45,880 nt of DNA from Candidatus Omnitrophota bacterium. Lineage in GTDB: Bacteria; Omnitrophota; Gorgyraeia; Pluralincolimonadales; Pluralincolimonadaceae. Each line of letters opens with the position of its first letter. Position 1 is the stretch's first letter. Where the stretch lies: positions 1 to 45,880 of the forward strand of contig JAQUPL010000010.1 in the NCBI GenBank assembly GCA_028716565.1, read 5' to 3'. The position numbers and the translations under genes were made by a program. The notes beneath the pieces are model-generated. The model was not told the origin of the DNA. It did no database searches and worked only from the letters and a program-made list of their open reading frames with translations. Positions 1-45,880 of this stretch are shown piece by piece.

Positions 1-127
1 GGCAAGGAGCTGGAGTACGTGATGCACCCGGCGACGTTCCTGGGGCCGGCGCTGCGGTGGAAGGACTATCTCACGACTGGCTCGAAGTACGTGCCGGCGT
101 CGAAGGCGAGCGACGACCTCGCGTGGA
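1..127. repeat. Terminal overlap, copy 1 (identical to 45754-45880)
   Basis: Bases 1-127 match bases 45754-45880 exactly. The replisome organiser reading frame continues in phase from the right copy into the left one. This is what a circular or circularly permuted genome looks like when an assembler leaves a k-mer-length overlap; 127 is a common largest k-mer. It is unlikely to be a biological terminal repeat because it lies inside a gene. Confidence 0.95.
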
Positions 128-201
128 CCTGCGGCGGATGCGGAGCGAAGTATCGGAGCACGGCGCACGTATGCGCGAAGTGCGGATGGGAGCGGCCATG
201 A
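1..201 (+). CDS. Replisome organiser, C-terminal part (continues from 45172 across the circle join)
   Basis: This is the last 66 residues of the 260-residue replication protein that begins at 45172. The frame is fixed by the exact overlap with 45754-45880. It starts in the motif family seen as HPATFL...RWKDYL near the C-terminus of phage replication initiators. It ends in a zinc-ribbon-like tail with two CxxC pairs (CGGC and CAKC, separated by about 10 residues), probably a metal-binding or DNA-contact module. The stop overlaps the next gene's ATG (ATGA). A GTG-ATG pair at 19 could look like a separate start but is internal. Confidence 0.85.
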   Translation, partial: GKELEYVMHPATFLGPALRWKDYLTTGSKYVPASKASDDLAWTCGGCGAKYRSTAHVCAKCGWERP

Positions 202-410
202 CTGACGAGCCTCTTACTGTAGGCGAGATAGCGGCGAACCTGCTGGGTGCGCAGGATACCCGGTGCCTGCTCTGCGCATGGGTGGACAAGGAAGACCGGG
301 CGACCTGGTACAAGACCGGCAGCACGCTGTCGATAGTGGGCCTGCTTCACGCGCTGCTGAGTCGGTTCGAGGACGAGCTGATGGAAGACGAGGAGGAAGA
401 TGATGCTTGA
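198..410 (+). CDS. Hypothetical protein, 70 aa, acidic C-terminus
   Basis: The ATG overlaps the stop of the replisome organiser (ATGA at 198), indicating translational coupling. The protein has one CLLC pair near residue 24 and ends in a strongly acidic tail rich in D and E. I do not recognise the family. The longer in-frame extension back to 57 is rejected because it would run deep into the upstream gene. Confidence 0.7.
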   Translation: MTDEPLTVGEIAANLLGAQDTRCLLCAWVDKEDRATWYKTGSTLSIVGLLHALLSRFEDELMEDEEEDDA

Positions 411-516
411 CTTCCTGTACATCGCTGCCGGTGTGCTGGCCGGCTTCGTGCTGGTGCTGTTCGCCATCGGAGCGTTCCTGCTCGCCGAGGGGAAGCGCCG
501 GTGGCCGGGGGTGTAG
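403..516 (+). CDS. Single-pass membrane peptide, 37 aa
   Basis: A short ORF with an AGGAGGA-like ribosome binding site at 391-397. Two consecutive ATGs (400 and 403) are possible starts. Residues 4-28 form one hydrophobic helix (aliphatic and Gly/Ala-rich), followed by a short basic tail. It overlaps the end of the previous gene by a few bases. Function unknown; such peptides are common among phage accessory genes. Confidence 0.55.
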   Translation: MLDFLYIAAGVLAGFVLVLFAIGAFLLAEGKRRWPGV

Positions 517-517
517 C

Positions 518-739
518 ATGAAACTGTGGAAAGTAGAGATGGACTACATGGCGTGGCCGAAACGCGACTCGGTAGGGCCACAAGAAGTATGGGCATATTA
601 CGTGTTGGCCGAATCGGTAGAAGAAGCAGCGAGGAAAGTTATAGAAGACAGGAAACGACGTTCAGAGTTCATGGTAATCCCCGGTGGTGTGGGTGCGAAG
701 GTAATGAACGTCGAAGAGTTCCGCGAGGTAATCACATGA
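518..739 (+). CDS. Hypothetical protein, 73 aa
   Basis: It starts 1 base after the previous stop and ends with an ATGA-type overlap into the next gene. It is a small alpha/beta-looking protein with a hydrophobic N-terminal strand (YYVLAESVEEAARKV in the middle), charged and without cysteines. It resembles small phage proteins that start with a W-rich strand, but I cannot assign a function. Confidence 0.65.
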   Translation: MKLWKVEMDYMAWPKRDSVGPQEVWAYYVLAESVEEAARKVIEDRKRRSEFMVIPGGVGAKVMNVEEFREVIT

Positions 740-876
740 TCGACTTCCCGGTGTCCGTTGGACAAACCGGGTTGCGATATGGCGGCCTCGTGGCGGCGGG
801 GCGAGCCACGTTCTTTATCGGGCATAGTCCTGTCACTGGGTGCGGTGATGGAACTTCCCGTGCAGTCCCGAACTGA
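736..876 (+). CDS. Hypothetical protein, 46 aa
   Basis: The ATG at 736 overlaps the stop at 737-739. The ORF encodes a 46-residue protein rich in G, with no recognisable motif. It is supported mainly by the coupled start and by lying in a run of tightly packed small genes. Confidence 0.45.
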   Translation: MIDFPVSVGQTGLRYGGLVAAGRATFFIGHSPVTGCGDGTSRAVPN

Positions 877-929
877 CAAGCGTTGTGGAGCAGACCCGGT
901 GCCGCCAAACCGGGAACAAGGGGGAGGGC

Positions 930-1127
930 ATGAACTGGTTGCGAGACGTGAACTGGGGTCGGCTCGTGATCATTTTCCCGATTATCACATTCGTCCTCTG
1001 CTTTACAAGTATGGTCTGGTCCTTCATCGATAGAAACGTCGTAGATGGAGCCGTCATGGCGACGATGATAGGTGTGAACCTCGGGATGGTGCTCGTCATT
1101 CTGTACTACACGCGAAGGGAGAAGTGA
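930..1127 (+). CDS. Two-helix membrane protein, 65 aa
   Basis: The start ATG follows GGGAGGG at 921-928. Residues about 11-28 and 40-59 are two hydrophobic segments separated by a short polar loop (FIDRNVVDG), ending in a basic TRREK tail. This suggests an inner-membrane hairpin. Its role is unknown; it is far from the lysis genes, so I do not call it a holin. Confidence 0.65.
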   Translation: MNWLRDVNWGRLVIIFPIITFVLCFTSMVWSFIDRNVVDGAVMATMIGVNLGMVLVILYYTRREK

Positions 1128-1130
1128 GAT

Positions 1131-1313
1131 ATGCAGAATCGAGATGCAAGCGATTATCCTCCGCCTATCTATTCTCAGGTGAAGATGTTGTACTTGGAAA
1201 ATCAGGAGAACGAGAAAAAGATAAGGAAGCTCGAAGAGCGGTGCGAGGAACTCGAACGAGAAAAGAATGCTCTCAAGGAAGCACTCAGGATGCTGAGAGG
1301 AGAGCCAAAATGA
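1131..1313 (+). CDS. Coiled-coil protein, 60 aa
   Basis: Residues 16-55 are a long charged amphipathic helix with regular hydrophobic spacing (L, I, L in ELEREKNAL-type heptads), preceded by a Pro-rich segment. It probably oligomerises. It starts 3 bases after the previous gene and its stop overlaps the next ATG. Function unknown. Confidence 0.65.
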   Translation: MQNRDASDYPPPIYSQVKMLYLENQENEKKIRKLEERCEELEREKNALKEALRMLRGEPK

Positions 1314-1648
1314 GGAAATTACTACGGTGGCTGGCGCTGGTGATGCTCATTGCTCTTATGGGTTGTGAGGACTGGCACCGATATGAACTCGGATCGTTGT
1401 TTAACGATAGCGAGTCGAAAGGTTCATTCTTCCTTGGATGCGGGACAATAAAAGACACAGAATATTTATTTGCTTGGGTACGGGAAAATGAACACGTAGG
1501 CTGGTTTCGAATACAAGCTCCCGCCACGTGGTGTAGAATTATCATGGACGAGGACGAACAACCATATTTGATGACTGAAACTTGGAAAGGTAAATATATC
1601 TTTCATGTTCCTGAGGGAACCATCATACGAAAATATGAGTTGCGCTGA
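1310..1648 (+). CDS. Predicted lipoprotein, 112 aa
   Basis: The N-terminus has a basic start (MRKLLR), a hydrophobic core, and a lipobox-like LMGC with Cys at residue 19, so it should be lipid-anchored in the cell envelope. The mature part is a small soluble domain with three more Cys and many aromatic residues; I do not recognise the fold. Its start overlaps the upstream stop (ATGA). A phage lipoprotein could alter the host surface, for example for superinfection exclusion, but that is inference. Confidence 0.65.
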   Translation: MRKLLRWLALVMLIALMGCEDWHRYELGSLFNDSESKGSFFLGCGTIKDTEYLFAWVRENEHVGWFRIQAPATWCRIIMDEDEQPYLMTETWKGKYIFHVPEGTIIRKYELR

Positions 1649-1728
1649 TGTGGTGGTTCATCGGCTGGCTCCTGGTGGTGGTGTTCGCGCTGGCGCTGTG
1701 CCGCGCTGCGAAGGATGAGGAGGAGTGA
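1648..1728 (+). CDS. Single-pass membrane micro-peptide, 26 aa
   Basis: The ATG at 1648 overlaps the lipoprotein stop by one base (TGATG). It encodes WWFIGWLLVVVFALALC, one hydrophobic helix, then a charged AKDEEE tail. The coupled start and the clear membrane segment are the only support. Confidence 0.45.
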   Translation: MWWFIGWLLVVVFALALCRAAKDEEE

Positions 1729-1730
1729 TC

Positions 1731-2258
1731 ATGTTGAAGGTAGGTGACATATTTTGGTCGGCTCATTACGGGATGAGCGAGGTAACAAAGACGTGCCCTG
1801 TTTGCTACGGGAAACGGTGCGTCACTCTTATTCTCGGAAACGACGACAAGATTGAACTTCCGTGTGATTACTGTCGGCGCGGTTATGAAGAGCCAAGAGG
1901 AACCAAAACCGAGTATGAATTTACTTCTGGCGCAGAACAAGAGACGGTGGACGAGGTTCGGATTGAGGAAACTTCCAAGGGTAGGAAAGTAGAGTATTTG
2001 ACTTTCGACCATCATGTCGTTCGGGAAGACGAAGCATACGCAACAAAGGAGGAAGCTGAGGAACGTTGTAAGCAACTCATAGCAGAGCGTATGCATGATG
2101 AGGCAACGCGTGCCGAACACATAAAAGCGAATCAGGCGAAGTCCTATTCATGGAACGCCGGTTATCATATGCGTGAGGCCAAGCGTGAGGAGGAGTCGGC
2201 TGCGCGACACCGGGCGCGGGCTAAGTTATGCAAAGAACGCACGAAAGAGGACGCCTGA
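1731..2258 (+). CDS. Zinc-finger protein with long charged helix, 175 aa
   Basis: The start ATG at 1731 follows GAGGAGG at about 1717. Residues 20-55 contain CPVC and CDYC pairs, a DnaJ-like or rubredoxin-like metal-binding knuckle. The rest (residues 95-175) is a long, highly charged helical region rich in E, K, R and A. It is probably a zinc-binding protein of the small accessory set; the partner is unknown. Confidence 0.65.
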   Translation: MLKVGDIFWSAHYGMSEVTKTCPVCYGKRCVTLILGNDDKIELPCDYCRRGYEEPRGTKTEYEFTSGAEQETVDEVRIEETSKGRKVEYLTFDHHVVREDEAYATKEEAEERCKQLIAERMHDEATRAEHIKANQAKSYSWNAGYHMREAKREEESAARHRARAKLCKERTKEDA

Positions 2259-2392
2259 TGCCGCGCCTGTACACCACTGTCTATCCTGAGCATTTGGTAC
2301 CTATCGGGTGGATTCTGCATCTAACGGGTCGGTGGTACCTCCAGTGGCGGCTGGGCAAGTTGAGCATCGAGAGGAAGGAGAAGGGGAAATGA
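2258..2392 (+). CDS. Hypothetical protein, 44 aa
   Basis: The start overlaps the previous stop (TGATG) and the stop overlaps the next ATG (ATGA). It is a small, basic, tryptophan-containing protein ending in QWRLGKLSIERKEKGK. A similar segment (EWRLGRLSVVKR) is readable in another frame at 2727-2764, suggesting a decayed duplicate there. Function unknown. Confidence 0.5.
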   Translation: MPRLYTTVYPEHLVPIGWILHLTGRWYLQWRLGKLSIERKEKGK

Positions 2393-2727
2393 GCAACGAG
2401 ACACTGTTTCGCGATGGGAAGATGCCGGTTGACGAGACAAAGGAATATCCGCTGATGAAGTGCGGATGCGTTGCGCCGGCGATAACGAGAGATGGGAAGC
2501 CGGCGTGTGTTGTCCATGCAGGTAAACCAGAAGCTCTGCAATTGGACCGTATGGTGAAGGGGAACCATGGGCTCGAAGGGCGCAAGGCGAAGTGCAGTTG
2601 CAGGCACGAAGGTCCTCGCGCAGGGATACCTACCACAACAGATTCCTACTGGTGTTTACCGTTCTTTGAGTATCACCCGGACAAAGAGTTCGACCGGTTC
2701 TACTGCGGGTGTTTTGGGTGGGACTGA
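2389..2727 (+). CDS. Cys-rich hypothetical protein, 112 aa
   Basis: The coupled ATG is at 2389. Cysteines are arranged as CGC near residue 25, single Cys at about 40, CSC near 70 and CGC near 108, together with His residues, suggesting a metal-binding small protein. The C-terminus (FEYHPDKEFDRFYCGCFGW) is compact and aromatic. I do not recognise the family. Confidence 0.65.
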   Translation: MSNETLFRDGKMPVDETKEYPLMKCGCVAPAITRDGKPACVVHAGKPEALQLDRMVKGNHGLEGRKAKCSCRHEGPRAGIPTTTDSYWCLPFFEYHPDKEFDRFYCGCFGWD

Positions 2728-2991
2728 GTGGCGGCTGGGGCGGCTGAGCGTGGTGAAGCGATGATGCGGCGTTCGACCGCTGGCTTTGACCGGCGGAGTG
2801 ACGCTGCTTGCAGGGGGAGCGTAGCCGTGCACGGCGGCGCGATGATCCTTGCTAAGGGCCGTGGTGGTGGCCTGCTTGCGCGAGCGAACCGGTGGAGTCC
2901 ATGCCTTGTCGTCTCCAAGGGGTGCATGGTCAGAGACACCGGCCACCAACTTTGTGCTTATGCCGGGGCCGAGGGCATAGGGGATGAGTGA
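2728..2991 (+). CDS. Doubtful ORF, up to 87 aa
   Basis: A GTG directly follows the previous stop. The ORF is Gly/Ala/Arg-rich with no clear domain, and no good ribosome binding site precedes it. It covers most of 2728-3093, a stretch without a convincing gene. The same stretch holds a 20-codon ORF (2984-3046) and, in another frame, a relic resembling the end of the 2258 gene. It may be real or a decayed gene region. Confidence 0.25.
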   Translation: MAAGAAERGEAMMRRSTAGFDRRSDAACRGSVAVHGGAMILAKGRGGGLLARANRWSPCLVVSKGCMVRDTGHQLCAYAGAEGIGDE

Positions 2992-3093
2992 CCGTAATTA
3001 TATTCCTAGACGGAACTCATCACGGAGGCGATGGCCGCATATATAGGCGCGGCGTGTAGGCCCCGGCTTTCTTTACGTGAGGAGGTGAGAGGG

Positions 3094-3312
3094 ATGAGCA
3101 AGCTATCAGAATTTAGCCACGGTATGCGCGTTCTCTATGTGCCTCATCATGCCAACGGGGATGTCACCCATCCTGATTGTCAGCGCGGCGTTGTCTCATC
3201 GGTCGGATCGAAATTCGTATTCGTAAAATATGACTGCGCTGCCGGCATGATGATGACCGGTGATGAACCGTTTACAGCGCAAGCAACAGATCCGGAAGAC
3301 TTGAGGAGGTGA
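3094..3312 (+). CDS. Small conserved-type phage protein, 72 aa
   Basis: I choose ATG 3094 because GAGGAGGTGAGAGGG precedes it at 3079; an in-frame ATG at 3031 has no such site. The layout G-x-V-x-x-H-P-x-C...GVVSS...FVFVKYD...TDPEDLRR matches a widespread family of small phage proteins with a beta-rich core and a PEDL C-terminus. Function unknown in that family as far as I know. Confidence 0.75.
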   Translation: MSKLSEFSHGMRVLYVPHHANGDVTHPDCQRGVVSSVGSKFVFVKYDCAAGMMMTGDEPFTAQATDPEDLRR

Positions 3313-3314
3313 GT

Positions 3315-3704
3315 ATGGACGACAGCGGACTGCGAGAACGGGTGATGGTGGCAATCAAGAAGTGGAAGGCACGCGAATATATCTGGGGCGATGTCGACAA
3401 AGACACTGCTGAACTTGCCGACGCCATCCTCGCCCTCATCGCTGCCGAGAAGGCGCGAGGCCCCGAGTACCCGGCGGGTGACCGAGAATGCGCGTACGGA
3501 TGCGGGCGTTGCCGATGGGAGCCCGGCCCGTGGCATCAAATTGGGTGCCCGTCGTACCGCGATACTGTCGGCCCCGACCCCCTGCTGGTGCAGGCGAGGG
3601 AGGCGCTGGAGCGTTACCGGGACGGCTATGCGTGGTACTTGGACGAGACAGGCAATGCGAAGCTGCTCGCCGCGCTTGAGGCGAAGCTGGGAGGCAAGCC
3701 GTGA
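3315..3704 (+). CDS. Hypothetical protein, 129 aa, helical N-terminus and Cys/His middle
   Basis: ATG 3315 is 6-7 bases after GAGGAGG; a GTG at 3309 is too close to it. Residues 1-45 form a helical segment ending AELADAILALIAAEK. The same theme recurs in the genes at 4072 and 5126. Residues 55-80 carry CAYGCGRC and HQIGC, a possible zinc site, followed by another helix. It looks modular, but the function is unknown. Confidence 0.7.
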   Translation: MDDSGLRERVMVAIKKWKAREYIWGDVDKDTAELADAILALIAAEKARGPEYPAGDRECAYGCGRCRWEPGPWHQIGCPSYRDTVGPDPLLVQAREALERYRDGYAWYLDETGNAKLLAALEAKLGGKP

Positions 3705-4075
3705 CAGCGAAGGATTGGAACCTATTGCTCGACGGTTATGAGCCGAAGGTAGCTGGCGACCAGCCGTCGCCGAGATGGCTGAAAACTGCGAGACAAATTG
3801 TGGTTGAACTTGCCGAGTGTGAGGCGGCGGTTCGGTCTCACGGTTACAAGCGGGACATCGCGCTGGAGAGGGCAGAGAAGGCCGAGGCTGCAACCGAAGA
3901 CTGGCGACTACGGCTTACGGAAGCGTTGAGGGAAAGCGAGGCCGAGTGCGCCCGTTTGCGGGAGGCGTTGGGCGAGGCAGTAACGCTACTTGAATGGACC
4001 GAGGATGACGACTGGTGGTGCGAGCCGGGGTTCACGGAGCGCCGCGACGCTTTTCTACAGGGGAGGAAGGGATGA
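3701..4075 (+). CDS. Coiled-coil hypothetical protein, 124 aa
   Basis: GTG start overlapping the previous stop (GTGA at 3701). Residues 30-100 are a long charged helix with heptad-like spacing (ERAEKAEAATEDWRLRLTEAL region), predicted to form a coiled coil. The C-terminal part is acidic and Trp-rich (EWTEDDDWW). No family recognised. Confidence 0.7.
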   Translation: MTAKDWNLLLDGYEPKVAGDQPSPRWLKTARQIVVELAECEAAVRSHGYKRDIALERAEKAEAATEDWRLRLTEALRESEAECARLREALGEAVTLLEWTEDDDWWCEPGFTERRDAFLQGRKG

Positions 4076-4332
4076 CGCTCCGGGACGAGATAAAGGGAAT
4101 GTGGGCGACCTTCCGCGAGGACGTAGATACGGCAGACCAGGTGGCTGACCGCATCCTCTCCCTCATCGCCGAGGACCGGCGGGCGCTGGTGGAGGCGCTA
4201 CGGCGATACGGCAGACACGAGCCCGGCTGCAATCTCATGTGCGCGGTGAGCGAATACGACAACGGCACCTGCACCTGTGGCCTCGACGCCGCGCTCGCTT
4301 CGGCCGGGGAGCCGCCGAAGGAGGAGGGATAG
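4072..4332 (+). CDS. Hypothetical protein, 86 aa, helical N-terminus with Cys tail
   Basis: The coupled ATG follows GGGAGGAAGG. Residues 1-35 (DEIKGMWATFRED then ADQVADRILSLIAE) match the helical pattern in the genes at 3315 and 5126. After a second helix there are Cys/His residues (HEPGC, CTCG) that may bind metal. It probably belongs to a shuffled set of phage accessory proteins; function unknown. Confidence 0.65.
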   Translation: MTLRDEIKGMWATFREDVDTADQVADRILSLIAEDRRALVEALRRYGRHEPGCNLMCAVSEYDNGTCTCGLDAALASAGEPPKEEG

Positions 4333-4334
4333 CC

Positions 4335-4532
4335 ATGGGGTATATAGGCGGACGACCAGACGGTCTGTTGTCGGAGGAGAAGTATTACACTCTCGCCGAG
4401 GTCCGCGAGCGGGAGCGGGCGGCGGCAGTCAAAGCATACTACGCCGGGTGGATTACCGGTTGCGTCTCACCGGCGATGACGCAAGCGCAAATCATTGAAG
4501 CGGCCGAGCGCGAGTACCCCAAGGAGGCGTGA
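4335..4532 (+). CDS. Hypothetical protein, 65 aa
   Basis: ATG 4335 follows GAGGAGG at about 4321. It has a central strongly charged helix (AEVRERERAAAVKAYYAG) and an AAEREYPKEA tail. It resembles small helical proteins found beside replication genes in phages. No function assigned. Confidence 0.6.
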   Translation: MGYIGGRPDGLLSEEKYYTLAEVRERERAAAVKAYYAGWITGCVSPAMTQAQIIEAAEREYPKEA

Positions 4533-4533
4533 G

Positions 4534-4794
4534 GTGGGTGTGAAGCGATGGAACGCGAGCAACGCGATGGAAGACTGCGCTGACAGCAACCGGACCGCAA
4601 CATTTATCAGTGGGTGTGAGAAATATGTACTTGCCTCCGACTACGACTCCCTGCTCTCCGTGCTGAGACGGTGCGTGACGTGGATGGATGAGCAGTTCTG
4701 CCCCGAGGATATCGACTGTAAGAATTGCCACGAGGGGCGCGAGATTGTAGCTGCCGCCCGTGCCGTGATGGAGGAGGAGAATCATGAAGCTTGA
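4534..4794 (+). CDS. Hypothetical protein, 86 aa, Cys-rich
   Basis: The GTG at 4534 lies 7 bases after AAGGAGG, which decides the start over the in-frame GTG 4540 and ATG 4567. Cysteines at the C-terminal half (CPEDIDCKNC) could bind zinc; the remainder is helical. Its end overlaps the next ATG by 11 bases. Function unknown. Confidence 0.6.
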   Translation: MGVKRWNASNAMEDCADSNRTATFISGCEKYVLASDYDSLLSVLRRCVTWMDEQFCPEDIDCKNCHEGREIVAAARAVMEEENHEA

Positions 4795-5047
4795 AGAGTT
4801 CGCATCGGTAATCAACAAGAAGATCGACCTGTGGTCTTATCCTAAGCCGCCATGGTATGGATGTTCCCTGCATGGTGCCGAGATGAGAGTGAATGTCGCT
4901 GGGTTACTTTCCAACTTTGGAACCGGCGTGACGCCGAATGAAGCGCGGGATGAGTATGTAAAACTGATTAGCGGCCAACTACTCATATTCGACGCGATGG
5001 ATGAATGCAGACGGCAGGAGTTCAACGTGCCAGCCGATCTGATGTAA
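4784..5047 (+). CDS. Hypothetical protein, 87 aa
   Basis: ATG 4784 has GGAGGAG about 7 bases upstream, inside the end of the previous gene. The protein is mixed alpha/beta with a conserved-looking G-x-P-N-E-A-R-D-E-Y helix start in the middle. Small phage proteins with a similar NEARDEY-like helix are common, but I know no function. Confidence 0.65.
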   Translation: MKLEEFASVINKKIDLWSYPKPPWYGCSLHGAEMRVNVAGLLSNFGTGVTPNEARDEYVKLISGQLLIFDAMDECRRQEFNVPADLM

Positions 5048-5058
5048 GGAGGCTCCCG

Positions 5059-5133
5059 GTGAGTGACGACAGCGGGCCTACCCGGCACCTCTGCATCCTC
5101 ACGCTGGCGTGTAAAGGAGGAAGTGATGAATGA
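5059..5133 (+). CDS. Possible 24-aa peptide
   Basis: GTG 5059 is 6 bases after a strong TAAGGAGG site (5045-5052). The 24-codon frame ends inside the start of the next gene (ATG 5126). It could be a real micro-protein or a leader whose translation couples the downstream gene. The only support is the ribosome binding site and the overlap. Confidence 0.35.
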   Translation: MSDDSGPTRHLCILTLACKGGSDE

Positions 5134-5404
5134 CTTGAAGCAGGAGATTGAGATATTGAGGGATGCATTTCGCGAAGACAGATTTGAGGATATCGGCTGT
5201 GGCGAAGTGGCCGATATGCTCGACTCCATCCTTTCCAAGTGCGTGCCAAATGTCGATGATTGGCGTGGTCCTTGGAGATGCGAAAAATGCAGCAAGGTGT
5301 GGTATACGAAAGTCTCGGCGCATTATTGGAATTGGAATAGCCACCCTTCTTTGCAAGAACTATGCGATGGCACCCTTGTACCATATGAACGGAGGGGTAA
5401 ATGA
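5126..5404 (+). CDS. Hypothetical protein, 92 aa, zinc-knuckle C-terminus
   Basis: ATG 5126 follows AAAGGAGGAAG. Residues 1-40 share the helical pattern of the 3315 and 4072 genes (EIEILRDAFRED, then VADMLDSILSK). Residues 50-75 hold a WRCEKCSKVW knuckle plus a later Cys, so zinc binding is likely. It seems to be another version of the same modular N-terminus with a different tail. Confidence 0.65.
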   Translation: MNDLKQEIEILRDAFREDRFEDIGCGEVADMLDSILSKCVPNVDDWRGPWRCEKCSKVWYTKVSAHYWNWNSHPSLQELCDGTLVPYERRGK

Positions 5405-5634
5405 AAAAGCTCCCTGAAACATGCGCTACGTGCAGGTGGTCTTGGAAAGACTTATACCCTTGGTGGGAATGCTGGGCAGGTGCTGACGGGACTGGGTTTC
5501 TATCGGGTGGGAAGAAGATTCCCTGCGCTCGCGGTAAGTTGCCGTCGCTACCGAGGTGGTGCCCGCTGAGAGGAGAAAGGCATGATAGCGATAACAGAAC
5601 AAACCGTCGTGCTTTGTCCCCAGTGTCTACATGA
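5401..5634 (+). CDS. Small Cys-rich protein, 77 aa
   Basis: ATGA-coupled start. The arrangement CATC, WWEC, C, then PRWCPLR is a common small phage protein pattern and looks like a complete four-cysteine metal site by residue 58. The last about 18 residues run out of frame over the start of the next gene (5582) and may be a non-conserved extension. Confidence 0.65.
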   Translation: MKKLPETCATCRWSWKDLYPWWECWAGADGTGFLSGGKKIPCARGKLPSLPRWCPLRGERHDSDNRTNRRALSPVST

Positions 5635-5737
5635 AATCATACTTATTTCATGGTGTTGGGGGGCAAAAATATGTTGCGATAAGTGTTCATATGTCTTTGA
5701 ACCTCATGCCGGGCAAGGTTGGGAGATGAAGGGATGA
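5582..5737 (+). CDS. Zinc-ribbon micro-protein, 51 aa
   Basis: ATG 5582 follows AGAGGAGAAAGG. It carries CPQC at residue 12 and CCDKC at residue 31, a classic zinc-ribbon spacing, around hydrophobic strands. The stop overlaps the next ATG (ATGA at 5734). It overlaps the end of the upstream gene by 53 bases in another frame. Confidence 0.6.
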   Translation: MIAITEQTVVLCPQCLHEIILISWCWGAKICCDKCSYVFEPHAGQGWEMKG

Positions 5738-6048
5738 ATAACCACACACCGGGGCCGTGGAAAACGGGGCGCACGGATATCCAGAGTTACACCGGAGATG
5801 GCATCCAAGAGATGTATGTCTATCGCGATCCCAATGCGCCAATACAAATACTTGGCAATAACTGCCACGCCGATGCCCGCCTAATCGCTGCTGCGCCAGA
5901 TATGTTTGCAGCGCTAACAGACTTGCGGCAATGGTGTCTGAATCGTGCTCAGGATTTCGCGTTACTCTCTGTGCGACGACGCATTTATCTTGAGTTATCG
6001 GAGAAACTCAATGTCGCGATTGTTAAAGTAACCGAGGCAACCAAGTGA
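5734..6048 (+). CDS. Widespread phage protein of the HTPGPW / ARLIAAAP family, 104 aa
   Basis: The N-terminus (NNHTPGPWKTG) and the central segment (ADARLIAAAPDMFAAL) are hallmarks of a very common uncharacterised phage protein family. The fold is probably a small beta domain followed by a helix. The start is coupled to the zinc-ribbon gene. The biochemical role of the family is not known to me. Confidence 0.8.
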   Translation: MNNHTPGPWKTGRTDIQSYTGDGIQEMYVYRDPNAPIQILGNNCHADARLIAAAPDMFAALTDLRQWCLNRAQDFALLSVRRRIYLELSEKLNVAIVKVTEATK

Positions 6049-6206
6049 CCACCCGCACTTGGTGCCTCGTGACGCTGGCGTGTCTTCTGGCCTTCATCGC
6101 TGGTGCCTTCGTCGGTTCCTGCACCGACAGCGTGGCGATGTTCTGGAAGGCGGCCTATTTCATGGCGCATGCTGAGCGGTTGGAGTTGATGGAGAAGGCG
6201 AAGTGA
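6045..6206 (+). CDS. Small signal-anchor membrane protein, 53 aa
   Basis: GTG start overlapping the previous stop. Residues 5-27 form one hydrophobic segment ending near GSC, followed by a short helix (VAMFWKAAYFMAHAERLEL). Its 3' part contains the 21-base sequence 6134-6154 that recurs after the methyltransferase gene. A partial lipobox (FVGSC) is possible. Function unknown. Confidence 0.55.
   Translation: MTTRTWCLVTLACLLAFIAGAFVGSCTDSVAMFWKAAYFMAHAERLELMEKAK
6134..6154. repeat. 21-bp direct repeat, left copy (right copy 6960-6980)
   Basis: The sequence ggcgatgttctggaaggcggc occurs at 6134-6154 and again at 6960-6980. The two copies bracket the methyltransferase gene almost exactly. Similarity continues weakly for a few bases (ta-tt). 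This is compatible with insertion of the gene by recombination that duplicated part of the small membrane-protein gene. Confidence 0.85.
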
Positions 6207-6958
6207 ATTACCTTGACCTCTTCAGCGGGATTGGAGGGTTCGCACTTGGAGCATACTGGGCGGGATGGCGATTTGAAAATCACTACTTTTCCGAGGTTGA
6301 ACCATGGTGTGTCAAACTCTATCAACATAGATTCCCTGACGCAATCTCTCTCGGTGATATTTGCCAAATACGAGGATTACCAAAAGGCGATTATATCTTA
6401 TCGGGGGGATTCCCATGTCAGGACATCTCAAGTGCGGGGAAAAAGGTAGGTATTCATGGAACCCGTTCGTCGCTCTGGAAAGAATATGTCAGACTCATTG
6501 GCGAGATACGACCGCGATTCGCAATCATGGAGAACTCGCCAATGCTCCTTAGCGGGGGGCTTGGAGTTATTCTCGGAACATTGGCCGAGATCGGGTATAG
6601 TTCTGAATGGGATTGCATACCGGCGTCGTTCGTCGGCGCACCCCATATTAGGAACCGTATCTGGATTCTTTGCTACCCCAACAACGAAAGCGAATCATCG
6701 AATGCCGAGCATGATGAAACACCCGGGTTGCCGAATGTATACGCCACAAGTGGGAACAGATCATTGGGGGGGTACCTGGCAGGAATTGGGCGGCAGCGGG
6801 AATCCCTACAGGGGAACGATGTTTGGGTCAAGGAAAATTCACCCATCGGAATGGGAATGGATGATGAAATACCCGAAAGGATGGACAGACTGCGCGGACT
6901 CGGCAATTCGATTGTCCCTCAAATCGCAGAGATGATTTTTAGGCAGTTGAGTGGATAG
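6203..6958 (+). CDS. dcm: DNA (cytosine-5) methyltransferase, 251 aa
   Basis: It transfers a methyl group from S-adenosylmethionine to cytosine C5 in DNA. All core motifs are visible: motif I DLFSGIGGFALGA (residues 5-17), motif IV GGFPCQDIS with catalytic Cys72, motif VI as ENS (110-112; usually ENV), motif VIII R-N-R, and motif X GLGNSIVPQIAE near the C-terminus. The target-recognition region is short, so the protein is smaller than many Dcm enzymes. GTG start coupled to the upstream gene. It probably protects phage DNA from restriction. A second frame inside it is also open (6456-6935). Confidence 0.92.
   Translation: MNYLDLFSGIGGFALGAYWAGWRFENHYFSEVEPWCVKLYQHRFPDAISLGDICQIRGLPKGDYILSGGFPCQDISSAGKKVGIHGTRSSLWKEYVRLIGEIRPRFAIMENSPMLLSGGLGVILGTLAEIGYSSEWDCIPASFVGAPHIRNRIWILCYPNNESESSNAEHDETPGLPNVYATSGNRSLGGYLAGIGRQRESLQGNDVWVKENSPIGMGMDDEIPERMDRLRGLGNSIVPQIAEMIFRQLSG
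6456..6935 (+). CDS. Overlapping out-of-frame ORF inside dcm, 159 aa
   Basis: Frame 3 is open from 6213 to 6935 apart from one stop at 6447-6449. From ATG 6456 it reads a 159-residue protein with YDRDSQSWRT, F-S-E-H-WPRSG, NG-I-AY, ATPT and WEWMMKYPKGWTDC. From memory this resembles a family of uncharacterised phage proteins with a similar order (SWRT-Q, WPRSGM, NG, PTPT, WVEWLMGFPxGWT). A weak AGGTAGG lies upstream. Either the gene is genuinely overprinted on dcm or the family is a shadow of Dcm motifs. Confidence 0.45.
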   Translation: MEPVRRSGKNMSDSLARYDRDSQSWRTRQCSLAGGLELFSEHWPRSGIVLNGIAYRRRSSAHPILGTVSGFFATPTTKANHRMPSMMKHPGCRMYTPQVGTDHWGGTWQELGGSGNPYRGTMFGSRKIHPSEWEWMMKYPKGWTDCADSAIRLSLKSQR

Positions 6959-6963
6959 CGGCG

Positions 6964-7017
6964 ATGTTCTGGAAGGCGGCGTACTTTAACCTGCGGGGGG
7001 AGGTGATAGGGCGATGA
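6964..7017 (+). pseudogene. 17-codon relic of the 6045-6206 gene
   Basis: This short frame encodes MFWKAAYF followed by unrelated residues, repeating residues of the small membrane protein upstream of dcm. It includes the right copy (6960-6980) of the 21-base repeat. It lacks the N-terminal membrane segment, so I read it as a remnant left by insertion or duplication; it also supplies the GGGGAGG site for the next gene. Confidence 0.45.
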
Positions 7018-7220
7018 AAGCAGGAACAGTGATTGCGCGTGGCATCGTTACTGCCTTATTTATCATGCTTTATGCGACGATGTTTTGGGCTGGCCCGATA
7101 TTGGTCGGATGGTATTCAGATAAATGGTGGCTTGCGGTTCTCATTTCTCACTGTGTACTGGCGATAATGATCGCGCTTACTGCTGGATTGAATACGCTAT
7201 GGAAGGCAACGAAGTGGTGA
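7014..7220 (+). CDS. Two-helix membrane protein, 68 aa
   Basis: ATG 7014 follows GGGGGAGGTG. Residues 7-33 and 40-60 are strongly hydrophobic with a short WYSDKWW loop, giving a membrane hairpin. The C-terminus is short and basic. It could be a holin-like or envelope protein, but it lies outside the lysis region. Confidence 0.6.
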   Translation: MKAGTVIARGIVTALFIMLYATMFWAGPILVGWYSDKWWLAVLISHCVLAIMIALTAGLNTLWKATKW

Positions 7221-7329
7221 AGGGGAAGAGGCGCATGAAGGGAATAATCCCTTGATACCCTCTCATTACTACGTACTAGCAGCGGAAAGTGAAGTCAAGG
7301 GCTGTTTGATGACAAAAAGGTATCATTTC

Positions 7330-7357
7330 TTGACATTTAGACGCAAATGCGTAAAAA
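7330..7357 (+). promoter_or_regulatory. Candidate promoter with palindromic operator in the spacer
   Basis: TTGACA at 7330-7335 is followed after 16 bases by TAAAAA (7352-7357, 4 of 6 matches to the -10 consensus). The spacer holds ACGCAAATGCGT (7341-7352), a palindrome with 5-bp arms that could be an operator. It lies in the only appreciable gap (7221-7370) of the early small-gene block, which also holds a small AAGGGA/TCCCTT hairpin at 7238-7253 without a T tract. Confidence 0.4.
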
Positions 7358-7370
7358 GAGGAGATAAGCG

Positions 7371-7610
7371 ATGAGTGACGTATTCTGCAAGGACTGCAAA
7401 TATCTGGAAATCTGGCCGTGTAGTGATATAGGTTGCCCACCTGATCGTTGCGGATCGCCAAAGAGAAATCGGACGCCAGTTGTATATGTTGAGAAACACC
7501 CCGTTCATGGGCAGATAAAGTATGGCGGAGAGTATGAGGATATTCTCTGCCGCGACCGCAATCAGGACTTCGCTTGTGATTGGTTTGTCTCGCGGAAGGT
7601 AAAGAAATGA
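7371..7610 (+). CDS. Cys-rich small phage protein, 79 aa
   Basis: ATG 7371 follows AGAGGAGA. The pattern FCKDCKY at the N-terminus, CGSP in the middle, and CRDRN...CDWF at the C-terminus resembles a common family of small phage proteins with a four-cysteine metal site. First gene behind the candidate promoter at 7330. Confidence 0.7.
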   Translation: MSDVFCKDCKYLEIWPCSDIGCPPDRCGSPKRNRTPVVYVEKHPVHGQIKYGGEYEDILCRDRNQDFACDWFVSRKVKK

Positions 7611-7813
7611 GATGTCCATCGTGTAATGGCGACGGAGGTGAATATGAGGCCGTATTATGGAAAGGCCTAGGTGGTGGGCCATGGGAGCGATGCGACTTTT
7701 GTAATGGAGAAGGGAAAGTAAATCCGTGGTTGTGGTTCAAGTGGTGGTGGTGGGTATGGTTGGGGCATATAAACTTAAGGATAGCAATAATGCGGAGGGA
7801 AGTGAAGAAATGA
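7607..7813 (+). CDS. DnaJ-type zinc-finger protein with tryptophan-rich tail, 68 aa
   Basis: ATGA-coupled start at 7607. Two CxxCxGxG repeats are visible: CPSCNGDGG at residue 3 and CDFCNGEGK at residue 29, the signature of one DnaJ-like zinc site. The C-terminal part is unusual, with a run of tryptophans (FKWWWWVW) that may be a membrane-interfacial or anchoring segment. Confidence 0.65.
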   Translation: MRCPSCNGDGGEYEAVLWKGLGGGPWERCDFCNGEGKVNPWLWFKWWWWVWLGHINLRIAIMRREVKK

Positions 7814-8040
7814 GGAATACAATTGATCCATTGATTGCGGCTCATTATGCATTCAGGATTCATATAAAGGTCGATTATCCTCTCGACAGTAAACATGAGA
7901 CAGCAGAGATATATCATTATTTTGTATCCGATTATGGAACAGTTGCGGATGAATATGCCGTCATTCAATTCTTACCAGATATAGCCAAAGATTTAGCAAA
8001 ACAGTTGGCGGCATTCATGAGAAAGGGTAGGAAGCAATGA
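7810..8040 (+). CDS. Hypothetical protein, 76 aa
   Basis: ATGA-coupled start. It looks like a small alpha/beta protein: a beta strand (FRIHIKVDY), an acidic middle, and a C-terminal helix (IAKDLAKQLAAFMRK). It is more AT-rich than its downstream neighbours. Family not recognised. Confidence 0.6.
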   Translation: MRNTIDPLIAAHYAFRIHIKVDYPLDSKHETAEIYHYFVSDYGTVADEYAVIQFLPDIAKDLAKQLAAFMRKGRKQ

Positions 8041-8366
8041 TTCGCCTACTTTCTGATGGCATCTTGGTTGGCTATGGCAATATCGCCTTCTGGCTCGTAG
8101 TGCCGTTCTGCGGGGCGCTGCTGGCTCACTTCGTCTGGTACACGATGATGGCGTTCATCGAGTGGCGCAAGCCAGAGATGGCGAAGCTGAAGGCGGCGAG
8201 GGCCGAGGACAGGCACGCCATCCTCACGCTGAAAGCGGAACTCTGCGACATCTACAAGGAGATGGTAGCCCTCCAGAAGTCCGAGGCGAAGCTGCGGATG
8301 GTGGCGGAGATGACGCGGAGCGCGAACAGGAACGTGAACGCGCAGGTAACGGAGGCGCTGAAGTGA
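8037..8366 (+). CDS. Membrane-anchored coiled-coil protein, 109 aa
   Basis: ATGA-coupled start. Residues 15-42 form a long hydrophobic segment. Residues 50-105 are a charged helix with heptad spacing, giving an N-terminally anchored coiled coil. That architecture resembles Rz-type spanins, but it is remote from the endolysin and no overlapping outer-membrane partner is visible, so I leave the function open. Confidence 0.6.
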   Translation: MIRLLSDGILVGYGNIAFWLVVPFCGALLAHFVWYTMMAFIEWRKPEMAKLKAARAEDRHAILTLKAELCDIYKEMVALQKSEAKLRMVAEMTRSANRNVNAQVTEALK

Positions 8367-8530
8367 CGAAGGCAGAATCGCAGGAGCTCGCGATGATGTT
8401 GACTATCCTCGGCGACGCTATGGGGTGCCAAAACAAGAAGGTCTACAGCCTCGCGAGTACCAGGATGGCCGAGGCGGCGAAGCGGATACGCAAGATGCTC
8501 GGCGTGCTGGGGGAGGATGAGAAGGCTTGA
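8363..8530 (+). CDS. Small helical protein, 55 aa
   Basis: GTG start overlapping the previous stop. The whole protein is helical (ELAMMLTILGDAMGCQ, then MAEAAKRIRKMLG). It is the last gene of the small-gene block before terS. Function unknown. Confidence 0.55.
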   Translation: MTKAESQELAMMLTILGDAMGCQNKKVYSLASTRMAEAAKRIRKMLGVLGEDEKA

Positions 8531-8565
8531 ATCCTTGCCTCATAACGGATTAGGTTAGCGGTGCT

Positions 8566-8988
8566 ATGGCGAAGAAGAAAGCAAAGCGGAAAGTGGGTCA
8601 TCCAGTAACACGGTGGACGCCGACCGCGAGAGAAAACCTGCTCGACGCGTTACTGAAATATATCGACGCGAATGACATTCCTATTCTCACAGAGTTTGCT
8701 TTCTTGAACCGCGTGCATCGCTCACAACTATATGAGTTAGAGGAGTTGTCCGACGCTATAAAATTGTGTATCGAGAAAAAGGAAGCCGGGCTGGAACGGC
8801 TCATGCTGTCGGGGAAGCCTAATACCACCACGGGTTGTATCTTCTCTTTGAAGCAACTTGGCTGGAAAGACACGCAATCAATTGAGCATACCGGTGCTGT
8901 CGATCCTGTGCAGGAGATGACCTACGAACAGCGGCAGGCGTACATCGACGCGCTTGTCAAGAAACGAAATGGCTCTAACGGTAGCTGA
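8566..8988 (+). CDS. terS: Terminase small subunit, 140 aa
   Basis: It should recognise phage DNA and recruit the large terminase for packaging. The basic N-terminus (AKKKAKRK) precedes a helical DNA-binding region (ENLLDALLKYIDANDIP to FAFLNRVHRSQLYEL), then IEKKEAGLERLML and FSLKQLGWKD, a pattern typical of DNA-packaging proteins of the gp3 kind. It sits directly upstream of terL and overlaps it by 20 bases. Length is typical. Confidence 0.85.
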   Translation: MAKKKAKRKVGHPVTRWTPTARENLLDALLKYIDANDIPILTEFAFLNRVHRSQLYELEELSDAIKLCIEKKEAGLERLMLSGKPNTTTGCIFSLKQLGWKDTQSIEHTGAVDPVQEMTYEQRQAYIDALVKKRNGSNGS

Positions 8989-10309
8989 GGAACGCGGCCT
9001 CATACGGGCAGCGCTACAGCAGGAACGGGAGCGGGTGGCTCCGAAGCTGGAGGCGTTCCGCAGGCAGTCAAGGATCAAGGTGTGCTACGGTGGGCGCGGG
9101 GCTGGGGCGAAGTCCTGGTCCATCGCTTCTCTACTCTGCCAGCGGGCACAACGAGAAAAGATACGGGTACTCTGCACACGGGAGATACAGCTATCGCTTG
9201 AAGAGTCAGTGTATCGGTTGGTACAGCAGACGGTAGAGCGGCTACGATACGAGGGCTGGACGCCGACGAAGGAATACATCAAGTCGCCACGGGGCTCTAT
9301 GTTCTACTTCCGTGGGTTGAAGGATATGCGGGCTTCCTTGGCGATCAAGGGGCTGGAAGATATCGACGTGTGCTGGGTAGAGGAGGCGTCGGCGGTAAGC
9401 AACGATTCGCTGGACATGCTGTTCCCCACCATCCGCAAAGCGAAGAGCGAACTATGGTTCTCATTCAACCGCGAGGAGGAAGCGGACCCGGTATACGAGC
9501 GGCTTGTGCGCCATGCTCGTGACGATTCGGTGGTGGTATGGCTGGACCCCGGGGAGAAGGACAATCCATGGTGGACGGGCGAGCTGCAGAAGGAGATGGA
9601 GGAGGACTACAAGCGCGACCCGGACCAGGCCGAGCATATCTGGGGCGGGCAGCCACGGGCGCAGGGGCAGAATGCTGTTATGTCGAGGACCTCGATACGT
9701 GGCGCTATGGATAGGGATATTGAGGCTGAGGGGGCCATCGAGATAGGAGTAGACGTGGCTCGGTTCGGGGACGACTTGACGGTGATGTACAAGCGGCACG
9801 GGTTGAAGACGATAGACAAGCGGGAGTTTTCAGGGCAGGATACTCAGCAGACAGCGATGGAGGCTTGGGACTTGGCCGGGCATGACGCATCGGTGGTAGT
9901 CAAGGTTGATGATGACGGGGTGGGCGGTGGTGTCACCGATAGGCTACGCGAGCTTGGGGCGCAGGTGCTGCCGATCAACTTCGGCGGCGCATCGCAGGAT
10001 AAAGACTCGTACACCTCGGCGGGCGACGAAATGTGGTTCACCTTTCCTATCGACGAAGCGGATATACCGAACGATCCGATACTCATGCAAGAACTCGCGG
10101 GGCGGAAGTATGACTACGATGTCAAGGGCAGGCGCAAGATCGAGCCGAAGAAGGATTTCAAGAAACGCATCGGGAGATCGCCGGACAGGGCTGACGCGCT
10201 GCTCCTTACCTACTACAACCGGCATCCGATAACGGGATTGTATGATTACCTGCGTCAGCAGAATATGCTCGAGCCAAAGAAGAGGGAGACGATCTATGAC
10301 AGACGTTGA
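8969..10309 (+). CDS. terL: Terminase large subunit, 446 aa
   Basis: ATP-driven packaging motor and headful or site-specific nuclease. Walker A is GGRGAGAKS (residues 41-49), Walker B is DVCWVEEA (about 133-140). The nuclease half shows VDVARFGDD (251-259), KVDDDGVGGG (312-321) and a late PDRADAL. This matches the Terminase_3 (PBSX/SPP1-like) architecture. I use ATG 8969; an earlier start at 8954 would add five residues inside terS. The portal gene is unusually far away (24668). Confidence 0.93.
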   Translation: MALTVAEERGLIRAALQQERERVAPKLEAFRRQSRIKVCYGGRGAGAKSWSIASLLCQRAQREKIRVLCTREIQLSLEESVYRLVQQTVERLRYEGWTPTKEYIKSPRGSMFYFRGLKDMRASLAIKGLEDIDVCWVEEASAVSNDSLDMLFPTIRKAKSELWFSFNREEEADPVYERLVRHARDDSVVVWLDPGEKDNPWWTGELQKEMEEDYKRDPDQAEHIWGGQPRAQGQNAVMSRTSIRGAMDRDIEAEGAIEIGVDVARFGDDLTVMYKRHGLKTIDKREFSGQDTQQTAMEAWDLAGHDASVVVKVDDDGVGGGVTDRLRELGAQVLPINFGGASQDKDSYTSAGDEMWFTFPIDEADIPNDPILMQELAGRKYDYDVKGRRKIEPKKDFKKRIGRSPDRADALLLTYYNRHPITGLYDYLRQQNMLEPKKRETIYDRR

Positions 10310-10472
10310 GAAGCTTCGCCGCGATCTCGATGAGTATAAGGCTATGCTCTTCTCCATGCGCAACAAGGTGGACGCGCTGGAGCGGCATGTGCGGGACGTG
10401 GACTCTCACTGCATGGAGCTACAGGGGCGGTGCGCCACGCTGACGGGGCGGATAGAGAGGATGATCCGATGA
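10296..10472 (+). CDS. Coiled-coil protein, 58 aa
   Basis: ATG 10296 lies inside the end of terL with GAGGGAGA upstream. Nearly the whole protein is one amphipathic helix (KLRRDLDEYKAMLFSMRNKV and on), predicted as a coiled coil. Position after terL suggests a small structural or assembly role, unproven. Confidence 0.6.
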   Translation: MTDVEKLRRDLDEYKAMLFSMRNKVDALERHVRDVDSHCMELQGRCATLTGRIERMIR

Positions 10473-10759
10473 AGACGGTAGTGGGCGGGCTGAAGTGCGA
10501 CATGAACAGGATCGAGGCCGCGATACCTACGCTGAAGAGCATCGAGGTGGACCGGCTGGACGTGGGGCCGCAGTATCCACAAGGGGCGTACGGGTTCAGG
10601 GCTTTCTTCACTGACATGATCGGGTGCATCGACGTGCCGCATTTGATAGACGGGTTGATGATCGACAAGGCAGGGGAGGCCGGGCCGCAGGTGCTTGCGG
10701 ACGAGATAATCGCGATCATCAAGCGGTGGCTTGAATCTGAGAAGGCGAAGCACCAATAA
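10469..10759 (+). CDS. Hypothetical protein, 96 aa
   Basis: ATG 10469 overlaps the previous stop. The protein is mixed alpha/beta with a terminal helix (LADEIIAIIKRWLESEK). There are no obvious catalytic motifs. Function unknown. Confidence 0.65.
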   Translation: MKTVVGGLKCDMNRIEAAIPTLKSIEVDRLDVGPQYPQGAYGFRAFFTDMIGCIDVPHLIDGLMIDKAGEAGPQVLADEIIAIIKRWLESEKAKHQ

Positions 10760-10801
10760 TGGCGTTGTCCGCTTCAAGGATTTTCTGCGAGGAGGTGCTG
10801 G

Positions 10802-10981
10802 ATGAGCGATGTTTGGAAGGCGAGGATTTTCTACATCCTGACGATCCTGTTCGGAGGGTTCGGCCTGGTGTGGACGTTCTTCGCGGAGCCGGCGTGGTAC
10901 GTGCAGGGGGGAGCGCTCGTGTGCATGGTGGCGAGCGCGGTGCTGGGGTACACGTACACGGCGCCTAAGCCGCCGGCGTAA
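10802..10981 (+). CDS. Two-helix membrane protein, 59 aa (holin-like)
   Basis: ATG 10802 follows GCGAGGAGG at about 10789. Residues 8-28 and 34-52 are hydrophobic, separated by AEPAW, with a Pro-rich tail. The hairpin shape suits a small holin, but the endolysin is 27 kb away. The competing ORF at 10759-10968 in another frame is Arg/His-rich, without features, and is rejected. Confidence 0.6.
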   Translation: MSDVWKARIFYILTILFGGFGLVWTFFAEPAWYVQGGALVCMVASAVLGYTYTAPKPPA

Positions 10982-10988
10982 CGCCTTC

Positions 10989-11020
10989 GGGGCGGCATAC
11001 ACGAGCAGTCGCGCCGCCCC
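10989..11020. other. Intergenic stem-loop
   Basis: GGGGCGGC (10989-10996) and GCCGCCCC (11013-11020) form a perfect 8-bp stem with a 16-base loop between two genes. No T tract follows, so I do not call a terminator; an mRNA-stabilising or protein-binding hairpin is possible. Confidence 0.55.
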
Positions 11021-11038
11021 ACCTTCAAGGAGCAGGAC

Positions 11039-11233
11039 ATGACGAAAGTCGAGGCTCTCGCCTTTCTCAACTCACTTGTGGCGCAGCCGGTGAACATGAT
11101 CACGCTGGACCCGGTGAGGTGGGAGGCGTTCAAGGCGCTGGTGGTGCCGATCTTGACGGACCCTACGCTGGACCCGAAGTACCGGACGGCGCTGGAAGCG
11201 GTGAACAGCGTTGTCGATTCTGCGCTTGGTTGA
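11039..11233 (+). CDS. Small helical protein, 64 aa
   Basis: ATG 11039 follows AAGGAGCAGG. All-helical small protein (VEALAFLNSLVAQP, then WEAFKALVVPILTDP, then YRTALEAVNSVVDSAL). It probably belongs with the structural genes that follow. Family not recognised. Confidence 0.6.
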   Translation: MTKVEALAFLNSLVAQPVNMITLDPVRWEAFKALVVPILTDPTLDPKYRTALEAVNSVVDSALG

Positions 11234-11245
11234 GGAGAGTGTTCT

Positions 11246-12469
11246 GTGGCGACCATAGCAGCAGCATCACTATCGGCAGCAGACATCCAGACGGCAATTA
11301 ATGCAGCGAGCGCCGGTGACACGGTAACACTACCCGCCGGAAGCGTTTCGTGGGCTGATGCCGGACCTTGCGTAAGTGTTACGAAAGCCATCACGATAAC
11401 TGGTGCGGGACAGGGTGTGACGAACATCGAACTGAACCTCACCGCGACATGGGCGCACTGTGGGTTCTATGTGGAGTCGTTCAGTACCGGGCTTTGCGAA
11501 ATCAGCGGAATCACGTTCACGGGCCAAACCTATTATCCCGCTGCAATCTATTGCGATGATGCACGGCAAATACGCATTCATCACATTACGTTCAACGATC
11601 TGGGCGGCTACTGTATCAGCGTCAGGGAACGGACATATGGTCTGATCGATCATTGTACATGGACCGGCGACTTCAATACTGGCGTCGTGGCGAATGCCAT
11701 CACACTGGAAAACAAGTGGTATCAGGCGACGCCCATAGCCACGGCAACGGGTGTTCTTTACATAGAGGATTGCGATTTCACAGGGGCAGATTTCACTGAT
11801 GGGTATATGGATTCTTATCAGGGCGTTTGTTGGGTTTTCCGTCATAACACGGCCAAGGGAACGGATGATGGAAATAATGAAATGGGCTGCCATGGATGCG
11901 ATTCGGTAGAAGACAAACGCTCATCCAGATGGATGGAAGTATATGATAATACATTCAGCTATGATGGAACTGGTAGTGGCAGTTCTTGGCGTGCGGTGTG
12001 TTGTCGTGGTGGCTCTGGCGTTGTGCATGATAATACGTTCGATGCGAAATGGGGACAAAGAATACAGTTGGTCGCCGCGAGGGCTTGTTATGACTATACG
12101 TGGTGCGGGTTGATAGCTGCTGACAATCCTTTAGATAATGTGGACGGTGGAAGCGATACGGAGGGCTGGCCCGGCCGCGATCAGATCGGTAGGGGGATCG
12201 ACAATATAGACTGGTCTACATTCCCTACGGGTACTGCTTCGACGCAGGCATCGGAACCATTCTATCAGTGGAATAATACGGTAGATGCAGTTGCGATAGA
12301 TGCGCAGATCAATGATTCATATGGAGATTGTGAGCGACAGGATTATATGATTGTTGAAGGAAGAGACTATCACGATCAAACACAGATGCCGGGATATTCG
12401 GAACTGATCTATCCGCATCCCTTGCGGGGAGAAACAGCCGCGACGCCGTGGGTGATGATATATGGGTGA
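11246..12469 (+). CDS. Right-handed beta-helix protein, 407 aa
   Basis: GTG start after GAGGAGAG. The N-terminus (SAADIQTAINAASAGDTVTLPAGS) is the classic opening of pectate-lyase-like beta-helix proteins. It is followed by repeated rung-like strands (ITITGAGQGVTNIEL, IRIHHITFNDLGGYCISV, YIEDCDF). Such proteins are often tailspikes, fibres or glycan-binding decorations. Its place between terL and portal is unusual for a tailspike; it could decorate the head or tail tip. No signal peptide. Confidence 0.75.
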   Translation: MATIAAASLSAADIQTAINAASAGDTVTLPAGSVSWADAGPCVSVTKAITITGAGQGVTNIELNLTATWAHCGFYVESFSTGLCEISGITFTGQTYYPAAIYCDDARQIRIHHITFNDLGGYCISVRERTYGLIDHCTWTGDFNTGVVANAITLENKWYQATPIATATGVLYIEDCDFTGADFTDGYMDSYQGVCWVFRHNTAKGTDDGNNEMGCHGCDSVEDKRSSRWMEVYDNTFSYDGTGSGSSWRAVCCRGGSGVVHDNTFDAKWGQRIQLVAARACYDYTWCGLIAADNPLDNVDGGSDTEGWPGRDQIGRGIDNIDWSTFPTGTASTQASEPFYQWNNTVDAVAIDAQINDSYGDCERQDYMIVEGRDYHDQTQMPGYSELIYPHPLRGETAATPWVMIYG

Positions 12470-12472
12470 GCT

Positions 12473-13174
12473 ATGGCGATAGTCTACAAAGCGCAACTAG
12501 TTGATTCAGAATACACGGCAGCGATTACCAGCACTGATAACTGGAACGTGGCCGTCGGAGATTTGCTTGTTGTCTTTGCCTGCTCCAACGATTCAGCCGT
12601 CACGATCAATGCCATAGCAGATTCAGCAGGGAATACTTACACGCTTCTCACCGAACTCGACTCGAATAACTCGGTCATGCGGGTGGGATGGTGCATTGCC
12701 ACGAATGCCGGTGCCACTACAACGATAACCGTTACGGGGAGTGCTGCCGCCACATTGTCGATATGGGCCGTATCATTCACACCAGATGCCGGTGACACGG
12801 TGACGCGAGAGTTTACCGCAACAGGTAGCGGGGCATGGGATGCAAGCCCATGGGCGACTGGCGCTGATAGTACGACGGGGGATGATGAGGCTGTAGTCGC
12901 TTGCTTCATGACAGGCAGCGGTGACCGGACATTCTCAAGTCAGGTAATAGGTGGAACGGCCGCTACAGTATTGACAGCAGCGAATGGTGGAGGGACGTAT
13001 TTCTATCGCATTCTGACGGGTGCTGCGGAAGACATAATCGCTCAAACGAATGTCAGTGGCGCAGCCGCATTCGCCGCACATTTATTGGCATTCAAGTCGA
13101 CCGGGGGAGAGCCAGCCGGCTCCATCGTCCCGCAGGCGATGATGCATTATATGCGCAAGAAGGCGGGTGGTTGA
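12473..13174 (+). CDS. Beta-sandwich structural protein, 233 aa
   Basis: The protein starts 3 bases after the beta-helix gene. It is rich in Ser, Thr, Gly and Ala with alternating short strands and no charged helices until a basic tail (MMHYMRKKAGG). This profile matches lectin-like or immunoglobulin-like phage accessory structural proteins. The exact role is unknown. Confidence 0.6.
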   Translation: MAIVYKAQLVDSEYTAAITSTDNWNVAVGDLLVVFACSNDSAVTINAIADSAGNTYTLLTELDSNNSVMRVGWCIATNAGATTTITVTGSAAATLSIWAVSFTPDAGDTVTREFTATGSGAWDASPWATGADSTTGDDEAVVACFMTGSGDRTFSSQVIGGTAATVLTAANGGGTYFYRILTGAAEDIIAQTNVSGAAAFAAHLLAFKSTGGEPAGSIVPQAMMHYMRKKAGG

Positions 13175-13199
13175 ATCTGTTTAGGGTAGGGGTGATACT
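13171..13199 (+). repeat. Intergenic repeat element, copy 1 (copy 2 at 27240-27269)
   Basis: TTGAATCTGTTT (13171-13182) followed 8 bases later by GGTGATACT (13191-13199). The same two blocks occur with a 9-base gap at 27240-27269, upstream of the scaffold gene. The first four bases overlap the stop of the preceding gene. It may be a promoter-like or protein-binding site for structural genes. Confidence 0.6.
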
Positions 13200-13218
13200 G
13201 TAGCCGGAGGGCCGAGGG

Positions 13219-15774
13219 TTGGACCTGAAATACGATACAGATGCGTCGCTCCTGTTCGGTCCTGTCATTTGGGGAAGCACGGGCAACACCGTCATAACGG
13301 ATGCTTTCTCTCTTTGTTGTAACACTGTTGCCGTTGATTTATTCAACGACACGACGAAACTCGATATCACTGTTCAGTCGGGTGGGACAAATGACGTTGT
13401 GTTCGTCGCTGCTGGGTATGCATCCATTCAGCTCGTAGCATCTCAGCTCGACGCCGTGGGGCACTATCGTCTTTCATATCAGTATACAGACACGCTACCA
13501 GGCTGGGAATATTTCGATGTTGTCCAACCAGAGGCATGGGACGCGACGTATGGGACGCTTGCCTCGAACATCGTCAACATCAAAGCCGGCACAACTTCGA
13601 TAGCGATAAACGTTTCTTCGACGCTCGCGCAGATAAGTGTGTTCTCCGCTTCGACCATCCGCGACCTTACTTCCATCGCGATCAACGTCAACTCGCTTGT
13701 CATCTCCACGGCGTCCGTACTGCGCAACACGTCATCGGTTGCGTCGCGGTTGGTTATATTCAACGCTTCCACGGCAATCGGCATAGCTTCCACGCTGGCG
13801 CAGATTAGCGTATTCTCGGCTTCGACGATGAGGGACCTGACTTCTATCGCCATCGGGGTAAACTCGGTTGCCGTGCGGACGCTGGAGTTTGGATCGAGTG
13901 CATCTCTTGCCAGCGCAATCTGGGGGCATACAACTTCCACCTCGATGCTTGTCGCAGTGCATAGCACGCTGTCGAACACCATCGCCATCAACACGGGCGT
14001 CCTGTCCGTGGCCAGCTCGGTGTGGGACGTGGTGAGGGCATCGCATGTGACGGTGGGCACGTTCGGCGAGGTGGGGTCCATCGACTCCATGGCAAGCGCG
14101 GTCTGGGGCCACAATATCGCCGCATCAACGATTGTAGCCGTAAAGAGCACGCTATCGAACACGATCTATCTAACTACGCTCGATCCTCTGGAGAACGCAG
14201 TACCAGGAGCTTACGGAGTAGGCACGGCGGGGCGGGTGATCGGGCAGATATACGTCGATACTTCTTCACTGCTCTCGAACGTGTCGCATCTGAATGTGAT
14301 AGCGGCATCGACGTGGACGAACGTAGGAACCGGGATCGCCTCGGTGCTTGTCAGCACGGCATCGCTGCTTGTTAGCGTGAACTCGCTCATGGTCGATACG
14401 GAATCGATCATGGTGAAGCTCGCCTCCATGCCGAACGCGATCTGGGATGAGCCTCTATCGCAGCACTCGACGGTCGGAGTCGCGGGCGCCTACCTCTACG
14501 GAGCCGGCGCAGGGTATACGCCCGGTGATATGGCCGCAGCAGTGTGGGACGAACCGCTGTCGCAGCATTCAACCATCGGCATCGCGGGAGCCTACCTCGA
14601 AGCGGCGGGCGGCGCGGCAGACCCGCTGCTGAACGCCGTCCCCGGTGCGTACGGCGTCGGAACCGCAGGCCGCGTCCTCGGGCAGATTTACGTTGACACG
14701 ACCTCGACGCTGGCAGGGGTGAAGTCGGTACTTGTGGCGACCACTTCAATAGCGATATCCACTACGTCTCTCATCGTGGCTGTGCAGTCTGTGCTGACCG
14801 CGACCACCTCGATTGCGATAAACGTTCTCGGACTGACCGGGGTGACGCTCCTTTCGGCGATAGCGAACTATGTATGGGATGAGATTCTTACAGGTGCCAC
14901 GCACAATATCGCTACATCGGCAGGCAGGATTCTTCGGGCCGTTGGTGGGAACGAAATCACGTCGGGCACGGTCGTATCGGCGCTGAATAACAGCATCGAG
15001 CTTGCGGCGGGCGAGTCTTCGGTGGATAACTACTACGATCCTGGAATCGTCCTGATTGACAGCGGGGCCGGGGCTGGGCAGAGCCGAAGGATTATCGAAT
15101 ACAACGGGACTACCAAAGTCGCTATCGTGAACCGCGAATGGCGGACGCTGCCAGTCGCAGGGTCGACGTATATCATCTTCGCAGATGGGGGCTTCCTGTC
15201 GCTGAACGATGGTGCGGTGGTTGCGGCGGGGACAGCTACGGTTACATTGAATGACGTGGCCGAATCTGTCGATGATACCTACGTCGGGGCAACAATCGGT
15301 ATCGTGGCTGGTACCGCGAAGGGCCAGATGCGGGTTATCCAGTCGTACAACGGGACGACAAAGGTCGCCACGGTTCATACTGCATGGGAGACGCAGCCTG
15401 CGGTGGGTGATGCGTACGTGATCGTTCCGAGCGGTCGGAGCATCGTGGCGGGGTTCGCTGACGGTGCGATGACCACGACGGCCATGGATTCCACCATGGA
15501 CCTCACTACTGCTCAGAAGGCATCGGTGAACACTGAATTACTCGACGTGCTGAATGTGGATACGTTCGGCGAGCCGGGGCAGGGAGCGCCGGCGGCCACG
15601 ACCACGCTGGAGCAGAAGCTCGCCTACATCTACAAGATGCTGCGAAACAAGATTGCTACGACCTCGGCGCTCATCAACGTGTACAACGATGCCGGGGATA
15701 CGGTAGATCAAAAGGCTTCACTTACTGACGACGGGACCACGTTTACGAGGGGCGAGTTCGGGACCGGTGCCTGA
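13219..15774 (+). CDS. Repeat-rich fibre-like structural protein, 851 aa
   Basis: The TTG at 13219 is the only usable start after the in-frame stop at 13201. Residues about 115-550 are low-complexity Ser/Thr/Ala/Ile/Val repeats (STLAQISVFSAST twice; AVPGAYGVGTAGRV twice; VWDEPLSQHST-type units twice), as in phage fibre shafts. Then come two copies of a beta domain (SRRIIEYNGTTKVAIV and RVIQSYNGTTKVATV). The C-terminus (ASLTDDGTTFTRGEFGTG) resembles ends of phage tail or fibre proteins. Probably a trimeric fibre. Confidence 0.7.
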   Translation: MDLKYDTDASLLFGPVIWGSTGNTVITDAFSLCCNTVAVDLFNDTTKLDITVQSGGTNDVVFVAAGYASIQLVASQLDAVGHYRLSYQYTDTLPGWEYFDVVQPEAWDATYGTLASNIVNIKAGTTSIAINVSSTLAQISVFSASTIRDLTSIAINVNSLVISTASVLRNTSSVASRLVIFNASTAIGIASTLAQISVFSASTMRDLTSIAIGVNSVAVRTLEFGSSASLASAIWGHTTSTSMLVAVHSTLSNTIAINTGVLSVASSVWDVVRASHVTVGTFGEVGSIDSMASAVWGHNIAASTIVAVKSTLSNTIYLTTLDPLENAVPGAYGVGTAGRVIGQIYVDTSSLLSNVSHLNVIAASTWTNVGTGIASVLVSTASLLVSVNSLMVDTESIMVKLASMPNAIWDEPLSQHSTVGVAGAYLYGAGAGYTPGDMAAAVWDEPLSQHSTIGIAGAYLEAAGGAADPLLNAVPGAYGVGTAGRVLGQIYVDTTSTLAGVKSVLVATTSIAISTTSLIVAVQSVLTATTSIAINVLGLTGVTLLSAIANYVWDEILTGATHNIATSAGRILRAVGGNEITSGTVVSALNNSIELAAGESSVDNYYDPGIVLIDSGAGAGQSRRIIEYNGTTKVAIVNREWRTLPVAGSTYIIFADGGFLSLNDGAVVAAGTATVTLNDVAESVDDTYVGATIGIVAGTAKGQMRVIQSYNGTTKVATVHTAWETQPAVGDAYVIVPSGRSIVAGFADGAMTTTAMDSTMDLTTAQKASVNTELLDVLNVDTFGEPGQGAPAATTTLEQKLAYIYKMLRNKIATTSALINVYNDAGDTVDQKASLTDDGTTFTRGEFGTGA

Positions 15775-16007
15775 TGATCGACACGGTATTCAAGCGATCT
15801 GCGGCCACGCTGACATATCCTCACGCGAAAGGTGTATGGCCTGCTGGCTCTGTTGATAGGATTGTAGCCTCTTGGATCTATGCTGGATTCGGCGCGGCTG
15901 GGCCAACACCCGGGACGCCAGAGTTGCGGACGTTGACGACGCATCGGTCTGCCACCGTCTACACCATCCGCAGAAGCGGGAGCGAATATACTTCTCGACG
16001 GCGATAG
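15774..16007 (+). CDS. Hypothetical protein, 77 aa
   Basis: The ATG overlaps the fibre gene stop by one base (TGATG). It is a small basic protein with a Gly/Pro linker in the middle and an Arg-rich tail (TSRRR). It may be a fibre-associated accessory protein. It is the last gene before the cassette promoter. Confidence 0.5.
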   Translation: MIDTVFKRSAATLTYPHAKGVWPAGSVDRIVASWIYAGFGAAGPTPGTPELRTLTTHRSATVYTIRRSGSEYTSRRR

Positions 16008-16023
16008 ATATGTGTGATATAAT
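15995..16023 (+). promoter_or_regulatory. Promoter of the accessory cassette
   Basis: TCGACG (15995-16000), a 17-base spacer, and a perfect TATAAT (16018-16023) preceded by TG at 16015-16016 (extended -10). Transcription should begin about 16030, which is the ATG of the next gene, so the mRNA may be leaderless. It shares the TGTGATAT core with the promoter at 43998-44026. Confidence 0.65.
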
Positions 16024-16029
16024 GCGCGT

Positions 16030-16893
16030 ATGAAACTATCATTAGGAACAGTACAGCTCGGAGTTCATTACGGAGTAAACAACACAAAGGGGATGCTCAC
16101 CGACGCGGAGGCCAACACGCTGCTTGCCACTGCGCGGCGTGCGGGCTTCACCATGCTCGATACTTCCTCGGAATACGGGCTGGCCGAGGAGCGCATCGGA
16201 AAGTATCTACAAGCGCATCCGGATGCATTCGAGGTGAACGGGAAGTACAACGCTGCGTATCCAAGGGAAAAGATTCTCGCGCTGATCGAGCAGAGCAAGC
16301 GGCGCATGAGTCGGGTCGACCATATCATGTACTACTGCATCGGGGTGGATATCGCGAAGCTGAATCCGGAGGGCGCGGATGGCGTATCGGTTTATGACGT
16401 GGCGGAAGCGGAAACGGTCCATTCGTTGCCGTACAAGAACATCCAGGTACCGGCGTCGATCCTTGACGGGCGCATGGATGCGGAGCTTAGGGTCCTTCGT
16501 TCACTTGGCAAGCGAACCTTCGTTCGCAGCTTACTACTTCAAGGGCTGCTATCCGAACCCTATGGCGGCGTCCTTCGCGGCAACGTTGGTAACGGAGCGT
16601 TTATCGAAGCAGCGAAGCCATACCTCATCGGCCTGCGAGAGATCGCCGACGAAAACGATATGAGCGTGGTAGAGATGGCCGTGCGGTGGGCGTGGCACCT
16701 CGATCCTGACGTGGCGATATTCGGGGCTGAGACGCCGCAGCAGGTCAACAACATCGGAGTCTACTGGAAGAAGGGGCCACTACACAAATATGTAGTGGAT
16801 CAAGTGATGAACCTGCGATTGGGTATTCCTGATATCGTAATCTCACCTCGCCTATGGGGTCAGGTATATGATTTCACTCCGGCAAAAGCTTAA
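16030..16893 (+). CDS. Aldo/keto reductase family protein, 287 aa
   Basis: The opening SLGTVQLGVHYGVNNTKGM and MLDTSSEYGLAEERIGKYL match aldo/keto reductases of the type found in surface-sugar clusters, which use NADPH to reduce sugar carbonyls. Of the usual Asp-Tyr-Lys-His tetrad, Asp44, Tyr49 and Lys72 are present, but the His position appears to be Tyr102 (VDHIMYYC). Activity may therefore be altered. There is no ribosome binding site and the promoter ends at the ATG. The end overlaps the aminotransferase by 26 bases. Confidence 0.8.
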   Translation: MKLSLGTVQLGVHYGVNNTKGMLTDAEANTLLATARRAGFTMLDTSSEYGLAEERIGKYLQAHPDAFEVNGKYNAAYPREKILALIEQSKRRMSRVDHIMYYCIGVDIAKLNPEGADGVSVYDVAEAETVHSLPYKNIQVPASILDGRMDAELRVLRSLGKRTFVRSLLLQGLLSEPYGGVLRGNVGNGAFIEAAKPYLIGLREIADENDMSVVEMAVRWAWHLDPDVAIFGAETPQQVNNIGVYWKKGPLHKYVVDQVMNLRLGIPDIVISPRLWGQVYDFTPAKA

Positions 16894-17980
16894 CGTCTAC
16901 GAGCCGCTTTCGGTACAGAACTTAGGACAGCAGATTCCTGAATGGCGCAACGCAAAGGGGGCGCACGTTGCAGGATACATCGACTTTACCTCTGGCCTCC
17001 TCACCGCGAATATCGGGCACGACAATCAAAGCGTTTCTGATGCCATCGCTAAATGTAGAGGGTGGTCAGGCTGGTACGCTCCAACGCAGCATAGACTGGC
17101 GACGTATCGGGCTTTGGACTCCATACTGCCACGCTACCTTGATCGCTATATCCTTCTTTCCACCGGTTCCGAGGGTATTGATTGTGCAATCAAGATAGCG
17201 GTTGACAACGGGTTCAGGGTCCTCACGCATGAGCGGTCGTACCATGGCTCCACGATAGGGGCTGGGTGGGCTGGGGGGCTGGCAAAGAGCGCATTCTTCG
17301 GGAAGTGCGGACATATCGAGCGGCTGTCGGAGGAAGACAAGACAGCGGTGCTACTGGAGACGTTCATCGGGCCATGGTGCGAATGGTATCCGCCGTCGTT
17401 CATCGAGACGTTGAAGAACCTCCAGCACAAGGGCGGGATCGTCATATTCGACGAGATGCAGGCCGGGTTCGGGCGCACAGGGACCTGGTTCGGGTTCGAG
17501 CACTACCATCTCGCGCCTGATATCGTGGTGGGGGGGAAGGCGGCGGCGGGAGGGATGCCGTTCGCGTTCGTGGCCGGGCGAGCAGAGCTGCTGGACAAGA
17601 ACCCGGAGGCGGACTACGTGTCCACGTTCTCAGGGAATCCGTTCGGGTGCGCGGCCTGCGTAGCTACCATAGCGGAGATCAGGTCGAAGCACCTGCTCGA
17701 CAAGGTGAAGAGAGACGAGGGGATCATCCGGCAAGCGGCCGAGAGGATGCAGGAGAAGGGGCTTATTGATGGGTTCATGGGGAAGGGGTTTGCGTTCTCG
17801 TTCTACATGGTCAACGCGGCGAAGGTTGTGGAGGTGGCGAGAAACAAGGGGCTGCTGCTTATCGATACCGGGCGAGGGACGGTGAAGATTGCGCCTCCGC
17901 TTGTCATATCCAGAGCTGATTTGAGGATAGGGTTGAAGGTGATTGAGGATGCTATCAAGGTTGTGCGGCGCAGAAAATAA
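16868..17980 (+). CDS. Class III pyridoxal-phosphate aminotransferase, 370 aa
   Basis: Fold-type I transaminase of the GABA/glutamate-1-semialdehyde group. Visible motifs are STGSEG (98-103), SYHGST (124-129), FDEMQAGFGRTG (194-205, Asp195), the PLP lysine Lys224 in VGGKAAAGGMPF, and STFSGNPFGCAA. It would transfer an amino group to or from a sugar or small aldehyde/ketone. Beside the reductase and the cytidylyltransferase it suggests amino-sugar or nonulosonate-like synthesis. A little shorter than the typical 420 residues. Confidence 0.87.
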   Translation: MISLRQKLNVYEPLSVQNLGQQIPEWRNAKGAHVAGYIDFTSGLLTANIGHDNQSVSDAIAKCRGWSGWYAPTQHRLATYRALDSILPRYLDRYILLSTGSEGIDCAIKIAVDNGFRVLTHERSYHGSTIGAGWAGGLAKSAFFGKCGHIERLSEEDKTAVLLETFIGPWCEWYPPSFIETLKNLQHKGGIVIFDEMQAGFGRTGTWFGFEHYHLAPDIVVGGKAAAGGMPFAFVAGRAELLDKNPEADYVSTFSGNPFGCAACVATIAEIRSKHLLDKVKRDEGIIRQAAERMQEKGLIDGFMGKGFAFSFYMVNAAKVVEVARNKGLLLIDTGRGTVKIAPPLVISRADLRIGLKVIEDAIKVVRRRK

Positions 17981-17983
17981 ATG

Positions 17984-18011
17984 TTGACAGATGCTAAATA
18001 TATGATACTCT
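17984..18011 (+). promoter_or_regulatory. Candidate internal cassette promoter
   Basis: A perfect TTGACA (17984-17989), a 16-base spacer and TACTCT (18006-18011) preceded by TGA, the same extended -10 style as the promoters at 16018 and 44021. It follows the aminotransferase stop and would give about a 60-base leader to the gene at 18076, which has a good AAAGGAG site. Confidence 0.5.
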
Positions 18012-18075
18012 GCATGTAATGAATCTGATATATAAACTTCTTGGCATATTCTTACGCTTACAAAGGAGAAGGCTG

Positions 18076-18720
18076 ATGGCTCGAAAAACAAGGGAAGGCA
18101 TCGCTGCGCTCTCGCCGCGCGACCAGCAAAAGAAGGACGCGCTCGGCTGGGATGAGGAAACTTTCCGACGCATCATCAAACAACCGCCGGGGGACCGGTT
18201 GTTTATCGGCGAACTGCTCGCAGGGAAGTTCCCGCTGTTCCGAGCGACGAATAGCGGCATGATATTTTATCCTAACTTCCCGGAGAAGCTGCACGGGACG
18301 AAGGAAGCGAACCGGCCGGACTTCGACCTCACGCCGTTCTACGACTGGCCGCAGTGGCTACAAAACTGCGACAGCGAGGGCGGTGCGTGTGAGGTGACGA
18401 AGGACGGATACGTCATCTGGTGGGGCGGCACGATTCATGACGGCATCTGGTGCGGTGACGACAAGACGCTGTGGATGGGCGGGCTGTTCCGGGACGGCAT
18501 TATTATCGACGGACAATTCTGGAACTGCACGGTGCTGAACGGGGAGAAGCGCGGCGGGGACATCCACTCCGGCATCTGGCACGGCGGGGTGCATCGCGGC
18601 GGGAAATTCGAGGGCTTATGGCTTGGCGGTACGTGGATGGGCGGGGAGTTCAACGGGTTCAAGGAGCGCACGACTGAGGCTCCGCCGCTCGTCACCACGT
18701 ACAACTGGGCGAGGAGATAG
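18076..18720 (+). CDS. W-G-G repeat protein, 214 aa
   Basis: ATG 18076 follows AAAGGAGAAGG; the in-frame ATG at 18019 lacks a site. Residues 1-105 are a charged globular part. Residues about 120-200 form imperfect short repeats of the type G-x-x-x-x-G-x-W-x-G-G (GIWHGGVHRGGKFEGLWLGG). Such regular Trp/Gly repeats suggest a stacked beta structure like MORN or pentapeptide-type solenoids. No signal peptide. Possible roles are scaffold or glycan binding; unproven. Confidence 0.65.
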   Translation: MARKTREGIAALSPRDQQKKDALGWDEETFRRIIKQPPGDRLFIGELLAGKFPLFRATNSGMIFYPNFPEKLHGTKEANRPDFDLTPFYDWPQWLQNCDSEGGACEVTKDGYVIWWGGTIHDGIWCGDDKTLWMGGLFRDGIIIDGQFWNCTVLNGEKRGGDIHSGIWHGGVHRGGKFEGLWLGGTWMGGEFNGFKERTTEAPPLVTTYNWARR

Positions 18721-18726
18721 AAAAGC

Positions 18727-19311
18727 TTGAAGGGTAAAAGACGGGCGCACCATTCAGAATATCAACAAGAAATAAAGAGAATGATAGAAAATTATTTATC
18801 GAATGATAGTGAGTCGTATATAAATACCAAGTATTATCTGAAAGATATTTCTTATGGTAATTATTCCAAATGGTTAATGGATTATGTTGCGCAACCATTT
18901 GGTTTCAATAATGATTATGATATAATTGACGCATATGTTTATGGTATGCTGGTAACATTATTATATAACGACGAATGCATTAGTTTCTCATGTCGGACTG
19001 ATTCTTGCGCTGAACCAGATAAAGATAAAGAGACAAATGAGAATATCATAAATAGTGCGCATCCCGATATCAAAGCAAGCGTCAGAAACAATAAAGAGGA
19101 TGGCGATGGGTCGATAGAAATCGGTGGAATATGTTTCCCACTCGAAATAGGATATACGGATAGTTGTACCACGTTCAATCATCTATGGAGAAGCAGCAAA
19201 TTGGTCAGATTTCCATATAACACAAATGAAATTACCTTTATGGTATTGAAACAGGGAATACGTTTAGTCACCAATCTCAGTGAGAATAAACTCGCCGTTG
19301 GCGAGGGATAA
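18727..19311 (+). CDS. AT-rich orphan protein, 194 aa
   Basis: TTG start about 10 bases after GAGGAG; the first ATG is 18781. The DNA is conspicuously AT-rich compared with both neighbours, so the gene was probably acquired from a different source. The protein is rich in N, Y, D and S; it has a helical start, a DAYVYGMLVTLLY segment, and a beta-looking C-terminal half (SIEIGGICFPLEIGY). No family recognised. Confidence 0.6.
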   Translation: MKGKRRAHHSEYQQEIKRMIENYLSNDSESYINTKYYLKDISYGNYSKWLMDYVAQPFGFNNDYDIIDAYVYGMLVTLLYNDECISFSCRTDSCAEPDKDKETNENIINSAHPDIKASVRNNKEDGDGSIEIGGICFPLEIGYTDSCTTFNHLWRSSKLVRFPYNTNEITFMVLKQGIRLVTNLSENKLAVGEG

Positions 19312-19336
19312 AATACTTTAGGGGGAGGGAGAATCT

Positions 19337-20632
19337 TTGAAGCGGATTCTTCTTATCACGCTGGCACTCGTGCTGGCAACGGTTTCATGGTCAGCGCCGA
19401 TGAAGCTGATCTGGATGGCTACCGGTCCTATGTGGCTCAACGAGGAGCATACGCCGGTAGGTGGATTCGAGAACATGGACCAGAAGCTCGTGGCTGCGTT
19501 CATGAAGGCGAATCCTGGGGTTGAGGTGCAGATTCAGTTCCGGGACGTGACGCAGGGGATGCTGACGTTCCAGACGCTGCTCGCGGCAGGGACGCCGCCG
19601 GATGTCTGGATCGAGGCATCGGGGAACGCGAACCCGTACCTTCACGACGCCTACGCCATGGACATGAAGCAGTACCTCACGAAAGCGGAACTGGCGCAGT
19701 ACAAGCCGGAGTCCATCGGGCCGTACATCCGGAACGGCAACGTGTATGCTCTGCCGCAATCGCAGATTGCCGGCGGGTTCGCGGTGAACCTGGATATGCT
19801 CGCGAAGATCGGCGAGAAGATGCCGGATCAGGCGAAGTGGACTACGGACGAGTTTCTGCGCATCGCGCGGAAGCTGAAGGGTGCTGGTATTCCTGCCACG
19901 ATGATCATGATCAAGAATGGTCTCAGCGGGTGGAACTACCAGTGGCTCTACGCTTTCGGTGGCTCGCTCTACAACGGGAAAAACTACGGAGTGAGCGCGA
20001 TCAACTCGCCTGCCAACGTGAAGGCTTTCAAGTACATGAAGCAGTTGGTTGATGAGGGCCTCGTGCAGCCGTTCCCGGAGGAGCAGGACGAGAACTCGGG
20101 CGTGGAACTGTTCACGACTGGCAAGGTATTCTCCTGCGCCATGCAAAATGGGCATACTGACTACTGGGTCCCGGAGCAGGTCAAGCAGGGCAAGCTCGAC
20201 AAAGAGTTCAACATGACGTTTGTCGAGTTCCCGCACGGGCCCGGCAAGGCGCATGTCGAGACGTTCGGCTATCAGGCCATCGTTGTGTCGCACCGCAGCG
20301 CGAACGAGACACGTAACAAGATGGTGGCGAAGCTGGCGCTTGTTGCGGCTGGCAAGGATTACGTCGGCCAGAACTGCATCATGAACGGCGGGTTCTCGAC
20401 CATCATCGGGCTGGAGCCGAAGACTGGCAAGGCGGCGAAGCCGAGCTATGCTGCCATCGCGGCGCTCGCGAAGGTTGCGGGCCTGATGGATACCGATCCG
20501 TTCGGGCCTCGCAGCGGAGAGTCGCGGGCGGGCTGGAAGGACCCTGTGCAGGCGTTCTTCCGTGGGGAGATCACCGCAGAGGCGGCGTTGAAGCAGATGG
20601 AGGAGTCTGCGAACGAGGTTCTCGCTAGGTGA
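19337..20632 (+). CDS. ABC-transporter sugar-binding protein, 431 aa
   Basis: TTG start after GGGGGAGGG. Residues 1-20 are a cleavable signal peptide (basic MKR, hydrophobic core, cut near WSA) with no lipobox, so it should be free in a periplasm. The mature part fits extracellular solute-binding proteins family 1 (UgpB/MalE type): F-M-K-A-N-P-G-V-E-V, LLAAGTPPDVW, GNVYALPQS, and an end rich in helices. Two permease genes follow directly. Substrate unknown, probably a carbohydrate or sugar phosphate. Confidence 0.87.
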   Translation: MKRILLITLALVLATVSWSAPMKLIWMATGPMWLNEEHTPVGGFENMDQKLVAAFMKANPGVEVQIQFRDVTQGMLTFQTLLAAGTPPDVWIEASGNANPYLHDAYAMDMKQYLTKAELAQYKPESIGPYIRNGNVYALPQSQIAGGFAVNLDMLAKIGEKMPDQAKWTTDEFLRIARKLKGAGIPATMIMIKNGLSGWNYQWLYAFGGSLYNGKNYGVSAINSPANVKAFKYMKQLVDEGLVQPFPEEQDENSGVELFTTGKVFSCAMQNGHTDYWVPEQVKQGKLDKEFNMTFVEFPHGPGKAHVETFGYQAIVVSHRSANETRNKMVAKLALVAAGKDYVGQNCIMNGGFSTIIGLEPKTGKAAKPSYAAIAALAKVAGLMDTDPFGPRSGESRAGWKDPVQAFFRGEITAEAALKQMEESANEVLAR

Positions 20633-21489
20633 AGACGTGGGCCGCTCTGCTCATGCTGTTGCCGGCGATCCTGAGCTTCTGCTTGGGGTTCGTCGCTCCG
20701 ATGATCATGGTGGGGCGGCTCGCTCTGTTGGAGTCCGATTACCTGCTTGAAAAGTTCGTGGGGCTGGGGAACTTCGCGGAGGCATTCAAGGACAAGATGT
20801 TCATGAAGTCGTTCGTGAACGTCCTGATATTCGTGGTGCCTTTAATGCCGATAACAATCCTTCTTACCTATGGCTCGACGTCCATGCTTACGAGGTTCAG
20901 CAATAGGACGCAATCGGTAGGAAGATTCATTTCATATCTTCCCAGCCTCACGACTGGTTTGATCGTGTCACTGTTATGGCGATGGCTGCTGAAACGTGAC
21001 GGGATGATAAACCAATACCTTGTTTCGTGGGGTCTGCAATCGGTGGCGTGGTTGACGCAACCGTGGACGGCGAGGCTGTCGCTTATTCTGGTATCGCTTA
21101 GCACGGGTCCCGGTGCCTTCATCATCCTATGTTCAGCGGCGATGAAGTCGATACCGTTGGAGTTGCACGATCAGGCGATTGTGGACGGGGCAAGCGAATC
21201 ACAGTACCGAAGGCTTGTAGTGCGTCCGTTGATGATGCCGACGATACTCCTCATGCTGCTTCTGATTCTGGTAGGCACCATGCAAAGTTGGGAAACGATA
21301 TACGTCTTGACGGGCGAAGGCGGGCCGAAGGGTTCGACGGCCACGCCGGTGTACAACTTGTTTCAAACGGCGTTCATCTGGAACCGACCGGGGTATGCGG
21401 CGGCGAAGGGTTTGATCCTCCTTGTAGTCATCGGCACCATGGTATTCATCAAACAGAGGATTGAAAAGTGGGCGGGCGCAGAAGCGTAG
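20629..21489 (+). CDS. Sugar ABC transporter permease 1, 286 aa
   Basis: Integral membrane subunit of the UgpA/MalF type. GTG start overlapping the binding-protein stop. About six hydrophobic segments are visible. The EAA loop that docks the ATPase is recognisable as HDQAIVDGASE...VVRPLMMP near residues 185-208, slightly diverged from the usual EAA-DGA-LP form. It overlaps the next permease by 22 bases. Confidence 0.87.
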   Translation: MKTWAALLMLLPAILSFCLGFVAPMIMVGRLALLESDYLLEKFVGLGNFAEAFKDKMFMKSFVNVLIFVVPLMPITILLTYGSTSMLTRFSNRTQSVGRFISYLPSLTTGLIVSLLWRWLLKRDGMINQYLVSWGLQSVAWLTQPWTARLSLILVSLSTGPGAFIILCSAAMKSIPLELHDQAIVDGASESQYRRLVVRPLMMPTILLMLLLILVGTMQSWETIYVLTGEGGPKGSTATPVYNLFQTAFIWNRPGYAAAKGLILLVVIGTMVFIKQRIEKWAGAEA

Positions 21490-22295
21490 GAGACGTATTC
21501 CGCGCTATACTTCTCATCCTGCTATTCTCCATGTGGCTTGTGCCGACGCTCATGATGATTGGCAACAGCCTCAGCCCGGACAAGTCTTTCGCACGCGATC
21601 CTCCTTCGTTATTCCCGCGCAAGTTCTCGCTGATAAACTATGAGAAGCTGCTTGCGCTGAAATACCTGCCGCGCTGGGTCGTAACCACGCTGTTGATAGT
21701 GGCGGTGCATGTGGTGGGTGGGGTGCTGATAAACGGGGCGGCAGGGTATGTGTTCGCGTTCAACAAGGCGAGGTGGGCGCGGTGGCTGTTCTGGGCGTTC
21801 ATGACGCCGATATTCGTCAGCAGCTATATCCTGCTCGTGCCGCAGTTCGTCATATTCGGGAAGCTTGGGATGATCGGGTTGCCGGCGGTGATCCTGCCGG
21901 GCATGGGCTCAACGATGGTGTTCCTGTTCAGGAACTACTTCAAGTCGATACCGGCGAGCTTGAACGAAAGCGCGAGGATGGATGGCGCGGGGGAGTGGCG
22001 GATATTCTGGCAGATCGTACTTCCACTCGCCGGGCCGATAGTGGGGACAGCGGTGGTGCTGATAGGCATGGGGAGCATAGGGTCCTTCATCTGGCCGATG
22101 CTCAACCTGCGGGTGCCGGAAACGCAGACGTACCTGGTCGGCCTCATGGCGAGCGCGATCAACGTGTATGCGGTGAAGGACGTAGGCTACGATATGGCGA
22201 TAGGGGTTGCGGCGTTCCTGCCGTACCTGGTTGTATTCCTGATAGCTAACAGGTACTTTATCGGCGGGCTTACCGGTGGATCGATTAAGGAATGA
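21468..22295 (+). CDS. Sugar ABC transporter permease 2, 275 aa
   Basis: UgpE/MalG-type partner permease with six hydrophobic segments. The EAA loop is well kept (NESARMDGAGEWRIFWQIVLPLAGP), meaning the ATPase-docking surface is intact. GTG start nested in the end of permease 1. No ATP-binding subunit follows; the next gene is a small helical protein, so a host ATPase would be needed. Confidence 0.87.
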   Translation: MGGRRSVGDVFRAILLILLFSMWLVPTLMMIGNSLSPDKSFARDPPSLFPRKFSLINYEKLLALKYLPRWVVTTLLIVAVHVVGGVLINGAAGYVFAFNKARWARWLFWAFMTPIFVSSYILLVPQFVIFGKLGMIGLPAVILPGMGSTMVFLFRNYFKSIPASLNESARMDGAGEWRIFWQIVLPLAGPIVGTAVVLIGMGSIGSFIWPMLNLRVPETQTYLVGLMASAINVYAVKDVGYDMAIGVAAFLPYLVVFLIANRYFIGGLTGGSIKE

Positions 22296-22603
22296 TCAAC
22301 GACTATCCAGTCAACTACGAGAAGACGCTCGCGCACGCGAAGAAGCAGACCGAGGTAAATAATGCCATCGAGAGCATCGACGAGATAGAGAACCGGTGGG
22401 TACATTTATCATCGTGCGAAGGCTACTCGATGTATGACTTGAAGAAGGAAATACTGCTGACTGACATCACGATATTACTTCGCTGCTGTATTGTGTTCAT
22501 CAACAAGATAGCCGAGCAGGAGCAGTTGATAAAGCGGCAGAAGCCTTGCAAGCTCTTGCGGCAGGCGAAGAAGATAGCACTTCCGATGGAGGGGAGGGTA
22601 TGA
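22292..22603 (+). CDS. Small helical protein, 103 aa
   Basis: ATGA-coupled to permease 2. Entirely helical and charged, with a hydrophobic helix in the middle (ILLTDITILLRCCIVFINKIAEQEQ) and a basic C-terminus. It has no Walker motifs, so it is not the missing ATPase. It may be an adaptor within the cassette; function unknown. Confidence 0.6.
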   Translation: MINDYPVNYEKTLAHAKKQTEVNNAIESIDEIENRWVHLSSCEGYSMYDLKKEILLTDITILLRCCIVFINKIAEQEQLIKRQKPCKLLRQAKKIALPMEGRV

Positions 22604-23355
22604 AGACTGACTATGGGGATTTCAACGTGCCACCGGATCACTACAAGCCGAAGATAGTGTGCATCATCCCGGCGCGGGGAGGAAGCACGCGGCTGCCGGA
22701 CAAGAACATGCGGATGTTCGCGGGGCGGCCGCTCGTGGCGTGGACCATCATTCAGGCGCTCTGCTCTCACGCGTTGGACGAGGTATGGGTGTCGAGCGAC
22801 AGCGAACGCATCCTGGAGGTAGCGTCGAAGCTTGGAGCGAAGACGTACAAGCGCGAGCTGCCAGAGAACGACGATTCACCGGGGTACGTTCCGATGCTGG
22901 AGTTGATCAGAAAGATAGCCGGGCCACGGGATGTATTCGTGGGGCTCATGGTCACGAGTCCGCTGCGGCAGGTATTCGATATCGACAGGGCGGTGGCGAA
23001 ATGGTTCGCAAGCCCGGACCGGGAGAATAAGATATGTCAGGCGATGGCGAAGATTCACGAGGACTTCCGGTTCAAGATGATGAACGACGATTATGCGATA
23101 CCGCTGCCGGCCACGGAAAACGATAACCTGAAGGTGGACGGAAGCATTCACGTATCGACGCGGGCGCTGTACGAGGAGCAGATAGAGAAAGAAGGTGACG
23201 TGTACTTCATTCCTTATCTTCTCGAATATTGGCAAACGCTGGACATCAATACGGCGGACCAGTTGCGGTTTGCAGAGATGGTTTTCTATGATCGGATATT
23301 GACGGACAATCTGAATCCGTATGCAGTCTACAAGAAAGGTGGCTTGAAGGTATGA
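22600..23355 (+). CDS. CMP-sugar synthetase-like cytidylyltransferase, 251 aa
   Basis: ATG 22600 follows GGAGGGGAGG. The nucleotide-binding signature IIPARGGSTRLPDKN (residues 18-32) is that of acylneuraminate cytidylyltransferases (NeuA, LegF, PseF), which activate nonulosonic acids with CTP. Further family features are P-L-V-A-W-T-I-x-Q-A and a VWVSSDSERIL strand. It is the activation step expected before a MAF-type glycosyltransferase, the next gene, whose start overlaps (ATGA). No NeuB-like synthase gene is present. Confidence 0.83.
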   Translation: MKTDYGDFNVPPDHYKPKIVCIIPARGGSTRLPDKNMRMFAGRPLVAWTIIQALCSHALDEVWVSSDSERILEVASKLGAKTYKRELPENDDSPGYVPMLELIRKIAGPRDVFVGLMVTSPLRQVFDIDRAVAKWFASPDRENKICQAMAKIHEDFRFKMMNDDYAIPLPATENDNLKVDGSIHVSTRALYEEQIEKEGDVYFIPYLLEYWQTLDINTADQLRFAEMVFYDRILTDNLNPYAVYKKGGLKV

Positions 23356-24773
23356 GTGATCCACATCTGAGGGACGCTGATCCGCAGCACTATGCGAATC
23401 CGAACTATCAAGGCGTCGACTTCTTCGCGCTGGACTTCATCAAGCAGCGAGAGGCGGTGATTGACAAGTTGAAGGCGAACCAGATCAGGGCTGACAAGGA
23501 AGACCCTGAGACTACTGTCATGGTTGCCGAGAAGGACGTGCAGGCGAGGATCGGAGAATCGAACCAGCGGTATGCTCAGGGTGCGTTGAAGCGGGAGATC
23601 ATCAACAGCTTCTACAACCATCCACTTATCCTTCACGACTTCGCCACGGGGCGGGGGAAGAACCTGACGCCGAATAGTGGAATGGGACCGGCGCTCATCA
23701 TCGGTTCGGGGCCTACGCTCGACAAGTGCCACGACCTTATCAGGGGATGGAAGGGCGGGCTGTTTTGTTCGTCCTCGCAGGCGATCACGATGGCGGCTCT
23801 CGGGAAAGACAACTTCAATATCGCTATCGTGGACGTGAAGACGGAAAGTGATGAGCTGCTGCCGTTGGAGGAATGGGAGGGAAGGAACTGCCGGATTATC
23901 ACGCATCCTGGTGTGGACCCGGAGATACTACAGGTATGGCGCGGGGCGAAGTTGTATTTCAGGATCACGGTACACAACTATCCGTTCTATACCGAGATTC
24001 AGCCGCTCGCGTATCCGATGATCCCGACGACGCTGTATGTCTACGGATGCGCGGTGTCGTGCCAGATCACCATGGCGGCGCTTATGGGGTACAATCCGCT
24101 GTTCTTGTGCGGGTGCGACTTCGGGTTCCCCGGAGAGCAGGATAGGTTCCGATCATATTCCAAGGTAGATGGGAAATGGTTGCTGAGTGAACCTACGAAG
24201 ATGAAGTACGTGCGCCATGCTAAGGTGACGTACAGGAACGGGTGCCCGTCAGACACGTTCCAGAGTTATTACAAACAGACCTTCTTTAATGTGTGGCGCT
24301 TGTCGCTGGCGGACGTTTTCAGAGTAGGCGACGAAGGCGGGCTGTATGAGGTGCCGAGTGTAACGAAGGAGGAAGTGGCGCAGACCGGCGGTGATATCAT
24401 CCGGGACAAGTATATAAGCAACAAGGACAAGATAGATATTTGCGAACGGTACCTGCTGCACTATGGTACCTTCACGTTTGAGTATCCTAACAATCAGGTG
24501 GAGTTCGTAGTATTCGAGGATGAGGCGCGCGATATGCCGAGATATATCCAGATGTGCAATAACGCCTTTGCTCAAAGCAAGATGCCGGGTGTGTTGAATC
24601 TGGAAGAGGAGAGGAGTAGGATTGCGTATCTGCGTGATGACGCTTTATGGGAGGAGAAAGAAAAGCGATGGCAGTGGGCGACCAAATCACAGCAATCGCT
24701 GACGGAGACTACACCAGAAGCGTCCTCGGCGAGCGGATCAGAATCTACCGAAACGACTGGGAAGACCTCCTAA
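23352..24773 (+). CDS. MAF/DUF115-type glycosyltransferase, 473 aa
   Basis: The central domain shows ALIIGSGPTLDKCHDLI (about residues 113-129) and VSCQITMAALMGYNPLFLCGCDFGF-like sequence (235-260), the pattern of DUF115/motility-associated-factor proteins that attach CMP-nonulosonic acids to flagellin Ser/Thr. In a phage it might decorate a virion or host protein. The Ser/Thr-rich C-terminal 35 residues are read over the portal gene start in another frame (24668-24773), so the tail may be adventitious. The start is coupled to the cytidylyltransferase. Confidence 0.77.
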   Translation: MSDPHLRDADPQHYANPNYQGVDFFALDFIKQREAVIDKLKANQIRADKEDPETTVMVAEKDVQARIGESNQRYAQGALKREIINSFYNHPLILHDFATGRGKNLTPNSGMGPALIIGSGPTLDKCHDLIRGWKGGLFCSSSQAITMAALGKDNFNIAIVDVKTESDELLPLEEWEGRNCRIITHPGVDPEILQVWRGAKLYFRITVHNYPFYTEIQPLAYPMIPTTLYVYGCAVSCQITMAALMGYNPLFLCGCDFGFPGEQDRFRSYSKVDGKWLLSEPTKMKYVRHAKVTYRNGCPSDTFQSYYKQTFFNVWRLSLADVFRVGDEGGLYEVPSVTKEEVAQTGGDIIRDKYISNKDKIDICERYLLHYGTFTFEYPNNQVEFVVFEDEARDMPRYIQMCNNAFAQSKMPGVLNLEEERSRIAYLRDDALWEEKEKRWQWATKSQQSLTETTPEASSASGSESTETTGKTS

Positions 24774-26092
24774 GCGCGGAACTGGCGAAGCAGTTTGTAT
24801 CTGAAACCTGGGATCGTATCAGGCTCATGCTTGATACGTCCCAGAATATATTCAGGCGCATCATCCGAGAGATATGCACGGTTTACAAGGAAGGGTTGAA
24901 GCGGGAGCTTGTCAATGCGACTGAGGGGCCCGGGTCAGAGCCGTTAGACGTACCACGATACACCGAGATACTTTCGCAGATGGATTTCGACTGGAAGATG
25001 GCCGAGGCGCAGCGGCTATCGAAGGCGGCGTGGGTGACGTTTCTTCGTCCGCGAGTGCTGGAAGACTCGGGTGAGATGCGGCTGGAGATCATCACGCCGG
25101 ACATCGCGCATATCGAGTTGAATCAGGAAGACCCGTTGAAGATGGACGGGTTCGGATATCGGGTGAACGGGAAAGACAAGAAGGGGCAGCAGATAGAATG
25201 TTGGGTATGGTACACCGAGGATCAGATTCGATACTTGGATTCGACGGGGAAAGAGATAGAAAACCCGTTCTCGGATGATCTGGATACGACGAATCCCTAT
25301 GGGGTTATCCCGGTGGTGCCGTACTTCGGGACAGCGCCGGTGCTGGGGTTCTGGGACTTGAACTGGAACTATGATGCTGTGCGGTCGAACTACATCATCG
25401 GCGTCTTGAATACCTATATGAACTATCTGGTAAAGACGCAGAGCTTCAAGCAGGTTGTGTTCTCGGGGCAGGTGGGGCCTGCGGTACTGTCGGCTATATC
25501 CGATCCGCTCTATCCGTTCGTGCTGCCGCAGGGGTCCACGGCGGCGACGCTGGACTTGAACACGCAGCTCGCGGCAATCGACCAGGTTATCAGGGGAAAG
25601 ATTTCAGCCATCGCAAACAACTACGGTATCTCGAATGAGAACTTCACTATCACTGGCGACATCGCATCGGGGTATTCGTTGCGGGTGGCGAACAGGGCGC
25701 TGGAGGAGATTCGAGCGTTCGACAAGCAGGTGGCATGGAAGACGGAGAAGGAACTATTCGACCTTATTCGGTTGATGAATAACATGAGCAGCGGGGAGGC
25801 GATACCGGAGACTGTAGAGTTGAAGTGGAACCCGGGGGAGATTGAGTATCCGCCGACGATGGCCGAGGAGCAGTCGCGGTGGGAGTTCGAGTTCAAGTTC
25901 GGCATTCGCAACCAGATAGATTACTTGATGAAGGAAGACCCGGAGCTTTCGCGCGATGATGCCATGGAGCAGTTGCAGCAGGTGAAGGATGAAAACGCGC
26001 AGGTGAAGCCGGGAAGGTCTGTGCTTGAAACCATCTTCGGCGGGGAGAAAGAGGAAGCGGTGATCCCGTTCCAGAAGAAAGAGGAGGCGTGA
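24668..26092 (+). CDS. Portal protein, 474 aa
   Basis: Forms the dodecameric DNA channel at the head vertex. The start at 24668 follows GGAGGAGAAAG; the earlier ATG at 24647 lacks a site. Typical portal features are YRNDWEDLLS, FRRIIREICTVYKEG, a central beta domain (ECWVWYTEDQIRYLD), PYGVIPVVPYFG, and a long helical stem with RALEEIRAF. Length fits SPP1/P22-type portals. It overlaps the glycosyltransferase gene by 106 bases. Confidence 0.88.
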   Translation: MAVGDQITAIADGDYTRSVLGERIRIYRNDWEDLLSAELAKQFVSETWDRIRLMLDTSQNIFRRIIREICTVYKEGLKRELVNATEGPGSEPLDVPRYTEILSQMDFDWKMAEAQRLSKAAWVTFLRPRVLEDSGEMRLEIITPDIAHIELNQEDPLKMDGFGYRVNGKDKKGQQIECWVWYTEDQIRYLDSTGKEIENPFSDDLDTTNPYGVIPVVPYFGTAPVLGFWDLNWNYDAVRSNYIIGVLNTYMNYLVKTQSFKQVVFSGQVGPAVLSAISDPLYPFVLPQGSTAATLDLNTQLAAIDQVIRGKISAIANNYGISNENFTITGDIASGYSLRVANRALEEIRAFDKQVAWKTEKELFDLIRLMNNMSSGEAIPETVELKWNPGEIEYPPTMAEEQSRWEFEFKFGIRNQIDYLMKEDPELSRDDAMEQLQQVKDENAQVKPGRSVLETIFGGEKEEAVIPFQKKEEA

Positions 26093-26093
26093 T

Positions 26094-26141
26094 ATGCCGT
26101 GTGGCAGGAAGAAGCGCAAGGGAAAGAAGCGTGGCAAATAA
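26094..26141 (+). CDS. Basic micro-peptide, 15 aa
   Basis: Sequence MPCGRKKRKGKKRGK. It starts right after the portal stop with GAGGAGG upstream. Very short, strongly basic peptides at this place after the portal gene occur in other phages as I recall; it might bind DNA or acidic scaffold. It overlaps the next gene's GTG. Confidence 0.45.
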   Translation: MPCGRKKRKGKKRGK

Positions 26142-26391
26142 GGAAGCGGCGAAGCAGTTTGCCAAGAAGCGGGATGCTAACTTTGACAAAGCGAAGGGCG
26201 AGGCCGAGACGGCGTTCTTGAGAGAGTTCAAGCCGGATGCCGTGATGGCGTCACCCGATCAATACTTGAAACTACTGTTCGTAAAGATGGGATCGAAGAT
26301 AGTAAAGAGTTTGATTCCAGAGGCGAAGAAAGCAGGTAAAGAATATGCCGCTCGACTGGGACAAGCTGAGCATCAAGATACCGAAGTTTGA
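26131..26391 (+). CDS. Hypothetical head-region protein, 86 aa
   Basis: GTG 26131 is the first sensible start (upstream GGGAAAGAAG), inside the micro-peptide frame. The protein is helical and basic (ANKEAAKQFAKKRDANFDKAKGE, then KLLFVKMGSKIVKSLIPEAKKAGKEYAARL). It is probably a small head or scaffold-associated protein. Its end overlaps the next gene by 47 bases. Confidence 0.6.
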   Translation: MANKEAAKQFAKKRDANFDKAKGEAETAFLREFKPDAVMASPDQYLKLLFVKMGSKIVKSLIPEAKKAGKEYAARLGQAEHQDTEV

Positions 26392-26800
26392 CGACCGGCA
26401 GACCTTCCTCAAAACCTGCGGCGGGTACGTGGTGAAAGAGATTATCGCGATGATCGACCGCGAGGAGCAGCCGGACGGATCGCCGCAGAAACAGAACAGC
26501 GACTATACCAGATTAGAAAAGCAGATCATCAAAGGCTACACGACGCCGCTGAAAGGTGCGCATTTCGAGAGTCCATACCTTGCGCGGCGAAGCATGGCGG
26601 CATGGCTTCGGACCTTTCATCCTCCTGATACGGTTGTTATCGAGTTGAATGCCAAGCGGAAACAGATAGGAATAAAACTGCAACAGATGGGCTATTGGTT
26701 CATGGGAATAACGCGGAAGGCTAAGAAGCAGATAGTTCAGGCGGCTGACCGGTACGTCAAACTGAAGACACGGCAGATGAAGCAGTACGGGTACGACTGA
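26345..26800 (+). CDS. Phage structural-region protein, 151 aa
   Basis: ATG 26345 follows AGGTAAAGA. Basic helical protein with a beta strand pair (TVVIELNAKRKQIGIKL) and a C-terminal GYWFMGITRKAKKQIVQAADRYV helix. Proteins of this look lie between portal and minor head genes in related phages, but I cannot name a family. Confidence 0.65.
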   Translation: MPLDWDKLSIKIPKFDDRQTFLKTCGGYVVKEIIAMIDREEQPDGSPQKQNSDYTRLEKQIIKGYTTPLKGAHFESPYLARRSMAAWLRTFHPPDTVVIELNAKRKQIGIKLQQMGYWFMGITRKAKKQIVQAADRYVKLKTRQMKQYGYD

Positions 26801-27228
26801 TGGCCGATATAGATAAGTTCGCCGAGCGCATCATCCTCAAACTATCGACGACGGGGGACGGATGGACCGAGCGCATCAAGCAGCTTATCAAGGACTGGGC
26901 TGCGGCTGGCATGAGTGAGGATGAGATAATCGCGAAGCTGCTAAAGGAGTTGTCGCTGGGCGGGACGCTATTCGAAGGCATCATGGGGAGCTTCGGGAAC
27001 ATAGCCGGCGAGATGGTGGACTATGTATCGGTAGAGCAGGTACACGAGGAATGGAAGGGAATTAATCGGTGGACTTGGGTAACCGTGAAGGATGCGGACC
27101 GGTGCGATGATTGCGCGGAACGTGACGGGCAGGTAAAGACGTGGGAGGAATGGGAAGCGCTGGGGCTTCCTGGATTGGGGGCGACGGTGTGCGGCTGGCG
27201 GTGCCGCTGCACGCTGGAGCCGGGATAA
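26800..27228 (+). CDS. Minor head protein (Mu gpF/SPP1 gp7-like C-terminal domain), 142 aa
   Basis: TGATG-coupled start. The C-terminal part (KDADRCDDCAERDGQVKTW, then LGATVCGWRCRCTL) is the cysteine-containing end typical of head morphogenesis proteins, with two CxxC-type pairs. The N-terminal half is helical and seems shorter than in full-length gp7 proteins, so this may be a reduced version. It probably acts in portal or head assembly. Confidence 0.75.
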   Translation: MADIDKFAERIILKLSTTGDGWTERIKQLIKDWAAAGMSEDEIIAKLLKELSLGGTLFEGIMGSFGNIAGEMVDYVSVEQVHEEWKGINRWTWVTVKDADRCDDCAERDGQVKTWEEWEALGLPGLGATVCGWRCRCTLEPG

Positions 27229-27239
27229 TGTTTCGGTAC

Positions 27240-27269
27240 TTGAATCTGTTTGCATAGGAGGGTGATACT
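27240..27269 (+). repeat. Intergenic repeat element, copy 2 (copy 1 at 13171-13199)
   Basis: TTGAATCTGTTT (27240-27251), 9 bases, then GGTGATACT (27261-27269). It lies in the short gap before the scaffold gene and matches the element before the fibre gene. It may act as a promoter or regulator-binding site for capsid gene expression. Confidence 0.6.
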
Positions 27270-27275
27270 TCTAAT

Positions 27276-27824
27276 ATGAGTGAAGCAAAGAAAGAGCAGG
27301 AGGAGGGGACCGCTTCTTCAGCCGCCGCAAGCCAGGGCACGGTATCCGGTCAAGCCGACGCGACGTCGACGACAGCAGCGCAAGCCAGCGCAATAGAGAT
27401 GGTGCCTCGGGCACAGTTCGACAAGCTCCAGTCTGACCTCGAAAACTTCAAAAGAATCGAAGAGGAGAGGAAGGGCAAAGAAAAGAAGCGGCAAGAGGAG
27501 CTTCTTAAGGAGCAGGGGAAGTACAAGGATTTGTATGATGCCGCCGTCAGGGAAAACGAGACGATGAAGGCGCAGCTAAGCAAGCTGGATGCTGTCATGA
27601 AAGAGATGCTGGAAGCGGAGATGAAGGACTTGCCGGAAGACTTCGACAAGACTCTGATTCCGAACATCGACGATTATGACAAGATCACTTGGCTCCGCAA
27701 AGCCAAAACCGCTCTCATCAAGAAGACTGAACCGCGCAAAGGAGACGGGACGCCTCCTGCGGGCGGGGAAGGGTTGGCCTCGATGAAAAGCATCTTCAAC
27801 CATCCGATGTCCCCGAAACATTAG
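27276..27824 (+). CDS. Capsid scaffolding protein, 182 aa
   Basis: Placed directly upstream of the major capsid gene. The sequence has a low-complexity Ala/Ser/Thr/Gln N-terminus, a long charged coiled coil (residues about 55-125, KRIEEERKGKEKKRQEELLKE), and a short C-terminal helix with basic residues (SMKSIFNHP), the usual capsid-binding end of scaffolds. No protease motif is seen. Confidence 0.8.
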   Translation: MSEAKKEQEEGTASSAAASQGTVSGQADATSTTAAQASAIEMVPRAQFDKLQSDLENFKRIEEERKGKEKKRQEELLKEQGKYKDLYDAAVRENETMKAQLSKLDAVMKEMLEAEMKDLPEDFDKTLIPNIDDYDKITWLRKAKTALIKKTEPRKGDGTPPAGGEGLASMKSIFNHPMSPKH

Positions 27825-27844
27825 CCTCTTGAGAGGAGCAAGGA

Positions 27845-28795
27845 ATGGCGATATATGCAACCGGGCTGACGTTAGCGGATATTGCACGTCGGCTTGGCGG
27901 CGATCAGCCTATCCTTGTTGACGCTCTCACTCAGGGTGGCGGCAGTCCTACGTTTGCGCGCATTCCGATGCGGCAGATTACTGGATGGGTGGAGCCGTTC
28001 ACTCGGATTGTCGGGCGGCCCACTGTTGCGTGGAGGAGACTCGGCGCATATGTGGCTGCATCGAAGAGTGAGCGCACACCTCATTCGGAAGGCGTATTCC
28101 TTCTGTCGGGGTGCAGCGAAGTCGACAAGATCAGGGCAGATCGCGATCCCAGGGGACCCACGGCGCTTAGGTCAGAGGAAGCTTGGAGCTATCTCGAAGC
28201 GCTGGGTCATAGTCTAAGTCAGCAGTTCTTCTACGGTGGCACGTCCGTCTGCACCACGGCAGCGTCCGATGGGTTTGACGGGATGTGCGCCAGAGTCGTG
28301 TCAGTGGTGAGCACCTATATTCAGTGCTCGACTGGTTCTACTGGCGACTCGGTGTATGCGTTCAAGTTCGGGCCGGGCAAGTTCATGGGCATCTACAACG
28401 TGGGGCCGAGCGGGAAGCTTATCGAAGCGAACGACTACGGCGCGATTGTGGACACGGACAACACGGGTTCGTCCGCGAGCCTGAACGAGCTTTACCGCAC
28501 GTTCTTCAACGCTGCATTCGGTGTCGCGCAGTATCATCAGCTCGCAGTGGGACGGATCAGCGGGCCGGCAAGTTCTCTCGCAACGATTGACTTCACGAAC
28601 CTGTACGCGGGCATGGAGCAGAAGCCGGACCTGTTCGTCACCACATGGAGGGGATGGGGATGCATCAGCAAGATGATCGAGGGTAAGCAGAGTTATCCGC
28701 CTGGGGTAACTGATTACACCCCGTATGCTGGGTTCTACGACGGCATTCCCATCATCGTCGATAATGCGCTCATCGCTGATGCGAAGATGTGCTGA
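27845..28795 (+). CDS. Major capsid protein, 316 aa
   Basis: ATG 27845 follows GAGAGGAGCAAGG. Position after scaffold and before decoration and connector genes, plus length, fit an HK97-fold capsid protein. Recognisable family-like segments include LTLADIARRLGGDQPILVDAL at the N-terminus, a central SLSQQFFYG, SLNELYRTFFNAAFG, and a C-terminal YAGFYDGIPIIVDNALI. I judge by context and pattern, not by a catalytic motif. Confidence 0.83.
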   Translation: MAIYATGLTLADIARRLGGDQPILVDALTQGGGSPTFARIPMRQITGWVEPFTRIVGRPTVAWRRLGAYVAASKSERTPHSEGVFLLSGCSEVDKIRADRDPRGPTALRSEEAWSYLEALGHSLSQQFFYGGTSVCTTAASDGFDGMCARVVSVVSTYIQCSTGSTGDSVYAFKFGPGKFMGIYNVGPSGKLIEANDYGAIVDTDNTGSSASLNELYRTFFNAAFGVAQYHQLAVGRISGPASSLATIDFTNLYAGMEQKPDLFVTTWRGWGCISKMIEGKQSYPPGVTDYTPYAGFYDGIPIIVDNALIADAKMC

Positions 28796-28810
28796 GGAAG
28801 GAGATCAGAG

Positions 28811-29290
28811 ATGGCGACTTTATACGACGGGACGATGCGGGCAGTCCGCGACCAGGACCTTGTGTTCTGGGATGGGTCAGGTACGAGCTGGACGAGAGGG
28901 CCTACGCTTGAAAGCACGGTCAGCTCCGAATCTGATATCGTAGACCTTGGCAAGGCGCAGGAGTTCCCGAACCGGCCGCTGGCTATCATGTTCGAAGCGA
29001 CGGCCTCGGTTTCGGCTCCATCAGCGAACTCGACGCCGATTACGCTGGATAGGATTTACATCCCCGGGCTCTTTGTCCAGGATGCCGCAGACGGGAGCAC
29101 CTTCTCCGACATTCTGTTCGTGAAGTTCCCGGCGGATGCGTCCTATGCTGTTACGGCGGAGGCTTTCAGCGATATGGCGATTGGTATCGTGAAGTGCCGA
29201 AGGTACCTGAGACTGTATAACAAATGCGGTATCGGGACCACAGGAACTATCAGGGCGTGGCTGCGGATGGGTCTGACCACGCAGGCATGA
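28811..29290 (+). CDS. Probable head decoration protein (Bbp16-like), 159 aa
   Basis: Starts after AAGGAGATCAGAG, just behind the capsid gene. Beta-rich, with an opening VFWDGSG and a VDLGKAQEFPNRPLAIMFEA segment resembling the small Bbp16-type capsid cement proteins. No cysteines at conserved places. Assigned by position and pattern. Confidence 0.6.
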   Translation: MATLYDGTMRAVRDQDLVFWDGSGTSWTRGPTLESTVSSESDIVDLGKAQEFPNRPLAIMFEATASVSAPSANSTPITLDRIYIPGLFVQDAADGSTFSDILFVKFPADASYAVTAEAFSDMAIGIVKCRRYLRLYNKCGIGTTGTIRAWLRMGLTTQA

Positions 29291-29300
29291 GGAAGCTGCG

Positions 29301-30182
29301 ATGAAGCAGCAGCTGGTCAAGGCATCCACGACGGATCAACTTGAGCTGGAGGTATGGGACCATACTGTGCAGGTGGTCCCTACCTCCGCTAAAGTATCCA
29401 TCATCGTAGATGGATCGACGGACGTGTCTCTTGCCACCGCTACGATATCGGGGACGGGAACGTGTTCGTATGTTCCTGGTGCTACCATTCTCGATGAGTT
29501 GGTTGAAAACTGTGTCGCGGTATGGAAGCTCACAATCGGTAGTGAGTACAAGTATTTCCGCGATATGTTCGACGTGGTTCTCAATCCGCTTTATCCTGCG
29601 GTGACTGACGAAGACCTGATAGCGGAATGTGCGCAGTTGCAAGACACGAAGTACATGGAGGCCGGCATAGCCGATTCGGGAACCACGGTGACGCTGGTAG
29701 CGGTTGCGCTGAAAGAGTATCAGGACAACCACTTCCAAGGTGGGACGCTGGAGATTACCGATGGTGCGTGCAAGGGGCAGAAGCAGAGGATATCTGGCAA
29801 TACGCGGTCGACGGGTACCATCACGGTCGATACCACGTTCGGCTCGGCGCTGACGGCTACTTCTCGGTTCATCGCAAGGCGCACGTTCCAACGCGAGATT
29901 GACCGGGCATGGGAAGACGTGATGGCGATGGTGCAGACGAAGGGATACCGGCCTGCGCTGATCATGAACTCTGAGGACTTGCGGCCGGTGCACCTCGCGT
30001 GGACGCTGGTAAAGATTTGTAGGAACCTCTCGAAGTCTCCTGATGACTTGTGGTGGCAGCGGGCAAACATCTACGTGGAGGACTACACTAACAAGATGAA
30101 CATGGTGAAGTTCAACTACGATAGCGATGAGGACCAGTGGCCGGATTCGAGTCTATCGTTCAGAGCCGCGCTGAGGAGATGA
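29301..30182 (+). CDS. Head-tail connector region protein, 293 aa
   Basis: N-terminal half (residues 1-110) is beta-rich and Ig-like (KVSIIVDGSTDVSLATATISG). The middle resembles a beta repeat (QKQRISGNTRSTGTITVD), and residues 195-270 form a helical bundle (REIDRAWEDVMAMVQTKGY, WTLVKICRNLSKSPDDLWW) as in adaptor proteins. Located between decoration and tail completion genes; connector or adaptor is the likeliest role. Confidence 0.65.
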   Translation: MKQQLVKASTTDQLELEVWDHTVQVVPTSAKVSIIVDGSTDVSLATATISGTGTCSYVPGATILDELVENCVAVWKLTIGSEYKYFRDMFDVVLNPLYPAVTDEDLIAECAQLQDTKYMEAGIADSGTTVTLVAVALKEYQDNHFQGGTLEITDGACKGQKQRISGNTRSTGTITVDTTFGSALTATSRFIARRTFQREIDRAWEDVMAMVQTKGYRPALIMNSEDLRPVHLAWTLVKICRNLSKSPDDLWWQRANIYVEDYTNKMNMVKFNYDSDEDQWPDSSLSFRAALRR

Positions 30183-30183
30183 T

Positions 30184-30576
30184 ATGGGCATCAAGTCGAC
30201 GTGGAACACCATCGAAACGATACTCAACAAGAAGGGGTTCCCGTTGATGGAAGTGGACACGGTGCCGCAGGGGAAGCGCTGCACGATGCGGATCGTGGAA
30301 GTACCTGGGGATCAGATGCTTCGCGGCGCTATCGGGAGCGGGCAGATCAGGCTTGTATGGGGGATCGAGATTGCGCTCATGTACGATGTAGGAACCGACA
30401 AGCGGTTGGAGCGCACTATCGGGGAAGATGCGGAGAAAGTGATTGCAGCTATCTACGGTGATGCCGACATGGGGACGAAGCATCATTTCGTAGGAGCTGC
30501 GATTGAAAGAGACACGGTTCGGGGAATGGTGACGAACACGATGCGGTTTGACGTTCAAGATCAGGCCGCACTATAG
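30184..30576 (+). CDS. Probable tail terminator/completion protein, 130 aa
   Basis: ATG 30184 follows the previous stop by one base with GAGGAGATG upstream. Size, alpha/beta pattern (WNTIETILNKKGFP, MRIVEVPGD, RLVWGIEIALMYDVG) and place just before the tail tube gene match tail terminators. The identification rests mainly on synteny. Confidence 0.6.
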   Translation: MGIKSTWNTIETILNKKGFPLMEVDTVPQGKRCTMRIVEVPGDQMLRGAIGSGQIRLVWGIEIALMYDVGTDKRLERTIGEDAEKVIAAIYGDADMGTKHHFVGAAIERDTVRGMVTNTMRFDVQDQAAL

Positions 30577-30587
30577 GAGGCACCGCT

Positions 30588-31598
30588 ATGGCAGGTGACA
30601 CAAATCCCGGCAGGAACATGTGGGTTGGATTGGGTATCCAAGCCTCGATGGCCGCTGCCGCGACAGTCTATACGTATTTCCAGCCAACGGAGGTCGGCGG
30701 CTTCCTGGAGGAGTTCGCCACTATTGATTCGGGGAGGAGACTTGGCACGAGGTTTAGCGGGCTTCCGTACCTCGGGACGAAGCAGGTTCCCTTCTCGTTC
30801 ACGGTCGAGGTTACACCGAACATCGGGCGCATCCTCGCGGCTGGAATGGGCGACTATTCTCTTGCGTCGGTCACGTCGGTTTGCTGGGATCACTACTTCA
30901 AGCTGACGGAAGAGTTGCCGTATGCCACGATTCTCTGTCATGCAGCGGGGGTGGCAGACAATACCTCAACGCCAAAAGAGATCAAGGTCATGGGCGCGAA
31001 GATCAGCAGGCTAACGATTGCAGGCGGGATTGATAACGTGCTGACGCTCGCGGTAGAAGGGATCGGGATGACGATGAGTGCTGCCGATTCGGTGTCGGCA
31101 TCATATACCAACTTCGGCCCATTCCTTCTCAACTCGGCGCAAGGGACAGCCACGTTGTCCATCGGGGCATCGGTTCTCACGGCGGCTCTGTTCGAGGAAG
31201 CGCGGGACTTTGAGATCACCATCGACAACGGCATCATGGCTGACCATCGTATCCACGGAAGCGCGACGCCGGTTGCCATGAGTGAAGGAGACTCGAACGT
31301 TACGGGCAGGATCACAGCGATCTACAACGACAATACGTGGGGAGAGATAAACAACTTCGCCGCTGGCACAAAGAGAGCCATCACGCTATCTGCGGCGCAT
31401 GCCGAACCTGTTCCTACGCTGCCGACTACGCTACACGCTTTCACGATTTCGTTACGCAGTGTGCGGTACACGGGGGACACGCCGAGCTACGATCCGGACG
31501 TGATGACCATCGAGCTTCCGTTCAAGGCAGAGAACATAGTGTCGGCGATGATTACGATCAGGAACGATTTCTCGACTGCATATTCAGCGACGGCATAG
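30588..31598 (+). CDS. Major tail tube protein, 336 aa
   Basis: Follows AGGAGGC. Beta-rich with few charged helices, with a start typical of tube proteins (GRNMWVGLGIQASM, TYFQPTEVGGFLEEF). The position between tail completion and the frameshifting chaperones is diagnostic. Length suggests an extra C-terminal beta domain. Confidence 0.78.
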   Translation: MAGDTNPGRNMWVGLGIQASMAAAATVYTYFQPTEVGGFLEEFATIDSGRRLGTRFSGLPYLGTKQVPFSFTVEVTPNIGRILAAGMGDYSLASVTSVCWDHYFKLTEELPYATILCHAAGVADNTSTPKEIKVMGAKISRLTIAGGIDNVLTLAVEGIGMTMSAADSVSASYTNFGPFLLNSAQGTATLSIGASVLTAALFEEARDFEITIDNGIMADHRIHGSATPVAMSEGDSNVTGRITAIYNDNTWGEINNFAAGTKRAITLSAAHAEPVPTLPTTLHAFTISLRSVRYTGDTPSYDPDVMTIELPFKAENIVSAMITIRNDFSTAYSATA

Positions 31599-31607
31599 GA
31601 GGAGTGT

Positions 31608-32021
31608 ATGGTTGTTGATGGGGTCAAGAAGGCTGACACGAGGAAAGTGGTACTGGATGAGTTCTTCGACCAGCCCGCGCATGTAGTCATCAAGATACTT
31701 GGCCCGTATGCGAAAGCGCAGATTCGCGAAGTGCTGATGTCGGGGTTCAACATCGGCGACGTGGATATGAAGGGGAAGGCTACTACAGTCCAGACGAGAA
31801 GCGAGGGGTCGGCGGACCGGGAGATCAAGATTAGAGACTTGAAACTGGCGCACGGTTTCGCTTCCACGGACATCCGATCAGGAGGTGTGGTGCCTGAGTG
31901 GAACAAGGCGCTATGGGATTCTCTCGATGAAGCCGACCCCCGCATTTTGGAAAAGGTCATCGCGGCTATCGATGACTTCTCAAAGATGCTTGAAGGCGGT
32001 GATGCTGCAAACCCTACCTAA
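31608..32021 (+). CDS. Tail assembly chaperone (G-type), 137 aa
   Basis: Follows AGGAGTG, directly behind the tube gene and before the tape measure. Helical protein ending AIDDFSKMLEGGDAANPT. At codons AAC-CCT near its end lies a perfect slippery heptamer (32009-32015), from which a -1 shift produces a longer chaperone. It should coat the tape measure during tail assembly. Confidence 0.82.
   Translation: MVVDGVKKADTRKVVLDEFFDQPAHVVIKILGPYAKAQIREVLMSGFNIGDVDMKGKATTVQTRSEGSADREIKIRDLKLAHGFASTDIRSGGVVPEWNKALWDSLDEADPRILEKVIAAIDDFSKMLEGGDAANPT
32009..32015 (+). promoter_or_regulatory. -1 ribosomal frameshift slippery site AAACCCT
   Basis: The heptamer A-AAC-CCT fits the X-XXY-YYZ rule in the zero frame of the chaperone gene, two codons before its TAA. 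Slippage by -1 enters the frame that is open to 32356. The -1 frame has stops just upstream (31991 and 32000), so it can be reached only by shifting. Confidence 0.85.
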
Positions 32022-32356
32022 CCGACCGGGATAGGAAGGAGATTGAGGCGGCGGTAGATGCGAACTTCACGGAGCAGAAGTCGCCGGTCTTCAGAAAGGG
32101 GTCGATGAAATGGGTTGGGTTGCAACGCTGGGGATGGTATCTGGAAGTTTTCTTCTCTATCTCTGTCGGCGACCAAGCGAGTTTCGCAATCAGTCCCATC
32201 GAGTATATGAGGTGCTGGGAAGAGGACCCGCATCTGATGTCCATTCTCACGCTGGTACAGCACCGTGTGCGGTACAACGTATCGAGACAACTGGATAAGG
32301 TGAAGAGCGATGGGCGAGCGCGACACGTATCAAATAGTATTACAGCTAAAAGATGA
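32015..32356 (+). CDS. Tail chaperone T extension, made by -1 frameshift (113 aa added)
   Basis: This -1 frame has no good start and opens right at the slippery site, reading YLTDRDRKEIEAAVDANF and on. With the upstream 136 codons it would give a protein of about 249 residues, the G-T fusion seen in lambda-like siphoviruses. It overlaps the tape-measure start by 47 bases. The T part should bind the tape measure. Confidence 0.8.
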   Translation, partial: YLTDRDRKEIEAAVDANFTEQKSPVFRKGSMKWVGLQRWGWYLEVFFSISVGDQASFAISPIEYMRCWEEDPHLMSILTLVQHRVRYNVSRQLDKVKSDGRARHVSNSITAKR

Positions 32357-33968
32357 ACTCTCATCGAATCTGAAGCAGGTCAACAGCACGCTCCAGCAGA
32401 CTCGTGATATCGGGCAGAAGACAGCGGAAGGCGTTAGCGGATTTACAAGTAAAATCAAATCGGCCATCCAGCCGATAAGAGACTTCTCCCGAATGATGTC
32501 GAGTCTCATGGCGGCAGGTGGGCTCGTGGCCTTATTCATGCGGGTTGCTAATGCCGTCGGTGACATGGAAAAGGCATACGCCAAACTTCATCCGGAATCG
32601 CAGAAGGCGGCAGGATCATTAGCGGCATGGAACGAAGCCATGTTGAATTTGAAAGCTCAACAGGGGGAGATAGTAGCTACTCTGCTCGGGCCTATTCGCG
32701 AAGCATTTATAAGCATGTTAGACCCGGTTGGCGCTGCGACACGGGAGATGAAGAATTTCAATACAGAGCTTGGAAAGCTTGTAGACAAATATAAATCGGA
32801 TGCTACAAAGAAACTTCAAGATCATGCTGCTATGATGTCTACGCTCACTATGGCGCAAGAGCGATATAGGAGGGCCGTTTCAGCTCAGGTATATATCGAG
32901 AGAGATTTGGCAGATGCTCAGGAGTCTGTCAATACAGCCATGAAAAGTCTTGGCCTCCCAGGAGCATCGGAAGCGATATTAAAAGCACAGCAGAGAGTAG
33001 AAATACTTCAAGAGCGGTTGGCGCAGAATAAAACGACACTCGAAGAATCTGCTATTCTCATGCGCGAGATTCCTCAGATACTCAGGGAGCAGGCAGATAA
33101 AGCAAAGACCACAGCCGATGTAACGGTGAAAATATCAGATGCCGAAAAGCTGATGAACGAATATCTAAAAGAGAATCTTGGGTTGCAAATCTTGCGGCTG
33201 GAAACGGCGCAAGAATATATGGACACGATAGACCGTATGTGGAAAGCGCCGACAGGAAAGGGTGCGGCAGCAGGGGCCACGACATTCGCTCCTAAAATAG
33301 GGCGAACGGCTACTGCGCCATTTCAAGCGATTGATATTGAACTCGCCGCTCAACTTGCCGTAGAGGGGGAAGAGCTGGCAAGGATAAACAATCTGCAACA
33401 GACGTATATCGGAAATACGATGGTCATGATTGAGAAGAACGAGGAACTTGCAGATTCATTCGATAACCTCGGATTGTCGCTATTGCAGGATGCGCTTGTA
33501 GGGGTAGCGGAGGCGTTCGGGCAGGCCGTGATAGGGGCGCAGAGTTTAAGCGATTCCATGGCGCAGCTCATCTCCTCAATACTTCGTACACTCGGTCCGC
33601 TCATGATCCAGAAGGGGCTCGAAGTTATCGTAGCGAATCCTGCGCTCGGGCTCGCGCTGATCGCGGCGGGCGGGCTATCGATAGTCGGCGGGGCTGCCTT
33701 CGGTGCTGGTACAAACACGCAAGGGATACCGAATCCGAATGCGCCTCGGAAGTTCGCTACTGGCGGCGTGGTGACGGAGCCGACGCTGGCGCTCCTCGGG
33801 GAACGTGGGCCGGAGGCCGTGGTGCCGCTCAATCCTTATTCGCGGCGAGGTGGGAGATCGGCGGCGGGGATAGGAGGTATCACGATTGTAGCACCGAACG
33901 CACGATATCTGGACGGCAGGACGGCGGCGCAGTTGGTGCGTCAGGGTCTTGTAGCTATGAGATCATGA
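32310..33968 (+). CDS. Tape measure protein, 552 aa
   Basis: Sets tail length. Long helices and coiled coils fill residues 1-330; a hydrophobic stretch lies at 430-465 (LGLALIAAGGLSIVGGAAFGAG). The C-terminal signature FATGGVVTEPTLALLGERGPEAVVPL is typical of tape measures. At about 1.5 angstrom per residue this predicts a tail near 80 nm, short for a siphovirus. Confidence 0.9.
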   Translation: MGERDTYQIVLQLKDELSSNLKQVNSTLQQTRDIGQKTAEGVSGFTSKIKSAIQPIRDFSRMMSSLMAAGGLVALFMRVANAVGDMEKAYAKLHPESQKAAGSLAAWNEAMLNLKAQQGEIVATLLGPIREAFISMLDPVGAATREMKNFNTELGKLVDKYKSDATKKLQDHAAMMSTLTMAQERYRRAVSAQVYIERDLADAQESVNTAMKSLGLPGASEAILKAQQRVEILQERLAQNKTTLEESAILMREIPQILREQADKAKTTADVTVKISDAEKLMNEYLKENLGLQILRLETAQEYMDTIDRMWKAPTGKGAAAGATTFAPKIGRTATAPFQAIDIELAAQLAVEGEELARINNLQQTYIGNTMVMIEKNEELADSFDNLGLSLLQDALVGVAEAFGQAVIGAQSLSDSMAQLISSILRTLGPLMIQKGLEVIVANPALGLALIAAGGLSIVGGAAFGAGTNTQGIPNPNAPRKFATGGVVTEPTLALLGERGPEAVVPLNPYSRRGGRSAAGIGGITIVAPNARYLDGRTAAQLVRQGLVAMRS

Positions 33969-33969
33969 T

Positions 33970-36900
33970 ATGGCTTTCAACATTTCACTTGCGTCAACCA
34001 CGGTAACGGAACTCGAATCGTATGAATGGTTCACGTCGACCGGCATATCGCTAAAGAACGTCAACACGTATCTGTGGGGACCGACCGATCCGTCGGGCTG
34101 GACGTGCATCTCTGACTACGTGAAGTCTATCCGCATCAACGGGTCAGTGACGAATGTATCGGGAGAACCTGGCGCGAATGAAGCATTCATAGAGCTGGAC
34201 AACCTCGATAAACGGTTCACGGATATAAATGCCACGGGGCCATACTACGGGGTTCTCAATCCTAACCAGTTGATGAAGATAACGCTGTCGGTTGGTGCCG
34301 AGAGCGTAACGATATTCAGCGGGCGGGTGTCGCAGAATGGGTTTGTCGAGGACAGGATCGGGCACGCCGGGAACGCCACGGTAAACATATTCGACGATGC
34401 TTACGCTTTCATGCGGAAGAAGTTCGACAAGGACTACTTCTACGAAAACAAGAAGCTCATAGATGCGGCTGATGCTGGCAACTCACTGCTTCATATTCTG
34501 TTGCAGGAACACGCGAGCATGCTGTCGGCTGACATAGTAACGAACGGCGCTGTTGACATGACGGTGCCGTACACTGTGTTCAGGGAAGGGGCATCGTACC
34601 AGGACATACTGCGCGAGATAGCGACGGCGACGTTGGCGCAGTATGCGGGATTCAGGCACGACGGGAAGTATGTATTCGAGTCGCGGTTGACAGCGGGGTG
34701 GTCGGAGCCGTCAGCAGAATACGTGCTGACGACGGAGAGCTACAACGTCGATTTGACGAAAGAGATCGCGGCGCTTATCGGAAACAACGTGAAGGTGCGC
34801 GGGGTGAACGACTTCAGCCGCGATGGTCTGATACTGTGGGACCTGTCGAAGATAAAGCAGATCGGCGTAAACGCGAGCTATCCGAATGACTTATGGGAGA
34901 TAGTAGGATCGGGTGAGTTTTATCTTGGGACACCGGTGGAACCGCGCACGGTTGAATACACTACGATGCTTGGGGAATTGCTGAAAGCCAGTTCGCTTGC
35001 GCTGAATGTAAAAACGCGGACTGCGCTTTCTTCTCCACATTGGAACTCTTCATCACTGACAACCGTTGGAACTGTTCTTGAAGAGAATGCTACAAGCGGG
35101 AGTCTCGTATTCCAGAACTCGTTGATTATCAACGTGTACGTCATGGGGATGAAGATCACGGGAAGGGGAATCATCAGGCGAAATCTTGGGAATAACCCAA
35201 TAGTTAATAACATGCAGGTTGGCGGTACTGGTAGCAACTATCATCTCGCATTACCGACCGGTACTGGGGGGTCATGGGAAGGCGATGATCTGAACTGGGG
35301 GAGGATCGGAGTTGCATCGAATGCGTCGAGCATTTCGATGTATGGGCAGACGGATTTAGTTATCTCCTCGGAGATGATCTGCGGGAACACGCAGCTCGAT
35401 AACATCTTGCAGTGGCACCTGCTGAACGGGAAAGACCCGAAGCACGTTTTCTCCATGGGTAACCTGCCGTTCCTTGCCTTCATGCAACCGGGGGCGCCGG
35501 TGTGGGTGAACTTGACCGACCTCGGTTTCAGCGGCATGGTGACGGTGCAGTCCTTCGAGCATAACATCACGCCTGATACTGCGGACACCACGCTGTACAT
35601 GCTGGAGAACCCCGGGGACTGGACGGTATCGACGGGTGCCACGGTGCGCGAAGTCTACGCTGCGGGCAGCGGCGGGACGGGGCCGGGAGAGCTTGGAGCG
35701 CCTAACTGGGGCGGGAATAATAGATTTGTTATTGCGACAGCCGGATGTAGTCTTCCGGCAGATATATTCTGCGATGGGACCAGCGATCAATCGGAATGGA
35801 ACGATGCAATCCAGTTTGTCAGCGGGAGAGGTGGCGGAACGATAGTAGGCGTCGGGTCGATATTCAATACGACGGCGACAGTGAGCCTCGAATCGAACAT
35901 CGCGATTGAACTCGATAGCGGATCGTCAATAAAGAAAAACGGGAACTTCAATGCGATAGAGGCATTAGGTACAGCGACGACGGCGATGTCCGCAATCGCG
36001 ATCGTCGGCGGCGGGAAGATCACCCGGGACGCCGGCGACACGAACGCTACTGACCTGGTGCATTTTGAAAACGTTGAGGACTTTCTGATTGCCAACGTAG
36101 GTATCATCGGAGGATACGACGATGGAATCTATATTCAGGGCGGGACGAACGGGGAGGTAGGTGGAGGTGTGAATATCGACGGGTGCGCCGGAACTGGTCT
36201 AAAGGTCATCGCGGGGGCAACAATCATCGCATCTTCGCTGGCAATCATGAGTTGTGCAATCGGGTGCGAGATGTGGCCGTCGCTGACGACGAATAAAATA
36301 AGTAATGGGGATTGTGAGACTACCGATGAACCAATGCTCAACAATGAGTCAGTCCCATATAGTGGCTCTTGTGCATGGGCCAGAACATCATCTGCGGCAT
36401 ATTCAGGAACGTATGCATATAAATTTACGGCTCAGGACTTGTTCCCATATGTTTGGTTCCAAGACAATGTAGATTTGGATGACATGCATGGTCTATCTCC
36501 CGGAAAATCATATCTATTGGACATGATGGTTTGGTGGCCGAGCGGGCAAGACATGGATGTTGATGTGCTGCAAATATATTTTTCATACTATGCTTCGGCG
36601 ATGTCCTATGTAATAGCTACAACTTATGCAAAACCAATTTATAATCAATGGCAAAGAATAAGAACGATGATTAATGTTGGCGACGATGCCACTGGTATTT
36701 ATTTAGGTCTCGTCCCTACCGGTTCTTATTGCGGATCAGGAGAATACATTTATGTAGATGATATAAGTCTTTACGAATTCGACGCCACCGACTCCGGTTG
36801 CCAACTCGTCAACTCCTCGATAGAAGAGTGTGCTGACGGGGTAATCGTGGCCAACAGCCACGCGCTCATCCAGAACAACCAAGTGACCGGCTGCAAGTCG

Positions 36901-37038
36901 ACCGGCATAACGATCGCGGCTGGATACCGGAACATCGTCAGCGGGAATCGTGCCTATAACAATGGCGACGATACCGGTTTGTCAAATGAGAACCAGCATA
37001 ATTTCTACGATGCTGGTATCGACACACAGATAGGATAA
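33970..37038 (+). CDS. Tail tip / receptor-binding protein with beta-helix and inserted CBM-like domain, 1022 aa
   Basis: The first 560 residues look like a distal tail protein (VKSIRINGSVTNVSGEPGAN, VTIFSGRVS, later VTVQSFEHNITPDTADTTLYM). A Gly-rich linker leads to a right-handed beta-helix (from residue 583, ADIFCDGTSDQSEWNDAIQF). Residues about 774-937 interrupt the helix with a jelly-roll carbohydrate-binding-like domain (ISNGDCE start, YIYVDDISLYEF end) encoded in more AT-rich DNA. The helix then resumes to the end. It probably binds host surface glycans. Confidence 0.75.
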   Translation: MAFNISLASTTVTELESYEWFTSTGISLKNVNTYLWGPTDPSGWTCISDYVKSIRINGSVTNVSGEPGANEAFIELDNLDKRFTDINATGPYYGVLNPNQLMKITLSVGAESVTIFSGRVSQNGFVEDRIGHAGNATVNIFDDAYAFMRKKFDKDYFYENKKLIDAADAGNSLLHILLQEHASMLSADIVTNGAVDMTVPYTVFREGASYQDILREIATATLAQYAGFRHDGKYVFESRLTAGWSEPSAEYVLTTESYNVDLTKEIAALIGNNVKVRGVNDFSRDGLILWDLSKIKQIGVNASYPNDLWEIVGSGEFYLGTPVEPRTVEYTTMLGELLKASSLALNVKTRTALSSPHWNSSSLTTVGTVLEENATSGSLVFQNSLIINVYVMGMKITGRGIIRRNLGNNPIVNNMQVGGTGSNYHLALPTGTGGSWEGDDLNWGRIGVASNASSISMYGQTDLVISSEMICGNTQLDNILQWHLLNGKDPKHVFSMGNLPFLAFMQPGAPVWVNLTDLGFSGMVTVQSFEHNITPDTADTTLYMLENPGDWTVSTGATVREVYAAGSGGTGPGELGAPNWGGNNRFVIATAGCSLPADIFCDGTSDQSEWNDAIQFVSGRGGGTIVGVGSIFNTTATVSLESNIAIELDSGSSIKKNGNFNAIEALGTATTAMSAIAIVGGGKITRDAGDTNATDLVHFENVEDFLIANVGIIGGYDDGIYIQGGTNGEVGGGVNIDGCAGTGLKVIAGATIIASSLAIMSCAIGCEMWPSLTTNKISNGDCETTDEPMLNNESVPYSGSCAWARTSSAAYSGTYAYKFTAQDLFPYVWFQDNVDLDDMHGLSPGKSYLLDMMVWWPSGQDMDVDVLQIYFSYYASAMSYVIATTYAKPIYNQWQRIRTMINVGDDATGIYLGLVPTGSYCGSGEYIYVDDISLYEFDATDSGCQLVNSSIEECADGVIVANSHALIQNNQVTGCKSTGITIAAGYRNIVSGNRAYNNGDDTGLSNENQHNFYDAGIDTQIG

Positions 37039-37042
37039 TGAG

Positions 37043-37423
37043 ATGAATAGTTGGCAAGCACCGGTAGCGGGAGAGCCGAGCCTCGGAACCATGCATGAAC
37101 ACTATGCTGATCTCGCTATCGAATCTACGCCGAGTGCAACGGCATATTATACGATAGATGTTAGTGGGGAAGTGCCGGTCGGAACGATGTGCATTTATAT
37201 CAGGATATTGCATTCTAGCGCTGCGGTAAGTAGGGCGTTAGTTGCTTTCACAGATGATACTCCTACGCCAGCGGTAGGGCCGGTTGTAGCTCGGCAACAA
37301 GTTGTTGGTATCACATGCGATGGTACCGGATGGGTTAGATTAACTTCATCGAGAACATTCGTTCTTTATACAACTGCGATTCTTGCATCTGCGAGTGGTT
37401 ACATGTTTTTCTATACATCATAG
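37043..37423 (+). CDS. Hypothetical tail-associated protein, 126 aa
   Basis: Four bases after the receptor-binding gene. Beta-rich, with a pattern similar to small accessory tail or decoration proteins (YYTIDVSGEVPVGTMCIYIRIL). No membrane segment or catalytic motif. Probably a cap or chaperone of the tail tip; uncertain. Confidence 0.6.
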   Translation: MNSWQAPVAGEPSLGTMHEHYADLAIESTPSATAYYTIDVSGEVPVGTMCIYIRILHSSAAVSRALVAFTDDTPTPAVGPVVARQQVVGITCDGTGWVRLTSSRTFVLYTTAILASASGYMFFYTS

Positions 37424-37437
37424 GGATAGGAGGTAAA

Positions 37438-37764
37438 ATGGGTAGTCTGCCGGTCGGTACAGTCATCACGATGCTCATCAGTATCGGTATTGCGGCGGGT
37501 GGTATAATCTTGGGCCAGATAGCGAGGGCGAATGCAGCGAAAGCGAGGGAGAGTTACGTGGCATTAGAATGGCGGGTCAGGGCTGCCGAAGTTGCCTGCG
37601 AGGATGGCAAGCAGTTCTGCGATGAGAGTCGGCGGGATAGAGCTGAACTACGCAAGGAGTTCGGGGATATTCGCGGTGATCTTCGCGTGCTGTTGGAACG
37701 GCAGGAATCGATGGCCGAAAAACTCGACGCCGTACACAAGAAGATATTCAACGGCGGCGTATGA
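37438..37764 (+). CDS. Membrane-anchored coiled-coil protein, 108 aa
   Basis: Starts after ATAGGAGGT. Residues 6-30 form a membrane helix, followed by a long charged coiled coil (WRVRAAEVACEDGKQFCDESRRDRAELRKEF and on). This shape fits lysis-associated proteins such as XhlA-like or spanin-like factors, in line with the endolysin just downstream of the tRNA. Confidence 0.65.
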   Translation: MGSLPVGTVITMLISIGIAAGGIILGQIARANAAKARESYVALEWRVRAAEVACEDGKQFCDESRRDRAELRKEFGDIRGDLRVLLERQESMAEKLDAVHKKIFNGGV

Positions 37765-37769
37765 GTCGA

Positions 37770-37843
37770 CGCGGAGTGGAGCAGTGGTCAGCTCGCCGGA
37801 TTCATGGTCCGGAGTGTCGCAGGTTCGAATCCTGCCTCCGCTA
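37770..37843 (+). tRNA. tRNA with CAT anticodon, initiator (fMet)-like
   Basis: A full 74-base cloverleaf: acceptor 2-7/66-71 paired, D stem GAGC/GCTC, anticodon stem CCGGA/TCCGG with CAT at 37803-37805, T stem GCAGG/CCTGC with TTCGAAT loop. Position 1 (C) and 72 (T) do not pair and pair 11-24 is A-T, both initiator hallmarks. The anticodon stem lacks the third G-C pair, position 37 is G, and the variable loop has six bases. No CCA is encoded. It sits 5 bases after one gene and 1 base before the endolysin ATG. Confidence 0.82.
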
Positions 37844-37844
37844 G

Positions 37845-38309
37845 ATGAGTAGACTGATCGAGGACCTGAACGATGAAACCGAGCGCCTTGCCCGCCACTT
37901 CCTGCTTGAAGCGCATGATGCCGGGCTGAACGTGGCCGTTACTTCCACGTTGCGCACGCGCGAGATACAGGTAGCCTACTTCGCGCAGGGACGGGCCACG
38001 CTGGAAGTGGTGAACCTGCTACGGAAGATAGCGGGGCTGAAGCCGATAGCGCAGGACGCGAACCTGGTTATCACGAAGTGCGACGGGGTTAACTCGAAGT
38101 CGAAGCACCAGGAAGGCGACGCCTTTGATGTGGTGCTGCTGAATAAGTATGGCGACCCTATCTGGCACGTCGCTACTTGTTTCGTTGACTACAAGTCGCT
38201 CGGTAAAATAGGAATGGCGAATGGCCTTGAATGGGGAGGGTCGTGGGCACCGCTCGATCCTTCAACGGGCATCGGATGGGATGCCTTTCACTACGAGAGG
38301 AGGGTGTGA
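37845..38309 (+). CDS. Endolysin, M15 D-Ala/L-Ala-D-Glu peptidase type, 154 aa
   Basis: Zinc peptidase of the VanY/M15 family that cleaves peptidoglycan stem peptides. The metal-binding motif SKSKHQEGDAFDV (SxHxxGxAxD) and the later EWGGSW...FHYE give the His-Asp-His set. No signal peptide, so a holin is needed. The ATG follows the tRNA by one base and has no Shine-Dalgarno sequence. Confidence 0.87.
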   Translation: MSRLIEDLNDETERLARHFLLEAHDAGLNVAVTSTLRTREIQVAYFAQGRATLEVVNLLRKIAGLKPIAQDANLVITKCDGVNSKSKHQEGDAFDVVLLNKYGDPIWHVATCFVDYKSLGKIGMANGLEWGGSWAPLDPSTGIGWDAFHYERRV

Positions 38310-38310
38310 T

Positions 38311-38529
38311 ATGGCGATAGTTGAAACTGGTCTTCGGAAATGGTGGATGGGAGTTGCCGCACTCGGAAGCGTGCTGGTAGCAGGGGTTCTCATGCTGGGC
38401 TTCGGGAAGATGAACGACACGGTGTTCGGGTTATGGGTAGGGGCGATGACTGCTAACGTATTCGGATATGGGACGGCGAATCTTGTTGCTAAGAAGTTCG
38501 ACGGCTCCGTCAAGAAAGGTAAAAAGTGA
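38311..38529 (+). CDS. Putative holin, 72 aa
   Basis: ATG 38311 follows GAGAGGAGGGTG. Two hydrophobic helices (about residues 12-30 and 38-58) and a basic tail (KKFDGSVKKGKK), directly behind the endolysin: a typical small class II holin layout. The in-frame start at 38221 lies inside the endolysin gene and is rejected. Confidence 0.7.
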   Translation: MAIVETGLRKWWMGVAALGSVLVAGVLMLGFGKMNDTVFGLWVGAMTANVFGYGTANLVAKKFDGSVKKGKK

Positions 38530-38777
38530 AGTGGTGGTCTGTGCTCATCATCCTCGCCATCGGCGCGATGATTGCGCTTGGTGGCGTGTGGTTGTGGCGA
38601 AGAAAGAAGGCGATGAATGGTGCGGGTGATAATCCTCCTGTTGATCCTGCTCACGACCCCGGTGTTCTCGCAGCAATCGAGCGGGGAAGAAAACGGATGG
38701 CCGATCTGCTTCGACGAATCAAGCTGGGCCGATCTGGAAAGACAGGTACAGGAGGAACTAGCGGCGACGGCACTTGA
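38526..38777 (+). CDS. Membrane-anchored lysis-region protein, 83 aa
   Basis: GTGA-coupled to the holin. Residues 4-24 are one membrane helix followed by RRKK, then a proline/glycine region and a basic helix. Its last 160 bases overlap, in another frame, the gene at 38617. Possibly a spanin-type or antiholin protein. Confidence 0.6.
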   Translation: MKWWSVLIILAIGAMIALGGVWLWRRKKAMNGAGDNPPVDPAHDPGVLAAIERGRKRMADLLRRIKLGRSGKTGTGGTSGDGT

Positions 38778-38955
38778 AGCTGCTGAGGAAGCGGTGAAGC
38801 CGCACCTCGCCTACGAGGCGGAGTTGCAGGCGAAACTCGACGCCGATTCGCGCACGATTCTGTTCTGGCAGATTACCACGGGGGTAAGCGCCGGGCTGGC
38901 GCTGTTTTTCGCCGTCCTGCTCGCCGTGGGGAGTATGATCCCGCCGATGCCGTAA
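38617..38955 (+). CDS. Exported membrane protein nested in the lysis gene, 112 aa
   Basis: ATG 38617 follows AGAAGG within the previous gene. It has a signal peptide (VRVIILLLILLTTPVFS), a helical, acidic periplasmic part and a C-terminal membrane helix (TILFWQITTGVSAGLALFFAVLLAV). The nested layout recalls Rz/Rz1 spanin pairs, but there is no lipobox Cys. Could be a unimolecular or diverged spanin. Confidence 0.6.
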   Translation: MVRVIILLLILLTTPVFSQQSSGEENGWPICFDESSWADLERQVQEELAATALEAAEEAVKPHLAYEAELQAKLDADSRTILFWQITTGVSAGLALFFAVLLAVGSMIPPMP

Positions 38956-38987
38956 AGGGGAGGTTGCGAGCTGAGCCGGAGGCCTAG

Positions 38988-39037
38988 AAAGCCGCCTGCC
39001 GCGTCTGGCTGGCCTGTGGCGGGCTTTCGGCCGTTTT
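38988..39037 (+). terminator. Candidate terminator after the lysis genes
   Basis: AAAGCCGCC (38988-38996) pairs with GGCGGGCTTT (39018-39027) with one bulge, and a TTTT run follows at 39034. This is the first of two hairpins in the 299-base gap 38956-39254, the longest clearly gene-free stretch besides 2728-3093. Confidence 0.45.
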
Positions 39038-39060
39038 CCTAATGCATGCTTGTCCGTTTA

Positions 39061-39094
39061 GCCTTGCCAATCGTCGTGCGGCAAGCGGCTTTTG
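39061..39094 (+). terminator. Candidate terminator 2
   Basis: TTGCC and GGCAA form the inner stem (39064-39068 with 39080-39084), flanked by GCC/GGC, followed by TTTT at 39090-39093. With the previous hairpin it would end the late transcript before the recombination and replication block. Confidence 0.45.
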
Positions 39095-39204
39095 TCTACT
39101 TAATCATACACTTCTGTCGGTAGGCCGGTTTGTGGCATCCTAACGCCCGTTACCCAATCTCGACACTGTACCACAACAATTTTAGCAAAAGATAAAAAAT
39201 CTTC

Positions 39205-39233
39205 TTGCTATCGGTCCTCCGCTATGGTAGTCT
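39205..39233 (+). promoter_or_regulatory. Candidate promoter of the recombination/replication block
   Basis: TTGCTA (39205-39210), 17 bases, TAGTCT (39228-39233) preceded by TGG, similar in style to the other phage promoters. It lies in the gap just upstream of the first gene (39255), whose GCAGGAGGA site overlaps the expected start. Upstream DNA is AT-rich (39176-39201). Confidence 0.45.
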
Positions 39234-39254
39234 GCAAGCAGGAGGAATGAGAAA

Positions 39255-39428
39255 ATGACAACAAACGAATGGTTCAGGCAGACTTACAAAACACTTCTTG
39301 GAATGATCCGCGATGACTGGAACGGGAAGCGGAGTGCCGAATGTGAAAGTGCCATGGCAGAATATTCCCGACTATGGGGTGCGGCGGGTGCGCCCATCCT
39401 CTATGCTTGGCCGAAAAATCCGGAATAA
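39255..39428 (+). CDS. Hypothetical protein, 57 aa
   Basis: ATG 39255 lies 10 bases after AGGAGGA; the ATG at 39248 opens only three codons. A small helical protein with TNEWFRQTYKTLLGMIRDDW at the start. First gene after the candidate promoter at 39205. Function unknown. Confidence 0.5.
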   Translation: MTTNEWFRQTYKTLLGMIRDDWNGKRSAECESAMAEYSRLWGAAGAPILYAWPKNPE

Positions 39429-39432
39429 GAAA

Positions 39433-39654
39433 ATGAGTGACCGCGAATATGACGACTACCGCACCGCGAGCCAGCGGATGCACGCCTCTCCTCACTCGCC
39501 GCCACCGGAGGAGATGAGGTGCGCGTACTGCGGCGCGGTGTTGGAGCACGGCATCATGGGCGTGCTGAAGACGGACGACGGCTATCCTGTCTACCTGAAC
39601 TTCTGCAACGAGGCGCACTTCAAGCAGTATCGCATCGAAACGGATAACGAGTAG
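39433..39654 (+). CDS. Small zinc-binding protein, 73 aa
   Basis: ATG 39433 follows a modest AAGAAA; the in-frame ATG at 39313 lies inside the previous gene. It has CAYC and a later NFCNEAHFKQY, a likely Cys3His zinc site as in FYVE/TRASH-like knuckles. Function unknown. Confidence 0.6.
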   Translation: MSDREYDDYRTASQRMHASPHSPPPEEMRCAYCGAVLEHGIMGVLKTDDGYPVYLNFCNEAHFKQYRIETDNE

Positions 39655-39667
39655 GAGGAGGCATGAA

Positions 39668-39826
39668 GTGAGTGTTTACATCATGGGCCGGAAGCGTGAA
39701 GGGTGGCAGGTTGTGATACGCGGGTACGGATGGTACACCCGCTCGCACCTGCTCACGTTGCAACAGGCGATAAGGCTGCAAGATTATTGCCGCCGCGTCG
39801 AGAGGAAGGAGAGGGCGAATGCCTAA
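39668..39826 (+). CDS. Hypothetical protein, 52 aa
   Basis: GTG start with TAGGAGGAGG about 8 bases upstream. Small basic protein with two strands (WQVVIRGYGWYTR) and a helix (LTLQQAIRLQDYCRRVERKERA). The end overlaps the next ATG by 8 bases. Confidence 0.5.
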   Translation: MSVYIMGRKREGWQVVIRGYGWYTRSHLLTLQQAIRLQDYCRRVERKERANA

Positions 39827-40043
39827 TGGTGATGGATATATTCCGGGGGGAGCTACCAGAGAACATCACGCTACATGGTGTAAACTAGTCGGGGAGAAGG
39901 AGCTTCCAGTAGCAAAATATTATAAGGAAAAATCAACAGGGAAGATTTATCGTGCTGATGAATATTATGATACCGCACTCAGTCCACATGAGATGATTCC
40001 TGTGGATATCAAAAAACCCAAGAAAGGAAAGAAGAATGGCTAA
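39819..40043 (+). CDS. Hypothetical protein, 74 aa
   Basis: ATG 39819 follows AAGGAGAGGG. Somewhat AT-rich. The middle looks beta-rich (KYYKEKSTGKIYRADEYY), with a Lys-rich tail (KKPKKGKKNG). It overlaps the ERF gene start by 8 bases. Function unknown. Confidence 0.55.
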   Translation: MPNGDGYIPGGATREHHATWCKLVGEKELPVAKYYKEKSTGKIYRADEYYDTALSPHEMIPVDIKKPKKGKKNG

Positions 40044-40929
40044 GCAGCGGGGCCGGCCGAGGAAGACGACGTTGCCGGCCGTGGTGAAGGAAGCGCCTAT
40101 CGCGCTGGCCGAGGAGCCGAAGGTGCCGACCGTCGTCGACGCGCAGGCGCTCATCGCCCGGGCCATCGACAAGAACCTGCCCATCGAGAGCATGGAGCGA
40201 CTGCTCGCGATGCGGAGGGAGCTGCGGGCCGAGTGGGCGCGGGATCAGTTTTTCTCTGCTCTCGCCGGCTTCCAGCACGAGTGCCCTACGGTTGAAAAGA
40301 AAAGCAAGGTGCAGAACAAGGATAAGACCCTTCGGTATTCCTATGCACCTCTCGAGGATGTCGTCGAGACTGCGAAACCGTTTCTTGAAAGGTGGGGATT
40401 CTCTTGGACGATTAAGCCCACGCAGGTCAACGGAAACGTAAAGGCATCCTGCTATCTTCACCACAGAGACGGACATGAGGAACTGACCGAGTTCGAGGTT
40501 CCTCTCGATCCTGATTCGTACATGAGCAATCCGCAGAAGGCAGCGGCAGCTCTCACGTTTGCCCGCAGGTATGCCTTCATCAATGCGACCGGAATCGTGA
40601 CAAGGGGAGAGGACAACGATGCTCAGAAGGAAGGGGATGAACCGAGAGATCGGAAACCGATTCTTGCCCCTCGGGCTGCTACCTCAACTCCTACTCCGGC
40701 TCCTGTCTTGGCCCCGAAGAACGATTATGAAAAGTGCGTCCACTATCTCGAAGCTACCGAGTTCGACAAGGTGACGGGAAAGCACATCCAGCTTTTCAAT
40801 CCCAACGAGATCACCGACTACACCAATCAGGCCAACATCGCAAGGAAGAATCCGGTGGAGTTGAAGATCGTCATGGACGACATCATCGAGACCGGCAAGA
40901 AGCGCCGCGCGGCAATCAAAGGAGCATGA
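40036..40929 (+). CDS. ERF-family single-strand annealing protein, 297 aa
   Basis: Promotes annealing of complementary single strands in phage recombination. The N-terminus has an AT-hook-like RGRPRK. The ERF core is at residues about 70-190 (FFSALAGFQHECP, YAPLEDVVETAKPFLERWGFSW, ALTFARRYAFINATGI). A Pro/Thr linker leads to a C-terminal helical part. Neighbours are a coiled-coil protein and a PD-(D/E)XK nuclease, the expected partner. Confidence 0.87.
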   Translation: MAKQRGRPRKTTLPAVVKEAPIALAEEPKVPTVVDAQALIARAIDKNLPIESMERLLAMRRELRAEWARDQFFSALAGFQHECPTVEKKSKVQNKDKTLRYSYAPLEDVVETAKPFLERWGFSWTIKPTQVNGNVKASCYLHHRDGHEELTEFEVPLDPDSYMSNPQKAAAALTFARRYAFINATGIVTRGEDNDAQKEGDEPRDRKPILAPRAATSTPTPAPVLAPKNDYEKCVHYLEATEFDKVTGKHIQLFNPNEITDYTNQANIARKNPVELKIVMDDIIETGKKRRAAIKGA

Positions 40930-40930
40930 A

Positions 40931-41590
40931 GTGACCACCGAACTATCTGTCATGGAGAAGAAGGCCGAGCAAGAGATGTCGGCCATCATGGTGAAGGCGT
41001 CGGCGTTCGTCGTGAACAACGAGGAGACGTACACCGCTGCCGACCAGATCATTGCCGAGGTCAGGGGCAAGGTGAAGACGCTGGAGGTTGAGCTCGGCCC
41101 CCCAAAAGAGGCGGCCACGAAAGCATGGAAGGCGATGGTCGCTCTCTACAAGAAGTACATCGACGATCCTCTCGAAGCCTGCAAGACCCTCGACCGCAAG
41201 CGGTATGCGTGGAAGAAGGCCGAAGACAATCGGCGCGCAGAGGAAGCGGAAGCCGTCCGGCGGGCGGAACAGAAACGGATCGCCGATGAGAAGCTGGCGC
41301 TGGCTGCGAGGATGGAAGAGGCGGGGATGAAGGAGCAGGCTGCGGCCGTCCTCGATGCTCCCATCGCTTCCGTTGCCGTTGCGGAGCCGGTGAAGGTCGA
41401 GAAGCCCGAGGGCCAGGTCATTATCGAGAACTGGCAGGCACGGGTGGTCGATGCAGATGCAGTCCCCAGGTCGTTCTGTTCCCCGGACCCGGTGAAGCTG
41501 GGCCGGTACGCGAAGTTGATGAAGGGTAAGGCCAGCGTCGCGGGAGTTGTTTTCGAGGACGTGGGGACAGTCCGCCGGCGCACGGCATGA
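40931..41590 (+). CDS. Coiled-coil recombination-associated protein, 219 aa
   Basis: GTG start right after the ERF gene. A long charged helix fills residues 5-140 (EVRGKVKTLEVELGPPKEAATKAWK, RRAEEAEAVRRAEQKRIADEK). The C-terminal part VPRSFCSPDPVKLGRYAKLMKGKASVAGVVF matches a pattern common in proteins encoded next to phage recombinases. Probably an accessory to ERF and the nuclease. Confidence 0.7.
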   Translation: MTTELSVMEKKAEQEMSAIMVKASAFVVNNEETYTAADQIIAEVRGKVKTLEVELGPPKEAATKAWKAMVALYKKYIDDPLEACKTLDRKRYAWKKAEDNRRAEEAEAVRRAEQKRIADEKLALAARMEEAGMKEQAAAVLDAPIASVAVAEPVKVEKPEGQVIIENWQARVVDADAVPRSFCSPDPVKLGRYAKLMKGKASVAGVVFEDVGTVRRRTA

Positions 41591-42180
41591 TTACCTATAA
41601 ACTGCCCGAGGGTTTGATAGCGCAGAGATTCCCGGAGGGCGGCCTATGGTACACGTATCAAGGCCGCTACATCCGGTCCGTGTCGAAGATCCTGAACCGG
41701 ATCTATCCCATGCCTCCCGATCTCGACCCTTGGTACCTCGAAAGAGGACAAAAGGTCCATGCCGCTACGGTGCTCATAGATAACGGGACGCTCGACTGGA
41801 ACGAGTTGGACGAAAGACTGAAACCGTTCTGCGATGCTTATCGGGTTTTCATTGAAGCCGCCAAGCCCAGCATCGAAGCGAGCGAACTCGTCGTCGTGCA
41901 TCCCTCGTATAGTTATGGTGCTCGGCTGGACCGGGTATTCAGTCTGCCCGGGCAGGAACGACTTCTAGTCGTCGACATCAAGTGCGGGGCGGGGAAGGAA
42001 GACCGGTACTGGCTCCAGGTCGCCGGATGCGCGGTGGCTCTCGATGATGCGAACGTTGGCAACTACGACCTGGCACTGCTCAATCTGAACAACAAGGGCA
42101 AGCCGAAGCTTACCTTGGCTGACGATCCCGCCTCATGGGTGAACCGATGGAGAAGAGTGCTTGAGGAGGACTTGGCATGA
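41587..42180 (+). CDS. PD-(D/E)XK superfamily nuclease, 197 aa
   Basis: Exonuclease-like partner of the ERF protein (RecE/lambda Exo analogue, RecB/Cas4-like fold). Motifs visible are ERGQKVHAA near residue 54, YGARLDRVF (Asp at about 119), VVDIKCG (about 132-138) and YWLQVAGCAVAL. ATGA-coupled to the upstream gene. Size is small but complete. Confidence 0.8.
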   Translation: MITYKLPEGLIAQRFPEGGLWYTYQGRYIRSVSKILNRIYPMPPDLDPWYLERGQKVHAATVLIDNGTLDWNELDERLKPFCDAYRVFIEAAKPSIEASELVVVHPSYSYGARLDRVFSLPGQERLLVVDIKCGAGKEDRYWLQVAGCAVALDDANVGNYDLALLNLNNKGKPKLTLADDPASWVNRWRRVLEEDLA

Positions 42181-42518
42181 TCCGGTGTCCTCTGGGCGGG
42201 TACTGCTACAAGTCTCGCACGGAAGCCCGCTCAGAGGACAGCTTCGAACTCTTCCACGTCTATCGGGACGCCTTCGCGAAGTGGCGTGGGTGGTCGAACG
42301 TGTACGCGAAGAACTGGTTGTGCGTTCACCACGGGGTGGCGCTGGAGTACGAGCCGGGGAAGTTCGTGCCGCCGAAGTGGCCGGGCATCTTCGTCGAGGT
42401 GGACGACTGGATTCACTTCCGTAAGTCGACCTTGGCATACACGAAGGAGGAGATGGCGCGGCTGATAGACGCCACGGCGTTAGCAATCATCGAGGCAGGA
42501 GGAGAGGTACCTACGTGA
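42177..42518 (+). CDS. Hypothetical protein, 113 aa
   Basis: ATGA-coupled to the nuclease. Contains CPLGGYCYKSR at the N-terminus, a Trp-rich middle and a C-terminal helix (EEMARLIDATALAIIEAGG). No known domain. Probably belongs to the recombination/replication operon. Confidence 0.65.
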   Translation: MIRCPLGGYCYKSRTEARSEDSFELFHVYRDAFAKWRGWSNVYAKNWLCVHHGVALEYEPGKFVPPKWPGIFVEVDDWIHFRKSTLAYTKEEMARLIDATALAIIEAGGEVPT

Positions 42519-42808
42519 ACGACAGGAAGACGCTTGCGATATCCGAGATGAAGGTGGCCAAGTGGTACGAGCAGGATGGCCGCTGCTTGGCCTGCGGGGA
42601 ACCGCTCGCGGTACAGGAGGCAGAGCTAGCGCACAGGATTCCTCAGAGAAAGTGGCTGCTGAAAATGTACGGGCCCGGTGTCATCCACCACAGCATGAAC
42701 GTCTGCCTTACTCACCACGGGGACTGCAACGACAAGATGAGCCTCGGGAACCACCCGATAGAGATGGAGAAGCTTGCGGCGATAATCAGAAAGGAGCGGG
42801 AGAAGTGA
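42515..42808 (+). CDS. HNH-type nuclease-like protein, 97 aa
   Basis: GTG start overlapping the previous stop. CLACGEP and later Cys/His residues bind zinc; the beta-beta-alpha metal core is readable as ELAHRIPQ ... IHHSMNVCLTHHGDCND. It may be a DNA-nicking or Holliday-junction type enzyme of the replication module. Confidence 0.75.
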   Translation: MNDRKTLAISEMKVAKWYEQDGRCLACGEPLAVQEAELAHRIPQRKWLLKMYGPGVIHHSMNVCLTHHGDCNDKMSLGNHPIEMEKLAAIIRKEREK

Positions 42809-43038
42809 AATGCTCGCAGACCTTGAAGGTGCTGATGATGCTGCGCGAGAACAGGCTGGAAGGCATCACGGCGATGGACGCGCTGCGGGAGCTTGGGGTG
42901 GCGCGGCTGGCGGCTCGCATTAGCGAACTGCGGTTGATGGGGCACTGGATCGACAGCGTGCTGGTGAAGGTGCAGACGAGAAACGGGGCGGCGATGGTGG
43001 CGAACTATCGGCTGATAAACGACAGAGAGGAGGCGTGA
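42805..43038 (+). CDS. Helix-turn-helix protein, 77 aa
   Basis: GTG coupled to the HNH gene. Residues 1-55 (LKVLMMLRENRLEGITAMDALRELGVARLAARISELRLMGHWI) read as a winged helix-turn-helix of a common small phage family, followed by a beta wing (VKVQTRNGAAMVANYRL). A DNA-binding regulator is likely, but it does not look like a CI repressor. Confidence 0.7.
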   Translation: MKCSQTLKVLMMLRENRLEGITAMDALRELGVARLAARISELRLMGHWIDSVLVKVQTRNGAAMVANYRLINDREEA

Positions 43039-43214
43039 TGAGGCAGGCGACGACGAAGACGTATAAGATGACCCCGACGAAGAGCGGCGGCGGGCACGTG
43101 CAGATACCTGCGCTGGTGCTCCAGTGGGCCGGCATGAAGGCGCCGGGCCGCGTGGCGTTCCGCGTGCGCGGCGGCAAGATTACGATGTACGACCCGGAGA
43201 AGGAGCCGGCATGA
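43038..43214 (+). CDS. AbrB/MazE-like swapped-hairpin protein, 58 aa
   Basis: TGATG-coupled start. The pattern HVQIPALVLQWAGMKAPGRVAFRVRGGKITMYDPE resembles the strand-helix-strand fold of AbrB/MazE DNA-binding antitoxins. No toxin gene is adjacent, so a transcription regulator is likelier. ATGA overlap with the next gene. Confidence 0.5.
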   Translation: MRQATTKTYKMTPTKSGGGHVQIPALVLQWAGMKAPGRVAFRVRGGKITMYDPEKEPA

Positions 43215-43696
43215 AGTATGCGCTCGTGGCTCTAGTGGTGCTGCTCGCCGGCTGCGCGTGGTGCGTGGACGACACCTACGACCCGGCGTTCGATATCCCG
43301 GCGACGGGGGCGACGACGCCGCAGGAAGTATGCCGCTGGGTTGACACGCGCGTGCGGTACGTCAGCGACGATATCCACGACATGCTTGAGTATTGGCAAA
43401 GTCCAGATCAAACATGGGCATGGGCCGCTGGCGACTGCGAGGACTACGCGCTGCTTGTCATGTACCTTCTCCGCCGCGACTTGGGCGGGTGGCCGGCGCT
43501 GGTGCTCGGGCACTACGACGACGGGACGACGCGCGGCGGCCATGCGTGGGTAGCGTACAACGGCAGATGGTACGAGGCGATGACCGGCGAGGATGTCACC
43601 GGCAGCCCGTGGTACACGCTGCATGAGTCGGTGAGCTACGGCGTGGCCATGTGGCGTTCGATGAACACGCACAAGTCGATGCTTGAGGAGGAATGA
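43211..43696 (+). CDS. Lipoprotein with transglutaminase-like cysteine peptidase fold, 161 aa
   Basis: Signal peptide with lipobox LLAGC (Cys at about residue 15), so envelope-anchored. The catalytic triad of the transglutaminase-like/BTLCP fold is visible: Cys in GDCEDYALLV, His in GGHAWVAY, acidic residue in RWYEAMTGE. It might cut or cross-link envelope or peptidoglycan peptides. The longer ORF from 43124 is rejected because it lacks the lipobox-first layout. Confidence 0.75.
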   Translation: MKYALVALVVLLAGCAWCVDDTYDPAFDIPATGATTPQEVCRWVDTRVRYVSDDIHDMLEYWQSPDQTWAWAAGDCEDYALLVMYLLRRDLGGWPALVLGHYDDGTTRGGHAWVAYNGRWYEAMTGEDVTGSPWYTLHESVSYGVAMWRSMNTHKSMLEEE

Positions 43697-43697
43697 A

Positions 43698-43997
43698 ATG
43701 AGAAAGGTTATTGTGCTTCTGGTGGTTCTTCTCGCGGTGGCTGGCTGCGATTTATTCGCGCCTGATCCGTTTCTCGGCGTATGGGTTTATGGTGATATTC
43801 TCTCGCTGTTCTTCGACCAGAATGGCGTGGTGATGAACGACAAGATAAACCACGTATCCTACGACGGCGAGTATTACTACGATGATGACACACTCACCAT
43901 CGAATGGATCGGCTATCCGGTAGAGAGAATACCATACGAGTTTATCGGCGACGACATCCTGCGGCTGTACGGCTTCATGGACTTCGTGAAACAGTAG
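43698..43997 (+). CDS. Predicted lipoprotein, 99 aa
   Basis: ATG 43698 follows GAGGAGG. Signal peptide and lipobox VAGC (Cys at about 18), then a small beta-rich domain (FLGVWVYGDILSLFFDQNG, EYYYDDDTLTIEWIG) of the lipocalin-like type seen in many bacterial lipoproteins. With the preceding lipoprotein and upstream of the integrase, it is a candidate lysogenic-conversion or exclusion gene. Confidence 0.65.
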   Translation: MRKVIVLLVVLLAVAGCDLFAPDPFLGVWVYGDILSLFFDQNGVVMNDKINHVSYDGEYYYDDDTLTIEWIGYPVERIPYEFIGDDILRLYGFMDFVKQ

Positions 43998-44026
43998 TTG
44001 ACAGGTAGCAGCAGGTGTGATATGCT
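43998..44026 (+). promoter_or_regulatory. Strong promoter upstream of the integrase
   Basis: A perfect TTGACA (43998-44003), 17 bases, TATGCT (44021-44026) preceded by TGA (extended -10). The expected start is about 44033. It overlaps the lipoprotein stop region and would drive the structured RNA 44033-44154 and, by readthrough, the integrase. Confidence 0.7.
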
Positions 44027-44032
44027 TGCGTC

Positions 44033-44154
44033 TGTTGCGGGTTGGAAGCCGCAGCGAGTCTTCTGTGTGGGACGGGTCGGGTCTATCGTGTAAGGGGGGT
44101 CCACACAGCCCTCGGCGCTTTCCACGCCACGCACGGTAGACCCGACCCTTTTTT
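44033..44154 (+). ncRNA. Candidate pseudoknotted leader RNA or small RNA
   Basis: Predicted helices: a first hairpin (44034-44040 with 44049-44055); helix A 44063-44073 with 44099-44108 (10 pairs, one bulged G); helix B 44074-44090 with 44132-44148 (17 pairs, one G-U). A and B interleave in the order a-b-a'-b', an H-type pseudoknot. T6 follows helix B. With a promoter at 43998 it would be an approximately 120-base RNA. It could attenuate the integrase or be an independent sRNA. Confidence 0.55.
44074..44154 (+). terminator. Intrinsic terminator in front of the integrase
   Basis: Arm GGGTCGGGTCTATCGTG (44074-44090) pairs with CACGGTAGACCCGACCC (44132-44148), 17 pairs with one G-U, followed by TTTTTT (44149-44154). 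The integrase Shine-Dalgarno GGGAGA starts at the next base, so integrase expression depends on readthrough or on another start. Confidence 0.75.
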
Positions 44155-44164
44155 GGGAGAGAAT

Positions 44165-45175
44165 GTGACTGATAATCTACCGGATAAAATAGTCGACCTT
44201 CCGGGCGTCGCGGAGGGCTTGCGCCGAATCGCGCGGATATTCGAGTCGGTCAAGAGCTTCGAGGACGTGGAGCGCGTGTTCCTGAAAGGCGCGGGCCTCG
44301 CGGCCACGACCTATCGAAGCTACCTCGCGGCGGTGCGCGATTTCTACGCGCACACTGGCGGGCTCAACCCGCTACAGGTGACGCCGGCGATGATTGAGGA
44401 CTGGTACGACACCTTATCGAAGCGCGTGGGCCGGGGCACGGCGTACTGCCGTGTTCAAGGGCTGAAACGATTCTTCCGTGGTGTCGGCGCCGTGGTGCCG
44501 TTTTATATATCACCATTTGATATCATGAATGAAAAACTAATACAAAAGTTGAGTCGGACAAAGAAGGGAAACCGCACTAAGCCGGCGTTATCATGGTCAG
44601 AGCTTACAGCGGTGATGGCGTGGCTCGGCAGTCTGCCGACGCTGCGGGCGCGGCAGGACCGGGCGCTGCTACTGTTCCTCGCGACCAGCGGGCTGAGGGC
44701 GGCGGAGTTTTGTCAACTTCGCTGGGGCGACGTACAGGAGCGCGAGGGCATGCTGTCCGTGACATTCACGGGCAAGGGCGCCACCGACGCGGAGCAGGAA
44801 GTCTACAAGCCGGCGCTTGACGCGCTGCGCGAGGTGTTCCGCGAGCAGCACCGCCGCGACCCCCAGCCTATCGACGCGATCGCGTGGACCCTGCCGTGGG
44901 AACGGACGCGGGCAGCGGCGCCGATGAACTACGCCGTTTTGTACTCTCGGATTCGCGACCTGGGCGTGGCGGCGCGGAAGGCCGGAATTATATCTCGTCC
45001 ATTCGTGTGGTCACCTCATGCTTTGCGAAGAACATATTGTACCATTCTAAGTAAATCCGGAATGGATCTAGCAAGTATTTCTAAAAAGATGAGACATGCA
45101 AGAATAAGTGGCCTAACAGAATATATCGATACAAACGAAACAGCCGGACCATATTTAGAAAAGATGATAAAATGA
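44165..45175 (+). CDS. int: Tyrosine recombinase / integrase, 336 aa
   Basis: GTG 44165 is 4-5 bases after GGGAGA and directly behind the terminator. N-terminal SAM-like core-binding domain at residues 15-105; catalytic domain with Arg168 (SGLRAAEF), Lys194 (FTGKG), His285 and Arg288 (SPHALRRTY), His311 (RHAR) and the nucleophile Tyr320 (LTEYI): a complete Xer/Int-type set. The gene is patchy in base composition; 44500-44560 and 44985-45175 are AT-rich, suggesting a mosaic. Integrates and excises the prophage. Confidence 0.92.
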   Translation: MTDNLPDKIVDLPGVAEGLRRIARIFESVKSFEDVERVFLKGAGLAATTYRSYLAAVRDFYAHTGGLNPLQVTPAMIEDWYDTLSKRVGRGTAYCRVQGLKRFFRGVGAVVPFYISPFDIMNEKLIQKLSRTKKGNRTKPALSWSELTAVMAWLGSLPTLRARQDRALLLFLATSGLRAAEFCQLRWGDVQEREGMLSVTFTGKGATDAEQEVYKPALDALREVFREQHRRDPQPIDAIAWTLPWERTRAAAPMNYAVLYSRIRDLGVAARKAGIISRPFVWSPHALRRTYCTILSKSGMDLASISKKMRHARISGLTEYIDTNETAGPYLEKMIK

Positions 45176-45880
45176 GCAAACGATTCTTTGATACTGGTAT
45201 CTGGAAACGTCCGTGGTTTAGAGAACTTACTCCAGAAAACAAAACTGCGTGGTTTTATATCCTTTCAGAATGTGACAATGTTGGAGTGTGGATTGCGGAT
45301 AAAAAAGCAGCTGAATTCTTTGTCGGTTGCGAAGTTGATTGGGAAGATTTAATTTCTCATTGCCATGACAATATCGAGGTATTAGAAAATGGTAAGTGGT
45401 GGGTAAAAGATTATTGCAAATTCCAGCATGGTGATTTGATGAGCAGGAAGGATTCTGCGGTGGTACGTAGTTACCTTTCGTTACTCGATGAACATGGTTT
45501 GAAAGATAGAGTATACAAACAGTTTACAAACAGTTGCCAAACTGTACAAGGAAAAGGAATAGGAAAGGGTAGGGGAAAGGGAACAGGAAAAGGAGGAATG
45601 GATGATGAAGAATTCTCGGCGTTCTGGACTGCATATCCTCGGAAGATAGCTAAGGCTGATGCTCTTAAAGCGTGGAAGGCGAGAGAGAAGGACAAGACGC
45701 TCGATACCTCTGAGCTCATGGCTGCTGTGGCGACGTACACGAAACAGATGGCTGGCAAGGAGCTGGAGTACGTGATGCACCCGGCGACGTTCCTGGGGCC
45801 GGCGCTGCGGTGGAAGGACTATCTCACGACTGGCTCGAAGTACGTGCCGGCGTCGAAGGCGAGCGACGACCTCGCGTGGA
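45172..45880 (+). CDS. Replisome organiser / replication initiator, N-terminal 236 codons (continues at 1)
   Basis: ATGA-coupled to the integrase. The N-terminus (FDTGIWKRPWFRELTPENKTAWFYILSEC, then VGVWIADKKAAEFFVG) is the winged-helix domain of phage replisome organisers (DnaD-like), which bind the origin and load helicase. A GKGIGKGRGKGTGKG linker follows, then FWTAYPRK-KADALKAWKA, typical of the C-terminal part. With residues from 1-201 the protein is 260 aa. The gene carries candidate origin repeats at 45514-45535. Confidence 0.85.
   Translation, partial: MSKRFFDTGIWKRPWFRELTPENKTAWFYILSECDNVGVWIADKKAAEFFVGCEVDWEDLISHCHDNIEVLENGKWWVKDYCKFQHGDLMSRKDSAVVRSYLSLLDEHGLKDRVYKQFTNSCQTVQGKGIGKGRGKGTGKGGMDDEEFSAFWTAYPRKIAKADALKAWKAREKDKTLDTSELMAAVATYTKQMAGKELEYVMHPATFLGPALRWKDYLTTGSKYVPASKASDDLAW
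45514..45599 (+). other. Candidate replication origin: 11-bp iterons and polypurine tract
   Basis: TACAAACAGTT occurs twice in perfect tandem (45514-45524, 45525-45535), followed by an inverted half-site AACTGT (45540-45545). A nearly pure A/G tract follows at 45548-45599. The upstream half of the gene is AT-rich. The 11-bp period is not a multiple of three, so the repeat is not explained by protein coding. Lambda likewise carries its origin inside its initiator gene. Confidence 0.5.
45754..45880. repeat. Terminal overlap, copy 2 (identical to 1-127)
   Basis: Exact copy of bases 1-127; see the first entry. It marks the circle join inside the replisome organiser gene. Confidence 0.95.

Follow-up and report, generated by a model that had tools for sequence, protein, structure and literature searches.

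A promoter, a folded leader and an intrinsic terminator form a candidate gate in front of a phage integrase gene

The integrase gene (int) of the phage genome analyzed in this study is directly preceded by a strong promoter, a highly structured leader and an intrinsic terminator, in this order, and the sequence between terminator and gene leaves no room for another promoter. The elements are of exceptional strength within the phage, and the protein encoded downstream is an authentic integrase. We consider it fairly probable that this arrangement works as a gate on int and on the overlapping replication gene, and that it releases a stable RNA of about 120 nt. If the gate is real, termination just before the gene would allow the phage to hold integrase levels down with no repressor devoted to this task. 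Moreover, the leader would represent a simple two-element test case (a promoter and a terminator leader) in a poorly sampled group of phages.

Results

The window, that is, the whole stretch of 45,880 nucleotides that was analyzed, is one contig in its entirety, taken from a metagenome-assembled genome (MAG) of 1.7 Mb. Comparison of the contig ends revealed identical 127-base sequences at positions 1-127 and 45754-45880. This terminal repeat identifies the contig as a complete phage genome of 45,753 bp, circular or circularly permuted. The called phage genes lie nearly all in one direction, and those relevant to this work are the following:

8954-10309, terminase large subunit (TerL)
27845-28795, major head protein
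40036-40929, Erf single-strand annealing protein
44165-45175, + strand, Xer-like tyrosine recombinase / phage integrase (int), 336 aa, GTG start
45172-45880, + strand, DnaD-like replication-initiation gene, which crosses the contig end and encodes 260 aa once the contig is circularized

The phage also encodes a tRNA with a CAT anticodon (37770-37843), just 5' of a peptidase M15 (endolysin-like) gene, and carries an aminotransferase-like gene at 16868-17980 (phrog_2736, E 3.6e-35).

A first-pass annotation of this DNA had named the gene downstream of the leader as an integrase, and this identification was confirmed by a match to Pfam PF00589 (E 4.4e-18). In an alignment with five homologues, catalytic residues R178, H285, R288, H311 and Y320 are invariant, and the protein therefore combines the PF00589 domain with the catalytic R, H-x-x-R, H and Y of tyrosine recombinases. 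The nearest solved structures are those of XerA, XerC and XerD, and the nearest relatives in the searched collections share about 23-31% identity with the protein. Judged from its sequence, Int is apparently a genuine and intact tyrosine recombinase. A perfect 11-base complement is found between the lipoprotein gene located upstream (43914-43924, TATCCGGTAGA) and the first int codons (44176-44186, TCTACCGGATA); it could mask int in upstream read-through transcripts, or be due to chance.

The region upstream of int comprises the following elements:

43998-44026, + strand, sigma-70-type promoter TTGACA-N17-TATGCT, a consensus match
44033-44056, + strand, 5' hairpin of 8 pairs around an 8-base loop, where the RNA is predicted to begin
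44058-44073, + strand, short hairpin GUCUU/GGGAC with loop CUGUGU (44063-44068) in the minimum-energy fold
44074-44154, + strand, intrinsic terminator, with stem B at 44074-44091/44131-44148 and U6 at 44149-44154
44099-44108, + strand, 3' strand of helix A (GUCCACACAG), which the minimum-energy fold assigns to hairpin 44095-44113 (loop and flank)
44155-44159, + strand, GGGAG, the likely int ribosome binding site, assigned from the sequence

The -35 box of the promoter (TTGACA, 43998-44003) directly follows the stop codon of the lipoprotein gene located upstream; a 17-base spacer separates it from the -10 box (TATGCT, 44021-44026), which has a TG ahead of it (extended -10). The predicted transcription start lies at about 44033-44035. 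With a score of 14.84, approximate because of the matrix frequencies used, this is the top sigma-70-type site on both strands of the phage, and none of 20 simulated Markov genomes (one strand each) equaled it, the maximum being 14.6; scoring was against the E. coli consensus, which may not suit the host of this MAG contig. The strong near-consensus promoter proposed in the first-pass annotation is therefore well founded in position and rank. From 44027 to the contig end, a consensus scan found no promoter-like site on the + strand.

The RNA predicted to start at this promoter is highly folded. The minimum free energy of the 122 bases at 44033-44154 is -65.5 kcal/mol (z -5.24), a value as low as which was reached in none of 200 shuffles. 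After GC correction, this is the lowest energy among 4562 windows covering both strands of the phage; the window grid was set to include 44033, which introduces a small bias, and overlapping offsets also rank within the top six. The earlier proposal of a highly structured leader is thus upheld, as no other 122-nt window of the phage folds as stably after GC correction. Three elements make up the nested minimum-energy fold: hairpin 44033-44056, a small hairpin at 44058-44073, and stem B. The 39-base loop of stem B folds into two further hairpins (44095-44113 and 44114-44128). A hairpin and two interleaved helices, A and B, had been described after the promoter, and all three can be found at those positions; hairpin 44058-44073 overlaps the 5' strand of helix A (44063-44073).

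Two other regions of the phage drew attention for their possible structure. A strong symmetric fold at 29221-29460 (hairpin TGGAGGTATGGGACC.../...GGTCCCTACCTCC), around the point where gene 28811-29290 gives way to gene 29301-30182, ranks second in stability within the phage, both strands included. In addition, about 350 bases at 2728-3080 lack a convincing gene and are bounded by GCCGGGGCC/GGCCCCGGC (2962-2970/3059-3067), followed by TTTCTTT. An Rfam search of this region gave no match, and a second structured leader at 2728-3078 was rejected because its fold was no more stable than shuffles.

Helix B comprises 17 pairs (44074-44090/44132-44148), and an extra U-G pair brings the stem to 18. 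Such an 18-pair stem was unmatched in 300 shuffles, the maximum being 16, and a scan for stems of at least 9 pairs revealed no other terminator with a stem of at least 10 pairs in the phage, in either direction. The stem is GC-rich and is directly followed by U6; at the sequence level, helix B and T6 are a textbook intrinsic terminator. The T6 tract (44149-44154) is followed by GGGAG (44155-44159) and by the int GTG at 44165, so that 10 bases separate the U-tract from the start codon. The claim that a terminator abuts the integrase ribosome binding site thus proved right. Since the gap between terminator and int holds no promoter, every int transcript coming from upstream must read through B. 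Within the leader, the only features that exceed chance are helix B and the architecture of 5' hairpin and terminator.

Discussion

We propose that RNA polymerase would start at the strong promoter at 43998 and transcribe a leader of about 120 nt, from a stable hairpin at its beginning to the U6 terminator formed with helix B. The majority of transcripts would end at B and give rise to a short RNA protected by hairpins at both ends, and int and the replication gene would be transcribed only by those polymerases that read through B. Read-through might occur by leakage, or a phage or host factor might cause antitermination, although neither a protein nor a site for antitermination was identified. 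The same terminator would also halt transcripts arriving from the upstream early genes. The int stop and the start of the DnaD-like gene overlap (ATGA), which would place both genes behind the same gate. We infer that transcription starts and stops at the predicted sites; read-through may be regulated and may serve to limit integrase, and the leader may be linked to lysogeny. The first-pass annotation had proposed either an attenuator of the integrase or a structured small RNA. What holds of this proposal is the terminated structured leader, whereas helix A is not a conventional antiterminator, because helices A and B use disjoint bases.

A comparable layout is found in the lambda PR'-tR' leader (6S RNA of lambda), which is read through with Q. 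As is generally known, both systems share a strong constitutive-type promoter, a structured leader, an intrinsic terminator before a gene block and a short RNA by-product. In contrast to lambda, where the block consists of late genes, the block in this phage is formed by int and a replication gene, and neither a protein resembling Q nor a corresponding site was identified. The put element of HK022 is an RNA element of about 70 nt with two stem-loops near an early phage promoter (PMC9378689). Comparing the layout only, the first 76 nt of our leader likewise form two hairpins before the terminator. However, put suppresses downstream terminators and is not itself a terminator, and no sign of antitermination is apparent in the leader.

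The anatomy of the leader, with a strong promoter, a 5' hairpin and a 3' terminator, is also that of a stable small RNA. It is possible, although we regard it as unlikely, that the terminated transcript of about 120 nt is the product of a trans-acting small RNA gene and that its place before int is incidental. Its possible targets include phage or host RNAs, or it may bind a protein. Phage small RNAs acting on phage mRNAs are known, for instance STnc6030 of BTP1 (PMC12197685), and the leader has a 14-base and a 12-base antisense match (44112-44125 and 44080-44091) that lie close together in the tape-measure gene (33223-33252). However, about 5% of 122-base windows have a reverse-complement match of 14 bases, and 8 of 2282 have a two-match cluster. 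The tape-measure site also falls outside the best duplexes and is half buried in stem B, and we rejected it as an antisense target because its duplex energy is no better than that of shuffles. Similarly, shuffled loops form predicted duplexes with the phage + strand that are as good as the best ones of the actual loop, and no homologue of the RNA was found, hence no conserved seed.

A plain insulator is a less probable explanation, and a rather doubtful one. In that case the terminator would simply end early transcripts that arrive from upstream (erf to lipoprotein), the match to a promoter would be spurious or weakly used, and there would be no regulated read-through. The terminator does lie between two groups of genes in the same direction, and it would act on any upstream transcript. 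A precedent exists in terminator T1 of Tn916, established as a terminator that keeps upstream transcription out of mobile-element genes, in an element where the cis-acting antiterminator RNA canT overcomes terminators (PMC11658703). Both cases have in common a terminator that guards the expression of mobile-element genes, but Tn916 is an integrative conjugative element of Gram-positives and its guard is located at the element end, not before int. What speaks against a plain insulator is that the phage has its best promoter just upstream, correctly oriented and spaced, and that int and the replication gene would under this reading be left without any promoter in our scans.

The first-pass annotation had also interpreted helices A and B as an H-type pseudoknot, a claim that our analysis did not support. 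Helix A (44063-44073/44099-44108) has 10 Watson-Crick pairs and a bulged G at 44071. Compared with shuffles, it gives P = 0.05 for 8 Watson-Crick pairs in a row and P = 0.25 when G-U pairs are allowed, and by duplex energy it is matched or beaten in a fraction of 0.11-0.26 of the shuffles; its strength is not above chance. Nor is helix A part of the nested minimum-energy fold, in which its strands fall in two separate hairpins whose loops (CUGUGU, 44063-44068, and CCACACA, 44101-44107) could make a kissing contact of 5-7 pairs at most. A rough estimate by hand, from computed stem energies and a typical pseudoknot penalty, would place the A+B pseudoknot several kcal/mol above the nested fold. 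Moreover, the full pseudoknot is likely to be sterically strained, because A directly abuts B and a stretch of just 8 bases, between the B 5' strand and the A 3' strand, must span the 17 pairs of B. With one helix at chance level and the nested fold favored, an H-type pseudoknot is not supported for the leader. Since A and B have no common bases, they are not a classical antiterminator/terminator pair either, and the full-length fold contains no strong competitor of B, that is, no mutually exclusive helix using bases of the terminator stem.

In a genuine pseudoknot, helix A would fold first and confine the B 5' strand in a 25-base loop, B would form slowly and polymerase would escape; when A is lost, termination would be restored. 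Helix A is in fact present in the minimum-energy fold only for RNAs that end at about 44108-44114, before the B 3' strand exists, and the tight junctions described above would favor such a confinement. However, helix A is at chance level and the leader reaches -65.5 kcal/mol without it, which makes this explanation very improbable. Fainter still is the prospect of a topological antiterminator, in which a base-disjoint helix loops the B 5' strand almost too tightly for a stem of 17-18 pairs; if true, pseudoknot formation itself would decide read-through into the integrase gene. A pseudoknot would make the leader unusual, and this claim is unsupported beyond chance.

The attachment site of a phage usually adjoins int, and 43998-44164 is the sole non-coding stretch beside int, with arms that are long inverted repeats; a DNA-level element, in which these repeats are binding sites for a recombinase or for replication (attP or origin), is highly improbable nonetheless, because T6 is directional and follows the stem on the + strand only, the arms lie 41 bases apart, unlike the 6-8 bp spacing of tyrosine recombinase cores, and no credible matching site exists elsewhere in the host-assigned genome. 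An attP was sought by matches to the MAG and none was found, and an attachment-site role for the leader DNA is unlikely.

The proposed gate can also be compared with known families of phage and integrase-associated RNAs. STAXI is a pseudoknot-type motif found near XerDC-type integrases, other DNA-handling genes and sometimes c4 antisense RNAs (Weinberg 2010, PMC2864571), and it is built of two or three tandem pseudoknots (PMC2864571). The layout of our leader recalls this motif near XerDC integrases, but it has one unit with no tandem copies, and no match to STAXI in Rfam was obtained even at E up to 10. In type III toxin-antitoxin systems (ToxI), a promoter, a pseudoknot-forming RNA, an intrinsic terminator with low-rate read-through and a protein gene follow each other (PMC5086642), the same order of promoter, RNA, terminator and protein gene as in our phage. 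However, the downstream gene in the phage encodes an integrase and not an endoribonuclease toxin, and no tandem antitoxin repeats precede the terminator. Finally, the c4 antisense RNA of P1/P7 (RF01695) is, like the leader, a phage RNA with paired complementary segments, and it controls nearby genes; in the leader, by contrast, the complementary segments lie within one RNA, and no Rfam match to c4 was found.

Relatives of the leader and of the phage

DNA searches for homologues of the RNA in 59 related genomes, phages and plasmids returned only short chance matches. Across 197 genomes of the class and related loci totaling about 520 kb, a single-sequence covariance model matched nothing but the window itself, and Rfam searches with gathering and relaxed thresholds gave only chance microRNA-like matches to the long hairpin. 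The exact pattern TAGACCCGACCCTTTT had five matches in viral contigs, all unrelated and in apparently coding DNA, and was discarded. Likewise, no relative of int above about 30% identity was found in genome contigs, in related, phylum-wide and Gallionellaceae-order genomes, or in viral contigs, which were searched twice, the second time with two patterns derived from a weak alignment of two sequences. Six integrases were also aligned, but their divergence was too great for a profile scan. Integrase searches of viral contigs, bacterial genome contigs and related genomes did not lead to a homologue of the RNA, and no long-stem terminator with the same placement was seen in relatives.

Neighbor genes also served as queries. 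Searches with TerL, capsid, Erf, DnaD-like and BTLCP sequences found related phages for all except the DnaD-like query, none of them with the leader RNA. Viral contigs contain related TerL proteins with up to 79% identity, a Gallionellaceae MAG has one with 70%, and a related capsid protein shows 68% identity. One related phage locus (L042) has erf and its two downstream neighbors at 44-63% identity, and another (L045) has a transglutaminase-like gene at 58% and a DnaD-like gene at 46% identity. Neither of these records contains an integrase or a match to the leader RNA. This fits with an RNA that travels with the integrase as an accessory block, as judged from these two possibly incomplete records. 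In the Salinibacter phage M8CRM-1 (L067:761-1265), inspection by eye revealed a tRNA-like fragment (GGACGTAGCTCAATTGGGAGAGCAGCGGACTCCAAATCCG) upstream of the integrase gene, which is probably an attachment site.
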